Shown here: one piece after another, positions 1 through 64,000 of the stretch
Layout of the letters: every line of letters begins with the position of its first letter
Position numbering within the stretch: the first letter of the stretch is position 1
Source of the DNA: Chloroflexus aggregans DSM 9485
GTDB taxonomy: Bacteria > Chloroflexota > Chloroflexia > Chloroflexales > Chloroflexaceae
Direction: 5' to 3'
DNA: 64,000 bases
Assembly: GCF_000021945.1 (NCBI RefSeq)
Contig: NC_011831.1
Location: 4,477,353-4,541,352 of the forward strand
The notes under the pieces: model-generated
The model's database searches: none
Told to the model about the DNA's origin: nothing
What the model saw: the letters and a program-made list of their open reading frames with translations, nothing else
Position numbers and translations under genes: made by a program

Positions 1-241
1 CAAGCAGGTGGTTGCACCTTCCCACCATTTGTGCAACCTTACGTCACACGTCAAGTATATCACCTCCAACCGGCTTTTGCAAACCATTTTTGAACGGATT
101 TTCGAGAAGCCATTCGTTTACCGGTAGCTGTCTATCCGAGTCATCGTTTCATCGTTGTTGATGGTGAGCCGGTAGGTTGAGCCTCGTTGAGTTTCTCGAA
201 CATGTGTGCAAAGATTGGCAATGGAGGGTGTTGATCTGTGG

Positions 242-247
242 TATAAT
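242..247 (+). promoter_or_regulatory. -10 box of a probably leaderless transcript
   Basis: A perfect TATAAT lies only 8 bases before the ATG at 256, so transcription should begin at or within one or two bases of the start codon. No Shine-Dalgarno sequence fits in that space. No good -35 is visible: the closest TTGGCA is about 21 bases upstream. A leaderless mRNA is the simplest reading. Confidence 0.5.
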
Positions 248-255
248 ACGGGCTG

Positions 256-1137
256 ATGAAACGAGCAAACGAGTGGGCAAAACTCATGCGCCAACCGGTA
301 TCGCCGATCGATGCGCTGACGGACGGATTTGCGACTATCCACCGTCAGCCGTTTATTCTGCTGTTCTCGATAGGGTTGAGCGCGTATGTATGGTTAGGTA
401 GCGCAATTACTCTCGCCCTGCCGCCGTACACGGATCAAGGTCTGATCGGTTCGTTCCTTGGGACCTTACACGCCATTGATGCTCGCACATTCTTGGTGCC
501 GACCAACCTGATCCCGATCCTCACGCCTGGCGTTGAGACGATCATACCACCACCGTTGGTGTTATCTGTCGAGCAGTATATACTTGCGTTGATCGGCCTG
601 AATCTGGTGGCGCTGGTCGTGAGTAGTGTATTTTTGGCGAGCCTGTATCGTCTGATACGGCCAAGGCCGGTGGCGCAACCGACACTTTTTCATCACAGCC
701 TCGCGATTGCCGTCCGGCTCGCCGGGGTTCTTGGCTTGATCGGGAGTGTGGTCGTACCCCTGCTGATCTGTTCGGTTGTCATTATCTGGTTGATGCCAAC
801 CACATTCTCGCTTGTATATACTGTCTGGATCGGGTTAGGGCTGGTTGGGTTGGTTGTGTTTGGCTTTGCGCCGGAAATTATCGTTTTCCATAATTACGGG
901 CCACTGATGACGTTACAGGCGAGTTGGCGCTTTGCTCGCCAACGGTGGTTCTCGATTGCAACATTTCTTGCACTCTGTGTCATTATTGAAATTGGCTTCG
1001 CCGGTCTCTGGCGCGCTGTTGCCGTTCAACCGGGCTGGCTGGCTCCGGCAATTGTCGGTCAGGCTTACATCGGTAGCGGCCTACGCACTGCACGCCTACA
1101 GTTCTATCGGCGATATGCCAATGTGACGGTTAGCTAA
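256..1137 (+). CDS. Multi-pass membrane protein of unknown function
   Basis: This 293-aa protein has about five hydrophobic segments, near residues 32-55, 108-133, 152-180, 188-208 and 230-255, and ends in a short basic tail. The arrangement resembles uncharacterised integral membrane proteins with an amphipathic N-terminus ([16 protein letters not shown]). I recognise no catalytic motif and assign no function. The ATG at 256 follows a TATAAT almost directly, which supports a leaderless start there. gyrB begins 41 bases downstream on the same strand, so the two may be cotranscribed. Confidence 0.75.
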
Positions 1138-1178
1138 ACTGGCATGCCTTTTGCGTGGCCGATAAAGGAATAGTCCTC

Positions 1179-3089
1179 ATGACGAACGAAACTCCGACAA
1201 CCTACGACGAAAGTCAGATTCAAGTGCTGGAAGGCATGGAAGCCGTCCGCAAGCGCCCCGGTATGTATATCGGTCCTACCGATATCAACGGCCTCCACAC
1301 GATGGTGCGCGAGGTGGTTGATAACTCGGTCGATGAGGTGATGGCCGGACGGGCGACGAGTGTCAGTGTGACTATTCACCGCGACGGTTCGGTGACGGTG
1401 AGTGATGATGGTTCCGGGATTCCGGTTGGTATCCATCCGAAAGAGGGTATCAGCACCCTCACACTGGTCATGACGCGCTTGCACGCCGGCGGTAAATTCG
1501 GTAGCGGCGGCTACAAGGTCTCTTCCGGCCTGCATGGCGTTGGTGTTTCGGCAGTCAATGCGCTTTCGTCGTATATGCGGGTCGATGTGTATCGTAATGG
1601 TCGTCATTACTACCAGGAGTATCGGGCCGGTGTGCCGGTGACGGATGTGATCGATCTGGAACCAACCGATCGTCACGGTACGACGACGCGCTTTTTACCC
1701 GATACCTCGATTATTCAGACGCTCGACTACAATTTCGATACGCTCGCCCAACGTTTCCGCGAGATGAGCTATCTCAACAAGGGGTTGCGGTTTAAGTTTG
1801 TTGATGAGCGTACCAATCGCGAACTGAACTTTTACTTCGAGGGCGGGATTGTGTCGTATGTCCGCCATCTCAATAAAGATAAGGTTGTACTCCATCGCCA
1901 GCCCTTCTATGTCGAGCGGGTGGTTGATGAGGTGATGGTGGAAGTGGCGTTACAGTATACCGATACGTTTGACACGGATAATGTTTATACTTTTGCAAAT
2001 AATATCAATAACTCTGACGGTGGTTCGCATTTGTCAGGGTTTCGCACGGCACTAACCCGCGTGATCAATAGTTATGCGCGCGCCAAAGGGCTGTTGAAGG
2101 AGAATGAGAGTAATCTTACCGGCGATGACGTGCGTGAGGGGTTGACGGCGGTGATCAGTGTGAAGCTGAAAGACCCGCAGTTTTCCTCACAGACCAAAGA
2201 GAAGTTGGTTAGCCCGGAAGCAGCCAGTGCAGTGGCGACGGTGTTTGGCGATGCGTTTAGTGCCTGGCTCGATGAGAACCCGGCTGATGCGCGGCGGATT
2301 ATCGAGAAGGCGATCACGGCGGCGCGCACTCGCCTTGCTGTGCAGAAAGTACGTGAGACGGCGCGCAAGAGCGCGATGGAAGGCTTTTCACTGCCCGGCA
2401 AGTTGGCCGATTGTTCAGACCCCAACCCGGCTCGTTGCGAGCTGTATATTGTCGAGGGTGATAGCGCCGGTGGGACGGCTAAGCAGGGCCGTGACCGCCG
2501 TTTTCAGGCCATTCTGCCGCTGCGCGGTAAGATTCTAAATGTCGAGAAGAGCCGGCTTGACCGTATGCTGTCAAACGCCGAAGTGCGTGCTCTGATTACC
2601 GCTATCGGTACGTCCATCGGTGACCAGTTTGATCTGAGTAAGCTGCGCTATCACCGTATCTTTCTCATGACCGACGCTGATGTTGATGGGAGCCATATTC
2701 GTACCCTGTTACTTACCTTTTTCTTCCGCCACATGCGGCCTCTGATTACCAACGGCCATCTCTTTATTGCGCAACCCCCGCTCTATCGGATTAAACACGG
2801 ACGTGAGCAGGTCTACACCTATTCCGATGCCGAGCGTGATGCGTATCTCAGCAAACTGCCACCCGGAACCAAGGTTGAGATTCAGCGCTACAAAGGGTTG
2901 GGTGAAATGAATGCCGAACAACTGTGGGAGACAACCATGAACCCACAGAACCGGGTGATCTTGCAGGTGACGCTGGAAGATGCCGCGCGCGCTGATGAGA
3001 CGTTCACGATGTTGATGGGTGATCTGGTGCCGCCACGCCGCCGGTTTATCCAGACCCACGCGAATGAGGTGGTGGAGTTGGATATTTAA
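1179..3089 (+). CDS. gyrB: DNA gyrase subunit B (type IIA topoisomerase ATPase subunit)
   Basis: GyrB supplies the ATPase and TOPRIM parts of gyrase, which introduces negative supercoils together with GyrA. The 636-aa product has the GHKL ATPase motifs [22 protein letters not shown] and [12 protein letters not shown] in the first 150 residues. The TOPRIM acidic motifs follow: EGDSAGG near residue 426 and [10 protein letters not shown] near 497. The [10 protein letters not shown] signature lies near the C-terminus. The length is that of the short GyrB/ParE form lacking the enterobacterial insert. I chose the ATG at 1179 because AAGGA lies 9 bases upstream; the GTG at 1155 has no comparable site. 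ParE is the alternative in this family, but a GyrB reading is the default for a Chloroflexus-like genome. Confidence 0.92.
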
Positions 3090-3118
3090 CGTATAGTGTG
3101 GGTCTCTTACGTGATGAT

Positions 3119-3146
3119 AAGGGGCGGATCGTTGGATCCGCCCCTT
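3119..3146. terminator. Bidirectional hairpin terminator between gyrB and the DUF4349 gene
   Basis: A perfect 12-bp inverted repeat (AAGGGGCGGATC / GATCCGCCCCTT) with a GTTG loop is followed by TGTTGTG on the plus strand. It lies between two convergent stop codons (3089 on plus, 3162 on minus), so it can serve both transcripts. Confidence 0.75.
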
Positions 3147-3161
3147 GTTGTGTGTTATGCG

Positions 3162-3899
3162 CTATTTCTCCTCTGACGTTACCGATGTTGTGATGGGTTG
3201 CCGGCCGGAGATACCCTTCCCTTGATGCTCGCCATACACGGCCGGATGCCATCTTCGCCAGAACCAGATGAGTATCCCGACCGGAATGATCCACACCGGC
3301 GACCAAATAGCGAGGATCAGCACGATGGTTAAGATACTCTCGCCAAATGCGCGCAGCAAACCGAACTGTTCAACGACTATCTTCCCCGGATCCCAGGTTG
3401 GTGTCGGCGCCGGCTTTTCTTCGACCATCGATGCCGGTCTCATGATCACGCTAATTGTTGAGAAGTTCGTGTTCTGTTCAAGATAGCGCATGCGACCCTT
3501 GATTTGCTCAATCTGCCCTTGAATCTCGGAGAGGCGCTGGTAGAGCAGAAGCGTATCCTCTAGTCTTTGTGAGGATTCGAGGAGCGCTTTGATGCGGTCA
3601 TGGGTGGCTTCGAGATTGCGCAGTCGTGATCGGAGATCGACGTATTGTTCGGTAATATCTTCACCGTCAACGGTCCGACTCACAATCTCTTTCGCTAAAC
3701 CTTCGATCTCGGTGAGTGCCCGTTCAAAGTTCTCAAACGGGACGCGAAACGTGATGTACGACTCACGGGTTTGCTCTCGCCCTTGCGCACGGATATGCAG
3801 GATATACCCACCAAGGCGATCGGCGATGTCACGCACACGATCCTCTGCTTGATCAACCGATTCGACACGGATATCCAAAGTTGCATTGAGAATAACCAT
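3162..3899 (-). CDS. DUF4349 domain protein, C-terminal reading frame of a broken gene
   Basis: The frame encodes 245 aa of a DUF4349 protein: a beta-rich N-terminal part (MVILNATLDIRVESVDQAED), a long coiled coil near residues 85-145, and one or two C-terminal TM segments (about 185-215) ending in a basic cytoplasmic tail. Family members are surface-anchored proteins of unknown function that normally begin with a lipoprotein signal. Here the frame stays coding upstream of the ATG (it reads NTTGETNPLLYASR directly before it), so 3899 is only the first in-frame ATG and not the ancestral start. The true 5' part lies in another frame at 3900-4204. Whether this frame is translated alone is uncertain. 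Confidence 0.6.
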   Translation of the reverse strand: MVILNATLDIRVESVDQAEDRVRDIADRLGGYILHIRAQGREQTRESYITFRVPFENFERALTEIEGLAKEIVSRTVDGEDITEQYVDLRSRLRNLEATHDRIKALLESSQRLEDTLLLYQRLSEIQGQIEQIKGRMRYLEQNTNFSTISVIMRPASMVEEKPAPTPTWDPGKIVVEQFGLLRAFGESILTIVLILAIWSPVWIIPVGILIWFWRRWHPAVYGEHQGKGISGRQPITTSVTSEEK

Positions 3900-4204
3900 T
3901 CGCGAGGCATACAGCAGCGGATTAGTCTCGCCGGTAGTGTTGCCTCTCTCGCTCCTGCTCCACCTGCCGGCATGTCCGCCACTGCCGATGTTGCTTCACC
4001 TGCTGGTCTGCCTACTATTGCCGGCGCGGCTCCACCTGCCGGTGCGCCTGCCATTGCCGGCGCGGCTCCACCTGCTTGCGCGCTCACCACCTATTCACTC
4101 GTTCGCTGCGTATTGCCGTTAAAATCGGTCTTCTGCGGCGGCTCCGTACTGCACCCTACCGGTAACAGCATAGCCGTCACCACAACGGTGAGTAACCGAA
4201 TCAT
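3900..4204 (-). pseudogene. 5' part of the DUF4349 lipoprotein gene, with a stop and a frameshift
   Basis: The ATG at 4204 has a strong AGGAGGT 6 bases upstream and encodes MIRLLTVVVTAMLLPVGCSTE, a lipoprotein signal with lipobox LPVGC. The frame ends in TAG at 4091-4093 but continues as a low-complexity Ala/Gly/Pro linker (AGGAAPAMAGAPAGGAAPA). That frame must then slip by one base near 3945-3965 to join the DUF4349 domain. Two separate lesions (nonsense and frameshift) suggest a decayed gene. Sequencing error at both is less likely but possible. The linker is built from short direct repeats, a usual place for slippage. Confidence 0.65.
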
Positions 4205-4374
4205 ACGATGACCTCCTGTAGACCTGAGAATCTGAGGAAACAGTGTTATGTACTTGATAAACGCTAACGGTAAGGAATGAGTTCCCGGTCTGTAGGTGTA
4301 ACTTTTCACGACGGTGAACGTACATAACAACGACAGCATCGGTTACGTGTTGTGATACGTGGAAGGGGCAATAC

Positions 4375-6126
4375 ATGACTACACCCGATCCGTTCTCGTT
4401 ACCGCCCGTTTCGTCTACCGAACCACGACGCAGTCCATTGTTCCTGATCATCGGCGGTTTAGTCATCGGTGGATTACTGATCATCGTCGGTGGTGGTGCG
4501 TTGGTATGGAGCATGATCAACCAGCGTGGTAGTGCCATTCCTGAATTATTACCGGCTGAAACCCAAATCTACGCTGCGATCACGCCCAATCTGAGCGATC
4601 TGCCGAATATTGACCGTTTACGACGAGCCTTTCCCGAAACCTTCGACTACCAGAACACCGACCAAACGAGCGATTTTTTGCAAGAACGCTTTGGTGTAAC
4701 GTTTGCCGATGACATCGCGCCGTGGATAGGTGCTGAAGTAGCGGTCGCCGTCTACGGCTTGCCGATCGAGCAGCTAAGTGCAGTCGTCGGCGAATTGTCC
4801 AATCCATTCAATCCGCCGGCAACACTCAACCCGCTAGAAGATGCTGATTTACGCAACACCAATGTGCTGTTGATCGTAGCAGTTCGTGATCAACGGGCCG
4901 CCCAGGCTTTTCTCGACAAACAGCGCACGTTTCGAGAGGCGCAGGGTGAGCGTTTTACGAACAGCACAACGAATGGGGTGACGATCTACGAAAGTGAGAG
5001 TGATGAAACGGCGTTTGCTGCCTTCGCACTGGCCCGCAATATGGTCGTCTTTGCCAACAATGCCACGAGCATCTCTACGCTGATCGAGCAACGTAGCGAG
5101 ACCGCACTGGCCCGTAGCGCACAATTTCAAGCCGTGAGCCAGCGCTTGCCGACTGACCGGATTGGCACGATCTATCTTGCCGGAGATGGATTGGCTCGTT
5201 TTATTGACAGCCTCTTTGCATCAGGCTCACTCGATGAGACCGTGCCAATGCTGGCCGATATGCAATCGGCAGCCCAAGCTATGCAAGGAGTCGGCTTCAC
5301 AATGGCCGTTATCGAGAGCGGTCTGCGCTTCGATGCAGTGACCGTCTTTGATCGCAACCGGCTGAGTAATGCACTGCGCGAGCAACTCGGTAGCCTGCGC
5401 CCAACCGTCTCGCCCGAACGAGCCGGTGATGTCAGCAGCACCGCGATCGGTGTATTCAGTTTTGGCATACCTGCCGATTGGGGGCAGCGTCTCCGTGATC
5501 AGTTAGAGGCCGAACCTGAAACTGCCAATGCGCTGCGTGATCTCGAAGACAGTCTCAACATCAGTCTCGACCGCGACTTGTTTAGCTGGTTTCACGGTGA
5601 AGGGGTGATCGCGCTGTTGCCTATCGATAGTGTCGAATTGCCGGTAGGAGGCTACTTCGCGCTGCGTGTTGCCGATCGGTCGGCTGCCGAGCGAGGTATG
5701 CAACGGCTCATTGAATTGGCCGAAGACCTTACCGGTATCCGGACCGGTACAACCTCGCTGGGGCGCACGCAAGTGCAAGCGTTTGAAGAGGGCGATCTCT
5801 TCTTTGGGTACGGCTTCAACGGCAACGATCTGGTGATTGCAGTGGGTCGACCGGCGATGGAAGCTGCCTTTGGCGTCGAACAAAAACTGTCAAGTGTGGC
5901 GACCTATGCGAATGCGTTGAAGGCGATGCCCTCTCCCAATGGTGGTGTCCTGTATATCAACCTTACCGCAGCCCGCAGGTGGTTTAACCAGACAAATGAT
6001 CCGATTGACCCCGAACTTGAGCAGCGGTTGGCTCCATTCACTGCTATCACGAGCAGTGGCACGGTCGGGATCGATGATCGTGGGGTAATGCGTGGTACGC
6101 TGCTGTTAAGTATTGAACCGCAATGA
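4375..6126 (+). CDS. DUF3352 domain-containing membrane-anchored protein
   Basis: The 583-aa product starts with a proline-rich cytoplasmic stretch and one TM helix (about residues 22-45, FLIIGGLVIGGLLIIVGGGAL). A long extracytoplasmic region follows, opening with LLPAETQIYAAITPNL, the typical start of DUF3352. This family is common in Chloroflexota and cyanobacteria and has no established biochemical role. The body consists of repeated alpha/beta segments with no obvious catalytic residues. GGAAGGGG precedes the ATG by about 8 bases. A hairpin at 6135-6164 follows the stop codon. Confidence 0.8.
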   Translation: MTTPDPFSLPPVSSTEPRRSPLFLIIGGLVIGGLLIIVGGGALVWSMINQRGSAIPELLPAETQIYAAITPNLSDLPNIDRLRRAFPETFDYQNTDQTSDFLQERFGVTFADDIAPWIGAEVAVAVYGLPIEQLSAVVGELSNPFNPPATLNPLEDADLRNTNVLLIVAVRDQRAAQAFLDKQRTFREAQGERFTNSTTNGVTIYESESDETAFAAFALARNMVVFANNATSISTLIEQRSETALARSAQFQAVSQRLPTDRIGTIYLAGDGLARFIDSLFASGSLDETVPMLADMQSAAQAMQGVGFTMAVIESGLRFDAVTVFDRNRLSNALREQLGSLRPTVSPERAGDVSSTAIGVFSFGIPADWGQRLRDQLEAEPETANALRDLEDSLNISLDRDLFSWFHGEGVIALLPIDSVELPVGGYFALRVADRSAAERGMQRLIELAEDLTGIRTGTTSLGRTQVQAFEEGDLFFGYGFNGNDLVIAVGRPAMEAAFGVEQKLSSVATYANALKAMPSPNGGVLYINLTAARRWFNQTNDPIDPELEQRLAPFTAITSSGTVGIDDRGVMRGTLLLSIEPQ

Positions 6127-6134
6127 GGCAAACT

Positions 6135-6164
6135 GAGTGAGCACATGCGAGCTTGTGCTCACTC
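6135..6164. terminator. Hairpin terminator between convergent genes
   Basis: GAGTGAGCACA and TGTGCTCACTC form an 11-bp stem with an 8-base loop just after the DUF3352 stop. The 3' arm overlaps the last codons of the GNAT gene on the minus strand, so it may act on both transcripts. Confidence 0.6.
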
Positions 6165-6995
6165 TGCCCTCTCATAGACCCCATACCACCGAGTTGGGAT
6201 GAATCCACACGATCGGTAGAGCCGGTATGCCGGTGTATTACGCTCTTCGACCTCAATCTGAATGCGCTGGTAGCCGGCCTCATACAGATGATGGAGTGTA
6301 GTCAGCAAGAGTAGCCGACCGTACCCTTGCCCTTGGAGCGCACGGCGCACGCCAAAAGTGGTGATCATAATCCCCTGCTCGCTCCGCAGCAGACGCAGCA
6401 CTGCTACCGATGTCCCGGCGACTTCGCCGATGACAAAGCGATGCACCGGATTAGCGATGCGGTCGGTGACAAACGCTGCTACCTCTGCAGCGGGGTCACC
6501 GAAGGCATCGGCGATGATCGCAGTGATCGCATTGGCATCACCGGGTTCGGCGAGACGAGTCTGCCACGTCGCAGGCAGTGGCGGCAATGGCGGAAGCTGA
6601 GCGGGGTCGAGTTCGAGTAAGGTTTCGACCAGCACCCGGCGCAACTGTAACGCAGTGGCAAACGGTGCAACCGCCGGCCCGGCTTCATCGGCGATCATCT
6701 GCCAACTCCCGTTACGTGCATTAGCCCAGCGCGCAATTTGTGTAACCAGTTGGCGACCGATACCGCGCCGACGCCATGCCGGATCGACTGCGATGACCGC
6801 CTCGATAGCGAAGTAGCCGTACATAACTGCGCCGCCAACCACCGTCTCCCCGATCCGCGCTGCGGCCAAAGTCGGCGGTGGATCGGCATCGAGCCACACC
6901 GGTAAGACAATGCCGTCACTCTGGTTGCAACGGTCAAACACGGCAAGGACGGTGGGCCATTCATTGGCAGTGATGATGGTGATGGTAGTGGTCAT
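6159..6995 (-). CDS. GNAT family N-acetyltransferase with two tandem GNAT folds
   Basis: This 278-aa protein carries two acetyl-CoA-binding GNAT signatures: VDPAWRRRGIGRQLVTQIA in the N-terminal half and RRALQGQGYGRLLLLTTL in the C-terminal half. The family end motif (NTPAYRLYRSCGFIPTRWY) closes the protein. The C-terminal fold is better conserved and probably catalytic. The substrate cannot be told from sequence. I prefer the ATG at 6995; a GTG at 7043 would add 16 residues unlike the family. The 3' end overlaps a terminator hairpin shared with the facing gene. Confidence 0.8.
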   Translation of the reverse strand: MTTTITIITANEWPTVLAVFDRCNQSDGIVLPVWLDADPPPTLAAARIGETVVGGAVMYGYFAIEAVIAVDPAWRRRGIGRQLVTQIARWANARNGSWQMIADEAGPAVAPFATALQLRRVLVETLLELDPAQLPPLPPLPATWQTRLAEPGDANAITAIIADAFGDPAAEVAAFVTDRIANPVHRFVIGEVAGTSVAVLRLLRSEQGIMITTFGVRRALQGQGYGRLLLLTTLHHLYEAGYQRIQIEVEERNTPAYRLYRSCGFIPTRWYGVYERAE

Positions 6996-7102
6996 GGTGG
7001 TTGCAGGCGACCCTTTCAGTGGTGGCAATACTTCCTTCCCCACGTGGCACAGCGTGCGTCGGTTGTGATCACAGAGTATACGCTATCTTGGCCCGCATGT
7101 GG

Positions 7103-7984
7103 TCAATGCGCGGCCAACATCTGCAACCGACGAGCAAGTGGCCCATCGGTATGGTACGCGGCGCAATAGGCCAACCACGCCGGCAACAGATCGCGCTCGA
7201 TCCACGTCCAGCGGTCGGTGGTGTTGGCAATGCTGCGCGCGCCGCTCAACACCGCCGGCAGACCGAAGAAAGTAGGGAAGGAAGGCCCACCAATTGGCCC
7301 ACCGCCGGTGAAGTCCATCCACGTGCCGATTGATGCGATAAGCCGGCCAATGTCTGACAACTGGGCCATATACGGTGGCAAGATCGTCATCTGCTCGTGA
7401 CGGAGCAGCGTGATCGTGGCCTGATTGACCAACTCCCAGCCGTGAGTGAAGGTCGCTGGTTCGCACATACGTTGCGCGCCTTCATCAAGCAGGCGAAACG
7501 CCGCGAGAATGGCCTGATCGCTCTCGGCAACGCACCGCTCAAGCTCGACCAACCCACCGTATATATAGGCCAAATGCGCCCAACCGGTATCGCGGAAGAT
7601 GGCGTCGTTGGCTTGTTTGATAATCAACAAATCGGTTAGTAGTTGATCGGTAGCAGTGGCGTGCAACAGGACAGGCATCGTGAGCGCTACATTTCCTCCT
7701 CGACCAACCGGTTCGCCCAGTAGGTCAGAGATAGTCGGGTTGGTAGGCAGATCTGCACTGTTGGCAATGAGCCGCTGCGGCGAGCGTAATTGTTCCGCGA
7801 GTGCAATACCAATCCCGACTTGAGCCGAAGCAAACGCTGCCAAGCCGGCCCAGCGAAATAACCACGGCTGGCGCAGATACCAACTGGCGTAGGCGGCGGT
7901 GATAGCGCGATTGCGCGCGACGAGTTGGTCAACCGGTGGCAAATGGCGATCGATGATGGCGCACCAGTCGGTTTTGGTGGGCAT
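7103..7984 (-). CDS. Uncharacterised alpha-helical protein
   Basis: The 293-aa product is rich in Ala, Leu and Trp and looks mostly helical. Visible landmarks are YASWYLRQPWLFRWAGLAAF near the N-terminus and a Gly-rich FTGGGPIGGPSFPTFFGLPA near residue 225. There is no clear signal peptide and no TM helix long enough to be convincing. I recognise no family and assign no function. It lies 107 bases upstream of the GNAT gene on the same strand, so cotranscription is possible. Confidence 0.65.
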   Translation of the reverse strand: MPTKTDWCAIIDRHLPPVDQLVARNRAITAAYASWYLRQPWLFRWAGLAAFASAQVGIGIALAEQLRSPQRLIANSADLPTNPTISDLLGEPVGRGGNVALTMPVLLHATATDQLLTDLLIIKQANDAIFRDTGWAHLAYIYGGLVELERCVAESDQAILAAFRLLDEGAQRMCEPATFTHGWELVNQATITLLRHEQMTILPPYMAQLSDIGRLIASIGTWMDFTGGGPIGGPSFPTFFGLPAVLSGARSIANTTDRWTWIERDLLPAWLAYCAAYHTDGPLARRLQMLAAH

Positions 7985-8038
7985 AGGGTTCTCTTATAGA
8001 CAAAGCGACGTTCCGTTTCTCATAGTACAGCAGGCAGT

Positions 8039-8180
8039 TCCCGCGCTCGCGGCAAGCGGCGTGGCCCCCACCCCATCCCTCCCCCGCTGGGGGAGGGAGG
8101 TGCAGCGATGCGGAAAGGGGCTGCTCTCGTTCTCGCGACAAGCAGCGACTATAGAGTGTGGCGGTTTGACTGCCGCACTC
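8039..8180. repeat. Intergenic palindromic elements
   Basis: Two hairpins lie side by side between divergently spaced genes: a C-rich/G-rich one (CCCTCCCCC-GCT-GGGGGAGGG around 8086-8098), and one at 8154-8180 whose arms GAGTGTGGCGGT and ACTGCCGCACTC pair with a few wobble positions. Both look like dispersed intergenic repeats rather than genes. Confidence 0.5.
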
Positions 8181-8188
8181 CACAGTTC

Positions 8189-8674
8189 CTACAACTTATA
8201 CCCAATCCGGCGCAAGAACTCTTTCCGCCACGCGATACCCGCCTCATCCTCAACACCCAGCGGTGGCGAACCGTCGATCACGCCGAGGATGCCCCGCCCT
8301 TGGCTGCTCTCGGCGATCACCACCTCGACCGGGTTGGCGGTGGCGCAAAAGATGCGGCAGACCTCCGGTACCTGTTTGATCGCGTTCAACACATTGACCG
8401 GATAGAACCCATTGCCGAGCACGATGAGAAAGCTGTGCCCAGCGCCGATCGCCAGCGCATTCTCGCGCGCCAGCGCGATCAACGCCTCGTCGGTGCCGCT
8501 CCAACGCACCAGCCGTTCGCCCGATGCTTCGCAGAAGGCGAGGCCGAACCGAATCCCCGGTACGGCGTTGACCAATGCCTCGTGCAGATCTTCGACCGTC
8601 TTGATGAAATGGCTCTGGCCGAGGATAATGTTCAGCTCTGCCGGTTTCTTGATTGGTACGAGATGTAGTTCCAT
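8189..8674 (-). CDS. Adenosine-specific kinase family protein (PF04008-type)
   Basis: The 161-aa protein matches the small Adenosine_kin/DUF355 family over its whole length. Landmarks are ILGQSHFIKTVEDLHEAL, GIRFGLAFCEASGERLVR, GAGHSFLIVLGNGFYPVNVL, RIFCATANPVEVV and GRGILGVIDG. Archaeal family members have been described as adenosine-specific kinases, and the biological role in bacteria is not settled. The length equals the family norm. The flanking DNA on both sides is made of dispersed palindromic repeats. Confidence 0.85.
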   Translation of the reverse strand: MELHLVPIKKPAELNIILGQSHFIKTVEDLHEALVNAVPGIRFGLAFCEASGERLVRWSGTDEALIALARENALAIGAGHSFLIVLGNGFYPVNVLNAIKQVPEVCRIFCATANPVEVVIAESSQGRGILGVIDGSPPLGVEDEAGIAWRKEFLRRIGYKL

Positions 8675-8696
8675 CGCTCACCCCTTCAACCTTCAA

Positions 8697-8807
8697 CGTC
8701 AAGGCGCAAAGACGCAGAGACGCAAAGGGTTTGGGTAGATGGTTAAAAGCGTATTTGTACCCCTCACCAAAAACCTTAGCGTCCTCTGCGTTCTTCGCGC
8801 CTTCCGC
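8697..8807. repeat. Dispersed CGCAAAG-type inverted repeat, copy 1
   Basis: The left arm reads AAGGCGCAAAGACGCAGAG and the right arm carries the complementary GCGTCCTCTGCGTTCTTCGCGCC, with an unrelated ~50-base centre. The right arm abuts the stop codon of the YbaK-type gene at 8808. Related copies lie at 9484, 19255, 20370 and 21729. Confidence 0.75.
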
Positions 8808-9329
8808 TTACCACGCACCCATCTCTTTGATGTCGTTATGCGGCGCTGCCACTTCGCGCCGGTGCTCGGCGACGAACGAGGCGATGGTTGGCTGCGCCAG
8901 CTCGGCAAAGTCGCTGTAAGACAGGCTCAGCGCCGTGGTATGCTCTCCCGGTTGGATGAAGATAATCGGATCGGCGGTCAGTGTCTCGTCAACGTATACC
9001 GGCATCTGGTAGAGATTGCCGAACGGCGGAATAGCGCCGATCTCGCAATCCGGGAAGGCTTCGGCCAATTCTACCTCGGTCGCCAGCCGCACCTCGCTGG
9101 CATTGAGCAACTCGCGCACCTTGGTCAGATCAACCCGGCGCGAGGCCGGCACCACCAGCATCACCAGCTCGCCATCGGCCACTGCAATCACCACCTTCGC
9201 CACCATCTGGTTCGGAACGTGCTCGCGCTCAGCCACTGCCTGTGCGGTGTAGGCCGGCGCGTGATGGTAAAGATGGTAGGCGACGCCATTGTCGTGCAGA
9301 TACTGTTCGAGCCGTTCGCGGCACTTCAT
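8808..9329 (-). CDS. YbaK/EbsC-type aminoacyl-tRNA deacylase
   Basis: The 173-aa product belongs to the YbaK/ProX trans-editing family, which hydrolyses mischarged tRNAs such as Cys- or Ala-tRNA(Pro). Family landmarks are YHLYHHAPAYTAQAVAE near the N-terminus, QMVAKVVIAVADGELVMLVVP (with the conserved Lys), and CEIGAIPPFGNLYQMPVYVD. The ATG at 9329 has AAAGGAGG about 7 bases upstream, so the longer frame back to 9377 is rejected. The stop codon sits directly against a dispersed repeat. Which tRNA is edited cannot be told. Confidence 0.82.
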   Translation of the reverse strand: MKCRERLEQYLHDNGVAYHLYHHAPAYTAQAVAEREHVPNQMVAKVVIAVADGELVMLVVPASRRVDLTKVRELLNASEVRLATEVELAEAFPDCEIGAIPPFGNLYQMPVYVDETLTADPIIFIQPGEHTTALSLSYSDFAELAQPTIASFVAEHRREVAAPHNDIKEMGAW

Positions 9330-9483
9330 TGTGCTGCCTCCTTTGTTGGAAATGGGCCAATTGCCACGCATGCGCACCTATCGCAAGGATAGGTATACTG
9401 TAGCGCAAGCGAGGTAGGTTGCGCGAGAGAGATTGCTCACCTAACGCAAAGATCTGTTTACACAGCAATCGCAACGTATTTAA

Positions 9484-9597
9484 CACGCAAAGGCGCAAAG
9501 GATGTTGGGTAAGATGGTTTAAGCGTGCTGATGCCCCTTTCAAAAAACCTTCGCGCCCTCTGCATTCCTTAGCGCCTTTGCTTGCTCTGCGCCTTTG
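9484..9597. repeat. Dispersed CGCAAAG-type inverted repeat, copy 2
   Basis: ACGCAAAGGCGCAAAGGAT on the left and TTCGCGCCCTCTGCATTCCTT plus AGCGCCTTTG on the right form the arms. A third-arm remnant GCGCCTTTGGAT follows. It borders the fragment patchwork at 9612. Confidence 0.7.
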
Positions 9598-9611
9598 GAT
9601 GAGGAGATCGT

Positions 9612-9902
9612 ATGCTATGGCCACTCTCGCCTGATCGATGTTTCAGCAGCGACCCGGCCCGCCGCACCCTCGCTCGCGCGCTCTACGAACAGGTCAAAAC
9701 GTTACCGCAACATGGCCGCCGGCGACGAGGACGCGCGCAGCGTGGCCGATCTGCTGATCGACTAGGTCGAGTTCACCGATGTGCTGGTGCTGAACAAGGC
9801 CGGCCTTGCCCACCCGCACCCGAGCAGGCCACCGTGCGCGTCACTTACACGCTGCGCTGGGATGCGGCGGTTGGCCGGTGGCTGATCGTGAAGAGCGAAT
9901 AG
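9612..9902 (+). pseudogene. Patchwork of gene fragments: uronate isomerase start, CobW GTPase piece, unknown 3' end
   Basis: The first piece (9612-9706) keeps GAGGAG and an ATG and reads LSPDRCFSSDPARRTLARALYEQVKTLP, like the N-terminus of uronate isomerase (UxaC). It stops exactly where that family continues with its metal-binding HxH. The second piece (about 9709-9810), in another frame, reads GDEDARSVADLLID, then TAG, then VEFTDVLVLNKA. This is the segment of CobW/P47K GTPases before the NKxD motif. The third piece (about 9830-9902) ends VTYTLRWDAAVGRWLIVKSE and I cannot place it. The fused frame is formally open for 96 aa but is not a real gene. Confidence 0.65.
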
Positions 9903-9940
9903 ATGCCGATACAAGCCGGGACTGTCTGTACGTTTAGAAA

Positions 9941-10369
9941 CTACAAACTCCAGAGAATAGCCAGAATCACTGCAATCAGACATGCCGTCCCGAACAGGAA
10001 GACGATCTGCGCTGCGCGCAGCAAGGTTGCCTTGCGTCCCTGGAGACGGCGATACTGCTGGTGCATCTCCGTCAGATTATCCTTCTGGTAGCTGATACGA
10101 CGTGGCAAGGCGACCAGCATTGCTGCGATGAGCGAGGCAAAGAATGCGCAAACGCCAGCAGTGCCTGCCCAGCGCACTACGGGGTTTTGCAGATAAGCGG
10201 GTTGATCACTCAGCGCCAGCACTGCAAAGAGCACGCCGTACAATCCCGTCACAAGTTGAATAATCGTTTGCGCGCCTGTCTCAAGGCGCTCGATATTACC
10301 GCGCTCCTGACTCTCGAACCATTCGCGCAGCTCCCGATCGTCTGGCGTTTCGGGGCCAAGAATGCGCAT
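9941..10369 (-). CDS. Small three-TM protein, last gene of the CHAT operon
   Basis: The 142-aa product has a charged N-terminal 35 residues (RELREWFESQERGNIERLE), then a TM pair near 36-55 and 68-90. A basic, coiled-coil-prone stretch (YQKDNLTEMHQQYRRLQGRK) and a third TM at 117-140 follow. Its ATG is 2 bases after the stop of the zinc-ribbon gene and its GGAG lies inside that gene, so translation is probably coupled. The layout recalls small membrane effectors of conflict systems such as SLATT proteins, but I see no diagnostic motif. A membrane-acting partner of the CHAT protein is an inference from gene order. Confidence 0.7.
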   Translation of the reverse strand: MRILGPETPDDRELREWFESQERGNIERLETGAQTIIQLVTGLYGVLFAVLALSDQPAYLQNPVVRWAGTAGVCAFFASLIAAMLVALPRRISYQKDNLTEMHQQYRRLQGRKATLLRAAQIVFLFGTACLIAVILAILWSL

Positions 10370-10371
10370 AG

Positions 10372-10572
10372 CTATTTCTCCACGCGCTTCAAAGCGATGC
10401 GCATACGCTGGGGGCAGCCGGCCGGGTTCTTGCAGCGCAGGCTGTATATCACCTCGTGCTCACCGCGGTAGATCACCTCTTTCCCGCGCTGCAGGATTTC
10501 GTCACGGGTCCAGCTATTCTTGTAGCCACACTTTAGGCAGGTGTATTGCACCGTCCGCTCGTTGTCACTCAT
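10372..10572 (-). CDS. Small zinc-ribbon protein in the CHAT operon
   Basis: This 66-aa protein has two cysteine pairs, C12-x2-C15 (CLKC) and C47-x5-C53 (CKNPAGC), spaced as in a single zinc ribbon, with a basic C-terminus (RMRIALKRVEK). Its start overlaps the end of the 1914-aa gene by 8 bases (ATGAGTGA), a classic coupling arrangement. It is followed after 2 bases by the three-TM gene. It could bind nucleic acid or a protein partner, and nothing in the sequence decides between these. Confidence 0.75.
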   Translation of the reverse strand: MSDNERTVQYTCLKCGYKNSWTRDEILQRGKEVIYRGEHEVIYSLRCKNPAGCPQRMRIALKRVEK

Positions 10573-13500
10573 CGCTGACCTCCTTCAGCAGCGCCGTCAC
10601 TAGGCTACGGTAAGGTTCATCGAGCAAGTCAGGCTCGGTGGGAGCACCCTTCAGCCAGGCGGCAAGGTGGCGCAGCGCCGCCGCTGCGGTCAGCCACGGT
10701 GAACCTGCCCTCTCGCCGGCCTCAGCTTGCGTGGCGGCATGTTCAAGGCCATCGGCAAGCCGACCCCGCTCGGCGGCGGTGATGCCCGATTGGCGGAGCA
10801 GCCGCACCCCCTGTTGCAGGAGCGGCACCACTTGGGCCAGCACGAGCAGTTCGGCCTGTTGTTCGGGCGGCAGGCGGCTCAGCATGGCCGCCAGCTCTGC
10901 GGCAGCCGCCTGCTCGTCAGGGTCTGCCGACGGAACCACAGCTTCCCCACGGATCTGCTGCTCCATCGCGGCCAGCGCCCGGGCCAGTTGCGCGGGGAGC
11001 GCCGCCCGGATCTGGGCCGCGCGCGCAGCCATCCCCGGCTCATCGCGCAGGCAGAGCTGCAACACGTGCAGAAAATCATTCGCTCCGGCGATCGGCAAGG
11101 GCCGGATCGCGCGCAAATGCGCCAGATCTGCTGCCAGTTGGTAGCGCCGATCTCGCGTGCCATCACGCATCGTCTGGACATAGAGGTTGCAGACCAGGTT
11201 GAGCAGCGCCACAAATTGTTCGTCATCGCGGCCACCGTCGCGCCATTGCGCGATGACATCAACCAGAGACACCTCCGGCATGCCACCGGCACGCCGCCGC
11301 ATCTCGTCGAGCTTCGCCCGGTCGCTGGCCAGATCGGGGTGGCTGGTGCGCTCGTCGAGGGCGACAACCTCTTCGAGTAGGGGTACGGCTGCAGCAAAGT
11401 TCCCCTGGCCGGCGTGAAAGATCGCCAGGTTGTACAGCGCGATGCGCAAGTTCACCAGGTTCTGACGATCTTCACCCGCCGCGCGGAATGCCGTCACGGC
11501 GGCTTCCCGCGCGCGCAGTTCAGTTGCACTATCATTGAGTAGATTGGCCAGGTTGCCGATTCCTACCAGCGCGTCAGCGCGTTCAGCGGCTGTACCTTGG
11601 GCAAGCAGCGGTTCGGCGGCGGTTAGCAGCCGCGCTGCGGCATCGGTCGCACCATCAATGGCCGCCAGCAGCGCGGCAGTAATAGGCGTCAGCGTTTCTT
11701 CAGTGGACAGGCGTTCCAGCTCGGCCCGCACACCGCCACCCGGCATCTGGCCGCGTTTGACCAGCACCACTGCCCCGGTGAGTGCGCCAACCAGTCTGGC
11801 GGGTGTGAACTCAGACGGTTGTAGCGTTGCCCCACCTGCCAACGCCGCTTCCATCTTCTGAATAATCTGGGCTACTTTGGCTGCATCGGGCGCCGCGCCT
11901 ATAGCCTGAAGCAGATCCAGACTCTCACGAGCATTGCTCAACGCTTGCTCATGTTCACCCCGCACAAACTGTATCTGCGCCATCATGATCAGCGTGGCGC
12001 TCTTGCCGCGCACATCGCGTAGGCGTTCCTGGATGGCGAGGGACTGCTCGTAGAGCCGCAGCGCCCCGTCGAGGTCGCCGCGCGTCACCAGCACGCCGGC
12101 CATGTTGTGGAGCGTGGCGCTCTTGCCTTGCACATCGCCCAGGCGTTCCTGGATGGCGAGGGACTGCTCGTAGAGCCGCAGCGCCCCGTCGAGGTCGCCG
12201 CGCGTCACCAGCACGCCGGCCATGTTGTGGAGCGTGGCGCTCTTGCCGCGCACATCGCGTAGGCTTTCATCCAAGGCGAGGGACTGCTCGTAGAGCCGCA
12301 GCGCCCCGTCGAGGTCGCCGCGCGTCACCAGCACGCCGGCCATGTTGTGGAGCGTGGCGCTCTTGCCGCGCACATCGCGTAGGCTTTCATCCAAGGCGAG
12401 GGACTGCTCGTAGAGCCGCAGCGCCCCGTCGAGGTCGCCGCGCGTCACCAGCACGCCGGCCATGTCGCGGAGCGTGGCGCTCTTGCCTTGCACATCGCCC
12501 AGGCGTTCCGTGATGGCGAGGGACTGCTCGTAGAGCCGCAGCGCCCCGTCGAGGTCGCCGCGCCTCACCAGCACGCCGGCCATGTTGTGGAGCGTGGCGC
12601 TCTTGCCGCGCACATCGCCCAGGCGTTCCTGGATGGCGAGGGACTGCTCGTAGAGCCGCAGCGCCCCGTCGAGGTCGCCGCGCGTCACCAGCACGCCGGC
12701 CATGTTGTGGAGCGTGGCGCTCTTGCCGCGCACATCGCCCAGGCGTTCCTTGATGGCGAGGGACTGCTCGTAGAGCCGCAGCGCCCCGTCGAGGTCGCCG
12801 CGCGTCACCAGCACGCCGGCCATTTCGTGGAGCGTGGCGCTCTTGCCTTGCACATCGCCCAGGCGTTCCGTGATGGCGAGGGACTGCTCGTAGAGCCGCA
12901 GCGCCCCGTCGAGGTCGCCGCGCGTCACCAGCACGCCGGCCATGTCGCGGAGCGTGGCGCTCTTGCCTTGCACATCGCCCAGGCGTTCCGTGATGGCGAG
13001 GGACTGCTCGTAGAGCCGCAGCGCCCCGTCGAGGTCGCCGCGCGTCACCAGCACGTTAGCCATAGCGTGGAGCGTGGCGCTCTTGCCTTGCACATCGCCC
13101 AGGCGTTCCTGGATGGCGAGGGACTGCTCGTAGAGCCGCAGCGCCCCGTCGAGGTCGCCGCGCCTCACCAGCACGTTAGCCATAGCGTGGAGCGTGGCGC
13201 TCTTGCCTTGCACATCGCCCAGGCGTTCCTGGATGGCGAGGGACTGCTCGTAGAGCCGCAGCGCCCCGTCGAGGTCGCCGCGCGTCACCAGCACGCCGGC
13301 CATGTTGTGGAGCGTGGCGCTCTTGCCTTGCACATCGCCCAGGCGTTCCTGGATGGCGAGGGACTGCTCGTAGAGCCGCAGCGCCCCGTCGAGGTCGCCG
13401 CGCGTCACCAGCACGCCGGCCATGTCGCGGAGCGTGGCGCTCTTGCCTTGCACATCGCCCAGGCGTTCCGTGATGGCGAGGGACTGCTCGTAGAGCCGCA

Positions 13501-16309
13501 GCGCCCCGTCGAGGTCGCCGCGCGTCACCAGCACGCCGGCCATTTGGTGGAGCGTGGCGCTCTTGCCTTGCACATCGCCCAGGCGTTCCGTGATGGCGAG
13601 GGACTGCTCGTAGAGCCGCAGCGCCCCGTCGAGGTCGCCGCGCGTCACCAGCACGTTAGCCATAGCGTGGAGCGTGGCGCTCTTGCCTTGCACATCGCCC
13701 AGGCGTTCCTTGATGGCGAGGGACTGCTCGTAGAGCCGCAGCGCCCCGTCGAGGTCGCCGCGCGTCACCAGCAAGTTTGCCTGCTGGTGGTACACCCGGC
13801 TCAGCAACTCTTGGTTCTCCGTTTCGCTTGCCGTTGTCTCGGCCAGCCTGATGCTCTGCTCGGCTTGTGTGGGCTGGCCCAGCCGCTCAAACACCCACGC
13901 CGCCCGCCATGCCGCCCAGCCACGCTGTTTGGGGGGGAGGTATGGGATCGCGGCGGCGATGTCGGCAAGGAAGAAGTGTGTCAGCGCCGCAACCTCGGCG
14001 TCGGCATCGATACCACTCTCGCTGCTATACGCTCGTGTGACAAGTTGATCGGCCCAGCGTGCATAGCGCGCCCGCGCCGCGCTCAGGTCCGCTCCCTGCG
14101 CCAGACGCGCCAGAACGCCGGCGATCACCGGTTGCATGCTGTAGGCGAACGCACGGTTGCGCTGCTCGTCGTAGTCCTGCCCCTGCAGCAGTGAAGCCTG
14201 GTTCAGCAACTCCAGTCGTGTGTGAGCCTGCTCGGTAAACCACCGGGTCTCGTCTTCCAGCCCCCAGATCACCGCGCCGTGCTGCGGGACGATCAGCGGG
14301 TTGGCGATAATCGTCAATGCCAGCAGATCTGCACGCAGGTCGGCGGGCAATGCGTTGAGCGAGAGCCGCACATTGATCTCGAGCGATGATTGCTGGTACA
14401 TCTGAGCCGAAGAGTCGCTTGCCTTGCTCAGTTCATCGCGCAGGTTGGTGAGGAAGGTCGCCTCGTCATCATGGCTCTTTGCCCAGCGTGCAGCGGCCAA
14501 TTCCAGGGCGAGCGGGTTGTGGCCAACGGCTGCCGCCAGTTGCTCAAGAAACGCGGTTGAAGGAACACGCTGCCCGACACGGTTGCGCAGCAGGCTCACA
14601 CTATCGCGGGGTTCCAGTCCATCAAGCTGGTGGCCCTGTTCGGCGGGTGGGTAGAAAACTTCGCCCGCCAGCCCAACCGGCGACTGGCGCGTGGTAAAGA
14701 GCAGATGCACGCCTTTATCGGCCAGCAGCCGCACCAGACGCTGCACGGCCGCCGCTTCGGCTCGCTGCCCTTCGTCGAAGGGGGCACTCCTCGGATCACT
14801 CTCTTCACGACCCAGCCGCCAGAGCACGGTCTCGTAATTGTCCCAGATCAGCAGCAGGCGCGGTCGGGAGCGTAGGGCCTCCGCTAGCACGAGCTCCTGC
14901 GCGTCAGCCGCATCGGGACGATCAAAAGCCGGATGCCGGATGCCCAGCAGATCGGCCAGACTTCTGCGCACAGTAGCCGCACGCAGCGGCACGTTTTCGC
15001 CGGGCAAGAAAAGGCTAATTGCCACGATCCCGTCGCGAAAGTGAAAGCGCAGCCGGTGGGCAAGGGCATTAACCAGAGCTGTTTTGCCCATCCCGCCCGC
15101 GCCGCGAATAGTGACGATCCTTCGCTGCTCGTTGATGAAGAGGCGTGCCAGATCCAGCAACTCCCGGTCGCGACCAACGAAACGCCCGGATGCTGGATCA
15201 GGCGCGCGTAGTTGCGCGGTGTTTGGCGCCGGTGGTTCGAGCGGGGGCAGTGGCTCGTTCAGGGCCGGGCGTTGCACCTGCCAAACATAACCCCGGGCCA
15301 GATAGAGTACCGGCACGGCCCACTCGCGCGGCTCGCTGCGCAACTGGTTCTTGAGTTGCAGGCGTGCCCGATAGAGGGCCTGGGCCGGATGCTGGCCGGC
15401 AGCCAGCCCGCGGTAGAAGGTGCGGGCGACATGGGCGGCGGCTTCGTCGAGCACCTGGTATTGCATTCCCAGCACCGCCGGGATGCCGTGACGCACCAGC
15501 GCGAGGGCGAGGTTGGCCCCCGGCTCGCGGCTGTCGGCGGTGCGGCAGGCGTTCAGGAAGGCAAAATAGGTCCCTCCACGCAGATCCGCCGCCAGATCGG
15601 CCACCGGACGCGGATCCATACAGCCGGTGCCGTCGTCGAAGCAAAGAACCGGCTTGCCGTTCTCAACGTCACCATGGCCGGTGTAGTGAAACAGGATCGG
15701 CTCCGTGGTCACAAGATCATCAATCAAGGCCTGGCGGGTAGGCGCGATGCGCTGCCAGCGGATCGGTGCAGGCGGAGTCTGGCGGGCCAGATCGTCGCGT
15801 AGCAGGTCAAGCTCCTGCACCACCTTCAGCCGCGGCAGGGGCGCATAGCCGGCGAACAAACCGGTCTCGGGGTCGCGCACTTCCTGGACCAGCGGGTCGC
15901 TGCCCATCACGACCAGGCGCCAGGGCAGGGCGGGATCGGGCGGCGCAGGGAGGGGCGCATTCGGCACTTCGCGCACAAAGAGATAGGTGAAGATCAGATA
16001 CTCATCGCCGTCGTGGAGGTACTCCCACGGAATAGCAGCCAGTTCAGGGTCATCGGTCTCAATCGCGATCAGGCTGTCGTGATGAGGGGCGCGCGGCAGC
16101 GCAGCAAGCATCACTCGCAGGGTATCGCCGCCGAGCGCGGCAAAGAGGCGCCGGCCATACGCCAGGGGATCACTCGGCACGGGGCGTTGCGAGAAGAGCG
16201 GTTGATCCACCAGGAGTGCAGCCGGCTCGAAGGAGGTGAGAGGCTGATCGTTAATCCGTGCTTCTGCTCGATCTATGGCCGTTCGCTGTAAGCAGATTGT
16301 GATCGGCAT
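10565..16309 (-). CDS. CHAT protease / NB-ARC ATPase / TPR multidomain protein
   Basis: This 1914-aa protein begins with a CHAT domain (caspase family, about residues 60-345) with both catalytic residues: His212 in HYTGHG and Cys255 in FLNACRTA. A STAND/NB-ARC ATPase follows: FVGRDREL near 377, Walker A GAGGMGKT at 403-410, Walker B RLLLIWDN at 484-491, LLFTTR near 535, and GHNPLALELAAA further on. Residues ~843-1442 are fifteen 40-aa TPR units, almost identical to one another. The last ~470 residues are helical and diverged TPR-like. The domain order suggests a self-inhibited sensor whose TPR arm binds a trigger and whose CHAT head cuts a target. It is the first gene of a three-gene operon with a zinc ribbon and a three-TM protein. 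AGAGGA precedes the ATG by about 5 bases. Confidence 0.88.
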   Translation of the reverse strand: MPITICLQRTAIDRAEARINDQPLTSFEPAALLVDQPLFSQRPVPSDPLAYGRRLFAALGGDTLRVMLAALPRAPHHDSLIAIETDDPELAAIPWEYLHDGDEYLIFTYLFVREVPNAPLPAPPDPALPWRLVVMGSDPLVQEVRDPETGLFAGYAPLPRLKVVQELDLLRDDLARQTPPAPIRWQRIAPTRQALIDDLVTTEPILFHYTGHGDVENGKPVLCFDDGTGCMDPRPVADLAADLRGGTYFAFLNACRTADSREPGANLALALVRHGIPAVLGMQYQVLDEAAAHVARTFYRGLAAGQHPAQALYRARLQLKNQLRSEPREWAVPVLYLARGYVWQVQRPALNEPLPPLEPPAPNTAQLRAPDPASGRFVGRDRELLDLARLFINEQRRIVTIRGAGGMGKTALVNALAHRLRFHFRDGIVAISLFLPGENVPLRAATVRRSLADLLGIRHPAFDRPDAADAQELVLAEALRSRPRLLLIWDNYETVLWRLGREESDPRSAPFDEGQRAEAAAVQRLVRLLADKGVHLLFTTRQSPVGLAGEVFYPPAEQGHQLDGLEPRDSVSLLRNRVGQRVPSTAFLEQLAAAVGHNPLALELAAARWAKSHDDEATFLTNLRDELSKASDSSAQMYQQSSLEINVRLSLNALPADLRADLLALTIIANPLIVPQHGAVIWGLEDETRWFTEQAHTRLELLNQASLLQGQDYDEQRNRAFAYSMQPVIAGVLARLAQGADLSAARARYARWADQLVTRAYSSESGIDADAEVAALTHFFLADIAAAIPYLPPKQRGWAAWRAAWVFERLGQPTQAEQSIRLAETTASETENQELLSRVYHQQANLLVTRGDLDGALRLYEQSLAIKERLGDVQGKSATLHAMANVLVTRGDLDGALRLYEQSLAITERLGDVQGKSATLHQMAGVLVTRGDLDGALRLYEQSLAITERLGDVQGKSATLRDMAGVLVTRGDLDGALRLYEQSLAIQERLGDVQGKSATLHNMAGVLVTRGDLDGALRLYEQSLAIQERLGDVQGKSATLHAMANVLVRRGDLDGALRLYEQSLAIQERLGDVQGKSATLHAMANVLVTRGDLDGALRLYEQSLAITERLGDVQGKSATLRDMAGVLVTRGDLDGALRLYEQSLAITERLGDVQGKSATLHEMAGVLVTRGDLDGALRLYEQSLAIKERLGDVRGKSATLHNMAGVLVTRGDLDGALRLYEQSLAIQERLGDVRGKSATLHNMAGVLVRRGDLDGALRLYEQSLAITERLGDVQGKSATLRDMAGVLVTRGDLDGALRLYEQSLALDESLRDVRGKSATLHNMAGVLVTRGDLDGALRLYEQSLALDESLRDVRGKSATLHNMAGVLVTRGDLDGALRLYEQSLAIQERLGDVQGKSATLHNMAGVLVTRGDLDGALRLYEQSLAIQERLRDVRGKSATLIMMAQIQFVRGEHEQALSNARESLDLLQAIGAAPDAAKVAQIIQKMEAALAGGATLQPSEFTPARLVGALTGAVVLVKRGQMPGGGVRAELERLSTEETLTPITAALLAAIDGATDAAARLLTAAEPLLAQGTAAERADALVGIGNLANLLNDSATELRAREAAVTAFRAAGEDRQNLVNLRIALYNLAIFHAGQGNFAAAVPLLEEVVALDERTSHPDLASDRAKLDEMRRRAGGMPEVSLVDVIAQWRDGGRDDEQFVALLNLVCNLYVQTMRDGTRDRRYQLAADLAHLRAIRPLPIAGANDFLHVLQLCLRDEPGMAARAAQIRAALPAQLARALAAMEQQIRGEAVVPSADPDEQAAAAELAAMLSRLPPEQQAELLVLAQVVPLLQQGVRLLRQSGITAAERGRLADGLEHAATQAEAGERAGSPWLTAAAALRHLAAWLKGAPTEPDLLDEPYRSLVTALLKEVSDE
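11983..13782 (-). repeat. Fifteen tandem 120-bp repeats encoding TPR units
   Basis: Fifteen consecutive 120-bp units lie in frame within the CHAT/NB-ARC/TPR gene. Most of each unit is identical at the DNA level. Differences cluster at two spots: the codon after SLAI (Lys, Thr or Gln, or the LALDES variant) and the three codons before MA (HAM, HQM, RDM, HNM, HEM). Two adjacent units at about 12241-12480 are exact duplicates. Low synonymous variation indicates recent expansion or ongoing gene conversion. Confidence 0.92.
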
Positions 16310-16413
16310 GCGTTCCTCTCAAGCTGACACGATCTTTGTAGATGGCCGTCATACGCGGTATAAACCCAAAAACACCAACGAGTAAAGCGCTGTTCATTCG
16401 CTTGACTATGGTA

Positions 16414-16443
16414 AGTATAACAGGTTGATCTGCTCTCTTGCAA
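16414..16443 (-). promoter_or_regulatory. Putative promoter of the CHAT operon
   Basis: On the minus strand TTGCAA is followed after 18 bases by TATACT. The predicted start lies about 98 bases before the ATG at 16309. The rest of 16310-16559 holds no gene that I can support. Confidence 0.45.
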
Positions 16444-16559
16444 TCTCGCGTTGCCACCTCGCTAGCACGCGCTGAAGTTCATCCACCATCACCGATGTCC
16501 CTGCGCGCCCTGACTACTATGATGCAGTCAGAGTTTTGTTGTGTTCGCAAAAGCGGGAT

Positions 16560-16727
16560 ATGCGTGTACTTTCATCCCGTCGCTGGCTCGCCGATCACTG
16601 GCGTCGTGCCCCGGTCATCGGGCGCATCCTGATCAGCCTCGTGCTGGCACTGTTTCTAGCGGTGCCGCCGGCGCACGCCGATTCGCCCTTCAATGACCCG
16701 GTGTACCAGCAGCCTGCGGGTGATTGA
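16560..16727 (+). pseudogene. Truncated secreted-protein start (signal peptide only)
   Basis: The ATG at 16560 opens a 55-aa frame: a basic n-region (RRWLADHWRRAPVIGR), a hydrophobic core (ILISLVLALFLAV) and a clear signal-peptidase I site (PAHA before DSPFND). The mature part ends after 15 residues. This looks like the first exon-sized scrap of a large exported protein cut off by rearrangement. Pieces of a polymorphic toxin lie on the opposite strand just downstream, and the scrap may derive from the same kind of gene. Confidence 0.5.
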
Positions 16728-16840
16728 TGTTCCTGACCATCTACGATGTAGTGGATGGTGCAAAGGATGGGTTCGGTACGAGTCATAAGACCGTTATATG
16801 CAATTCCGAGCACTACAAATAAAGATGAACTTTCGCTCCA

Positions 16841-17545
16841 TCAGTCATTCTGTTCATCCGCAATAGATGGCTCAACTCTTCCAAAAAGATAACGATTTGC
16901 CTCCTGCAAGGCTAGGTCATCGTCAGCATATAAGGCCTTGATGCTGGGCACTACTAGTCTCCCTGATCCGACAGTTTCATTAAGCCAAGCAGGCATGCCA
17001 GACAACTTTTCGCGTTCCACCAACCCCAAAAAAGAATCTCCAAAATAATTAGCAGGGTAAACCTTTGACACTACCCCTCTTATAACATCCTCCACACTAG
17101 GCGGATTTTGCGAAGTGTAAAGGCAGCCATAATATGTCGGCAACGTTTCGAGAGCAACAATCACTACATTCATGAATTCAGCAGCATTCTGTTCTCCTAA
17201 ATTGTTGTCTAACCCTAAAAGAGTGTCAGACTGAACAAAGAGTGTCCACTCAATGACGCCGGTTAATGGCTGAGATAAACGCACCGAAAACGCAAAGGGT
17301 GCTCGCCAAAAATGTAGTGTGCGTCGGCGATGAGAGAAGTTACAAGCGTTACGAATTGCCTGATCAACTTCATCACCTGTGATCAACCTATTATTAGGGT
17401 CATCAAATGGATAGGGGAGGCCCTTGGTTAATGTGTAACCAATGTTCAAATATCTACTTACCAACAAACGCAAGGCCCCGCTTTCACAAATTGAAGGCTG
17501 AACAGTGCTATATCCCACGAAGTCAATGGTATCTCCGTGTAACAT
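16841..17545 (-). CDS. Putative immunity protein paired with a nuclease toxin domain
   Basis: The 234-aa product (start MLHGDTIDFVGY) is soluble and of mixed alpha/beta character. Its ATG lies one base after the TAA of the toxin-domain frame (TAATATG), the usual order of toxin then immunity gene. The local DNA is visibly richer in A and T than its surroundings, in keeping with transfer. Notable stretches are LHFWRAPFAFSVRLSQPL and NPPSVEDVIRGVVSKVYP. I do not recognise the family. The role is inferred from position alone. Confidence 0.55.
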   Translation of the reverse strand: MLHGDTIDFVGYSTVQPSICESGALRLLVSRYLNIGYTLTKGLPYPFDDPNNRLITGDEVDQAIRNACNFSHRRRTLHFWRAPFAFSVRLSQPLTGVIEWTLFVQSDTLLGLDNNLGEQNAAEFMNVVIVALETLPTYYGCLYTSQNPPSVEDVIRGVVSKVYPANYFGDSFLGLVEREKLSGMPAWLNETVGSGRLVVPSIKALYADDDLALQEANRYLFGRVEPSIADEQND

Positions 17546-17546
17546 A

Positions 17547-17918
17547 TTACGGCATCCCTTCCACAATCACATCAGCCTCTTTTAAGGCTTTCTTTATCGA
17601 TGCAGGGACTTGATCTAACGGTGAAGTAAATACATATTTGATAGGTTGACGAGGATATTGAGCCCGGCGAAGATCTACTTGATCTAGGAGTTTGTCTATG
17701 GTTTTATCGAGAGATGCGGGGTCCTGGTAAAAATCACTCTGGAAATCCCAATTCTTTACATCTATAACGGTGCCGTCTTTAAGTACTGCATCTGCCGCTT
17801 TCCGTCCGTCGGAGCTACGTAAAGCAACTTCGGCTACGTCATCTTTAATAGAATGGATGTAGCGAATTTCACCTATAGCACCCGAAGTTATAGTACCACC
17901 AACTTTTAAGTCTTTCAA
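17547..17918 (-). pseudogene. PD-(D/E)XK-like toxin domain, 3' end of a broken polymorphic toxin gene
   Basis: The frame encodes about 123 aa with GAIGEIRYIHSIK, then KAADAVLKDGTVIDVKNWDF. The Glu, the Asp before VL and the D-V-K of IDVKNW fit a restriction-endonuclease-fold nuclease, as in Tox-REase domains. The only start is a weak TTG with no Shine-Dalgarno. The frame reads back naturally into DIAHLPGADRILKDLKVGG, so it is the continuation of the upstream gene after a one-base shift near 17950. The putative immunity gene follows after one base. On its own the fragment is unlikely to be secreted. Confidence 0.6.
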
Positions 17919-18466
17919 TATGCGGTCAGCACCGGGTAAATGTGCAATGTCATGATATTTTTGATGACATCGGGCGCATGTTTACCTAATATCTTTGCCG
18001 CATCAAATGCATCATCTCCGTATTTGGCCAACAATTCCACAAATTCGCTGCCGCCTTCCAGAGCAGCCCTCATCACTTTAGGACTAGCAATCAACGTTTC
18101 CAGAATGTCTGGATGTTTGTTCAGCGCAACACCAAAGTCAACCAACCTTTTAAAGTCATCTGGATTCTTGGCAGTTTTTTCGATTAGTTCGGCCAAATAA
18201 TCGCGAGTTTTGCCTTTTGGCAGGCGTTTAGCGATCGTTTTAAGCAGGGCAAGAGTGACATTTGGCGCGTCCTCTACTGATGGGATTGGCTGCAACCATC
18301 CGGCATCCGCGACAAGGCCCAAAACTGCAATAGCTGTAATTAAGTTGTCAGGCTCTTTTCCGGCAAAGCGTTTGATGATTTGCTCGCGAATAAGATCGAT
18401 AATGTCGCCAATGCCCAAAAAGCTTAGAACAACATCTAGCCACCATGGCAATTCCAGTTCAAGCAA
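17915..18466 (-). pseudogene. Middle segment of the broken polymorphic toxin gene
   Basis: This frame encodes about 183 aa of helical repeat-like sequence (IREQIIKRFAGKEPDN, LIEKTAKNPDDFKRLVDFG, LNKHPDILETLIASPK). Such helical segments often precede the C-terminal toxin domain of polymorphic toxins. It ends out of frame (TLHIYPVLTAY); the shifted frame gives the expected AHLPGADRILKDL join. Upstream the frame stays open past the TTG to a TAG at about 18527, reading KDDDGSEPPPDSEDLINQ. This implies a second frameshift joining it to 18519-18977. Confidence 0.55.
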
Positions 18467-18518
18467 TTGATTTATTAGATCCTCACTATCTGGAGGAGGT
18501 TCGCTTCCGTCATCATCT

Positions 18519-18977
18519 TTAATCTACATAGTCTTCCTTGCTTGGAAACGAAAGTTCTTCGCACGTGCAAACGGACGGAACACTTTGTGAACTTGTAGGT
18601 GCCGGTGAAGCAGCCTGATCTAATCGAAAATTCCGATCATGGTGATCAAAAGCGTTCAGCATTTGATATACCCGGTCAATCACGTCACGCAGTTCTGCAG
18701 CTGCGCTTCGCGATGTACCACACGCATCAAAGCCTTCAGAAATCCCGCCGCTGAGATACTTGTGGGGATCGCCACGCTGGGCTTCTTCGAGGTGCCTGAC
18801 AAAACTAAGGGTTCGAGCTTCAAGTGACTCTAGGATGTTTGCGAGCGCAGGTGCAGGACTCCCGGACCGGATGGGCGGCCGCGTAGCAAGAACCTGACGG
18901 TGCCGGTTGGCACGATGCGCGTGGTCACCACCGGCCGCCGGCGACAATCGCGCCCTCCTGATCGCCGAGGCCGGCAC
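18519..18977 (-). pseudogene. N-terminal fragment of the broken polymorphic toxin gene
   Basis: The C-terminal two thirds look coding: ALANILESLEARTLSFVRHLE, GDPHKYLSGGISEGFDACG and AAELRDVIDRVYQMLNAFDHH. The first ~40 residues are Arg-rich and low in complexity and probably not native. The frame closes with DYVD just where the next frame (IKDDDGSEPPPD) would continue it, so one gene has been split by a single-base indel. No signal peptide or delivery domain is left. Confidence 0.45.
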
Positions 18978-19086
18978 TCAAGCAGGCTTTGAAGCTACTC
19001 GTTCACGACCTGATCCTCAGGGAGAAGGCTCAGGGCGAGTTTCACGTGGAGGTACAACTCTATGAAATTCGTCAAAGTCTGTTGCA

Positions 19087-19180
19087 CGAGAGCGCGTGGG
19101 AGTCGAACCCACCAGCGCAGTTCGTCACTCCGCCCAACGGTTTTGAAGACCGCGGCAGCCACCGGGCCACATGCGCTCTC
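19087..19180 (-). tRNA. selC: tRNA-Sec (selenocysteine, anticodon TCA)
   Basis: The minus strand folds into a bacterial selenocysteine tRNA of 94 nt. It has an 8-bp acceptor stem (GAGAGCGC with GCGCTCTC), a 6-bp D stem with a short CGGT loop, and the anticodon loop CTTCAAA with TCA at 19146-19144. A long variable arm (GCGGAGT...ACTGCGC) is present. The T arm is 5 bp (GTGGG...CCCAC) with loop TTCGACT, and the discriminator base is G. CCA is not encoded. The extended acceptor, the 6-bp D stem and the anticodon together separate it from tRNA-Ser and from suppressors. Confidence 0.9.
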
Positions 19181-19228
19181 ATCGCTGATTGTCGAGGGCG
19201 AAACCGCGCTTGTCAATCGAAAGCTATG

Positions 19229-19409
19229 GAGAAACGGACGGCAGTCCGTCTCCCCTAACGCCAAGATCGCAAAGATTCTAAACGTAAAGAACGCGAAGGC
19301 ATTTGATAGTGAGGCTGCCAGCGCGCTTATTCGCAACTACCAAAAAACCTTCGCGGCCTTAGCGTTCTCTGCACCTTTGCGTTTGAATCCTTAGCGCCCT
19401 CTGTGCCTT
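19229..19409. repeat. Composite repeat: GACGGAC hairpin plus CGCAAAG-type element, copy 3
   Basis: A hairpin around GGACGGCAGTCCGTCTCC (19229-19255) is followed by a CGCAAAG-type element with arms near 19262-19300 and 19345-19405. The same composite order occurs at 20336-20519, so the two copies bracket the lipid kinase gene. Confidence 0.65.
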
Positions 19410-20324
19410 TCATACCACCAATTGCACGGCTCGCGGCAGCACTTCGACCTCAACCCGCTGCGCCGCCGTTGCGATCACTTCCCCATCGGTCGCGACCGGG
19501 ATCGGCGTCGGGCACGTCACCTCAATCCGACGAGCGCGGGCCATCGTCACTTCCGGCTCGTTAGTATGCACCCCGCGCATCAACAGCGGAATCTTGCGCA
19601 GCGCACGTGAGATCGGCATTGTGTCGACGATGCACAGATCGAGCAGACCATCGTCCAATTTCGCGTCCGGTGTCATCCAAAAACCACCGCCCTGGCACCG
19701 GCCATTACCAACACTGGCAAAGAAAAGCTGACGACTTACCCGTTGCCCATCGAAGCGTACCGTCATTGGGCCCGGTCGATAAGTAGCGAGCGCCTTGAAC
19801 ACCGAGATCAGGTACACGGCAAACCCACGCAGCCATTTGATCTTCAGGCTTTCGACGGCTACTGCTGCGTCAAGGCCCATCCCAAGACCGTTGATGAAAC
19901 AGCGCTGCAACGTCAAGCGACCGGCTGTAACTCGAATCCGGCCTACATCAATCGCCTGTGTGTGGTTGCTGGCCAGCCGTTGCACTGCACCGGCAATATC
20001 TCCCGGACGCACGCCGGGCAGTGATTTGACGAAATCACTGCCGGTACCCAGTGGAATAATCCCGAGTGCGACCTTGTTGCCGGTGCGGCTATCGATGATT
20101 CCATTGACGACTTCGTTGATCGTGCCGTCACCACCCACTGCGACGACCCGCTCGGCGCCGCGCTGAATGGCTTGAATCGCCAATTCAGTTGCGCCACCGC
20201 GGGCGTGGGTAGTCACGATCTCGTACTCAATGGCGTGATCGCGTAAGGCTGCTTCAATGGCGTTCCGTCGTCGTCCGGCTAGACCGCGACCCGCCGCCGG
20301 ATTCAAGATGACTGTCGTTGTCAT
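19410..20324 (-). CDS. Diacylglycerol/lipid kinase family protein (YegS/BmrU type)
   Basis: The 304-aa product is a full-length DAGK-catalytic family member, which phosphorylates lipids such as diacylglycerol using ATP. The N-terminus VILNPAAGRGLAGRRR is the family start. VVAVGGDGTINEVVNGI carries the nucleotide-binding GGDGT loop, and LGIIPLGTGSDFVKSL the second conserved loop. The C-terminal beta domain contains DDGLLDLCIVDTM. The exact lipid cannot be told from sequence. The gene is flanked on both sides by matching composite repeats. Confidence 0.85.
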   Translation of the reverse strand: MTTTVILNPAAGRGLAGRRRNAIEAALRDHAIEYEIVTTHARGGATELAIQAIQRGAERVVAVGGDGTINEVVNGIIDSRTGNKVALGIIPLGTGSDFVKSLPGVRPGDIAGAVQRLASNHTQAIDVGRIRVTAGRLTLQRCFINGLGMGLDAAVAVESLKIKWLRGFAVYLISVFKALATYRPGPMTVRFDGQRVSRQLFFASVGNGRCQGGGFWMTPDAKLDDGLLDLCIVDTMPISRALRKIPLLMRGVHTNEPEVTMARARRIEVTCPTPIPVATDGEVIATAAQRVEVEVLPRAVQLVV

Positions 20325-20335
20325 ACATGTACTCT

Positions 20336-20519
20336 GTAGAGACAGACGACTGTCCGTCTCCCGCAGAGGTCGCTAAGAATCTTAAACGCAGAGGCGCGAA
20401 GATCGCAAAGAACGCTAAGGGATTTCAAAGGTGGTTTCTTAGGATCCTTCTGCCCCACCATAAAAACCCTCTGCGTCCTTCGCGTTCTTTGCGCCTTTGC
20501 GTTAAAACATCCTCTGCGC
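20336..20519. repeat. Composite repeat: GACGGAC hairpin plus CGCAAAG-type element, copy 4
   Basis: GAGACAGACGACTGTCCGTCTC at its start forms the hairpin. It is followed by AAACGCAGAGGCGCGAAG and the complementary CTCTGCGTCCTTCGCG / TTTGCGCCTTTGCG. It fills the gap between the lipid kinase start and the trpB stop. Confidence 0.7.
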
Positions 20520-20521
20520 CG

Positions 20522-21712
20522 CTAGATTTCGACCCCTAACAGATCAGCGACGGTAAAGATATCTTTATCGCCTCGCCCCGATAAGTTCACCAGAATGGTC
20601 TGATCAGGCCGCATTGTCGGGGCGACCTTGATCGCCTCGGCCACCGCGTGGGCACTCTCTAATGCTGGGATAATCCCTTCGAGCTTGGCCAATAACTGGA
20701 ACGCGGCCAACGCCTCGTCATCACCGGCAGCAGTGTAGGTCGCCCGTCCAGTATCGTGGAGCCATGCGTGTTCGGGACCGATGCTGGCATAATCCAAGCC
20801 GGCACTGACTGAATGGGTAAGCGCGATCTGCCCGAACTCGTCTTGTAGCACATACGAAAAGGTGCCCTGCAGCACACCGGGAGTCACGGCACGAAAGCGA
20901 GCGGCATGTTCACCGAGTCGTTCACCGCGTCCACCGGCTTCAACGCCACGCAACGCTACCTCAGGATCGTCGAGGAACGGGTGAAAGATACCGATGGCGT
21001 TCGAGCCACCGCCCACACAGGCAATTACCATATCGGGCAACCGACCGGTGGCAGCGATGATTTGCTCGCGCGCTTCAATCCCGATGACGCGCTGAAAGTC
21101 GCGCACCATGGTCGGGTAGGGGTGCGGCCCCAGCGCCGAGCCAAGCAGGTAATAGCTGTCCGGATTCGTCACCCAATCGCGCATTGCTTCGTTGATCGCG
21201 TCTTTTAACGTGCGTGAACCACTGCTCACCCCACGTACTTCAGCCCCCAGCAACCGCATACGGAAGACATTGGGACGCTGGCGGGCCATATCATCGACCC
21301 CCATATAGACCACGCACTCCAGACCGAGCAACGCGCAGACGGTGGCAGTCGCTACCCCATGCTGACCGGCGCCGGTTTCGGCAATCACGCGCCGCTTGCC
21401 CATTCGTTTCGCCAACAAGCCCTGCCCGAGCGCATTGTTGATCTTGTGTGCGCCGGTATGGGCCAAATCTTCGCGCTTGAGATAGATGCGTGCGCCACCG
21501 CAGTGGGCAGTTAATCGGGCGGCAAAGGTTAACGGTGTTGGTCGACCGGTATAGGTGCGGTGGAGGGCTGCTAATTCTTCCCAAAACGATGGATCGGCTT
21601 TGGCTGCTTCATACGCCTCCTCTAACGCACTAACCGCCGGCATCAGCGTTTCAGGTACATACCGACCACCATATGGACCGAATCGTCCCGGTCGTGAAAC
21701 AACATCCTGCAT
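20522..21712 (-). CDS. trpB: Tryptophan synthase beta chain
   Basis: TrpB condenses indole with serine to make tryptophan, using pyridoxal phosphate and working with TrpA. The 396-aa product has the family start [17 protein letters not shown], the PLP lysine K90 in [19 protein letters not shown], and the phosphate-binding [13 protein letters not shown]. The length is typical of the classical TrpB1 type. No trpA is adjacent; trpF lies 3 kb away on the same strand. The gene is bracketed by dispersed repeats and is probably transcribed alone. Confidence 0.95.
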
Positions 21713-21728
21713 AGCTCTACTTTCTAGT

Positions 21729-21838
21729 TACGCAAAGCCGCGAAGAGCGCAGAGTCCGCAAAGATTTTTATTGAGTGCCCTTGGCGCCCTCTGCGTTACA
21801 CACCTTCGCGTCTTTGCCCCTTTGCGCTCTTTGCGTTG
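21729..21838. repeat. Dispersed CGCAAAG-type inverted repeat, copy 5
   Basis: TACGCAAAGCCGCGAAGAG and CGCAGAGTCCGCAAAG form the left side. GCGCCCTCTGCGTTAC, CTTCGCGTCTTTGC and CGCTCTTTGCGTTGG form the right. It fills the space between trpB and the Trm112-like gene. Confidence 0.7.
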
Positions 21839-21839
21839 G

Positions 21840-22187
21840 CTACTTCTGAATGAGGCTCTCGTCTTTGTTCTTCTCACCCTCTTCGAGCAGCATAATCGGA
21901 ATACCATCCTCGATGGGGTAGCGATAGCCGTTGCGTCGATTGACCAGCCACTCTTTGCCGTTGGCATCAACCATCAGCTCTACCGGCCCCTTGTCGCCGG
22001 GATCGGCCAGCATGCTTAGCAGTTCGGGGCTAATGCTGCCGCGTTGGCCCGTATTGCCGGTGTTGCTATTCGTGGCCGGGGTCAGATCGAACACACTATC
22101 TTCCTGATATTGGCGCACGGCGCGGAAAATGGCAATTGCTAATCCGATCACTGCGGCGATGCCGAGAATGCGTAACATGTTCTTCAT
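21840..22187 (-). CDS. Membrane-anchored Trm112-like protein
   Basis: The 115-aa product begins with one TM helix (MKNMLRILGIAAVIGLAIAIF). After a Thr/Asn-rich linker comes a Trm112/YcaR-like domain: SPELLSMLADPGDKGPVELM, then GKEWLVNRRNGYRYPIEDGI and PIMLLEEGE. Trm112 proteins often activate methyltransferases, and bacterial members are small proteins of unclear role. The cysteines of zinc-binding members are absent here. I chose the ATG at 22187 because AGAGGAGG lies upstream and the longer frame runs into the neighbouring gene. Confidence 0.75.
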   Translation of the reverse strand: MKNMLRILGIAAVIGLAIAIFRAVRQYQEDSVFDLTPATNSNTGNTGQRGSISPELLSMLADPGDKGPVELMVDANGKEWLVNRRNGYRYPIEDGIPIMLLEEGEKNKDESLIQK

Positions 22188-22273
22188 ACGATTGTTGCCT
22201 CCTCTTACGATAAGTATGTGGCCAAATAGCTCTGCCTGTCTTAAGGCTGCTGCGGATATTGTACACGACTTTG

Positions 22274-23746
22274 CTAACGCTGGCGCGGCGGCTCTTCTTC
22301 GTGCCATGGGTATGGTGGTTGATCGACCCCATGCCAGACCAACAACTGCGCGCGATGCGCACCATCTTCACCGCTGGGAATCTCGAGAAATGGATAGCGC
22401 TGGCTAGGCCGACGCATCGTCTCTACGTCAAACACAATGTCTGTCCATGTGCCAACGTTGATATAGCGCCGTCCCTCGCCTAGCTCGATCACGCGAGCCA
22501 AATGGGTGTGACCACACACAAAGAGGTGGTCGTTACGATAGGCCGGTAGACGAGCGATGAGCGCCATCTCCCGTGCGATCTCATCGTTGAAGGTACTCAC
22601 TTCACGACTGGCTTGCCGACGGGCTTCGTCACGTACCTGATCAACCACTTCGGGTAAACCACTGAATGCCTCTGCGGCAGCACCAAGCTGGCGCGCAATT
22701 GCTTGATGGCGAGTAACACGCTGGCGACGAAATGCAGCAATCGGTTGCCACAGCGCCAGCAACGGCGAGCGTCGTAACCATTCGTCGGGTTCACTCGACA
22801 GATGGTGTGGCGGTGCCCACGCCGTAACTTGCAAGAAACCGATCACTCCGCGGGTCACAAAACGTCGTGCTGCCGGATCACGCAGTCGTTGCAAACTCAT
22901 CAGATACCAGAAGAAGGCTGACGATGGCTTAATGTTGTCGATCAAGGGGGCTAACGGGAACGGATCTTCTTCAAGCTCGTTGATGACCTCTTTGACCAAC
23001 TGTGTCCCGCGTACCACCTCGAACGGTTCGCTGATACCGGCAAAATTGACGAACCGATTCCACCGGTCAAACTGATTACCGTGTACGATATAGACACCGC
23101 CACCGTGATAACTGATCCCAAACCGCAACCGCGGATCGTTGGCCGGTAGGTGAAGTACCTGTCGCAAGACTTCTTTCGCTGCCGGGTAATGCAATTCAAA
23201 GTCGTGATTGCCGATCAAGATGGTCAACCGGTTATCAGTTGGTTGGACAAATCGGCGCAGCGCATCAATTACGCCGGAGTGTGCCTCAATGATCGCTTGC
23301 AACCGTCGCGCGGCAGCCCGTTGCGACCACTCATCATCAGCGACATCGGGCAGGCTGACCTGTAAAAACTCGAAGGTGTCGCCGGCAAGGATCAGTTCGG
23401 TTGGTTCTTGCATGACATACTGTTCGATGAAGGCAATCAGGGCTTCATCATCACAAAAGTCATCACGCCGATCGCCACCACCGAGATGAAGATCACTCAT
23501 CACAATTCGTCGGCGCTGAGTGTCAATCTCTTCTGGTCCGATTGGGGGTGTTGCATATGAGGTAGGACGAATGCGCACACGTCGAAAGCGTAGCACGATC
23601 CAGCGGAAAGCGAACAGGAGGGCAACAGCAATGGTTAGCCGGATCAACAGGGCGAGCCACCATCGTACAATTCGCTGTACATACCTTGCTGCAAAGACTC
23701 TCGCTTGCGCATGCTGGGAAGATGAGTTGTTGGTTTTGGTCGGCAT
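22274..23746 (-). CDS. Metallophosphoesterase with an N-terminal membrane anchor
   Basis: The 490-aa product has one TM segment near residues 33-50. It then has the full calcineurin-type metal-site series: MSDLHLGGG, LAGDTFEFL, IGNHDFELH, YIVHGNQFD and VCGHTHLARV. These residues coordinate a dinuclear metal centre. Substrates in this family range from nucleotides to lipids such as UDP-diacylglucosamine, and I cannot choose between them. The sequence between the motifs is longer than in LpxH, with a large helical insert. TAGGA lies about 6 bases before the ATG. Confidence 0.83.
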   Translation of the reverse strand: MPTKTNNSSSQHAQARVFAARYVQRIVRWWLALLIRLTIAVALLFAFRWIVLRFRRVRIRPTSYATPPIGPEEIDTQRRRIVMSDLHLGGGDRRDDFCDDEALIAFIEQYVMQEPTELILAGDTFEFLQVSLPDVADDEWSQRAAARRLQAIIEAHSGVIDALRRFVQPTDNRLTILIGNHDFELHYPAAKEVLRQVLHLPANDPRLRFGISYHGGGVYIVHGNQFDRWNRFVNFAGISEPFEVVRGTQLVKEVINELEEDPFPLAPLIDNIKPSSAFFWYLMSLQRLRDPAARRFVTRGVIGFLQVTAWAPPHHLSSEPDEWLRRSPLLALWQPIAAFRRQRVTRHQAIARQLGAAAEAFSGLPEVVDQVRDEARRQASREVSTFNDEIAREMALIARLPAYRNDHLFVCGHTHLARVIELGEGRRYINVGTWTDIVFDVETMRRPSQRYPFLEIPSGEDGAHRAQLLVWHGVDQPPYPWHEEEPPRQR

Positions 23747-24076
23747 GCTCTATCCTAATCCTGTCGCTGTTCACCCATCGTCTCAGCTTACCATAACGCT
23801 CATTTGTCGCCGACGGATGACAACCGGTACGTGGTCGGTCGGGGTTTGCCCAATCTCTTAGCGACGGTTGAGTTGATCGGTACGATGGTGTCGGCGAGAG
23901 GCGGATGACCGATACATCTTCAGTCCTTTGGAGGTGGGCTGTGCTGAAGCTGATTCTACCGATAATCGCGCCGTAGGTCGTCGAACGTAACGACCGACGT
24001 TACCAACGGTTGCGCCGTTGATCGGCAAGCCGGGCGAACACAATCTCGACAACTACAAGCCTCTTGGTTGCCGATA
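23747..24076. other. Intergenic region without a recognised gene
   Basis: These 330 bases separate trpF from the metallophosphoesterase gene on the same strand. I see no convincing reading frame, RNA gene or strong promoter. Short inverted segments (GTCGAACGTAACGACC near 23978) do not make a clear terminator. Confidence 0.4.
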
Positions 24077-24775
24077 CTACTCGGTGCAACACCTTTCAGC
24101 GCCACATTCCGCAACTGCATCACTCATCCTCACAGCCCGCACAAACGCTGCCATCAACTCCGGGTCTTTCTGTCCATCTCGCTCCACGCCACTACTCACA
24201 TCGACCCCCAGCGGGTTAACGACGGCAATTGCCTGTGCGACATTTGCCGGAGTCAAACCGCCGGCCAGCAAGGTAGGCACACGCCGAGCTAGGTGTGCCG
24301 CCCGTTGCCAATCGGCCTGTTGGCCGGTACCGCCATACACACCGGCGATGTGAGCATCAACGAGCGCAGTCATGGTCGGTAAGCGATTGCCGGTGGCCGG
24401 TTTCGTCGCCGCGATCCGGGCCAGCCATGCCTCCTCGGTCGGATCACCGGTCATACGGATGGCCTTGATCAGTGGTAACTCAATCGGAATGGAAAAATCG
24501 GCCGGCTCATCGCCGCTCAACTGGATTGCCTCCAACCCGACGGTGCGAGCGATCTCAGCGATCACGTGAGCCGGTTCGTTCACGAATAACCCCACGATCA
24601 ACGGTCGTGGTGGAGGGAGAGTACGTACCGCTGCTGCAATTGCCTGTGCTTCGGCCACAGTAACGCGCCGGCGGCTTGGGGCGAATACAAGCCCGATCAG
24701 ATCGGCGCCGGCAGTGGCGGCTGCCAGCGCGCGATCAATCGTGCGTAAGCCACAGATTTTGATAATCCTACTCAA
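24077..24775 (-). CDS. trpF: Phosphoribosylanthranilate isomerase
   Basis: TrpF catalyses the Amadori rearrangement of phosphoribosylanthranilate in tryptophan synthesis. The 232-aa (beta/alpha)8 product starts with IIKICGLRT, carrying the catalytic Cys. It has GADLIGLVFAPSRRRV, QLSGDEPADF, the catalytic Asp region TALVDAHIAGVYGGTG, LLAGGLTPANVAQA and the phosphate-binding GVDVSSGVERDGQKD. The start overlaps the end of the NYN-domain gene by 8 bases, so the two are cotranscribed and probably translationally coupled. This link with a non-trp gene is unusual. Confidence 0.93.
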   Translation of the reverse strand: MSRIIKICGLRTIDRALAAATAGADLIGLVFAPSRRRVTVAEAQAIAAAVRTLPPPRPLIVGLFVNEPAHVIAEIARTVGLEAIQLSGDEPADFSIPIELPLIKAIRMTGDPTEEAWLARIAATKPATGNRLPTMTALVDAHIAGVYGGTGQQADWQRAAHLARRVPTLLAGGLTPANVAQAIAVVNPLGVDVSSGVERDGQKDPELMAAFVRAVRMSDAVAECGAERCCTE

Positions 24776-26570
24776 GTTCTTTCAACGTGTAGTAGACGTA
24801 GCGGTTCCGAGTGGTGCGCTCAAGCAGACCGTGATGAATGGCTTGCTTGAGCATTGTGCGGTTCTCCTCCATTGTCCGCGGCAAGCCATGCTTGCGACGT
24901 GCTGTTTGTAACGCACTCAGCAGTTGCTGAAACGTAGCCGGTTTACCGAGTTCGCGGATGGTAGTGCGAAATAATTGCCACTCTTCTGTGCTGAATTCCA
25001 GCGTCAGATCGACGTGATCACTGCTACCATTGGTCGTGGTCGATGGTGTTGGCTCGGCGGGTGGGGTAGCGGCCACGACCGGCTCGGCGGGTGGGGTAGC
25101 AGCCACGACCGGCTCGGCAACCGATGGTTCGGCAACGGTTGTCTCAGGCAGCGACGATTCACCGGTCGGTGTTGATTCTGCTGTCGCCTTACGTGAACGG
25201 CGGCGACGGCTACGGCCGGTCTTAGGCGTTGGCTCGCTCTCGACAACGACCGCTACCGGTTCGGCAGCATCGGCAAGCGAGGGCGGCAGATGCTCAGACG
25301 GCACGACCGTCTCTATCACGGCGCCTTCGTCACTGCTAGCTATTGCCACCGTTGCCACTGGCGGTTCTTCTAACTGTGGTGGGGTGTAATCGAGTTCATC
25401 AATCGCGCGATCTTCCTGATCGTCGGTGATGGCAGGCTCCGTTCCAAGGCCATTCGCGGTGACCTCTTCGCGGTTGCGATTATTGCGTCGTGAACGGCGG
25501 CGCCGACGGCGATTACTGCTTGATGGGGTTGCCGCGGGTATCTCAGCAACCGTTGTTTTCACCTCTTCAATAATCACCGGTTCAATCTCTGCAAGCTGCA
25601 CCGCACCGTTGCTACCAATTGGCGGATCAAGCACCAACGGCTCAGGTGGTGGTTCTTCGGTCAGTAGCGGCGCAAACCGCGAGAGCTTCATCGGATCCTC
25701 GCCCGGCAAGAAGACCTCGTTGACCGAACCTTTGGTAAAGATTTGCACTTTACCACGTTGCTCAGCATCGAGCACCAGATCCTTAAACTTCGTGAATGGG
25801 CGTCCATTCAGATCGCGGTAGCGGCTTTCTTTGAAATCGCCCCCCATAAGCTCTTTCATCAGCATCTTGAGCGAGCCAAGGGTCGTGACGTATCCGCGCT
25901 TACGGGCAAGATGAATCGCCTGCACCAGCACATCGTAGATGTCTGGTTCTGGGGGAGGGGGTGGTGGGGGAGCAACCGGCGCAATCGGCTCTTCTATCGG
26001 TTCGGGTAGTCGGTTTAGCTCAGTAGCACGATTAGCAATCGCCGTGGCGGCGGCGCTCGCATTCGGCTGACGCCCGATCAGTTGCTCGTAGAAAACAAAT
26101 TCGTCGGCGCTTTGTGCAAGGTGCGTACTAGCCGCTCCACCGATCCCGATGATATACACTTCTTTGCCGTGTTGGCGAATGCTGTGGACGAGCGGAATAA
26201 AGTCACGGTCGCCGGTAACAAGGACAAAGCGTGAAATATTCGGGTTGGTGTAGAGGGTCTTCATAGCGTCGATACATAGGTTCATATCGACGCTATTCTT
26301 GATAGCACGTCCGGTGCGTCCGGCGTCTTTGTCGTAGTAGTACGTTGCTACGTAAATCGGTTCGATAGCGTTGGCGTACAGTGCGCTCGTAATACGTGGG
26401 TAACGATACCAATCGGCGTAGGCGCGTGAAATCACAACGCGGCCGAGATCGTTGCAGCGGTCCATAATCGCTTCGAAGTTCGGTGTGGCGTTGAGCTTAT
26501 CGCGCACGCTCACATAGATGTTCTCGAAGTCGATGAAGACCGCGACATCAGGTCGCTTTTGGTCGTACAT
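24768..26570 (-). CDS. NYN (PIN-like) ribonuclease-domain protein of the LabA/DUF88 type
   Basis: The 600-aa product opens with a NYN domain: VAVFIDFENIYVSVRD, KNSVDMNLCIDAM and FVLVTGDRDFIPLV. These provide the acidic residues of a PIN-like metal nuclease. A second globular region near 215-290 (ARKRGYVTTLGSLKMLMKEL, GRPFTKFKDLVLDAEQRG) resembles an OST-HTH/LOTUS module. A disordered tail follows with Arg-rich stretches (SNRRRRRRSRRNNRN, GRSRRRRSRK) and a repeated EPVVAATPPA. The C-terminal ~80 residues form a helical domain. RNA processing is the likely role. The start at 26570 places the NYN fold at the N-terminus; the longer frame adds unrelated residues. Confidence 0.8.
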   Translation of the reverse strand: MYDQKRPDVAVFIDFENIYVSVRDKLNATPNFEAIMDRCNDLGRVVISRAYADWYRYPRITSALYANAIEPIYVATYYYDKDAGRTGRAIKNSVDMNLCIDAMKTLYTNPNISRFVLVTGDRDFIPLVHSIRQHGKEVYIIGIGGAASTHLAQSADEFVFYEQLIGRQPNASAAATAIANRATELNRLPEPIEEPIAPVAPPPPPPPEPDIYDVLVQAIHLARKRGYVTTLGSLKMLMKELMGGDFKESRYRDLNGRPFTKFKDLVLDAEQRGKVQIFTKGSVNEVFLPGEDPMKLSRFAPLLTEEPPPEPLVLDPPIGSNGAVQLAEIEPVIIEEVKTTVAEIPAATPSSSNRRRRRRSRRNNRNREEVTANGLGTEPAITDDQEDRAIDELDYTPPQLEEPPVATVAIASSDEGAVIETVVPSEHLPPSLADAAEPVAVVVESEPTPKTGRSRRRRSRKATAESTPTGESSLPETTVAEPSVAEPVVAATPPAEPVVAATPPAEPTPSTTTNGSSDHVDLTLEFSTEEWQLFRTTIRELGKPATFQQLLSALQTARRKHGLPRTMEENRTMLKQAIHHGLLERTTRNRYVYYTLKELE

Positions 26571-26872
26571 CGTTGTCTGATCTGCTCCTGTTACATTTTG
26601 GAGAGGAGGTGCGGACATGCATCGGTGCCAGCTCACGCAGCTAACAACGTGATAGGCCGAAATCAACACAAGCCACCAATACGTGCTTTGTCTGCAAAGC
26701 AGCATTGGCCGGGTTTGAATTGTCGCAATCTTCAGAATACGTTGCGGAGCAATGCACCGGTATGTTCACGCGAACCAACCTCACAACATTTGGCTTGTCT
26801 CGCGAAAAATCTTCACATAGGCGAGTAGGGCTATTCCGCCACATAGCGCCTGCTCTTATTGCTACTATAGCA
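26571..26872. other. Intergenic region without a recognised gene
   Basis: These 302 bases lie between the glycosyltransferase stop and the NYN gene start. They must hold the NYN promoter, but I see no -35/-10 pair good enough to mark. Open frames here are short and lack ribosome sites. Confidence 0.35.
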
Positions 26873-27850
26873 TCAGCCTGTCGCCTTCGCAACCGGTTGA
26901 GCAGCCAAATTGCCGGTTGTGCGCAAAATTAATCCGTAGGCGAGGAGTTGCCCGCGTAGGGAGTCCCGGTCGATCCGTCCACTGAAGTAATCACGCCACG
27001 CCTTGCCGATCAGGCGGAGCATACCGAGAGTGACGAGGGCGGTATGTGCGTAGCGTAGACCTCGGCCCCCGAACTTGGCCGTGTACCGCGCCCGTGCCCG
27101 CCACAAGGCGACGTACATTTTCCACCGGAATTGGCCGGTAGCTGCACTACCGACGTGAATAACGTGTGCCGCCGGAACCTGCCAGATTGCCCATCCGGCC
27201 TGCTTGATCCGTCGGCACCAGTCGATCTCTTCACAGTACATAAAATAGTCTTCGTCCATAAGCCCCACTTCGCCAATGGTAGCGCTGCGTACCATCATAC
27301 AGGCGCCAAGGGGGTAGTCAATCGGAAAGGGAGCATCACCAAGTTCAGCCGGGTAACGTCCGTGCCACCACGAGTCGTAGAGGCGACCGGGCAAGACTTC
27401 GCCGGGCGGGAAGAGATCGAGGGCCGTCGTGATCAGATCGGGAAAACGGAAGGCAGCTCGTTGAAGTGTGTGATCGGGGTTGAGCAAGCGCGGCCCCACC
27501 AACCCAACGCGCGGATGCGCCGCAAGGAAATCGGCCATCGCTTCAATTGCTCCCGGTAATAGCTCGGTGTCGGGGTTCAGCACCAAAATCGCCCCACAGG
27601 TATCTACGAGTAGGCTGATACCCTCGTTACACGCAGCCGCATAGCCGGGATTATCCGGCCGTTCTCGCACCGTCACCGTCGGGAATTCACGCCGCACCAG
27701 CGCGACGCTCTCATCTTGCGAGCCGTTATCCACCACAACAATCCGCAGTGGCAACGTGCATGCCTGCAACGACGCCAGACAACGCCGCAACAAGGGGGCC
27801 GTATTGTACGAAACGACGACAACGCCAATCGGCGACAAGGTATGTTCCAT
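26873..27850 (-). CDS. Family 2 glycosyltransferase (rhamnosyltransferase-like)
   Basis: The 325-aa product is a GT-A enzyme. GVVVVSYNTAPLLRRCLASL opens the nucleotide-sugar fold, VVDNGSQDES follows, and LVLNPDTELLPGAIEAM carries the metal-binding D-x-D equivalent. FMYCEEIDWCRRIKQAGW is the acceptor-side ED motif of this subfamily. The C-terminal ~70 residues are basic and amphipathic and may touch the membrane. Such enzymes usually add sugars to cell-surface polysaccharide. I prefer the ATG at 27850, which places the core fold at the N-terminus; a TTG at 27880 would add ten atypical residues. Confidence 0.85.
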   Translation of the reverse strand: MEHTLSPIGVVVVSYNTAPLLRRCLASLQACTLPLRIVVVDNGSQDESVALVRREFPTVTVRERPDNPGYAAACNEGISLLVDTCGAILVLNPDTELLPGAIEAMADFLAAHPRVGLVGPRLLNPDHTLQRAAFRFPDLITTALDLFPPGEVLPGRLYDSWWHGRYPAELGDAPFPIDYPLGACMMVRSATIGEVGLMDEDYFMYCEEIDWCRRIKQAGWAIWQVPAAHVIHVGSAATGQFRWKMYVALWRARARYTAKFGGRGLRYAHTALVTLGMLRLIGKAWRDYFSGRIDRDSLRGQLLAYGLILRTTGNLAAQPVAKATG

Positions 27851-28003
27851 AGCGGGCCGATTGTAGCGTTGGCTTACCAAATTTGCAAATCTGATCTTCT
27901 CTTACCCCACTCCCATATCAGTGAAAGCGGAGAACTGCCATATCTCTCTCGCCTGTGTCAATCGTCGCCCCAACGACACCTATCCTGCCCAACCGGGAAA
28001 TGG

Positions 28004-28410
28004 TCTCGTAAGGGCGCGGCACGTCGTGTCCCTACCGCAACCGGCAGGCACTGCGCGACGGGTGCCGGTATGTTGATCTCGTAGGGGCACGGCGTACCCC
28101 TACCGCAACCCCATTGGGTACCGCACCGGTAGGGGCACGGCGTGCCCCTACCGCACCACCCGCGGCCAGGGCTCCGGTTGAGGTTGATCGGGACGGTATG
28201 TTTGATCGTGGTCATCCTGGTCATCGTGTGGGAATGGTAATCGCATACGCCGTAGGAGCGCGGCACGCCGCGCCCCTACCGCAATCTCCATTGGGCACTG
28301 CGCACCGGTAGGGGCACGCCTCGTCCCGCCGGTAATACCCGCCAGGCACGGCACCGGTTATGATCATCGCATCCGAGTTGTAGGGGCGAGGCATGCCTCG
28401 CCCCTACAAC
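28004..28410. repeat. Cluster of GTAGGGGC-type palindromic repeats
   Basis: About six copies of a short palindrome (GTAGGGGCACGG / CCGTGCCCCTACC and variants) lie near 28004, 28079, 28128, 28251, 28305 and 28377. The last is a perfect 34-bp palindrome at 28377-28410 with arms GTTGTAGGGGCGAGGCA. The region between the glycosyltransferase start and 28603 holds no gene. Confidence 0.75.
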
Positions 28411-28603
28411 AACATCCACAATATTGGGGGCGATAGCCGATACCGTAGGTTGGATCATGCCATCGTTGCTACGATGACCGATGCCTTGCATCCACGTGAG
28501 TGGGAGAGAGACCAGGGGTGAGAACCAATAACATCCTACCCACCAATTAGTATTACAATGAAGACAGTGCTCGTAACCGTATTATGATAAGGTTCATGCC
28601 AAT

Positions 28604-29422
28604 ATGCTAGATTTTGCCATTGATGTAGCCTATCGAGCCGGTGCTCTGATTCGGGCTGGGGCTGAACGTGAGATTACCTACGAACCAAAACAACACGCCG
28701 ATGTCGTTACCGAAGTCGATCGGGCCAGCGAGGCCCTCATCGTCGGTGCGATCCGCGCTCGCTACCCCGACCATGCGATCGTCGCCGAAGAAGGTAGCGG
28801 CGTTAGTATGGCTTCTCCCTACACGTGGCTGATCGATCCGCTCGATGGCACGCTCAACTTTCTCCATGGCTTGCCCATCTTTGCCGTCTCAATTGCCCTC
28901 CTTGCCTACAACGAACCGCTGCTCGGCGTGGTCTACGACCCGATGCGCAACGAACTCTTCTACGCTGAACGTGGCAAGGGGGCGTTTCTCAACGGTCGCC
29001 GTCTCCACGTCTCGCGAACATCGGCGTTAGCCCGTAGTCTATTGAGCAGTGGCTTACCGTATGATCGCTTTACGCAGCCCGACAACAACTTGACCGAGCT
29101 GACCTATCTGGCGATGCTGGTGCAAGATATTCGTCGGCCCGGTTCAGCGGCGCTTGATCTCTGTGCTGTTGCTGCCGGGCGTACCGATGGTCATTGGGAA
29201 TTGGGTTTGAAGCCGTGGGATGTTGCTGCCGGTGGTTTGATTGCGCGTGAAGCCGGTGCCACCGTCACCGATTGGCAGGGTGGCGAGTGGCGCCCGCTCA
29301 GTGGTGATCGAATTGTTGCAACGAATGGCTTAATTCACGCCGAACTGTTGGCTGCGTTGGCCGCAGCGCGGCGTCAACGTGAGCAAAATCCGATGTCAGA
29401 TACGATCTCGCCACGTTCATAA
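28604..29422 (+). CDS. Inositol monophosphatase family phosphatase
   Basis: The 272-aa product has the metal-binding series of the IMPase superfamily: the VAEEGSG glutamate, WLIDPLDGTLNFLHGLP, and KPWDVAAGGLIAREAGA. It hydrolyses a sugar or inositol phosphate with Mg2+. Possible substrates include inositol-1-phosphate, histidinol phosphate and 3'-phosphoadenosine phosphate; the sequence is closest to the generic SuhB type. The radical SAM gene follows 39 bases downstream on the same strand. Confidence 0.9.
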   Translation: MLDFAIDVAYRAGALIRAGAEREITYEPKQHADVVTEVDRASEALIVGAIRARYPDHAIVAEEGSGVSMASPYTWLIDPLDGTLNFLHGLPIFAVSIALLAYNEPLLGVVYDPMRNELFYAERGKGAFLNGRRLHVSRTSALARSLLSSGLPYDRFTQPDNNLTELTYLAMLVQDIRRPGSAALDLCAVAAGRTDGHWELGLKPWDVAAGGLIAREAGATVTDWQGGEWRPLSGDRIVATNGLIHAELLAALAAARRQREQNPMSDTISPRS

Positions 29423-29461
29423 CTATACCGCTGTGTCGTCGTTATTCCAGGTAATGGACTC

Positions 29462-30526
29462 ATGGCCTACTATCAACGCGAAATTGCTCCGAACGTACCG
29501 CCGCTTAGCCCACGCCGTCCGCTCATCAACGAGTACTTTCTCTCGGCCTACACGATGAGCATCTATGCCGGCTGTGAGTTTGGCTGCCCGTATTGTGACA
29601 GTTGGGTCTATCACGAACGACCGCTCAACGAGACGATTGCCATCCCGGTCGACTTACCGCAGCGCCTTGCTGCCGTCCTACCGACGATTGATCGTGGAGA
29701 TTTGATCGCCATCAGTGCCTTGAGCGATCCCTATCAGCCCGCCGAAGAGACGTATCGTATCACGCGGCAGGTGTTGCAACTCTTTGCCGAGCATCGTCAG
29801 CCTTGTCTGGTGATGACGAAGAGTCCGCTCGTGCTTGAAGATCGTTCACTGTTACAGAAGATCAACGAGCAGAGTTTGGCAATCGTGGTTACGACGCTAC
29901 TCACGCTCGATCAGCATTTGGCGACCCGCATCGAGGCTCGTGCGCCGTCGCCCCAGTTACGCCTTGAACTGATTACCGAATTGAAACGGGCCGGGATTCC
30001 GGTTGGGGTAGCGTTGGTGCCGATTATGCCCTACGTCAACGATAGCAATCTCAATCTGCGCCGTGTATTGCACGCTTGCGCAACTGCCGGCGCCGATTTT
30101 GTGATTTGGGATTACCTACACATCCCGAACGAGCGCCATCGGCATCGGATCAACGTATTACTGAACCGGCTTGGTTCCTACCCGCCGCGTTACTACCGTG
30201 ATATCTATCGCGATCAGGCAACGGTCAATCCGCTCTACCGGTACGATCGCGACTACGAATTACTTCAGCGCTGCGACGAGCTGGGTTTAGCACCGCGCGC
30301 CCCGCATCATCTCTTTGCCGGCAAGTTATCACCGCGTAACGAAGCTGCTTTGCTCTTGCGTCATACGGCTTTTCGTGATCGCGTACAGGGGCGTGATCGA
30401 TTAGCGACGCTCCACCGTGAACTGGCCGACGCCGTCTACCGAGGCCGTATTCGGGCTGCCGATCTCCGGCAAAGCCCGCTCTACCCCACCATTGGCCCGC
30501 TCCTGGGATTATCGGCCACCGGCTGA
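29462..30526 (+). CDS. SPL-family radical SAM protein
   Basis: The 354-aa product has CEFGCPYC, a C-x3-C-x2-C cluster motif that binds the 4Fe-4S centre cleaving S-adenosylmethionine. ISALSDPYQPAEETYRITRQ and VMTKSPLVLED follow, both typical of the spore photoproduct lyase-like (SplB/Rv2578c) family. Members outside spore formers have unknown substrates. The C-terminal third (LHIPNERHRHRINVLLNRLG onward) is less conserved. The 3' end overlaps the facing rimI gene by 46 bases. Confidence 0.88.
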   Translation: MAYYQREIAPNVPPLSPRRPLINEYFLSAYTMSIYAGCEFGCPYCDSWVYHERPLNETIAIPVDLPQRLAAVLPTIDRGDLIAISALSDPYQPAEETYRITRQVLQLFAEHRQPCLVMTKSPLVLEDRSLLQKINEQSLAIVVTTLLTLDQHLATRIEARAPSPQLRLELITELKRAGIPVGVALVPIMPYVNDSNLNLRRVLHACATAGADFVIWDYLHIPNERHRHRINVLLNRLGSYPPRYYRDIYRDQATVNPLYRYDRDYELLQRCDELGLAPRAPHHLFAGKLSPRNEAALLLRHTAFRDRVQGRDRLATLHRELADAVYRGRIRAADLRQSPLYPTIGPLLGLSATG

Positions 30527-31143
30527 TCGGCTTGTTGACGTAACCGTTCGTACAATTGGCGACGCAACTCGCGCAACCGCTCTTTGAAGCTGGTGGTCGT
30601 GATCGGGTCGGTCCACATCACCAGGGCGTCTTCTTGGTTATCGGTATAATAATGAGGACGCTGACCGACCGGGCGGAACCCGTATTTGAGGTAGAGGCGT
30701 TGTGCGGCGAGGTTGCTCACCCGCACTTCGAGCGAGAGATATTCGGCGTTCAACTCATACGCGCCGTCGATCAAGGCATTGAGGAGTAGCTCACCCACCC
30801 CCCGACGGCGATGGTCTGGCGCCACCGCGATGGTCGTAATATGACCACTACGTTCGTTGAGCCAAATCCCACCGTAGCCGGCAATCGGGGGTCGTGCAGT
30901 TGGTAAGAGGCTCACCAACCCGATCCGTTGCAGCATACGGACAAGCAACGGATAATCGGTTGTGGAGGGTGAGCCGTTGGGGGGGCGGGTATCGGCGCGG
31001 GCGACGACATAGCGGCATGACTGGCGGTTGCGGATTTCGCGGCGGTAGGTCTGGGCCGACCACGGCGCCATCTGGCTTTGCCGCTCGATCTGCTGTACGG
31101 CGGGGATGTCATCTTCACCCATTGGTTCGATGAAGTAATACAC
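30481..31143 (-). CDS. rimI: Ribosomal protein S18 alanine N-acetyltransferase-like protein (RimI)
   Basis: This 220-aa GNAT enzyme has MGEDDIPAVQQIERQ and PWSAQTYRREI at the N-terminus, ITTIAVAPDHRRRGVGELLL for acetyl-CoA binding, and LEVRVSNLAAQRLYLKYGFRPVG at the C-terminus. These are the family marks of RimI, which acetylates the N-terminal alanine of ribosomal protein S18. A 15-20 residue insert and a ~40-residue C-terminal tail make it longer than the E. coli protein. Another protein N-acetyltransferase role cannot be excluded. Confidence 0.8.
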   Translation of the reverse strand: MYYFIEPMGEDDIPAVQQIERQSQMAPWSAQTYRREIRNRQSCRYVVARADTRPPNGSPSTTDYPLLVRMLQRIGLVSLLPTARPPIAGYGGIWLNERSGHITTIAVAPDHRRRGVGELLLNALIDGAYELNAEYLSLEVRVSNLAAQRLYLKYGFRPVGQRPHYYTDNQEDALVMWTDPITTTSFKERLRELRRQLYERLRQQADQPVADNPRSGPMVG

Positions 31144-31185
31144 CGCGCTTTACAACCTTTGCCGCTGCGCTGGCGGTTAGTTTGG

Positions 31186-32013
31186 CTAGGGCTGAAGTGG
31201 TCGCGCCGACTCCACAAAGAAAATACTCTGATACGCGCCATCGCGGCCAAAGCCACCGCCAGTTTGGAAGGTACCGGTTACCTCGACTAATCCCCAGACA
31301 AAGCTATTGTTCGGCCCAATTGTCAGGGCCGCCGATTGATCGGGTGGAAATTGTTCAACCCAAATCGTACCACCGATCGGTTGCGGACTGGCACCGTCTT
31401 CTTCGGTTGAGATGCCCTCGGCCAGCACATAAATGACCGAGTTCCAGAAATAGTAGGCTTGCGTTGTGATCCGTTGCCCCTGGTATTGCTGCGGATTACG
31501 CAACAACTCAAAGAAAGAGACCTTATCAGGGCCGAGCGGTCGATCGGTCAAGCGTTGTTCGATACGACGGATCCGCTCGATCGGTTCGGCACTACTTACC
31601 GTCAGTAGAAAGCGGTATGCCCCACCGGGACCGTAGTTGCCACCGGCTTCAAACCGGCCACGCACACGGACAAAACCGTAGACACTATCGCCGGGGCGGT
31701 GTAAGTGCTCGGTAACTTCGGCCGGAAATCCTTCGAGCCAGATTGGTTCACCGATTGGCTGCGCATCGAGACCGTTATCGAGTGTGCTCACTCCTACCGC
31801 CAAAACGGCCAGCGATGGATCGCCCGGACGCCAAACGTATGCGCCATCGACCGTTACCTCACGACCGTTATAATCATCGGGCTTGGTCGTCAGTTGTTGC
31901 ACGTATAATGGTGTAGCGAACGTAGTACGATTATTTGCACACGTCGCCAAGAACAGCAAACTCAGGAGCAGTATCAACAAGAGCAACGTGGCTCGCCAAA
32001 ATGGACGTAGCAT
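31186..32013 (-). CDS. Lipoprotein with an internally duplicated domain
   Basis: The ATG at 32013 has AGGAGG upstream and opens a lipoprotein signal (LLLLILLLSLLFLATC, lipidated at Cys of LATC). The 275-aa product contains two copies of the same ~110-residue domain. Paired landmarks are YNGREVTVDGAYVW with YQGQRITTQAYYFW, and FVRVRGRFEAGGNYGPGGAYRF with LVEVTGTFQTGGGFGRDGAYQS. Each copy looks like a small beta domain, perhaps of OB type. I know no function. It is exposed outside the membrane. Confidence 0.78.
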   Translation of the reverse strand: MLRPFWRATLLLLILLLSLLFLATCANNRTTFATPLYVQQLTTKPDDYNGREVTVDGAYVWRPGDPSLAVLAVGVSTLDNGLDAQPIGEPIWLEGFPAEVTEHLHRPGDSVYGFVRVRGRFEAGGNYGPGGAYRFLLTVSSAEPIERIRRIEQRLTDRPLGPDKVSFFELLRNPQQYQGQRITTQAYYFWNSVIYVLAEGISTEEDGASPQPIGGTIWVEQFPPDQSAALTIGPNNSFVWGLVEVTGTFQTGGGFGRDGAYQSIFFVESARPLQP

Positions 32014-32142
32014 GTAATCACATCCTCCTCGGACGGTGTCACGTAACCGATAGGGCATGCACAACGACGTGGTTGTCCATACATCTCTTCTGCGGGCGAT
32101 TATAGCAGATGCGCCATTGCCCTTCAACTCTTAACAAATGTC

Positions 32143-32171
32143 TTGACAGCCAGTACATCGATCAGTATGAT
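32143..32171 (+). promoter_or_regulatory. Strong sigma-A promoter for rny
   Basis: TTGACA, a 17-base spacer and TATGAT give a near-consensus housekeeping promoter. The predicted start near 32178 leaves a leader of about 105 bases before the GTG at 32284. Confidence 0.8.
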
Positions 32172-32283
32172 GATGACTATCTAATGGATTGCTAGTCCAT
32201 AGTTACAATATCTGTTCGCATACTGCCGGAAAACACTGTTACGAACCGGCGCATGCACATTAACAACTGCATAGGAGGCTACC

Positions 32284-33816
32284 GTGACAGAGCTACTCTG
32301 GGCCGTCATTGCCCTCTTACTCGGGCTAGTTGGCGGTGCAGGCATAGGTATCTGGTGGGCAAACAATGGCGCTAGCTCACTAGTCCAACGCAAAGCTGCT
32401 GAAGCGCGACTATTAATCGAAGAGGCGCGGTCGCAGCAAAAAGAGATACTTTTGCAAGCCAAAGATGAGGCATTACGGATTCGTAATGAAGCCGAAGCCG
32501 AGTTACGTGAATCGCGCCAAAGCTTGCAAAAACAAGAAGAACGGCTGCAACGTAAAGAGGAAAATATCGATCGCAAGCTCGAGGGGATCGAACGCCGCGA
32601 GCGGTTGATCCAGCAGCGCGAGCGCCAAATCGAACAGTTGGCACAAGAAGCTGAGCGGCTCAAACGACAACAAGCGCAAGAACTTGAGCGCATTTCTCAG
32701 TTGTCACGTGACGAAGCGCGTTCAATTATTTTAGCCGAAGTAGAACGCGAAACCCGTGAAGATGCTGCTCGGCGCATCCGTGAACTCGAACAGCAGACCA
32801 AAGAAGAAGCCGATAAGATTGCACGCAAAATTATCGGTTTGGCCATCCAACGCTGTGCGAGTGATTACGTTGCAGAAATGACCGTCTCAACGGTGAATCT
32901 GCCGAGTGAAGAATTGAAAGGACGCATTATCGGTCGTGAAGGCCGCAATATTCGTGCCTTTGAGCAGATCACCGGTGTTGATATCATTGTTGACGATACG
33001 CCCGAAGCAGTGACGCTCTCGTGTCATGATCCGGTACGTCGCGAAGTGGCACGGGTAGCGCTGCTCAAGTTGCTGAAAGATGGTCGTATCCATCCGTCAC
33101 GCATCGAGGAGGTGGTCCACAAGACGCAGCTTGAGATCGAACAGATTATGCGTGAAGAGGGTGAGCGCGTTGCCTACGAAGCAAACGTGCAAGGGTTGCA
33201 CCCCGATCTGATCAAGCTGCTCGGTCGGTTGAAGTATCGTACTAGTTATGGGCAAAATGTGTTACAGCATTCACTTGAATGTGCCTTATTGGCGGCGCAC
33301 ATGGCTGCCGAATTAGGGGCGAATGTGAATATTGCGAAGACGGCGGCACTCCTGCACGACATCGGTAAGGCAGTCGATCATGAAGTGCAGGGTCCTCATG
33401 CTCTGATCGGAGCGGAGATTGCGCGCCGGTTGGGCCGGTCACCGGCCATTGTGCATGCAATAGCTGCCCATCACTATGACGAGGAGCCACAAACGGTTGA
33501 AGCATTTCTGGTGATTGCAGCCGATGCGATCTCCGGCGCACGGCCCGGTGCGCGTCGTGAGACGCTCGATCTCTATATCAAACGGCTTGAAGCACTAGAG
33601 ACGGTAGCAACCTCATTCCCCGGTGTCCAACGGGCATTTGCCGTTCAAGCCGGTCGTGAGGTGCGTGTCATGGTGCAGCCCGATCAAATCGATGATCTGG
33701 GTAGCATCCATCTGGCTCGCAATGTGGCAAAGAAGATTGAAGAGAGTTTGCAGTATCCGGGCCAGATCAAAGTAACGATCATCCGTGAAACCCGCGCGGT
33801 CGATTATGCGCGGTGA
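32284..33816 (+). CDS. rny: Ribonuclease Y
   Basis: RNase Y is a membrane-anchored endoribonuclease that starts mRNA decay in many Gram-positive-type bacteria. The 510-aa product has one N-terminal TM helix ([19 protein letters not shown]) and a long coiled coil to about residue 190. A KH domain follows ([19 protein letters not shown]), then an HD domain with [12 protein letters not shown] and [10 protein letters not shown], and the C-terminal RNase Y domain. The GTG start has AGGAGG 6 bases upstream. Order and length match the family. Confidence 0.95.
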
Positions 33817-33889
33817 TCATATTCGGCTAAATTGCTCGAATTTGTGCAAAATCGGGATAATTTGGCCTGCAAACCACGATACTGTGTGG

Positions 33890-33895
33890 TACAAT
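33890..33895 (+). promoter_or_regulatory. Possible -10 box for spoVS
   Basis: TACAAT lies after a TGTGG and 61 bases before the first candidate spoVS start. The -35 region is weak (CTGCAA at the proper distance). The rny stop is about 70 bases upstream. Confidence 0.35.
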
Positions 33896-34021
33896 TTTCT
33901 CACGCAATTACGTGTCGGCTATCAGGGTTCATTTACACGAGGAGGCTGCGCCGGTATGATCCTGGCAACTCCGCCCGATGATGCGAGCCGTCTATCTACT
34001 CTTCACCAACAGGAGGAAGCT

Positions 34022-34357
34022 ATGAGCAACGCCCAGCCGCTAGAACGGGCAGTCGGCGATAACAATGCGGCCACTCCCGCTCGTCAACAGCGCAGCGCCG
34101 AGGTCCTTAAGGTCTCGACCCGCTCGCGGCCGAGTGCCGTTGCCGGCGCTATTGCCGGTGTTATGCGCGAGAACGGTTCGGCTGAAGTGCAGTCAATTGG
34201 CGCCGGTGCGACCAATCAGGCAATTAAGGCCGTCGCTATTGCTCGTGCATATCTCAGCGAGGAGGGGATCGATATTGTCTGTATTCCGTCATTTATCGAT
34301 GTCTCCATCGATAATGAGGAACGCACAGCGATTCGTCTTTTGATCGAACGCCGGTAG
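34022..34357 (+). CDS. spoVS: Stage V sporulation protein S homologue (Alba-like SpoVS)
   Basis: The conserved 86-residue core (LKVSTRSRPSAVAGAIAGVM, AVAIARAYLSEEGIDIVCIP) is the full SpoVS domain, preceded by a ~25-residue acidic/Ala-rich extension. In Bacillus SpoVS affects sporulation; in non-spore formers it is a small, conserved, Alba-like protein probably binding nucleic acid. Two in-frame starts both have AGGAGG: 34022 (111 aa) and 33956 (133 aa). I prefer 34022 as the shorter, closer to family length. A location directly after rny suggests a link to RNA metabolism. Confidence 0.88.
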   Translation: MSNAQPLERAVGDNNAATPARQQRSAEVLKVSTRSRPSAVAGAIAGVMRENGSAEVQSIGAGATNQAIKAVAIARAYLSEEGIDIVCIPSFIDVSIDNEERTAIRLLIERR

Positions 34358-34385
34358 CCTCCTGTGTGGTTCCGTCGTCACCTGT

Positions 34386-34412
34386 GAGGCATCTCCAGTA
34401 CGGAGATGCCTC
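34386..34412 (+). terminator. Hairpin terminator after spoVS
   Basis: GAGGCATCTCC and GGAGATGCCTC form a perfect 11-bp stem with a 5-base loop, followed by TCTTGT. Confidence 0.7.
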
Positions 34413-34436
34413 TCTTGTATTCGTGAGTGTGTCTGC

Positions 34437-36278
34437 ATGGATGAGATCGCACGCTTTCTGCGCGCCTATCCCCCCTTCGACCGCCTTCCCGATCAGGTGG
34501 TACACCAGATTGCCGGCGAGTTGCAGATTGAGTTTGTCCGGGCTGGTCAGACGATCTTGACCCGCGGTGGTGAGCCGGCGCAGTTTCTCTATATTGTGTG
34601 TAAGGGATCGGTTGATCTGCTGCGGAGCGGCGATCAAGTCGTCGATACCCTTGGTCCCGGTGAAGCGTTTGGTCATCCGTCGTTGATCCGTGGTCAGCCC
34701 CCGCTGGTCACGGTGCGCGCTCATACCGATACATTGCTCTATCTGCTGCCGGCCCCAATCTTCCATCGCCTGCGTGCCGAACAGCCACAGTTTGCCGCAT
34801 TTTTTGCCGCCTCTGTGATTGAGCGTCTTGGTTATGCCCTACAGTCGCGACAGGCCGAATCGAATCCGGCGCTGTTTCAAACCCGCCTGCGTGATCTGAT
34901 CGCGCGCCCACCGGTTTCGATTAGCCCCGATGCGACCGTTGGTGAGGCCGCACGTTTGATGCGGGCCGAACGGATTTCTTCGTTGATCGTTGAACACGAT
35001 CCGCTCGGTATTATTACCGACCGCGACCTGCGCAACCGTGTGCTGGCCGAAGGGTTGTCCGATGCGACGCCTGTTCGCCGGGTGATGAGTGCGCCGGCAA
35101 CGGTTATTTCAGCCGATGCTTTGGCATTTGAAGGCCTGTTGCTGATGCTCGAACGAGGTATCCACCATCTGCCGCTCGTTGATGGTGAACGGATGGTGGG
35201 CGTGGTCACGCATACCGATATTCTGCGTCGCCAAAGCAATAGTCCACTCTTTTTGCCTCGTTTGCTGCAACGGGCGACATCACCGGCCGATCTACGCCGC
35301 TATACCGATCAGGTTGCCGAGGCGGTGATAACCCTGATGGATGCCGGGGCACGGGTGAGCGATATTGGTCGCGTGGTGGCCGTGGCCCACGATGCGCTCT
35401 TACAACGCTTGTTGCAAGATGCTGAGGCACAGTTGGGGCCACCACCGGTGCCGTATGCGTGGCTCGTGCTTGGCTCTGAGGGTCGCTATGAGCAAACCTT
35501 GCGCACCGATCAAGATAATGCACTGGTCTACGACGATGAAGCATCGCCAGAAGCAGTACTCTATTTTGAGCAACTGGCCGAGTTGGTGGTCGGCTGGCTG
35601 GTAGAGTGTGGTTTTCCCCGTTGCCCCGGTAATATCATGGCCACCAACCCAGAGTGGCGGCAGCCACTGTCGGTCTGGCAACGCTATTTTCGTCGCTGGA
35701 TCGAGGTGCCCGATGAGGAGTCGTTACTGCGGATTGCTATCTTCTTCGATTATCGACAGGTGTATGGTACCTTGCCTGCCGAACCGATCTTGCGCACGAT
35801 TACTCAGCATGCCGCCGATCATCGTATCTTTATGGCCCGCTTAGCACGAGCTGCTCTCCGTCAGCCTGCTCCGCTCACGTTCTTCCGGCAAGTTGCCCTC
35901 GAACGCCGCGGGGAACAGCGTGATCTGCTCGATCTGAAGTTGCGTGGAACCGCAATGGTAGTCGATTTAGCACGTCTCTTTGCGCTTGAAGCCCATAGTA
36001 ACGAGACGAATACGATCGCGCGCTTGCGCGCAGCGATGGGCGCTGGTGTGTTGAGCCGCGAAGACGGCGATAATCTGATTAGCGCGTTTGAGCTGCTCTC
36101 GACCCTGCGCTTGCAACACCAGCAACAGCAGATTGCTCAGGGGCTGCCGCCTGACAATCTCGTCAATTTCCACCAGCTTAGCCCGCGCGAACGGCGCGAA
36201 ATCAAAGAATCGTTGCAGGCGATAGCCTCGGTGCAGCGCGGGGTGGCGCTCATGTTCCAGACTGATCGGTTGGCGTGA
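34437..36278 (+). CDS. cNMP-binding / CBS / DUF294 nucleotidyltransferase protein
   Basis: The 613-aa product has a cyclic-nucleotide-binding domain (residues 1-125; FVRAGQTILTRGGEPAQFLY and TLGPGEAFGHPSLIRGQ). Two CBS domains follow (about 150-270; ATVGEAARLMRAERISSLIV and MVGVVTHTDILRR). Next is a DUF294 nucleotidyltransferase domain with WLVLGSEGRYEQTLRTDQDN, holding the GS and DxD-like catalytic residues. A DUF294 C-terminal helical domain ends the protein. It should transfer a nucleotide to an unknown target under control of a nucleotide ligand. The exonuclease gene follows 19 bases later, and DUF294/exonuclease pairs are common. Confidence 0.88.
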   Translation: MDEIARFLRAYPPFDRLPDQVVHQIAGELQIEFVRAGQTILTRGGEPAQFLYIVCKGSVDLLRSGDQVVDTLGPGEAFGHPSLIRGQPPLVTVRAHTDTLLYLLPAPIFHRLRAEQPQFAAFFAASVIERLGYALQSRQAESNPALFQTRLRDLIARPPVSISPDATVGEAARLMRAERISSLIVEHDPLGIITDRDLRNRVLAEGLSDATPVRRVMSAPATVISADALAFEGLLLMLERGIHHLPLVDGERMVGVVTHTDILRRQSNSPLFLPRLLQRATSPADLRRYTDQVAEAVITLMDAGARVSDIGRVVAVAHDALLQRLLQDAEAQLGPPPVPYAWLVLGSEGRYEQTLRTDQDNALVYDDEASPEAVLYFEQLAELVVGWLVECGFPRCPGNIMATNPEWRQPLSVWQRYFRRWIEVPDEESLLRIAIFFDYRQVYGTLPAEPILRTITQHAADHRIFMARLARAALRQPAPLTFFRQVALERRGEQRDLLDLKLRGTAMVVDLARLFALEAHSNETNTIARLRAAMGAGVLSREDGDNLISAFELLSTLRLQHQQQQIAQGLPPDNLVNFHQLSPRERREIKESLQAIASVQRGVALMFQTDRLA

Positions 36279-36297
36279 CGCCAGCACGGGAGAGACT

Positions 36298-36999
36298 ATG
36301 CTTTCGTTTTGGTCACGCCTCTTTCAGCGCACGCCTCCTGCCGATTTTGTGCGGGCCTACGAAGCCTTCCCTGCGCCTGACCGGCGCTTGCCGTGGCGGG
36401 AAGTGCCGTACACGGTGATTGATGTTGAAACCACCGGCCTCGATCCGCGCCACGATGCGCTGATTGCGATTGGCGCCGTTAATGTTGAGAATGGGCGCGT
36501 CTTGTTGAAACAGACATGGCATTCGCTCATTCGCCCGCCACCTGGTCGCGAGCCAAGCGTTGAGAGCATTCGCGTCCATCACCTCACCCCGGAAGAGTTG
36601 CGCGATGCACCACCACCTGCTGAGGTGTTGGCCGAGTTGTTGCGTCTTATTGCCGGGCGGGTGTTGGTGGTGCATGTGGCCGAAATTGATGTGCGCTTCA
36701 TCAATGCTGCACTCAAGCCGTTTGGTGGGCGCTTGCGCCGGCCGATCCTCGATACGGCACGTTTGGCGATGACTTTGCACCTCAATGCGCAGTGGTTGGG
36801 TGAACTGCCGCGTGATATGCCGGCGCCGGCGGTTGAGTTGCGTGGCTTGACCGGCGCGCTAGGCTTGCCGATCTATGCCCAACACAATGCGCTCAACGAC
36901 GCGGTGACCACTGCCCAGTTGTTTATTGCCCAAGCGACGTTGCTGGCCGATCAGGGGCGTAATAATTTGGCCGGTTTGATTCGGGCCGGGGGGGTCTAA
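36298..36999 (+). CDS. DEDDh 3'-5' exonuclease (DnaQ-like)
   Basis: The 233-aa product has the DEDDh series: VIDVETTGLDPRHDALIAIGAV (Exo I Asp and Glu), VLVVHVAEIDVRFINAAL (Exo II Asp) and HNALNDAVTTAQLF (Exo III His and Asp). It should digest single-stranded DNA or RNA 3' ends. Exo II normally reads HNAxFD; here HVAEID keeps the Asp but lacks the Asn. The upstream DUF294 gene is 19 bases away, so the two are probably cotranscribed and functionally linked. It is shorter than the PolIII epsilon subunit and more likely a stand-alone nuclease. Confidence 0.85.
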   Translation: MLSFWSRLFQRTPPADFVRAYEAFPAPDRRLPWREVPYTVIDVETTGLDPRHDALIAIGAVNVENGRVLLKQTWHSLIRPPPGREPSVESIRVHHLTPEELRDAPPPAEVLAELLRLIAGRVLVVHVAEIDVRFINAALKPFGGRLRRPILDTARLAMTLHLNAQWLGELPRDMPAPAVELRGLTGALGLPIYAQHNALNDAVTTAQLFIAQATLLADQGRNNLAGLIRAGGV

Positions 37000-37026
37000 T
37001 CGCACCGGTACGCACGCATCTATCGC

Positions 37027-37058
37027 CAACGACCGGTGTACCCGCAAACCGGTCGTTG
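37027..37058 (+). terminator. Hairpin terminator after the exonuclease gene
   Basis: CAACGACCGGT and ACCGGTCGTTG pair perfectly over 11 bp with a 10-base loop, 27 bases after the stop. No U-tract follows, so its efficiency is uncertain. Confidence 0.55.
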
Positions 37059-37196
37059 ACCTAATACCCTGCCTGTGGTCGGTTGGCACCGCCGTGGGAA
37101 GGTGCGCGCAAGGCGCATTTCTCCTTGATACGACGGAGGTGCCCTACCGTTCACCACGCTCGGCGTAGGTCTGATGATTATTCGTTCCAGCAACTA

Positions 37197-37225
37197 TTGA
37201 CAAGACTGTTATCATGCGGTGTAAT
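37197..37225 (+). promoter_or_regulatory. Upstream promoter of the sugar operon
   Basis: TTGACA, 17 bases, TGTAAT. It lies about 40 bases before a second, stronger promoter, giving a tandem arrangement. Confidence 0.5.
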
Positions 37226-37237
37226 CACTGCACACGT

Positions 37238-37267
37238 TTGACAGGACGGTTAATGGTGTGTTATGAT
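37238..37267 (+). promoter_or_regulatory. Main promoter of the LacI sugar operon
   Basis: TTGACA, an 18-base spacer and TATGAT. The -10 ends exactly where the palindromic operator begins (37268), so bound repressor would cover the transcription start. Confidence 0.75.
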
Positions 37268-37294
37268 GTAAAACGAATTAGTAATTCGTTTTAC
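37268..37294 (+). promoter_or_regulatory. LacI-family operator
   Basis: A perfect 27-bp palindrome, arms GTAAAACGAATTA and TAATTCGTTTTAC around one central G, sits directly downstream of the -10 box and 19 bases before the repressor ATG. Symmetry, size and place fit autoregulation by the LacI-type protein. Confidence 0.8.
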
Positions 37295-37312
37295 GATTAG
37301 GCAATACGGTCA

Positions 37313-38344
37313 ATGGACGACCAATCTCGCTCAAAACGGAATCGCCCACCGTCGATGTACGATGTCGCCCGGCTGGCTGGCGTGTCGCAGACCACGGTCT
37401 CGTTTGTGGTCAATAACGTCACCAGCGCCGCCATCAGCCAAGAGACGCGCGATCGAGTCTGGGCTGCGATCCATGCGCTCGGATGGCGTCCCAACGCAAT
37501 TGCGCGCGGTTTGCGTACTCGCCACTCACAAACCCTCGGTTTGATCTCTGATGAGGTGGTAACGTCACCTTATGCAGTACGGATGATCCTTGGGGCACAA
37601 GAGGCGGCGTGGTCGGTCCGGCAGATGCTCCTGGTGGTCAATACGAGTGGTCAGCAAGATATTGAGCAAATGGCGTTGCAGTTTATGCTCGAACGGCGGG
37701 TAGAAGGGTTAATCTATGCGACCATGTACCACCACGAGGTGGTACCCCCACCCGATCTAGGCCCGGTACCGATGGTGCTGGTGAACTGCTTTGTAGCCGA
37801 TCGCTCACTGCCGGCGCTGATCCCCGATGAGGTACAGGGTGGCTATACCGCGACCGAGGCACTGATTCGCCGCGGTCATCGTCGGATTGCGTTTATTAAT
37901 GAGGTCATCCCAATGCCGGCGCTCTTTGGCCGGCTAGAAGGGTATCGGCGAGCGCTGGCCGATTATGGTTTACCGTTTGACCCAACCTTGGTGTGCAGTG
38001 TGCATTCGAATGCACAGGAAGCCTTTGCTGCAACCCGCGCTTTGCTCGAATTAGCTGAACGTCCGACGGCTATCTTCTGTTTTAACGATAAGATGGCAAT
38101 GGGAGCTTATGACGCGATCAAGCGTTTGGGATTACGCATTCCACACGATGTAGCCGTAGTGGGGTTCGATAATCTTGAGCTGATCGCTGCTCAGCTTTAC
38201 CCGCCGCTGACTACCGTCGAGCTACCCCATTACGAAATGGGGCGGCGGGCGGTAGAGATGCTACAAACCTTGCCGGCAGGTGAGACGTTGCCACCGATCC
38301 AGCACTATATCCCCTGTCCATTAATTGAACGGGCGTCGATCTAG
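37313..38344 (+). CDS. LacI-family transcriptional regulator
   Basis: The 343-aa product has an N-terminal helix-turn-helix (YDVARLAGVSQTTVSFVVNN) and hinge helix (WRPNAIARGLRT). A periplasmic-binding-protein-like sensor domain follows (TLGLISDEVVTSPYAVRMIL, HRRIAFINEV, AIFCFNDKMAMGAYDAI, VVGFDNLELIA). It should release DNA when it binds a sugar. Its own operator lies over the promoter, and the downstream genes encode sugar uptake and a GH32 enzyme, so a fructoside or sucrose-derived ligand is likely. No Shine-Dalgarno is visible before the ATG. Confidence 0.9.
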   Translation: MDDQSRSKRNRPPSMYDVARLAGVSQTTVSFVVNNVTSAAISQETRDRVWAAIHALGWRPNAIARGLRTRHSQTLGLISDEVVTSPYAVRMILGAQEAAWSVRQMLLVVNTSGQQDIEQMALQFMLERRVEGLIYATMYHHEVVPPPDLGPVPMVLVNCFVADRSLPALIPDEVQGGYTATEALIRRGHRRIAFINEVIPMPALFGRLEGYRRALADYGLPFDPTLVCSVHSNAQEAFAATRALLELAERPTAIFCFNDKMAMGAYDAIKRLGLRIPHDVAVVGFDNLELIAAQLYPPLTTVELPHYEMGRRAVEMLQTLPAGETLPPIQHYIPCPLIERASI

Positions 38345-38471
38345 TACAAGTAGCCGTTTGTTGCCCGGCGATGCTTCGGCAACGTGGAGATAGACGGAGG
38401 AGGTGTTGTTGTACCGACTACATCGAGGTAATCGTCAGGAATGACCGTAGACCGTGAAAGGAGTACGTATA

Positions 38472-39794
38472 ATGTCACGTTCGCGGATGACTTTGTTGGT
38501 AATTCTGATGACCGTCTTCAGCTTTGTGCTGGCGGCGTGTGGTGGTGGATCGACGTCTCAACCTTCTGGTGGTGAGCAGACGGGACAGACGACCGGCGAA
38601 AAGAAGCGGGTAACGATCCTCGGTGCGTTTGGTGGCGGTGAAGCCGATGCTTTCGAGGAGGTGATCAAGGTTTTCGAGGCAGCTAACCCAGATATCGATG
38701 TGGTCTACACCGGCGTTAATGACTTCGACACCCAGATTGTCGTGCGGGTGCAAGCCGGTGATCCGCCGGATATTGCCGGTTTCCCGCAGCCGGGTGGTGC
38801 CGCACGGTTGGCTGCTGAAGGTAATCTGGTACCGCTGTGGCCGGAAGTTATCTCGTTGATCGACAAGAACTATGCCCCGTTCTGGAAGGAATTGGGTACG
38901 TTCGACGGCACGCCCTACGGAGTCTTCCATCGTGTCAATGCCAAGGGCTTTATCTGGTATAACAAACCGGCGTTTGAGGCTGCCGGCTATAAGGTTCCCA
39001 CCACGTGGGAAGAGTTGAAGGCCCTGACCGAGCAGATGAAAGCCAACGGTCATACACCGTGGTGCGACGGGATCGAATCGGGTGCAGCGACCGGTTGGAA
39101 GGGCACCGACTGGATCGAAAACATTATGCTGCGTACCCAAACCACCGCTGTTTACGACAAATGGATTTCGGGTGAAGTGCCCTTCAGCTCACCAGAAGTT
39201 AAGCGCGCTTTCGAGATTTTGGGTGAGGTCTGGTTCACCGATGGTAATGTCTTCGGTGGTCGCCAGTCGATTGTGCTCACGAACTTCGGTGATGCGGCGA
39301 CCTTCCTCTTCACCGAGCCACCGAACTGCTGGTTGCACTTGCAAGGTAGCTTCGTTACCAACTTCTTCCAAGACTCGGTCAAGGCCGATCTTGATAACAA
39401 GGTTGGTTTGTTCGTGATGCCGCCGATTGATCCTAACGTCACCCCGGCGCTGGAGGTTGGTGGTGATGTGTTCGTGATGCTCAAGGGACGTGATCGGCCC
39501 GAAGTGCGGAAGTTCATGGAGTTTATGGCGACCGGTGCATCGGCAACACCGTGGGCACGGCTCGGTGGTGGTATCTTCCCGCACAAGGATCAAGACCTGA
39601 CGGTCTATCCGACCTCGATCGAGCGGCAGGTCGCCGAAGCGATCCTCGCTGCGCAAGCCGCTCGCTTCGATGCTTCGGATGCGATGCCGGCGGCGGTGAA
39701 TGCAGCGTTCTGGAAGGGCGTGACCGACTGGGCTAGTGGTACGCGCGATCTTGATACCGTGTTGGCCGAGATCGACGCGGCGCGTAATCAGTAG
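38472..39794 (+). CDS. Sugar ABC transporter substrate-binding lipoprotein
   Basis: This 440-aa family 1 solute-binding protein has a lipoprotein signal (VILMTVFSFVLAACGGG, lipidated at Cys of LAAC), a Ser/Gly/Gln-rich linker, and the binding fold from VTILGAFGGGEADAFEE onward (YGVFHRVNAKGFIWYNKPAF, VPTTWEELKALTEQMKANG). Such proteins bind mono- or oligosaccharides outside the membrane and deliver them to the two permeases downstream. AAAGGAG lies about 9 bases before the ATG at 38472, favoured over the in-frame GTG at 38454. Confidence 0.9.
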   Translation: MSRSRMTLLVILMTVFSFVLAACGGGSTSQPSGGEQTGQTTGEKKRVTILGAFGGGEADAFEEVIKVFEAANPDIDVVYTGVNDFDTQIVVRVQAGDPPDIAGFPQPGGAARLAAEGNLVPLWPEVISLIDKNYAPFWKELGTFDGTPYGVFHRVNAKGFIWYNKPAFEAAGYKVPTTWEELKALTEQMKANGHTPWCDGIESGAATGWKGTDWIENIMLRTQTTAVYDKWISGEVPFSSPEVKRAFEILGEVWFTDGNVFGGRQSIVLTNFGDAATFLFTEPPNCWLHLQGSFVTNFFQDSVKADLDNKVGLFVMPPIDPNVTPALEVGGDVFVMLKGRDRPEVRKFMEFMATGASATPWARLGGGIFPHKDQDLTVYPTSIERQVAEAILAAQAARFDASDAMPAAVNAAFWKGVTDWASGTRDLDTVLAEIDAARNQ

Positions 39795-39807
39795 GTGCTG
39801 ACGTGTG

Positions 39808-39833
39808 GCGACGGATGAACCGTCATCCGTCGC
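39808..39833 (+). terminator. Intercistronic hairpin after the binding-protein gene
   Basis: GCGACGGATGA and TCATCCGTCGC form an 11-bp stem with an ACCG loop followed by TTCTTCC. Placed between the binding-protein and permease genes, it probably lowers or stabilises distal/proximal mRNA so that the binding protein is made in excess. Confidence 0.7.
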
Positions 39834-39894
39834 TTCTTCCCCTTATTGTTTGTGGCTGTTAGGCGGCAACGTTGCCACCAAAGGAGGAGTTCTG

Positions 39895-41031
39895 ATGCGA
39901 CCAACACGTGAGATTCCCCGATCCCCTGAAGCGGGCGGTATTGGCGCCTTGCTTTCAACAACGCTTGGCCGTCTGTTGGTATCACTATTTGTGCCGGCCA
40001 TTACCTTTGTGGTGTTGTATCAGGTTTTCATCTTTCTGCGCGATGCCCAGATTCCGCAATGGATCACGGCAATTATTGCGATTCTATGGGGTGTCGGCGG
40101 TGTGTTGGCGCTCTTTACGCTCTCTAACTACATCATCGAACAGTTGGGGCCTGCATGGCGGCGACGGCTGATTCCTTTTGTCTTTGTAGGGCCGGCGTTG
40201 GCAATTCTGACGTGGTATCTCGTGTTGCCGACGGTACGATCGTTTATTGCTAGTCTCTACGATGCCCGTGGCGTCAATTTTGTCGGGTTGGATAACTATA
40301 TCTACGCCTTCACCAGCCAAGAGATGTTGCTCTCGTACCGCAACAATTTCCTCTTCTGGATGATCTTCGGTACGGCAATGAGTGTCGGTTTCGGCCTGTT
40401 GATTGCGGTACTGGTTGATCGAACGCATCCGGTGTTTGAAACCATCTGTAAAGCGCTCATCTTTATGCCGATGGTGATTTCCGGCGTCGGAGCATCGGTG
40501 ATTTGGAAGTTTATCTACGAGTACCGTCCAACCGGTTCGGTGCAAATTGGGTTGCTGAATGGGATTATTACGGCGCTTGGCTTCGAGTCGCAAGGATGGC
40601 TGCTGATTCAGCCGTGGAACAATCTCTTTTTGGTTATCATTATGGTCTGGCTACAGACCGGCTATTCGATGGTGATCCTCTCGGCGGCGATCAAGGGAAT
40701 CCCCTCCGAATTGCTCGAAGCAGGGCGGATCGATGGTGCTAATGAGTTTCAGATCTTCCGCAGCATTATTCTGCCGTCGATCCAGGGTACTCTGATTACG
40801 GTGACCACAACCATTATTCTGTTCACGCTGAAGATCTTCGATATCGTCCAGTCGATGACCGGTGGGAACTTTGGCACACAAGTGATCGCAAATGTGCAGT
40901 TTGTCCAGCTTTTCCGACAGGTGAACAATGGGCGTGCTGCTGCAATCGCGATTATTTTGCTTGTAGCAGTGTTGCCGGTGATGTACTACAACCTGCGGCA
41001 GTTTGGTAAGCAAACGGAGGCTTTCCGATGA
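39895..41031 (+). CDS. Sugar ABC transporter permease (MalF-type)
   Basis: The 378-aa product has two extra N-terminal TM helices (LLVSLFVPAITFVVLYQVF, WITAIIAILWGVGGVLALF) and then the six-helix permease core. The EAA loop EAGRIDGANEFQIF contacts the ATPase. AAAGGAGGAG lies 6 bases before the ATG at 39895, so the longer frame is rejected. It pairs with the MalG-type permease, whose start overlaps its stop. Confidence 0.9.
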   Translation: MRPTREIPRSPEAGGIGALLSTTLGRLLVSLFVPAITFVVLYQVFIFLRDAQIPQWITAIIAILWGVGGVLALFTLSNYIIEQLGPAWRRRLIPFVFVGPALAILTWYLVLPTVRSFIASLYDARGVNFVGLDNYIYAFTSQEMLLSYRNNFLFWMIFGTAMSVGFGLLIAVLVDRTHPVFETICKALIFMPMVISGVGASVIWKFIYEYRPTGSVQIGLLNGIITALGFESQGWLLIQPWNNLFLVIIMVWLQTGYSMVILSAAIKGIPSELLEAGRIDGANEFQIFRSIILPSIQGTLITVTTTIILFTLKIFDIVQSMTGGNFGTQVIANVQFVQLFRQVNNGRAAAIAIILLVAVLPVMYYNLRQFGKQTEAFR

Positions 41032-41948
41032 CGAGTACCCCTGTTGTTGCCCCCCGTCGTCGCCATCGTTTCCGCATTGGGACGTTCTTTGTCTATGTAG
41101 TAATGATCGCGATTACGTTGCTGTGGATTACGCCGACGGTTGGTTTGTTGGTGAGTTCGTTCCGACCGGCTGATGATGTGAAGACGAGCGGTTGGTGGTC
41201 GGTGGTGACGAACCCCGATAAGGCACGTTTTACGCTTAACAACTATCGGACGGTGCTCGGGCTTCCGATTCCCGGTCAGTCGGCGCCAACCGGTAGTAGC
41301 CGGGTTGGGATGGATGTCGCGTTAATTAACACGTTGACGGTGGCTTTACCGTCTACCATCATTCCGATCTTGATCGCAGCGTTTGCCGCCTACGGTTTTG
41401 CGTGGATCGATTTTCCCGGTCGGCGGGCGTTGTTTATTCTGGTGGTTGCGATGCTGGTGGTGCCGCTACAGATCTCGTTGGTGCCCATCTTGCGCGACTA
41501 TGTAGCATTGCAGCTTGGTGGTACCTATCTTGGTGTCTGGTTGGCACACACCGGTTTTGGTCTGCCGCTCGCCGTGTATCTGCTCTATAACTATATCAGT
41601 ACCGTGCCGCGAGATATTTTCGAGTCGGCGTTTCTCGATGGCGCTTCGCATTTCACAATTTTTACACGGCTGATCTTGCCGCTGTCTACCCCGGCGTTGG
41701 CCAGCTTCGCTATTTTCCAGTTCTTGTGGACGTGGAACGACCTGTTGGTCGCGCTGGTCTTCCTTGGCGCCGAGCCGCGGGTACAGGTGGTGACGCAGCG
41801 TCTGCTTGGCCTGCTCGGCCAGTTTGGTCAGGATTGGCATTTGCTCACCGCCGGCGCTTTCGTCTCGATGGTTGTGCCGCTGATCGTCTTCTTCTCGCTG
41901 CAACGCTTCTTTGTGCGTGGGTTGATGGCCGGTTCGGTGAAGGGATAA
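41028..41948 (+). CDS. Sugar ABC transporter permease (MalG-type)
   Basis: The 306-aa product has six TM helices and the EAA loop ESAFLDGASHFTIF. A large periplasmic segment between the first two helices (residues ~40-90, ending GMDVALINTLTVALP) is usual for MalG-type permeases. Its ATG overlaps the stop of the preceding permease (ATGA), so translation is coupled. No ATPase gene follows; an ATPase shared between several sugar importers must be encoded elsewhere. Confidence 0.9.
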   Translation: MTSTPVVAPRRRHRFRIGTFFVYVVMIAITLLWITPTVGLLVSSFRPADDVKTSGWWSVVTNPDKARFTLNNYRTVLGLPIPGQSAPTGSSRVGMDVALINTLTVALPSTIIPILIAAFAAYGFAWIDFPGRRALFILVVAMLVVPLQISLVPILRDYVALQLGGTYLGVWLAHTGFGLPLAVYLLYNYISTVPRDIFESAFLDGASHFTIFTRLILPLSTPALASFAIFQFLWTWNDLLVALVFLGAEPRVQVVTQRLLGLLGQFGQDWHLLTAGAFVSMVVPLIVFFSLQRFFVRGLMAGSVKG

Positions 41949-42131
41949 ATTGCCGTAACCGGTACGATAGCGCCGCAGCCTAAATGCTGTGGCGAAATGT
42001 ATCTTCAGGCAGGCTGTGCGAAGCTGTTCATTGGCCGCAAAGAAACAACGTGGCGCGTATGGTGAAGTGCGGCAGTTATCCTGCTGCACATCATGATGAC
42101 ACTATTTCTGATGAGATCGAAAGAGCAGGGT

Positions 42132-43544
42132 ATGATTAGCGACCCGCATCGCCCCCGCTACCACTTTTTACCGCTGGCCAACTGGATGAATGACCCCAAC
42201 GGGCTGATCCAGTGGGGCGAGACGTTTCACCTGTTTTACCAGTACAATCCCGCTGGAGCGTACCATCGCAATATCCATTGGGGGCATGCGACGAGCGCCG
42301 ATTTACTATATTGGCAACATCAGCCCATCGCCCTTGCTCCGACACCGGGCGGCCCCGATGCCGATGGTTGCTGGTCGGGTTGCGCAGTCAATGATTATGG
42401 CACGCCAACGTTGATCTATACCGGTTTTCGCTTGCCTGAAGAACAAACTCCTTGTCTGGCGGTGAGTCGCGATGGGTTGCTGACGTGGCAGAAGTGGCCG
42501 GAACCGATCATTCCCGCTCCTCCAGCCGATCTCGATCTGCTCGGTTTTCGCGATCATACGGTCTGGCGTGAGAATGGCCGGTGGGCGATGCTGATTGGCG
42601 CCGGTATTCGCGGTCAAGGCGGCACGGTGCTGTTGTACCGGTCGGATGATCTGCGCCGCTGGGAATACGGCGGGCCGCTGGTGATCGGTGATGCTGGCCA
42701 GTTCGATCCAGTCTGGACAGGCACGCTCTGGGAGTGTCCAGACTTTTTTTCGTTAAACGGTGATCACGCACTGATCTGTTCGGTGTGGGATCGGTGCCCG
42801 TATTACACCATCGCGATGCGCGGTGCGTACCGTGATGGCCGGTTTACGCCATCCCTGACTCACAAGCTCGATTACGGCGATGCCCATTTTTACGCACCGC
42901 AGACGATGCCGTTGCGCGATGGACGCCGGATCATGTTCGGTTGGGTGATGGAGGGACGGAGCGAGGCGGCGGTGCTGGCCGCCGGTTGGGCGGGGGTGAT
43001 GTCGTTGCCGCGTGAGGTGCAGGTAAGCAGCGATGGGCAGGTAGTGGCGTTACCAATTGCAGAAGTGACGCAATTGCGTGGTATGGAACGGCGAATGTCG
43101 CCTGCCCGGATCATGCCCGGTGCGCTACAGTGGACACCGATCTGTGGCGCGCATCTTGAGCTAGAGGTGGTATTGCTGCCCCCGTCGCAAGGCACGTGTA
43201 GTGTGTGGCTACGGGCCAGCCCCGATGGGGCTGAAGCGACTATTCTGCGCTACAATCGTGCCACTGCTACTCTCACCCTCGACCGTAGCCGTTCGAGCCT
43301 GAGCAGTGATGTCTGGCACGACTCTCACCATGCCCCCTTGCCGTTGGCTCCCGACGAACCGCTTCGCCTCCGTATCTTTCTCGACGGCTCGCTGATCGAA
43401 GTCTTTGCCAACGACCGCCGCTCAATCACCAGTCGTATCTATCCCAGCCGGCCCGATAGTGACGGGGTTGCTTTGCAGGTCGAAGGCAACCCCGCCGAGC
43501 TGGTGATGATGCGGGCGTGGGAAATGGCCGATATTTGGGCGTGA
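42132..43544 (+). CDS. GH32 beta-fructosidase (sucrose/fructan hydrolase)
   Basis: The 470-aa product is a five-bladed propeller GH32 enzyme without a signal peptide, so it acts in the cytoplasm on imported sugar. The nucleophile Asp is in NWMNDPNGLIQW. The transition-state Asp is in LGFRDHTVW (normally FRDP). The acid/base Glu is in WECPDFF. A C-terminal beta-sandwich (LRIFLDGSLIEVFANDRRS) completes it. Together with the upstream LacI protein and importer it should use sucrose or short fructo-oligosaccharides. I chose the ATG at 42132, which starts at the family N-terminus; no start here has a strong ribosome site. Confidence 0.9.
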   Translation: MISDPHRPRYHFLPLANWMNDPNGLIQWGETFHLFYQYNPAGAYHRNIHWGHATSADLLYWQHQPIALAPTPGGPDADGCWSGCAVNDYGTPTLIYTGFRLPEEQTPCLAVSRDGLLTWQKWPEPIIPAPPADLDLLGFRDHTVWRENGRWAMLIGAGIRGQGGTVLLYRSDDLRRWEYGGPLVIGDAGQFDPVWTGTLWECPDFFSLNGDHALICSVWDRCPYYTIAMRGAYRDGRFTPSLTHKLDYGDAHFYAPQTMPLRDGRRIMFGWVMEGRSEAAVLAAGWAGVMSLPREVQVSSDGQVVALPIAEVTQLRGMERRMSPARIMPGALQWTPICGAHLELEVVLLPPSQGTCSVWLRASPDGAEATILRYNRATATLTLDRSRSSLSSDVWHDSHHAPLPLAPDEPLRLRIFLDGSLIEVFANDRRSITSRIYPSRPDSDGVALQVEGNPAELVMMRAWEMADIWA

Positions 43545-43564
43545 CGCGCCTGCGCCACGCCCAA
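43535..43564. terminator. Hairpin terminator between the GH32 and DUF6345 genes
   Basis: TTGGGCGTG and CACGCCCAA form a 9-bp stem whose 12-base loop contains further GC pairs. It spans the GH32 stop and lies just before the facing stop at 43570, so it can serve both strands. Confidence 0.65.
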
Positions 43565-43569
43565 CCGGA

Positions 43570-45705
43570 TTAAAACTCCCACCACACCCAGTGATACGAA
43601 ACGACCGGTAGTGGTCGTGATGGCATTCCGGTACCCGGTTTGGGCAGTTTGTCGTTTACGGGATTGACCGTTGAGCTGCGGGCATAGATGTAAGCCGGCT
43701 TGCCGGCATGCATATCAAACGCCGTCTTGACCCACGCCTGGGCGATGGTAAGCTGTGCCCATGGAAAATCGATGCCGAGGAATGAAGGCATTTTCATATT
43801 CGCCGCCAGATTGCCGCCAAAAGCGACGTCAGCCATATTGCTGTTGAAACCAAGCAGCATGTGCGCTCCTTGGAAGGCATTGAACCATTCGCGGATCGGT
43901 TCGTTGCCCGGTGCATAGCCTTGTACGCGCAGCGTTTGGCACGACGCGAACCCGACCCAGCGCAGATTTTGGTAACGGGCGTTGGCGCCACTGAACCAGG
44001 TGCTATCGTTGTTTGAGGCCATTGAGATGCCACCCGGACCGCCGTGCCCGGCGTAGTACACGAATGCGGCCCGATCAACTCCTAACGTACTATCGATCCC
44101 ACCCAAACTGACATCACGCCAATCACGTTCCCAAGCATTTGCATTCGTCCAATAGAAGCGTTGGGTATAGCCGTACCCTAACATCCCGCTGCGGAAGCCG
44201 GTCACATCGGGAATAACTCCCGGCAAGTCAGCTCCGTCCGGCCCGTAGGGTTGGTAGTCCCAGTTGCCTTCAGCGCCGAACGAGTAGGTGCCGGATTGGG
44301 CTAGCTCAGCCGTCGGCAGTGCGGCAGTGCTGCCGCCGCTGCGGATGATCGTAGGCACGTAGACAAAGCGGTAATCAGGTGTGACGCTGACGCTGGCCTC
44401 GCGCTGCGCGCCGTTGGCATCGGTCACACGCAAGATGATCGTCACCGCATCTGGTGTTGTTTCGCGCAGTGCAGCCGGCAAGGTTGTTGAACGGCTAACT
44501 GAACCGGGGGCATTCAGCGTGGCCGGGTCGCTTAGTGGTGTTTCGTCGCCAAGGAGCCATTGGTAAGTGTAGGGCGCGGTACCGTTGGCGATCGCGCCGG
44601 TGAGCGTGATTGTACCGTTAATTGGGAAGGAGCTACCGTTGGCCGGCGCGGTAATGGTGACAGTTGGGCTCAAACTACCCGCTCCGCCTGTCATCAGCGG
44701 CGTTGAGAACGAGCGCAGCACGATCACATCACCGTTGGCCAGCGTCACCGTGATGTCTTCAAACATCGCTTCCGGTTCAAGGAAGGTCTGCTCAAACGAA
44801 GCATCATCGACCATATACGTCAGTACCGGTTCAGGTACATTGATGTTCGTTGCATCTGGATAGCCGGCGCGCACCAGTGCCTCAACCTCACTGCGCACGT
44901 CGCTCAAATTGCGCACCGGTACGGTACCGCGAAACTCCAGTGTGCGCCCAAAGAAAGGCATAGCTATCCCGGCGAGACCGGGGACGCTACTGTCGAGCGA
45001 GTCGCTATTGCTTTGGGCAAGACCGACATCGGTAGTCGTGAACAGGAGAGAGATGTGACCACCGGCACCACCGATAGGAATAAACTGTTGATTGTTTATA
45101 AAACCAAACGGCACTTCCACTACCACACCGACGATTGTCTCGGTGACTTGACCTAAGCTGGCACCGTTGACTGTGGCTTGTGCGGCGCGAATGAGCGTTG
45201 TACGCCCGAAGTCTCTGGTTGCGTTGCAGTTTTCCGGTGTGGACGGTAATCGCGCCGGGTAGTTGCTCTGACCATTACCGACAAGCGTACCATCGCGGCT
45301 GACGAAATTGTTGTTAACGAGGAATTGGCAAGCTAATCGCTTCGCCACCTCTGTATCAATTGCCCCTGCCGGTGTTTCGCGTCCTAGGCCATCAATATCG
45401 TAAGCAAAGAAACCGCCCGATGCCTCGTACTGGGTGAGCACCGTGCGGTTTTGTTCGTTCAGGCGAAAGAATCGATTCTTCCCACGAAACTCATCTTGAC
45501 CAGACGGAGCGGCTCGACCGATACCTTCTAGCACTCCACCCAACTGCTGCGTTGTGTCGTTGCTAGTTGTGATTTTGGTGAGGCGAAAGATCGGCAACTG
45601 GAACTGTGATTGTGCTGGAGCAGGTGTTGCCGGCCAGAGCGCAATAATGAGCAATGTGATGACCAACAATCCCACCCACGGTTGCATCCGAACGCCAGGT
45701 TTCAT
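43570..45705 (-). CDS. Secreted DUF6345-type protein with a caspase/gingipain-like His/Cys pair
   Basis: The 711-aa product has an N-terminal signal segment (WVGLLVITLLIIALWPATPAPAQ), a long N-terminal region, and an Ig/PKD-like beta domain near 370-460 (TVTITAPANGSSFPINGTIT, TYQWLLGDETPLS). The C-terminal domain resembles DUF6345. That domain has FVYYAGHGGPGG with His554 and WVGFASCQTL with Cys589, the spacing and context of clan CD peptidases. It may be an exported protease. ACAAAGGAGGAGAGA before the ATG at 45705 decides the start. It is unrelated in sequence to the CHAT protein at 10.5-16.3 kb. Confidence 0.75.
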   Translation of the reverse strand: MKPGVRMQPWVGLLVITLLIIALWPATPAPAQSQFQLPIFRLTKITTSNDTTQQLGGVLEGIGRAAPSGQDEFRGKNRFFRLNEQNRTVLTQYEASGGFFAYDIDGLGRETPAGAIDTEVAKRLACQFLVNNNFVSRDGTLVGNGQSNYPARLPSTPENCNATRDFGRTTLIRAAQATVNGASLGQVTETIVGVVVEVPFGFINNQQFIPIGGAGGHISLLFTTTDVGLAQSNSDSLDSSVPGLAGIAMPFFGRTLEFRGTVPVRNLSDVRSEVEALVRAGYPDATNINVPEPVLTYMVDDASFEQTFLEPEAMFEDITVTLANGDVIVLRSFSTPLMTGGAGSLSPTVTITAPANGSSFPINGTITLTGAIANGTAPYTYQWLLGDETPLSDPATLNAPGSVSRSTTLPAALRETTPDAVTIILRVTDANGAQREASVSVTPDYRFVYVPTIIRSGGSTAALPTAELAQSGTYSFGAEGNWDYQPYGPDGADLPGVIPDVTGFRSGMLGYGYTQRFYWTNANAWERDWRDVSLGGIDSTLGVDRAAFVYYAGHGGPGGISMASNNDSTWFSGANARYQNLRWVGFASCQTLRVQGYAPGNEPIREWFNAFQGAHMLLGFNSNMADVAFGGNLAANMKMPSFLGIDFPWAQLTIAQAWVKTAFDMHAGKPAYIYARSSTVNPVNDKLPKPGTGMPSRPLPVVSYHWVWWEF

Positions 45706-45920
45706 TCTCTCCTCCTTTGTAAACGAAGGCACCCTACCTGAACTGCACCGGGGGGGGTTAGAGAGAAGAGTGAGGTTTCAGGTTGGTATCATCTTAAACG
45801 TAGATCCTAACAGAATTGATCACCCATTGGTACTACCTTTATGCGCAGATTGTGCGCAGAATGTCGCTCATTTGGTATAATTCCAACGATACATCCACCC
45901 TTTGCACTGCTTGTGCAACA

Positions 45921-45938
45921 AATCACAACATTGTGATT
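45921..45938 (+). promoter_or_regulatory. Palindromic operator candidate in the acnA promoter
   Basis: AATCACAA-CA-TTGTGATT is a perfect 8-bp inverted repeat. It lies across the expected -35 position of the TATAAT at 45947-45952, and a further half-site (ATCACAACAT) sits just downstream of that -10. A regulator could therefore act directly on the promoter. Confidence 0.55.
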
Positions 45939-45946
45939 ATTCGTGC

Positions 45947-45952
45947 TATAAT
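45947..45952 (+). promoter_or_regulatory. -10 box of acnA
   Basis: Perfect TATAAT about 60 bases before the acnA ATG. No consensus -35 is present at 17 bases; the palindrome at 45921-45938 occupies that place. A second TATAAT at 45876-45881 may mark an upstream promoter. The rest of 45706-46012 holds no gene; it includes an 8-G run at about 45752. Confidence 0.6.
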
Positions 45953-46012
45953 CGCTCTATCACAACATGGAATGGCCTTCCGTTGCCGGTAATCAACTGA
46001 AGGAGAGAAACG

Positions 46013-48757
46013 ATGGCCAACAGTTTCGGTGCTCGCTCGACCTTGACCGTCGGCGATCGCAGTTATGAGATCTATCGTCTTGACGCTTTGGCGAAGCACG
46101 GCGTCAATCTTACTCGCCTACCCTACTCACTGCGTATTTTGCTCGAGAACCTCCTCCGCCACGAGGATGGGCGTACTGTCACCGCCGATGATATTTTAGC
46201 TTTGGCGCATTGGCAACCGCAGGCCGAACCCGACCGCGAAGTAGCCTTTATGCCGGCGCGCGTGATTTTGCAAGACTTCACCGGCGTGCCGTGTGTAGTC
46301 GATCTGGCGGCGATGCGCGATGCGATGGCTGAGTTGGGAGGTGATCCGCGCCGGATCAACCCGTTGCAGCCCGTCGAGCTGGTCATCGACCACTCGGTGC
46401 AGGTCGATGCCTACGGTTCAGAAGCAGCATTGTTGATCAACAAAGACCTTGAATTCCAGCGCAATGTCGAGCGGTATGCGTTCTTGCGCTGGGGGCAGAC
46501 GGCATTTGACAATTTCAAGGTGGTGCCGCCCGGAAACGGTATTGTCCATCAAGTGAACCTTGAGTATCTGGCCCGCGTGGTCTTTACCGGCGACGAGAAC
46601 CCGCGTGCGAGCGGGCCGGTGCAGGCCTACCCCGATACGCTGGTCGGTACCGACTCGCACACCACGATGATTAACGGGCTTGGTGTGCTTGGTTGGGGTG
46701 TTGGTGGGATTGAAGCTGAGGCAGCCATGCTCGGCCAGCCGCTCTCGATGTTGATCCCGCAGGTAGTTGGCTTTAAGCTGACCGGCCGTTTGCGTGAGGG
46801 GGCGACGGCGACCGATCTGGTGCTCACCGTCACCCAGATGTTGCGGAAGCTGGGAGTGGTCGGTAAGTTTGTTGAGTTCTTTGGTCCCGGCTTGGCCAAT
46901 CTGCCACTGGCCGACCGCGCCACTATCGCCAATATGGCTCCCGAATACGGCGCCACCTGCGGTATCTTCCCGGTTGATGAAGAGACGCTGCGCTATCTGC
47001 GCTTCTCTGGCCGCAGCGAGGAGCGGGTGGCGCTGGTTGAGGCCTACTTCAAGGAGCAGGGTCTCTTCCACGATGAGCATACCCCTGAGGCTGAGTATTC
47101 GACGGTGCTTGAGCTGGATCTCGCCAGTGTTGAGCCAAGTGTTGCCGGCCCCAAACGGCCCGAAGGTCGCGTGCCACTCACCGATGTTAACCGCACCTTC
47201 CATCTTGCCGTGCCGACAATTATCAATCCATCTCAACCCGATACCGCCCTCTCGGCTGCCGATTTTGCCGCTACCGCTGTAGAAGTTCCCGGCACCGGTT
47301 ACAAGCTGCACCACGGTTCAGTCGTGATCGCTGCCATTACCTCCTGCACCAACACGTCGAACCCGTCGGTGATGGTAGCCGCTGGGTTATTGGCGAAGAA
47401 GGCGGTCGAAGCCGGCTTGACCGTTAAGCCGTGGGTGAAGACATCGCTGGCCCCCGGCTCGAAAGTGGTGACGGAATACCTCGCTAACGCCGGCCTGTTG
47501 CCCTACCTCGAAGCGTTGCGTTTCCACGTGGTCGGCTATGGCTGCACGACCTGCATCGGCAACTCTGGCCCGCTGGCGCCGGAGATTAGTCAGACTATTG
47601 AGCAAGCCGGTCTGGTAGCAGTTTCTGTGCTCTCCGGTAACCGTAACTTCGAGGGCCGCGTGCAGCAAGATGTCAAGGCCAATTATCTGATGTCACCGCC
47701 GCTGGTGGTGGCTTATGCCATCGCCGGTCGGATCGATATCGATCTGGATAAAGAGCCATTGGGGATTGGTAAGGATGGTCAGCCGGTCTATCTGCGCGAC
47801 ATTTGGCCATCGCAGGCTGAGGTGCAGCAGACAATTGAGACGGCGATTCAATCCGAGATGTATCGCCGCTCGTATGCCAGCATCTTTGTGGGTGACGAGC
47901 GCTGGGAGAATATTCCGGTACCGGCCGGCGACCGCTTTGCGTGGGATCCCAACAGCACCTACGTTCGCCGTCCGCCCTACTTCGACCAGATGAGTCCGAC
48001 GCCGCCTGAGCGGGTGGCCGAGATTCACGGCGCGCGGGTGCTGGCATTCCTGGGTGATAGCATTACAACCGACCATATCAGCCCCGCCGGGAGCATTAAG
48101 GTCAATTCGCCCGCCGGTAAGTATCTGATCGAACACGGCGTAGCCCCGGCTGATTTCAACAGCTACGGCGCGCGCCGCGGCAATCACGAGGTGATGGTAC
48201 GCGGTACCTTCGCTAATATTCGCCTGCGCAACAAGTTGGTGCCGGGCACCGAGGGTGGTTTTACCACCTATCTGCCCACCGGCGAGGTGATGACGATCTA
48301 CGATGCGGCGATGCGCTATCAGGCTGATGGTACGCCGCTGATCGTGATTGCCGGTAAGGAGTACGGTAACGGCTCGTCACGCGACTGGGCGGCGAAAGGG
48401 CCGTATTTACAGGGGGTCAAGGCGGTCATTGCCGAGAGTTTCGAGCGCATCCACCGCTCGAATCTGGTCGGGATGGGAATTGTTCCACTCCAGTTTATGC
48501 CCGGTGAGAGTGCAGCGAGCCTTGGCTTGACCGGTCACGAAATCTATGATGTGATTGGTCTGGCTGACGCAGTTGCGAATGGCTTTGCTCATGGTCGCAC
48601 GCTCACTGTGCGGGCTACCGCCGCCGATGGAACGGTGCGAGAGTTCCAGACTCGTGTCCGCATTGATACCCCGCAAGAGGTTGAGTACTACCGCCACGGC
48701 GGTATCTTGCAGTACGTGCTGCGCCAGTTGCTGGCTGAGGAAGGGCATAGCGCATAG
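46013..48757 (+). CDS. acnA: Aconitate hydratase (AcnA/IRP type)
   Basis: Aconitase isomerises citrate to isocitrate in the TCA cycle using a 4Fe-4S cluster. The 914-aa product has the domain order of the AcnA/IRP branch. Cluster ligands are Cys in [14 protein letters not shown] and the pair in [11 protein letters not shown]. The N-terminus [20 protein letters not shown], the active-site [22 protein letters not shown], and the swivel domain with [14 protein letters not shown] and [14 protein letters not shown] all match. AAGGAGAG lies 7 bases before the ATG. The sucAB genes face it across the repeat array. Confidence 0.96.
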
Positions 48758-48913
48758 TTAAGGATGGGAGACGTTTCGGCGTGGGCGTCAGGGAGAAGTA
48801 CCGTGGTGCGATACCCAAGGTACCCCTGGCGCAGCCGTCATGTACCCAGTGGTGGGTCGGTGGTCGGTTTCACCGCGTGGACGTGTATCAGCAGTAAGTA
48901 CACACTTGTCACG

Positions 48914-51385
48914 GTGTGCTTCGCGCGCCACCCGCTCTTTGTCATGTCTCGCTCCGCTCGACATCGTACAATGATGACCACCGGTTCGCATTATGGCGTG
49001 CGGCGTGCGCTAGATGCCAAGATTTCTCGCTCCGCTCGAAATGACACGGGGACGCTCTGCTCGAAATGACACGGGGACGCTCTGCTCGAAATGACACGGG
49101 GACGCCGGTTCGCATTATGGCGTGCGGTGTGCGCCACCCGCTCTTTGTCATGTCTCGCTCCGCTCGACATCGTACAATGATGACCACCGGTTCGCATTAT
49201 GGCGTGCGGCGTGCGCTAGATGCCAAGATTTCTCGCTCTGCTCGAAATGACACGGGGACGCTCTGCTCGAAATGACACGGGGACGCCGGTTCGCATTATG
49301 GCGTGCGGCGTGTGCCACCCCCTCTTTGTCATGTCGAGCGAAGCGAGACATCGTACAATGATGACCACCGGTTCGCATTATGGTGTGCGGCGTGCGCTAG
49401 ATGCCAAGATTTCTCGCTCTGCTCGAAATGACACGGGGACGCCGGTTCGCATTATGGCGTGCGGCGTGCGCCACCCCCTCTTTGTCATGTCGAGCGAAGC
49501 GAGACATCGTACAATGATGACCACCGGTTCGCATTATGGTGTGCGGCGTGCGCTAGATGCCAAGATTTCTCGCTCCGCTCGAAATGACACGGGGACGCTC
49601 TGCTCGAAATGACACGGGGACGCCGGTTCGCATTATGGCGTGCGGTGTGCGCCACCCCCTCTTTGTCATGTCGAGCGAAGCGAGACATCGTACAATGATG
49701 ACCACCGGTTCGTATTATGGCGTGCGGTGTGCGCCACCCCCTCTTTGTCATGTCGAGCGAAGCGAGACATCGTACAATGATGACCACCGGTTCGCATTAT
49801 GGCGTGCGGCGCGCGCCACCCCCTCTTTGTCATGTCGAGCGAAGCGAGACATCGTACAATGATGACCGCCGGTTCGCATTATGGCGTGCGGCGCGCGCTA
49901 GATGCCAAGATTTCTCGCTCCGCTCGAAATGACACGGGGACGCTCTGCTCGAAATGACACGGGGACGCCGGTTCGCATTATGGCGTGCGGCGTGCGCCAC
50001 CCCCTCTTTGTCATGTCGAGCGAAGCGAGACATCGTACAATGATGACCACCGGTTCGCATTATGGCGTGCGGCGTGCGCTAGATGCCAAGATTTCTCGCT
50101 CTGCTCGAAATGACACGGGGACGCTCCGCTCGAAATGACACGGGGACGCTCTGCTCGAAATGACACGGGGACGCTCTGCTCGAAATGACACGGGGACGCC
50201 GGTTCGCATTATGGCGTGCGGCGTGCGCCACCCCCTCTTTGTCATGTCGAGCGAAGCGAGACATCGTACAATGATGACCACCGGTTCGTATTATGGCGTG
50301 CGGCGCGCGCCACCCCCTCTTTGTCATGTCGAGCGAAGCGAGACATCGTACAATGATGACCACCGGTTCGCATTATGGCGTGCGGCGTGCGCTAGATGCC
50401 AAGATTTCTCGCTCCGCTCGAAATGACACGGGGACGCTCCGCTCGAAATGACACGGGGACGCTCTGCTCGAAATGACACGGGGACGCTCTGCTCGAAATG
50501 ACACGGGGACGCCGGTTCGCATTATGGCGTGCGGCGTGCGCCACCCCCTCTTTGTCATGTCGAGCGAAGCGAGACATCGTACAATGATGACCACCGGTTC
50601 GCATTATGGCGTGCGGCGTGCGCCACCCCCTCTTTGTCATGTCGAGCGAAGCGAGACATCGTACAATGATGACCACCGGTTCGCATTATGGCGTGCGGCG
50701 TGCGCTAGATGCCAAGATTTCTCGCTCCGCTCGAAATGACACGGGGACGCTCCGCTCGAAATGACACGGGGACGCTCTGCTCGAAATGACACGGGGACGC
50801 TCTGCTCGAAATGACACGGGGACGCCGGTTCGCATTATGGCGTGCGGCGTGCGCCACCCCCTCTTTGTCATGTCGAGCGAAGCGAGACATCGTACAATGA
50901 TGACCACCGGTTCGCATTATAGCGTGCGGCGCGCGCTGGATGCCAAGATTTCTCGCTCTGCTCGAAATGACACGGGGACGCTCTGCTCGAAATGACACGG
51001 GGACGCTCTGCTCGAAATGACACGGGGACGCCGGTTCGCATTATGGTGTGCGGCGTGCGCCACCCCCTCTTTGTCATGTCGAGCGAAGCGAGACATCGTA
51101 CAATGATGACCACCGGTTCGCATTATGGCGTGCGGCGTGCGCTAGATGCCAAGATTTCTCGCTCTGCTCGAAATGACACGGGGACGCTCTGCTCGAAATG
51201 ACACGGGGACGCTCTGCTCGAAATGACACGGGGACGCCGGTTCGCATTATGGCGTGCGGTGTGCGCCACCCCCTCTTTGTCATGTCGAGCGAAGCGAGAC
51301 ATCGTACAATGATGACCACCGGTTCGCATTATGGCGTGCGGCGTGCGCCACCCCCTCTTTGTCATGTCGAGCGAAGCGAGACATC
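48914..51385. repeat. Tandem array of short palindromic repeats (higher-order array)
   Basis: About 2.5 kb is built from three elements. A is a 25-bp unit CGCTCTGCTCGAAATGACAC plus GGGGA, in runs of one to four (about 28 copies). B is a ~85-bp unit ending in GTCATGTCGAGCGAAGCGAG plus ACATC (about 16 copies). C is a unit carrying GCTAGATGCCAAGATTTC. Their order repeats with periods of 313 bp (near 50160, 50473, 50786) and 206 bp (50786, 50992, 51198). The hairpin motif is related to the GTCATTTCGAGC-type palindrome seen in many bacterial genomes. Short open frames inside it are artefacts. The flank 48758-48913 holds no gene. Confidence 0.9.
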
Positions 51386-51426
51386 TTTCGATGACTTGCC
51401 GCGTAGTCGTGTGACCATTGCCCAGC

Positions 51427-51537
51427 GTTCCAACTTCCCAACACCATAGGGGCACAGGCTATGGAGTACCACGGGATCGCCGTTGACCGCGCAAAGCTTG
51501 AGTTCCAACTTCCCAACACCATAGGGGCACAGGCTAT
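51427..51537. repeat. Two 36-bp direct repeats
   Basis: The block starting GTTCCAACTTCCCAACACCA and ending GGGGCACAGGCTAT occurs identically at 51427-51462 and 51502-51537, just after the tandem array and before the sucB stop. The flanking DNA shows no gene. Confidence 0.8.
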
Positions 51538-51631
51538 ACCCCTACGGTGTCGTTGTCACTACTGACTCGTCGTGGCTTCCACCCAACTGCTGCCAATCAC
51601 AAAGACCGTACCTCGCGTGGAATAGCAGCAC

Positions 51632-53041
51632 TCAGCCCTCTAGCAGCAACGCTTCCGGATCCTCAATCAACTCCTTCACCTTGACGAGGAAGCGCACGGC
51701 GGTGCTCCCATCGATCAGGCGATGGTCGTAACTGAGGGCAACGTACATCATCGGGCGAATAACGATTTGCCCATTAACCACGACCGGTCGCTCCTCGATC
51801 TTGTGCATGCCGAGGATCCCGACTTGCGGCGCATTGAGGATTGGCGTACTCATCAACGAGCCGTAGACGCCGCCGTTCGTGATCGTGAACGTACCACCCT
51901 GCAACTCGGCAAGGCTCAGCGTGCCCTCGCGCGCTTTCTTCGCCAATTGTGCGATCTCTCGCTCGATCTGCGCGAAGGTCTTGCGGTCGGCGTCGCGCAC
52001 CACCGGCACGACTAACCCCTCATCAACCCCAACCGCAATGCCGATGTCGTAGTAGTACTTGATCACAACCTCTTCGCCCTGAATCTCGGCGTTGACCATC
52101 GGGAAGGCTTTGAGCGCACCGACAACAGCCTTGGTGAAGAACGACATATAGCCAAGGCTAACCCCGTGCCGCTCTTTAAACGAGTCCTTGTGACGAGCAC
52201 GCAGGGCCATCACGGCACTCATATCCACCTCGTTAAAGGTGGTCAGCATCGCCGCGGTATGCTGCGCCTCAACCAAACGGCGGGCGATGGTCAAGCGCCG
52301 ACGGCTCAGACGTTGCCGCTCTTCACGTCGGTCGCCATTGGTTGTCATCACCGGTGTGGCAGGCGGGGGTGTAGGCCGTGGTGGGGTAGCCGGAGCCGGT
52401 GGCGGGGTGGTCGGAGCCGGCGGCGGCGTTGGCCGCGGTGGCGCTGTCTCGATCACCGCCGGGGTCGGATGGCTAACCTTCATCCGCGAATCGTCAGCTT
52501 TGGCGACGGCCTCACTTGGTCCCGTACCTGAAACGAGTCGCATAATGTCTTCTTTTGTTACCCGTCCGCCGGGGCCGGTTCCCTGCACGGTGCGCAAATC
52601 AATGGCATGTTCGGCAGCCATCCGCTGCGCTACCGGTGTCGCCAAGACTTCATCGGTGGCCGGCGCCGCTGCCGGTGTTGGGGCCGGGGTGGCCGGCGCC
52701 GCTGCCGGTGTTGGGGCCGGGGTGGCCGGCGCCGCTGCCGGTGTTGGGGCAGAGGTGGCTGGCGCCGCTGCCGGTGTTGGGGCCGGGGACGGCTTAGGTA
52801 GGGCACCGGCCTCAATCGTACCAAGCAGATCGCCAATCGCGACCGTAGTTCCTTCGGGGCTGGCAATACTCACCAACACCCCGCTCTGATCGGCGGCTAC
52901 CTCAAGGTTCACCTTGTCGGTCTCTAATTCAACGACCGGTTCGCCGATTGCAACCGCTTCGCCTTCACGCTTCAACCAGCGTGCGACCGTCGCCTCGACA
53001 ATCGATTCACCGAGTGACGGCACTCGAATTTCATATGCCAT
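51632..53041 (-). CDS. sucB: 2-oxoglutarate dehydrogenase E2 (dihydrolipoyl succinyltransferase)
   Basis: E2 transfers the succinyl group to CoA within the 2-oxoglutarate dehydrogenase complex. The 469-aa product has a lipoyl domain at residues 1-78, with the lipoyl Lys in [11 protein letters not shown], and an Ala/Pro linker with four copies of [10 protein letters not shown]. The E1/E3-binding domain is [22 protein letters not shown]...GRVTKEDI. A second Pro-rich linker follows, then the acyltransferase core with [19 protein letters not shown] and the catalytic [16 protein letters not shown]1 (sucA) lies 105 bases upstream on the same strand. The linker repeats are of the kind that often vary in copy number. 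Confidence 0.94.
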
Positions 53042-53146
53042 GCCGCAACCTACCTTGTGTACAGATCAAACGAGCACAACGTTTCTTATACTCCTACGTT
53101 GAACCAACGAAGCAGAAAACTACGCTCTGCACTACGTTCCGTCAGA

Positions 53147-55972
53147 TCAGCGGATCACCGTCTCGTGACCGGTTGTTGCCGGTGTAGTTACTTCGGGCAG
53201 ATTAGCCACTGCTTCACGCAAAATACGCGCCTGTTCACGCACGTGAATGCTGTGGAGACCCTCAGCCGGGCTGGACGATTCGGCTCGGCCAACGTAGCGT
53301 AATGTAACACCGGTTGGCAGGAGCGTCTGCAACCGCGGCCAGACGAACGTCCACGCACCCATATTCTGCGGTTCTTCTTGCAACCACACCACTTCACGCA
53401 GGTTCGGATAGCGCCGGATCGCAGCTTGCACCTCTTCTGCCGGGAAAGGATACAACAGTTCAAGCCGGAGCAGATCGGCACGTCCAGCAGTCTTTTCCCA
53501 TTCGGCGCTAGAGATGAGGTCAATAGCCACTTTACCCGAACACAGGATGAGGCGGGTGACTCCTTCGGGGAGCGGCGCTTCAGCACCCAATCCCAACACT
53601 GGCTGGAAGCGCAGATCGGTCAGATCGCGCAACGACGAACTACTGCGCGGATGACGTAACAAGCTCTTGGGGGTGAGAATGATCAGCGGTTTGGGATCGG
53701 CGTAGAGTGAAGTAGCCTGATAGCGCAGCAGATGGAAATACTGGGCCGCCGTCGTGCAGTTGGCAATGCGAATGTTATCGTTAGCCGCCAGTTGTAAGAA
53801 ACGCTCAAGGCGGGCGCTCGAGTGTTCGGGGCCTTGACCTTCGTAGCCGTGTGGCAAGAGCATCACGAGGGAAGGATTTTGTCCCCATTTGGCGTGTCCG
53901 CTAACGATAAACTGATCAATAATCACCTGAGCACCGTTGGCAAAATCGCCAAACTGTGCTTCCCACAGCACCAGGGTATCCGGGGCATGGCAGCTATACC
54001 CATACTCAAAGCCTAGCACCGATGCCTCCGAGAGGGGGCTGTTGTACACCGCAAAGGAAGCGCGTGCCTGTGGAATAGCGTGCAACGGGATAAAACGCTC
54101 ACCGGTAACGACATCGTGCAGGACTGCATGACGGTGGCTAAAGGTACCACGTTCGCTGTCTTGGCCGGTCAGTCGAATCGGTGTTCCATCGGCGAGGATG
54201 CTGGCAAAAGCCAATGCCTCGGCATGCCCCCAATCGATGCCATTTTCTTCATAGATCGCCTGGCGGCGGCGTTGCAGCATACGCTCGAGTTTGGGATGAA
54301 CGGTAAAGCCTTCAGGCCGATCTAGCAACGCCTCATTCAACTCGATCAGCGTTTTCGCCGAGACCGGACGAGCAAAAATCGGTGGGCGACGTGGTGGCAG
54401 TGAGGGAGCGGGCGCAGGTGCCGGTGGTAGTTCGGCAGCCAGTCGCTGTCGTTCGCGCACCTTATCAAACGCTTGCTGCAACTTATTCATCACTGCATTA
54501 ACCCGTGCCTGCGCCTCTTCGCGGGTAATAATCCCGCGCCGCTCTAGCTCACGTGCCCAAATCTCGCGCACTGTTGGGTGATTGCGGATGCGCTCGTACA
54601 TCTTGGGCTGAGTAAACTCCGGCTCATCACCCTCATTATGTCCCCAGCGTCGGTAACCGACGAGGTCGATCAGAAAATCCTTCTGGAACTTCTCGCGATA
54701 GGCTGACGCCATACGGGCAGCAGCGATACAGGCTTCCACATCATCGGCATTGACGTGTACCACCGGGATTTCAAGCCCACGGGCAAGATCACTGGCATAG
54801 AGGGTTGAACGCGAGTCGCTGCTGTCGGTAGTAAAGCCGATCTGATTATTGATAATAATGTGGATCGTGCCGCCAATGTGGTAGCCCTTCAAACGCGAGA
54901 GGTTAAGTGTCTCGGCAACAATCCCTTGGCCGGGGAAGGCAGCGTCGCCGTGGATTAAGATCGCCAACGATTCCTTCTCATCCTCTTCGGGGAAGCCGGG
55001 CCGGTTGCGGCGCTCTTGGGCGGCGCGAGCACGGCCTTCGACCACCGGGTTGATGAACTCAAGATGGCTGGGGTTAGGTGCCAACGTGATCGGCATCTCG
55101 GCAATCCCGCTCTCGCGGTAGGCCTTGCGTGCGCCAAGGTGATACTTCACATCACCGCTCCAGCCTTCATACGTATCTTTGGTGTAATCGGGTGAGTGGA
55201 ACTCGGTCAAAATCAGAGAATACGGTTTGCCGAGGATGTGGGCCAGTACATTCAGCCGACCACGGTGGGCCATCCCAATGACGACCTCTTTGGTACCGGA
55301 CGCAGCAGCGTTGCGAATAATGGCATCGATCATCGGGATGAGCATATCGCATCCCTCAATCGAAAACCGCTTTTGTCCGGGAAACGTTTTGTGCAAAAAG
55401 CGCTCGAATGTCTCGACTTCGGTCAGGCGGTCGAGCAATTCCCGCTGACGATCGGCATCAAGCCCACCAAAAAAGCGCCGATCTTCAGCCGCTTCACGGA
55501 TCCACGCCCGTTCACGGTAATCTTGGATTTGATCGGTCTCGTAGCCGATGGAACCAGAGTATGCCTGTCGTAATCGTTCGACACCTTCAGCCGCGTTACG
55601 TACTTGGCTTGCGATCGGGCCACGCACAATGTGGGCCGGTAACGCTGCAAGATCGGCCTGGGTCACTCCGTGCGTCGCCAGCTCCAGGCCGGGATCACCG
55701 GGTGGGTCACTACCGAGTGGGTCAATTCGAGCGGCCAGATGTCCCAACTCTCGAATGTAGCGGATCAAACGGGCCGCACCAACGATCCGGGTAACGTCAA
55801 GAGGTGGTTGTCCGTCCCGCGTCTCCGAGGAGGTGATCTCATCGGGTGGCGTCCATTGCGCAAAAAAGGCCCGTGTTGCTTCATCAACCGAGTTGGGATC
55901 GGCACAGTACCGCTCGTACAGTTCGAGCAGATAACCGGCATTGGGGCCGTAGAAACCGTTCCATTCCTTCAT
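53147..55972 (-). CDS. sucA: 2-oxoglutarate dehydrogenase E1
   Basis: E1 decarboxylates 2-oxoglutarate with thiamine diphosphate and passes the succinyl group to E2. The 941-aa product has the N-terminal MKEWNGFYGPNAGYLLELYE, HRGRLNVLAHILGKPY, the ThDP-binding IHGDAAFPGQGIVAETLNLS and NNQIGFTTD. Also visible are YRRWGHNEGDEPEFTQPKMY, LTGQDSERGTFSHRHAVLHD, and the C-terminal WLQEEPQNMGAW. The length fits the SucA/OdhA E1 class. I chose the ATG at 55972, where the family N-terminus begins and AAGGAG lies upstream. E2 follows 105 bases later, while E3 is not in the window. Confidence 0.95.
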   Translation of the reverse strand: MKEWNGFYGPNAGYLLELYERYCADPNSVDEATRAFFAQWTPPDEITSSETRDGQPPLDVTRIVGAARLIRYIRELGHLAARIDPLGSDPPGDPGLELATHGVTQADLAALPAHIVRGPIASQVRNAAEGVERLRQAYSGSIGYETDQIQDYRERAWIREAAEDRRFFGGLDADRQRELLDRLTEVETFERFLHKTFPGQKRFSIEGCDMLIPMIDAIIRNAAASGTKEVVIGMAHRGRLNVLAHILGKPYSLILTEFHSPDYTKDTYEGWSGDVKYHLGARKAYRESGIAEMPITLAPNPSHLEFINPVVEGRARAAQERRNRPGFPEEDEKESLAILIHGDAAFPGQGIVAETLNLSRLKGYHIGGTIHIIINNQIGFTTDSSDSRSTLYASDLARGLEIPVVHVNADDVEACIAAARMASAYREKFQKDFLIDLVGYRRWGHNEGDEPEFTQPKMYERIRNHPTVREIWARELERRGIITREEAQARVNAVMNKLQQAFDKVRERQRLAAELPPAPAPAPSLPPRRPPIFARPVSAKTLIELNEALLDRPEGFTVHPKLERMLQRRRQAIYEENGIDWGHAEALAFASILADGTPIRLTGQDSERGTFSHRHAVLHDVVTGERFIPLHAIPQARASFAVYNSPLSEASVLGFEYGYSCHAPDTLVLWEAQFGDFANGAQVIIDQFIVSGHAKWGQNPSLVMLLPHGYEGQGPEHSSARLERFLQLAANDNIRIANCTTAAQYFHLLRYQATSLYADPKPLIILTPKSLLRHPRSSSSLRDLTDLRFQPVLGLGAEAPLPEGVTRLILCSGKVAIDLISSAEWEKTAGRADLLRLELLYPFPAEEVQAAIRRYPNLREVVWLQEEPQNMGAWTFVWPRLQTLLPTGVTLRYVGRAESSSPAEGLHSIHVREQARILREAVANLPEVTTPATTGHETVIR

Positions 55973-56028
55973 GCCTCGCCTGCTCCTTGCATAGTTTGTT
56001 ATGAAAGTCACAAATAATTAAGAGCAAG

Positions 56029-56063
56029 ACAGCGCTGCGCGCTGTAATTTCTGCTGTATTGTA
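56029..56063 (-). promoter_or_regulatory. Putative sucA promoter -10 and leader palindrome
   Basis: On the minus strand TACAAT (56063-56058) follows TTGAAA (56088-56083) after 19 bases. Just downstream ACAGCGC-TGC-GCGCTGT (56029-56045) is a perfect 7-bp inverted repeat in the leader, a candidate operator. Confidence 0.35.
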
Positions 56064-56151
56064 CCATGTTGGCTGCACAGCGTTTCAAGGCAAAAAGAAA
56101 ACGATGCGACGTAACAGTCACATCGTTTGTCAGGTTGGTATGCAAAAAGCG

Positions 56152-56298
56152 TTACATGCTGGCAATCGCATTACAGGCTGTGGCGACGACAAACATGACA
56201 CCGATGGTAATAAAAACTGCAAGAGCTTGAGCAAGTCGATATGGTATGTCAAATCGAACTGCCGTTCGTCGGACTGAGGTTATTTGCTTTTGTTGCAT
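56152..56298 (-). CDS. Small hydrophobic protein
   Basis: This 48-aa frame starts MQQKQITSVRRTAVRFDI, with basic residues first, and ends in one TM helix (LAQALAVFITIGVMFVVATA) and CNAIASM. GTGAGG lies about 6 bases before the ATG. The positive-inside charge, a single helix and the ribosome site make it a plausible small membrane protein. I recognise no family. It could be an accidental frame. Confidence 0.4.
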   Translation of the reverse strand: MQQKQITSVRRTAVRFDIPYRLAQALAVFITIGVMFVVATACNAIASM

Positions 56299-56529
56299 TG
56301 TTGCCTCACTTGTGTGCATCCTGACCGATATAGTAATCATATTTACTTGATATAACTATCGGCTAGGGAGAATGATCACCGACTATCGGGAAGATTCACC
56401 CATGCGCCGATCCCGTTCCAAAAATTCTGCAAAAATGTTACCGTTCCGGCATCTCTCGTTTGCTATGATTTAGGCAGAGGAGCTAGCCCTCGTCTTTGCA
56501 AGGGTGCGTTTTCGTGGATACCTATCCTC

Positions 56530-56619
56530 ATGGAACCGCTTATCCGTCCTGCGAAAGCGGCGAAGCTGCTCAGTGTTACCGGCACGACAAGACACCAACG
56601 GGTGTGTGAGGGTGATTGA
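56530..56619 (+). pseudogene. 5' remnant of an IS607-type tnpA (serine recombinase)
   Basis: The ATG at 56530 reads MEPLIRPAKAAKLLSVTGTT, like the MerR-type helix-turn-helix that opens IS607 TnpA. The similarity ends after about 20 residues and the frame closes at 56619. The catalytic resolvase domain is missing, so the element lost its middle. Confidence 0.5.
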
Positions 56620-56699
56620 TTTCGGTTACACGAATGGACTGTCATCGTCGCTGCTGCTGCGCACGGGTGATGAGCGACGCAAGGCAGTGGGGCAGCGTA

Positions 56700-56985
56700 C
56701 TTAGCGCGAAGGCACAGCGAACCGCTCCGGGACGCACCTCGGTATCTCCGCACGGAGCCGCCGGTGTTTGGCCGGTGGTGTAACGAACGAAGCACGCACG
56801 GTGCAAGCTCGAACCGGACGTGTCCGGCGTAACCCGTGGTGAGGTCTGACCGGCAATGGCGGCACTGCGGGAGGAGTGAGTATTCCCGGAGGCGGGAACG
56901 TAACGCCTGTTGGAGAAGATTGCGTGGCGCAATCGGGATAGGAACAGGAAGTCGCGCATGTTTGCGCACGTTCTGGATAGCAGTG
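56700..56985 (+). mobile_element. 3' remnant of a tnpB gene, hairpin-rich (possible omega-RNA region)
   Basis: One frame reads GGNVTPVGEDCVAQSG, TAG, EQEVAHVCARSG, TAG. This is close to the C-terminal tail of many TnpB proteins of IS605/IS607 elements (KVTPVRDECGQQDGSGQE type), here with stops. The stretch folds into several perfect hairpins: CTCCG-CA-CGGAG at 56746-56757, CCGGAC-GT-GTCCGG at 56814-56827 and TTCCCG-GAGG-CGGGAA at 56883-56898. In intact elements the guide (omega) RNA overlaps this end. With the tnpA remnant upstream it forms an internally deleted IS607-like element of about 0.5 kb. Confidence 0.55.
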
Positions 56986-57009
56986 TAGTCATCAGGCACG
57001 GAGCACTAT

Positions 57010-60000
57010 ATGGAGTTCTTTGCGTTACTAGCCTTATGTTGCTTGCTGCCAATTCTGTTGATCACGGGGCTAATCGGTTTCTGGATAGGAAAGTCATTAT
57101 CAGGATCGCCGCTGAAGCCGGAGGATCAATTCGCCAATTTGGTGTACTCCTGGTTAGAGACGAATCGATTGGATACAGATACCGCCGAGCGAGTGTTGCG
57201 TTTGTTGGAACAGGAGGGTGCCACACTTCGGGCAAAGGCCCAACCGGTACCACCGGCTTCACCTTCTCCTGAAGAATCAGAAACGGTAACCTCGGTTTCT
57301 CCATTGCCTGAGGTGCTGCACGCATCTTCGGCTACGGCTGTGGCCGCTTTGCCAATGCATCCTGCACCTGCACCAACTGCGCCACCATTAACAGTTACCG
57401 ATCGGATAGGGCCGATTTTTGCTGCACTGCTGTCGCTCGGTACGCGCCGGATGTTGTTGGTCATCGGCACGTTTCTGCTGATCATTTCGAGCTTGGTGTT
57501 GGTGATCTTTAACTGGAATAGCTTCTTACCGATTGTGCAAGTCGGGATCTTGGCTGCGTTGACCGGCGGTTTGTGGGGGTTGGGATGGTGGATGGGTCAG
57601 CGTGAGACCCTTGCTACCGCCGGACGGAATCTGAGTTCGATTGCGGCACTGTTAGTGCCGATTGTGGTCTTTTCATTCACGCGCCCCGGTCTGCTCGATC
57701 TCGCAACCGACACCGCTTTGTTGGTCGTGAGTAGTGTGAGCATGGCCATATACATCGGTGGGGCATGGTATGTACGGCGTGTGTTTTATAGTCTGGCCGC
57801 CAGCGCGGCTGCGATCGGTGTGTTAGTGAGCGCGTTTTGGCAGTGGGATGTCGGTCTTCAGTGGCAACCGGTTTGGGCATTTGGGTGGTGGTTTGCTGCG
57901 CTGGCAGTAACTCATCGGTTGGCCCACAGTAGTGCTGCTCCGTTAGCGTTGGGGCCGCGTGTGATGCAGTGGGCCGGCCCGCCGCTATCGCTGTTGGTGA
58001 GCCTCAGTCTCGTGTTGGCTGAGCCTATACCGATGTTTGCTTGGCCGGCAATGATTACCTTTGGGTTGGGCAGTGTGTTTGGTGCCGGCGCTGCGTGGCT
58101 TGAACGGCAGCCACGGTGGGTCTGGGTGACGGCACTGACGTTGCCGGTGGCAGTGTTGATCGGAACGGTATTGCCCGATCTTGGTCTGCGGTGGGCTAAT
58201 TTGAACCTGGCTCTACTGACGTCTGTGTATGTCGGGATGATGGCACTGATCGAGCGGCGAGGTCAGGCGTATGCAATACCCTTGTTGGCAAGCATGCCAC
58301 TGCTATTGGTTGTTGCGTTGCTCACCGCGCTCGACCGGACGGCAATCGGCCAGAGTTATCCGTTGTTGCTGGTAGCCGGTGGGTTACTGGTGGTGCTGCT
58401 CGAACGTGGGCAGTTGAGGTTATTGCAACCGAACCGCACGTTGGCGGGAAGTATCGGGTTGGCGCTGGTGATGGTGTTGCTGAACGTGTGGGTGGCTTCG
58501 TTTGTTGAGGCATGGGTCCAGCGCGGTCTGATCACGCTTGTGATTGGCGGGATGGGGTTTGTCTTGCACGCAGCCTCCTTTACCGCCCGTATCAGTTATG
58601 CACCGTTGGTGTTGCGTTGGATGGGAGCAGCCCTGATCGCGATTGGCTCGCTGATGACGGCATTGCTTGATCCGGTATGGCGCTTGCCGGCATTGGCACC
58701 GGCAGCGGTGCTCTACGGTTGGTGTGCCTTCCGCGAACGCAATAGTTTTTGGTCAGTGGCTAGCTTAACGGTGGTGTTGGGTTTGGTGGCGAGCGTGCTT
58801 GAACGGGTGGGTTGGCTGAGCACGTTTGAGCACTATCTCCTTGCCGGCACGAGTGTAGCGAGTGTCTATGCCATTGGTGGGAGCCTGATCCGTCGTGGTC
58901 CGTTCGGGTACTGGGCGACGCCGGCGCTCTTTTGGGGTGGTGTTCTTGGTAGCGGCAGCACGTTGTTGCTCATCAGTGCGTTCTTCACGCCGAGCATGGC
59001 TGCCGTCAGCGCAGCGCTCATTGCGAGTATAGTTTGGTTGGGGCTAAGTTTCATCTGGCAACGTTGGCAGTTCGGCTATCCGGCGGCTGCGATGCTCGGT
59101 TGGGCGTGGTTGTTAGCGGTCGTCGGCGAATTCTTGCACTGGGAAGGCGGTCTGAGCGGGATCGGTGTGTTGGCAGTGCTGTTAGGGGTTGGTTATGGCG
59201 GAGCGGCGCTCGTTTTGCGGCGATGGGCACCGTTTGACCGTCCGTATGCGCAATTGGCTATAGCGACAGCCCTCGTCTTACCCATACCGACGTTGCCGGT
59301 GGTGCTGGAAGTGTCGGCGTATCGCATGCATCTGCCATTGACTGCCGGTAGTGCGACGCTGATCCTCGCGGTTGGCGCGGTCGCGTACCGACGCTGGCGG
59401 ATCCTGAGTCTGGCCTTAATCCAGTTGGTCATGGCGATTGGCGGGACTGCCAATTGGCTCTTCGCACCCAACGTTTCACTCATTGGATGGACGTTGCTGG
59501 CAACCGCGGTCATCGTTGGGTTGGGCGGGGCAGGGGCGCGCCGTCGGAGATCGACAGCCGTCTTGCGTGTGCTAGGATTGGACGGATATGGGATTGGTGC
59601 CGTCACCGGCTTGATCGCGCTGACGATGCTCTTTGACGGCAGTTTGAGCAGCCTTGCATGGCCGTTGTTGATCAATGCACTCGTAATTGGGATTATTGCG
59701 GTTTCCGAGCAGAGCAAAGTTGGCGCAGTCCTAAATGTGACAGCGTTGATCGGCAGCACTGCCGGCTGGCTCGCACAAACCGATCTGACGATACCCTGGC
59801 AGGCAGCGTGGTTAGTATTGGCGCTAGTGCCGCTGATGCTGGCCGGTTGGGCTAGCCGCCGCTACGCACCGGTGACGATCTGGCAGCGACTAACGTTGTG
59901 GTTATCGTTGATAGTAGGGGTGATTACCGTGATCGTTGCCGCCTACGATCTGCGTGCGCTGGTAGTAGCACTGATCAACACCGGCGTTCTCTACGTCACG

Positions 60001-60537
60001 GCGACGGTCTGCGAACGGCGCAGCGAGTACGCCTATCTAGCCGGTGTGGCCTTTGTCGCCGCCAGCCTCGGCCAATTTCTCGTCTGGGATCTGCACGAAA
60101 TGCAGTTGTATGTCATACCGGTCGGTGTCTATCTGCTCGCTTTTGCGAATGGCATTCGCTACTTCCAACGCCAAGATCGGCTTGCGCGCATGATAGATAC
60201 GGGTGCGGTTGGGTTATTACTCGGCGCAACATTCCTCCAAGCCGCCGGATCGCCGAGTAACGTGGGCTATATCTTATTCGTTGGTGGCGAGTCGTTGTTG
60301 ATCGCTACTTATGGGGCGTTAATGCGGCTACGGGTACCGTTTGTGGGTGGGTTGGCCTGTTTCGTACTGGGTATTCTCTGGTTGGTGGGCAATGCGGCGC
60401 GCCTGCTCAATCAGTGGTTATTGCTGGGTTTGTTGGGGCTATTGATGCTATTGGCCTACGTGGTACTGGAACGGCAACAAGAACGACTGCGTCGGGCCGG
60501 GAGGGATTGGGCGGTGCGGTTGCAACAGTGGCGGTAG
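57010..60537 (+). CDS. Very large multi-pass membrane protein (DUF2157-like)
   Basis: The 1175-aa product has an N-terminal TM helix (MEFFALLALCCLLPILLITG) and a soluble linker with a helical segment (VYSWLETNRLDTDTAERVLRLLEQEG), followed by Pro/Ala-rich sequence. From about residue 150 there are roughly thirty close-packed hydrophobic segments, starting RRMLLVIGTFLLIISSLVLVIFNW. That opening resembles DUF2157-type and SCO7613-like membrane proteins. The function is unknown. The arrangement of many short helices with Trp-rich turns suggests a transporter or scaffold, but nothing is diagnostic. The gene starts about 30 bases after the IS607-like remnant, and GGAG precedes the ATG. Confidence 0.78.
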   Translation: MEFFALLALCCLLPILLITGLIGFWIGKSLSGSPLKPEDQFANLVYSWLETNRLDTDTAERVLRLLEQEGATLRAKAQPVPPASPSPEESETVTSVSPLPEVLHASSATAVAALPMHPAPAPTAPPLTVTDRIGPIFAALLSLGTRRMLLVIGTFLLIISSLVLVIFNWNSFLPIVQVGILAALTGGLWGLGWWMGQRETLATAGRNLSSIAALLVPIVVFSFTRPGLLDLATDTALLVVSSVSMAIYIGGAWYVRRVFYSLAASAAAIGVLVSAFWQWDVGLQWQPVWAFGWWFAALAVTHRLAHSSAAPLALGPRVMQWAGPPLSLLVSLSLVLAEPIPMFAWPAMITFGLGSVFGAGAAWLERQPRWVWVTALTLPVAVLIGTVLPDLGLRWANLNLALLTSVYVGMMALIERRGQAYAIPLLASMPLLLVVALLTALDRTAIGQSYPLLLVAGGLLVVLLERGQLRLLQPNRTLAGSIGLALVMVLLNVWVASFVEAWVQRGLITLVIGGMGFVLHAASFTARISYAPLVLRWMGAALIAIGSLMTALLDPVWRLPALAPAAVLYGWCAFRERNSFWSVASLTVVLGLVASVLERVGWLSTFEHYLLAGTSVASVYAIGGSLIRRGPFGYWATPALFWGGVLGSGSTLLLISAFFTPSMAAVSAALIASIVWLGLSFIWQRWQFGYPAAAMLGWAWLLAVVGEFLHWEGGLSGIGVLAVLLGVGYGGAALVLRRWAPFDRPYAQLAIATALVLPIPTLPVVLEVSAYRMHLPLTAGSATLILAVGAVAYRRWRILSLALIQLVMAIGGTANWLFAPNVSLIGWTLLATAVIVGLGGAGARRRRSTAVLRVLGLDGYGIGAVTGLIALTMLFDGSLSSLAWPLLINALVIGIIAVSEQSKVGAVLNVTALIGSTAGWLAQTDLTIPWQAAWLVLALVPLMLAGWASRRYAPVTIWQRLTLWLSLIVGVITVIVAAYDLRALVVALINTGVLYVTATVCERRSEYAYLAGVAFVAASLGQFLVWDLHEMQLYVIPVGVYLLAFANGIRYFQRQDRLARMIDTGAVGLLLGATFLQAAGSPSNVGYILFVGGESLLIATYGALMRLRVPFVGGLACFVLGILWLVGNAARLLNQWLLLGLLGLLMLLAYVVLERQQERLRRAGRDWAVRLQQWR

Positions 60538-60568
60538 TAGGGGCAGGTTTCCAATCTGCCCCTACTAC
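60534..60568. terminator. Hairpin terminator between convergent genes
   Basis: GTAGTAGGGGCAG and CTGCCCCTACTAC pair perfectly over 13 bp. It overlaps the stop of the large membrane-protein gene and lies 12 bases before the gap stop, so it can act on both strands. Its core GTAGGGGC/GCCCCTAC matches the palindrome family at 28.0-28.4 kb. Confidence 0.7.
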
Positions 60569-60579
60569 TGCCCATCCGA

Positions 60580-61605
60580 CTACTCAAACCGATCTGCAAC
60601 CAGCGCCGTTAGATCGGCGACACGTACTGAATAACCCCACTCGTTATCGTACCACGCGACGATCTTGAAGAAATCATCGCCCATACTCATCGTCAGGGGT
60701 AGGTCAACCACACTGCTGTACGTAGTACCGATGAAATCGGTGCTGACCAGCGGCTCGTGGCTGACACCGAGGATACCCTCAAGCTCTTCGCTCTCGCTAG
60801 CCTCAATGAACGCCTGATTGATCTCTTCGACCGACGTCTTGGTGCTGAGGAGAACCGAGAAGTCAACCATTGAGACGGTTGGTGTCGGGACACGCACCGC
60901 GTAGCCGTGGAACTTACCCTTCAATTCAGGAATAACCAGCGCGACAGCCTTTGCAGCGCCGGTAGTGGTAGGTACCATATTGATCGCGGCTGCGCGGGCG
61001 CGGCGCAGATCCTTGTGGACGTTATCCTGCAAGTTCTGATCCATTGTGTACGAGTGGATCGTCGTCATCAAGCCGCGTTCGATCCCGAAGCGATCGTTGA
61101 GTACTTTGGCCACCGGCGCCAGACAGTTGGTGGTGCAGGAGGCATTCGAGATGATATGGTGCTTCTCATGATCGTACTTGGCGTCATTCACACCCAGACA
61201 GATGGTGATGTCTTCGCCCTTGGCCGGTGCCGTAATGATCACTTTCTTGGCACCTGCGGCGAGGTGAGCTTTGGCCTTTTCGGCATCGGTAAAACGGCCG
61301 GTCGACTCGATCACAATGTCAACGCCCAGTTCTTTCCACGGCAGTGCGGCAGGATCACGCTCAGCTAGGGTTAGTAATTCGTAGCGCACATCGTCTTGCT
61401 CGACGATAATGGACTTCTCGGTTACGGTCACTTCACCTTCAAACGCGCCGTAGGTCGAGTCATAGCGGAGTAGATGTGCTAACGTATGCGCGTCGGTCAG
61501 GTCGTTAATTGCCACGATCTCGAACTCGTCTGGGTAATACTCCAGCATCGCCTTAAAGCTCTGGCGCCCGATCCGGCCGAAACCGTTAATTGCGACGCGA
61601 ACCAT
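60580..61605 (-). CDS. gap: Glyceraldehyde-3-phosphate dehydrogenase
   Basis: GAPDH interconverts glyceraldehyde-3-phosphate and 1,3-bisphosphoglycerate with NAD(P). The 341-aa product has the Rossmann start [20 protein letters not shown], the catalytic Cys in [19 protein letters not shown], and [12 protein letters not shown]. The C-terminal [19 protein letters not shown] is also present. AAGGAGGA lies 8 bases before the ATG at 61605. A -10 box and a palindrome at its predicted start site suggest direct transcriptional control. Confidence 0.96.
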
Positions 61606-61673
61606 GTAATTCCTCCTTAAGTACTCAAACGATTGCGCTTCGGTGATATAAACCACCGGTCGCAATGGTACGA

Positions 61674-61690
61674 CAGACAACTGTTGTCTG
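61674..61690 (-). promoter_or_regulatory. Palindromic operator candidate at the gap start site
   Basis: CAGACAAC-T-GTTGTCTG is a perfect 8-bp inverted repeat around one base. It lies directly downstream of the gap -10 box, covering about +2 to +18 of the predicted transcript, where a bound repressor would block initiation. Confidence 0.55.
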
Positions 61691-61698
61691 ATGCGGTC

Positions 61699-61704
61699 AT
61701 TATA
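61699..61704 (-). promoter_or_regulatory. Extended -10 box of gap
   Basis: The minus strand reads TGCTATAAT, a TATAAT with the extended TGn. No clear -35 is present. The leader would be about 85 bases. Confidence 0.65.
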
Positions 61705-61805
61705 GCATTTTTGGTCAGTCGCTCGGATGCCGATTTTTGCCCGTCAGGTGAAGAAATGCCTACTCAGCCACTACAGCGTAATGATAGGCAACGGTGTCGC
61801 GAGCT

Positions 61806-61835
61806 TGACGGATTTGCTACAATAGGTAGTAAAAT
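61806..61835 (+). promoter_or_regulatory. Possible promoter of the CvpA-like gene
   Basis: TTGACG, 18 bases, TAAAAT, about 30 bases before the ATG at 61865. An alternative -10 (TACAAT at 61818) lacks a matching -35. Confidence 0.4.
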
Positions 61836-61864
61836 TGCATGTGCAACACGAAGGGGGCAGCGGG

Positions 61865-62476
61865 ATGATCATTGATGCGGGTGCGGCGGTCGTGATCCTG
61901 TTATTTATTCTGATCGGTCAGCGGCGCGGGGTAATACCGAGCGGGTTGGCTCTCACCGGAACGCTCATCGGTGCAGTTTTGGTCGATATTTGGCAAGACG
62001 GTGTGATCAATCTGCTAGAACGGCTGGGTTTGGCTACTGAATGGCCGCTCTTTCTCAGTTTAAGCGGGTTGCTACTGTTGGCTGTGATCGTCGGTTACGG
62101 GATTGATACTATCCTTGAGTTGGGTTTAGAGGACACCGATGAATGGTCACAGCGTCTGATCGGTGCTCTGGTCGGGTTGGTGAACGCCGGGCTTGTGATC
62201 TATTATCTCGTTCGCTATGCCAAACTGTCATGGTCACCACCGTTCATTGAACGGTGGTTGAACGCGGCGACGTTGATACCGACGGTGGTTGAGTGGTTGC
62301 CGTGGGCAATGCTCGGCTTAACCTTGGGTGGTATTATCATGTTAGGTTGGCGCGTCTTTCACACGATACGTTCCGCGCGCGCATTACAATCGCACGACGA
62401 CGCACCCCGCTCGCGTCAAGATGTCTATCTGCGCGTCCTCGAGGAGATCAACCGGGTGACCGATCGCCGACGGTAA
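61865..62476 (+). CDS. CvpA-like membrane protein
   Basis: The 203-aa product has four hydrophobic segments (about residues 5-22, 28-43, 61-80 and 101-118), plus a fifth near 145-165. The N-terminal layout, IIDAGAAVVILLFILIGQRRGVIPSG, is typical of CvpA/colicin V production-like proteins. A basic, polar C-terminal tail (RSARALQSHDDAPRSRQD) is cytoplasmic. The cellular role of this family outside enterobacteria is unclear. A GGGGG stretch precedes the ATG at 61865, favoured over an in-frame start at 61835. Confidence 0.65.
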   Translation: MIIDAGAAVVILLFILIGQRRGVIPSGLALTGTLIGAVLVDIWQDGVINLLERLGLATEWPLFLSLSGLLLLAVIVGYGIDTILELGLEDTDEWSQRLIGALVGLVNAGLVIYYLVRYAKLSWSPPFIERWLNAATLIPTVVEWLPWAMLGLTLGGIIMLGWRVFHTIRSARALQSHDDAPRSRQDVYLRVLEEINRVTDRRR

Positions 62477-62526
62477 GATGGTGATCCGTCCGCTCAGGCA
62501 TCGCTAGTTCGCCATGCTGTTACAGC

Positions 62527-63738
62527 TTAGGGTGTTATATCCGGCAACGGCTTCCCCAACCACTCATAGTACAGTTCACCAAAGCGATTGGCGGCGATAG
62601 CGGCACGTACCTCGGCCATCAGGTTTAGTAGGAAAGCGACGTTGTGTAAGCTGACCAGCCTGATCCCAAGTAGTTCTTTCGAGCGGTAGAGGTGATGAAT
62701 GTACGCCCGTGAGAAATGCCGGCACGTATAACACGGACAACCCGCTTGCAATGGGCCTGGGTCATCACGTAACGTCGCATTTGTCACATTGAGCCGCCAG
62801 TTGCGTTCGCGATTGCGAATGAGGGCTGCCCCGTGCCGTCCGAGTCGAGTAGGGCTGACACAATCGAACATATCGATCCCACGCGCAACTCCTTCGAGGA
62901 GATCATCAACATCTCCAACACCAAGGAGGTGGCGGGCCATACCGTCGGGTAAGTAGGGTACGGTCATATCAACCACCTCATACATCTGGGCCTTATTAGC
63001 TCCCAGCGATCCACCGATACAGAGACCATCAAACGGCATACTGCTGATGAACTCGGCGCTCGCCCGGCGTAGGTCGGCAAAGATACCGCCATGCACAATC
63101 CCAAACAGGAGTTGGTCGGGGTTAGGGAGTGCAGCGCGATTGCGCCGTTGGTGGGCTACCAAACAGCGCTCGGCCCAGCGGTGGGTACGGGCCATACTCT
63201 GTGCAGTGTAGTCGTAGCCGGCGCGGAACGGCGGAAGTTCGTCAAAGCAGACGATAATGTCGGCGCCAAGGTGATGTTGCACCTCGATACTCCGTTCTGG
63301 CGTAAAGACATGACGCGAACCGTCAAGGTACGATTTAAAGATAACGGCCTCCTCAGTGACGGTCACCATATCGGCCAACCGTGTCGGGTGGGCGGGTCGG
63401 CGACCTTTTACTTCATCGGCAATCCCACCGTACACCAGTGAAAAGACCTGAAAGCCGCCACTATCGGTGAGGATTGGACCGTTCCAGCTCATAAATCCGT
63501 GCAGCCCTCCGTGACGGGCGATCAATTCGTGACCGGGCTGCAAATAAAGATGATACGTATTCCCCAGGATAATCGATGCGCCGTGTTCGCGCAGTTCATG
63601 CGGGCTGAGCGATTTAACCGTAGCCCGAGTACCTACCGGCATAAATACCGGGGTTTCGACCTCGCCATGAGCTGTTCGTAAGCGGCCGGTGCGCGCACGA
63701 CTGTGAGGGTCGCGGGCGGTAATCGTGAAGTGTGTCAT
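62527..63738 (-). CDS. tgt: Queuine tRNA-ribosyltransferase (TGT)
   Basis: TGT swaps guanine-34 for preQ1 in tRNAs with GUN anticodons. The 403-aa product has the N-terminal RTGRLRTAHGEVETPVFMPVGT, ILTDSGGFQVFSL with a conserved Asp, DIIVCFDEL, and the active-site region of VDDLLEGVARGIDMFDCVSPTRLGRHG. The zinc site is CPCYTCRHFSRAYIHHL. I chose the ATG at 63738; the longer frame back to 63846 is unrelated to the family. No strong ribosome site is visible, so the transcript may have a short or absent leader. Confidence 0.94.
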   Translation of the reverse strand: MTHFTITARDPHSRARTGRLRTAHGEVETPVFMPVGTRATVKSLSPHELREHGASIILGNTYHLYLQPGHELIARHGGLHGFMSWNGPILTDSGGFQVFSLVYGGIADEVKGRRPAHPTRLADMVTVTEEAVIFKSYLDGSRHVFTPERSIEVQHHLGADIIVCFDELPPFRAGYDYTAQSMARTHRWAERCLVAHQRRNRAALPNPDQLLFGIVHGGIFADLRRASAEFISSMPFDGLCIGGSLGANKAQMYEVVDMTVPYLPDGMARHLLGVGDVDDLLEGVARGIDMFDCVSPTRLGRHGAALIRNRERNWRLNVTNATLRDDPGPLQAGCPCYTCRHFSRAYIHHLYRSKELLGIRLVSLHNVAFLLNLMAEVRAAIAANRFGELYYEWLGKPLPDITP

Positions 63739-63920
63739 ATCGTTGCTAGTCGGTGAGCGAATTCGATAGCAGGTTCTACTCCAAGACGGCAATCGTCTAA
63801 CCACAGGATCGGTATTATAACCGAGACCCAAACAGGGTATACACAACAGCTACGACCGGTATTCGTGATGAGATCGGCTATAATGCCTATCATTCGGATG
63901 ATATGGAATGAGGCAGAACG

Positions 63921-64000
63921 GTGAGTAAGCGTTATATCCTGGCAATCGATCAAGGTGGTAGTGGCAGCCGCGCAGTTGTTTATGATGAAGAAGGACGTGT
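63921..64000 (+). CDS. FGGY-family carbohydrate kinase, 5' end (partial)
   Basis: The GTG at 63921, after TGAGG, opens a frame that runs off the window and reads SKRYILAIDQGGSGSRAVVY. This is the ATP-binding phosphate-1 motif of FGGY kinases such as glycerol kinase (typical DQGTTSSRA). The substrate cannot be told from 26 residues. A TATAAT at 63879-63884 lies about 37 bases before the start. Confidence 0.75.
   Translation, partial: MSKRYILAIDQGGSGSRAVVYDEEGR

Follow-up and report, generated by a model that had tools for sequence, protein, structure and literature searches.

According to the excerpts of PMC4986451 and PMC12222747, fungal NLRs, such as those of Podospora, carry highly conserved TPR, ANK or WD repeats, and in bacteria the STAND proteins known as WRAP contain highly repetitive beta-propellers (Dunin-Horkawicz 2014, as cited in an excerpt of PMC9218822). 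The window considered here, that is the whole analysed stretch of 64,000 nucleotides from Chloroflexus aggregans DSM 9485 (a genome assembled as a single contig of 4,684,931 bases), encodes a protein in which a CHAT protease and a STAND ATPase precede fifteen TPR units, next to a gene for a small membrane protein. The explanation that we favour, with the balance standing about even, is that of an NLR-like (STAND) receptor whose TPR sensor is diversified by repeat recombination, and which would bind in its groove and act through CHAT and the membrane protein. At the level of sequence, this explanation has established supports in the domain order, the motifs, the differences in unit number between species, the homogeneity of the array, the recurrence of its variable positions and the linkage to the membrane gene. 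We infer that the receptor binds a ligand, oligomerises, acts on its partner and serves in immunity or kin recognition.

The receptor gene and its membrane-protein neighbour

The features discussed below are located in the window as follows:

10565..16309, minus strand: receptor gene, 1914 aa, with CHAT protease, STAND (NACHT/NB-ARC-like) ATPase, TPR array and helical tail
15305..16159, minus strand: CHAT protease domain, residues 51-335, with the GHG His and NACR Cys motifs; Pfam CHAT
14585..15184, minus strand: STAND ATPase core, residues about 376-575, with the P-loop GAGGMGKT and the DNYE Walker B; Pfam NACHT
12011..13810, minus strand: TPR array, fifteen 40-residue units, residues 834-1433
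10565..12010, minus strand: C-terminal helical tail, residues 1434-1914 plus the stop codon, conserved in relatives (76% identity with genome G042)
9941..10369, minus strand: small 142-aa membrane protein with three hydrophobic segments, encoded 195 bp beyond the downstream end of the receptor gene

As in STAND/NLR-like receptors, the effector (CHAT) is followed by the NTPase (NACHT/NB-ARC) and then by the repeat sensor (TPR). In the Pfam search, CHAT was found with E 8.2e-25 and 88.2 bits (cut-off 24), NACHT with 33.1 bits (cut-off 26.7, AAA_16 and NB-ARC lying narrowly below their own cut-offs) and TPR_12 with 360.9 bits (cut-off 30.1), a helix pair recurring every 40 residues in the model of the array. 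The P-loop and the DNYE Walker B are kept in all eight aligned receptor rows, as is the CHAT Cys, while the CHAT His is present in seven of the eight and missing from G015; we take the GHG and NACR motifs to be the His/Cys dyad of the CHAT domain. Foldseek matches to a model of residues 1-870, itself of moderate confidence (pLDDT 71.7, pTM 0.48), include Apaf-1, plant NLRs, the STAND-TPR protein 6mfv and SAVED-CHAT 8tl0. No PADLOC defence model fits the whole receptor, the matches being limited to TPR and a partial SAVED_CHAT. Matches to PPR, SnoaL_2 and dCache_1_like in Pfam, and to Ycf3, the NsdA family and PPR in NCBIfam, were judged repeat-driven and discarded. The first 833 residues find some match, mostly partial, in 57 of 61 genomes (the own genome and 60 others), and a relative at an identity of at least 53% occurs in 12 of the 60, those of G001 and G018 being in pieces.

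The membrane protein matches no Pfam family at its cut-off, and its three hydrophobic segments recur in 11 of 11 aligned relatives. It does match PADLOC C3a152, a model labelled type III-C specific, at 1e-52. Two candidate identities were rejected. Bacterial gasdermin homologues are about 260 aa long; the protein has 142 aa with three hydrophobic segments, and no gasdermin family appears among its Pfam matches up to E 10. The Pycsar effector PycTM scores 13.2 bits against a curated cut-off of 27.2, with a PADLOC E of 0.0032.

Matches to the membrane gene occur in 16 of the 61 genomes, at 23 places, and linkage was counted over the 21 places with E <= 5.3e-11 (the remaining two are the weakest, at about 2e-4). 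At 16 of the 21 a receptor relative adjoins on the same strand, a number that rises to 18 when two TPR reading frames cut by a contig end (G008 and contig C126 of G025) are included. The relative lies within 1 kb at 13 of the 16, one being the broken paralog of the own genome; for three of these 13, in G025 (contig C68) and G026, the CHAT-STAND part alone was checked. At two more of the 16 the contig is interrupted within the array (G025, contig C40, and G032). At the last of the 16, in G018, the receptor is broken and the membrane gene stands behind it, at a distance of 3.6 kb from the N part and of 0.55 kb from what is left of the tail, and in G053 it lies upstream of the receptor instead of downstream. 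As for the remaining places, one membrane gene is at a contig end (G015, contig C133), and two have no receptor nearby, namely G054 and one of the two G003 copies (G003:4940975). Both neighbours of the latter (L115:6976-7395) match the neighbours of the G006 receptor and no part of a receptor was found there, so that the presence of the membrane gene by itself is evidently tolerated. This linkage is newly described here; that the membrane protein serves as effector or substrate of the receptor is a suggestion to which we give slightly less than an even chance. The broken paralog (L083, G000:C1:1059000-1067500) has three near-identical TPR units of its own as well as a membrane gene.

Several observations bear on the history of the pair. 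Four members of the genus were tested for aconitase and show 96% identity, against 81% in G036 and G010 and 66% in G042; the N part of the receptor is 85% identical in G036, 82% in G042, 77% in G010 and G001, 74% in G004 and 58% in G006. In the receptor tree, in which support is strong for three of the 11 inner branches, G042 and G036 are joined (100/99), and the window groups with these two, G010, G025 and G032 (94/98), apart from its congeners. Horizontal transfer is likely. Both genes also occur on L095, a contig of a Chromatiaceae MAG that may be contamination (receptor 65%, membrane gene 59%). The G001 receptor lies in the same neighbourhood as that of the window, the genes downstream of the membrane gene being common to both and an acetyltransferase gene standing on the other side. 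It is split by a stretch (L080:6542-8710) read as TnpB-like and recombinase-like genes, which resembles a mobile element. A DUF2515 gene near the window receptor is present in three of seven genomes.

Probable turnover of the TPR units

A sequence-only reading of this locus had described fifteen near-identical 120-bp TPR units with variation confined to two spots, and had judged them to fit ongoing unequal recombination or gene conversion. The units themselves are borne out: Tandem Repeats Finder reports, at 11991-13773, a period of 120 with 14.9 copies, 95% matches, 0% indels and a score of 3104, and the codon register gives 15 units of 120 bp, covering residues 834-1433 from window position 13810 down to 12011 on the minus strand. 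Unit 1 is diverged in its first half, which leaves 14 near-identical inner units with a mean nucleotide identity of 94.1%, and the array lies beyond the threshold used for NLR repeats of high internal conservation (more than 85% identity over at least 100 residues). Other tandem repeats of the window comprise a 33-base unit in 4.1 copies at 52655-52788, within reading frame 51632-53041, and nested repeats with units of 25, 82, 181, 206 and 313 bases at 49028-51348, behind the aconitase gene.

As to the variation, two clusters are indeed recognisable, one at unit positions 8-16 and the other at 33-38, continuing into the first position of the following unit, but the residue varies at nine of the 40 positions among the inner units (1, 8, 9, 12, 16, 33, 34, 36 and 38) and not at two sites only; at codons 11 and 37 the variation is silent. 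The alternatives named earlier (K/T/Q, and HA, HQ, RD, HN and HE) are all present, but G/N at 12, T/R at 16, Q/R at 1 and the block 33-38 had been overlooked. Their occurrence in different combinations is confirmed: the 14 inner units include 12 distinct ones, and the four-gamete test fails for 52 of the 153 pairings of variable sites, so the unit states have been recombined or recurrently mutated.

The number of units, counted by sequence pattern, differs widely between relatives. Among single-contig assemblies it is 15 in the window, 11 in G006, 10 in G042 and four in G003, where the gene is a distant relative (36% identity); in draft assemblies, whose counts may be collapsed, it is three in G010, two in G036 and in G015, and one in G040, G001 and L095. 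In G004, G025 and G032 the receptor sequence is cut off within the array by the end of the contig, and in G027 just short of the array. The comparisons left out G050, where five units matched, and G053, where none did, though its translation shows a diverged TPR array. Window and G042 share 82% (N) and 76% (C) protein identity in the flanks, yet unit number and order differ. According to an excerpt of PMC12222747, the arrays of het-d and het-e are rebuilt by long reads and not by Illumina reads. An assembly artefact in the window array is unlikely, because the genome is one contig and the single-contig genomes G042 and G006 have long arrays of their own. With one genome per species compared, both number and order are seen to differ between species; the same number and order throughout, which would have refuted the earlier reading, is contradicted at that level only.

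Within arrays, the mean nucleotide identity of inner units is 0.941 (window), 0.957 (G042) and 0.936 (G006), and between them it is 0.913 (window/G042), 0.821 (window/G006) and 0.807 (G042/G006). Fixed nucleotide differences number 11 for window/G006 and 14 for G042/G006; there are only two for window/G042, and homogenisation per species is therefore weakly shown for that pair.

Silent sites add a further signature. GC at fourfold sites is 0.974 in the window array against 0.763 in its flanks, and exceeds the flanks in 10 of 10 arrays, although 115 of 781 flank windows are equally high for the two-unit array of G036. Allowing for amino-acid make-up leaves the excess in place (expected 0.760 and observed 0.974 in the window array; above expectation in 10 of 10). 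Silent divergence between window and G042 is 7% in the units and 41% in the flanks, and in each of the seven pairs compared the units have the lower value. One unit offers only about 22 such sites; of the 20-site windows in the flanks, those as low as the units number 0/613, 11/629, 27/663, 2/470, 52/463, 2/335 and 1/331 in the seven pairs. GC-biased gene conversion is the simplest account of the high silent-site GC and the slow divergence, with codon selection or exchange between species as possible alternatives. Exchange of units across species is a possible sole cause of the low divergence, but this occurs in all seven pairs, and biased conversion or codon constraint explains it at least as well.

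Differences in unit number and order between species, homogeneity within arrays, four-gamete failures and raised silent-site GC together uphold the proposal of recombination or gene conversion, and that the turnover of units is driven by recombination is very probable. Judged from one genome per species, it may also be ongoing.

Variable residues and competing explanations

The unit aligns in register with a consensus TPR protein and without gaps with LGN, so that the unit position equals the TPR position plus 3. Unit positions 8, 9, 12, 15 and 16 thereby correspond to TPR 5, 6, 9, 12 and 13 in helix A, and 33-38 to TPR 30-35. In the TPR domains of HOP, as given in an excerpt of PMC1261162, ligand contacts are made at TPR 2, 5, 6, 9, 12 and 13, while 33 and 34 are exposed on the concave face; for LGN, excerpts report that the Asn of the Leu-Gly-Asn triplet (TPR 9) bonds the ligand backbone (PMC3438535) and that helix A faces inward (PMC6525239). 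Five of these eight published concave or contact positions are among the nine variable positions of the window (P 0.008), and six of the eight vary in the union of three arrays (P 0.008); taken singly, the arrays of G042 (P 0.08) and G006 (P 0.18) show no significant enrichment. The earlier suggestion that the variable residues contact a ligand therefore agrees with the helix-A cluster, which coincides with published contacts, and only in part with the second cluster, from which the published concave set includes TPR 33 alone, the highly variable unit position 34 lying outside it. Groove facing is here read from published TPR numbering. LGN (6hc2, 3sf4) is also the best solved-structure match of the array model, whose pTM of 0.56 (pLDDT 89.9) leaves the pitch of the superhelix unsure.

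According to the mechanism we propose, the array would form the sensor arm, the inner groove of its superhelix binding a protein or peptide. Binding would release the STAND ATPase, which would then oligomerise and switch on the CHAT protease, and the active protease would act on, or jointly with, the adjoining three-helix membrane protein, with membrane damage or a cell-death signal as the outcome. Through unequal recombination and gene conversion the array would gain, lose and reshuffle its 120-bp units whilst their backbone is kept alike, selection would hold unit positions 8, 9, 12, 15 and 16, together with 33-36 and 1, variable, and arm length and groove chemistry could thus change with the fold intact.

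The same array could also arise by neutral turnover, in which units are homogenised, the variable residues are merely tolerant of change and array length has no adaptive meaning; we consider this unlikely, though a serious alternative. Within arrays pN/pS is 1.55 (window), 1.15 (G042) and 0.97 (G006), near 1 in two of the three; between arrays it is 0.32 (window/G006), 0.47 (G042/G006) and 1.08 (window/G042), and the McDonald-Kreitman-type contrast is clear for the first of these pairs (P 0.006) and weak for the other two (0.057 and 0.40, in the same order). G001 and L095, moreover, have a single unit in a gene that is otherwise similar (broken in G001). Against neutrality, the same variable positions recur in the three long arrays of window, G042 and G006 (overlap P 0.0005 for window/G006, 0.016 for window/G042 and 0.0095 for G042/G006), the four that vary in all three (9, 12, 33 and 34) including the position equivalent to the backbone-binding TPR 9; as the units share ancestry, these P values and those for selection are guides and not proofs. 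Helix-B positions 24, 25 and 28, furthermore, differ between species and are nearly fixed within arrays (FST 1.00, 1.00 and 0.87), while 9 and 34 do the reverse (FST 0.14 and 0.18; 0.44 at 12 and 0.13 at 33). Pooled FST is 0.35 for the published concave set against 0.53 for other variable positions, a contrast kept modest by the membership of position 34 in the latter group; over seven silent codons it is 0.82, but three of these, codons 11, 35 and 37, also have lower values (0.52, 0.07 and 0.15), which counts against the explanation that we favour. Judged from these sequence comparisons, selection for residue diversity in the array is likely, and its action on groove residues in particular is moderately probable.

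A different reading concerns the role, with the TPR arm sensing a protein or metabolite from inside the cell while the protease and its membrane neighbour take part in routine signalling, in the manner of MalT and other STAND-TPR proteins. The PADLOC result for the entire receptor and the receptor-free persistence of the membrane gene in two places speak for it, but a patchy distribution, a gene tree in conflict with relatedness, broken copies and the C3a152 match of the membrane protein speak against it, and we regard it as improbable, giving a role in defence or kin recognition a little better than even chances. Retroelement-driven hypermutation (DGR) of the sensor has a precedent in other multicellular bacteria, where DGRs diversify STAND-linked sensors (excerpt of PMC10907252), and many variable codons of the array hold A in one state. 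Several changes, however, are not at A, a search of the genome for a reverse transcriptase (RVT_1) gave no match although controls did match, and no template repeat was found in the genome, all 15 matches of the unit (E <= 0.001) lying inside the array. A DGR target was therefore rejected for this genome, and the chance that one is at work is close to nil.

Comparison with described receptors

In the open-licence literature, in so far as its excerpts extend, no account was found of bacterial CHAT-STAND proteins with arrays of near-identical TPRs, nor of the receptor/membrane pair. The caspase-like CHAT protease under sensor control that is proposed for the receptor is shared with SAVED-CHAT (8tl0) and with TPR-CHAT/Craspase, but in the present receptor CHAT stands on the N-terminal side of a STAND ATPase that carries a TPR arm itself, and no SAVED domain or Cas partner was seen with the receptor. 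The TPR domain of LGN/Pins (6hc2, 3sf4) resembles the array in its 40-residue TPRs and gap-free alignment, and its groove binds long peptides; it differs in being part of a eukaryotic adaptor with eight diverged repeats, about 21% identity and no protease. WRAP proteins, in the excerpt cited above, likewise combine recently amplified near-identical sensor repeats with bacterial STAND proteins and show broken copies, although their repeats form WD40 propellers and those of the receptor an open TPR superhelix. The DGR-diversified STAND sensors (excerpt of PMC10907252) also join a variable putative sensor to a STAND ATPase in multicellular bacteria, but the targets there are C-type lectins, whereas here they are TPRs, with no reverse transcriptase or template found.

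The closest parallel is with the fungal NLRs, which have in common with the receptor a STAND domain joined to near-identical sensor repeats, differences in repeat number and concerted evolution. Their variable sites lie on the concave face of the TPRs, and the helix-A cluster of the receptor falls at published contact positions. The receptor differs in being bacterial, in having a CHAT protease as effector and a linked membrane gene, and in that the differences were seen between species. A bolder version, which we find conceivable and hold less firmly than the general explanation given at the outset, would make the two genes a mobile immune or kin-recognition cassette of Chloroflexales, with a CHAT-STAND-TPR receptor and an undescribed three-helix membrane effector, its sensor rewritten by recombination and GC-biased conversion, as a bacterial counterpart of fungal het-type NLRs without a retroelement. 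If the interpretation is true, the regime of fungal NLRs, i.e. concerted evolution together with variable ligand-facing residues, would operate also in bacteria, there with a caspase-like protease in the effector role and a membrane partner linked to it. The locus would then offer a model for a bacterial receptor that changes specificity without a reverse transcriptase, its relatives providing sensors of different lengths on one scaffold.
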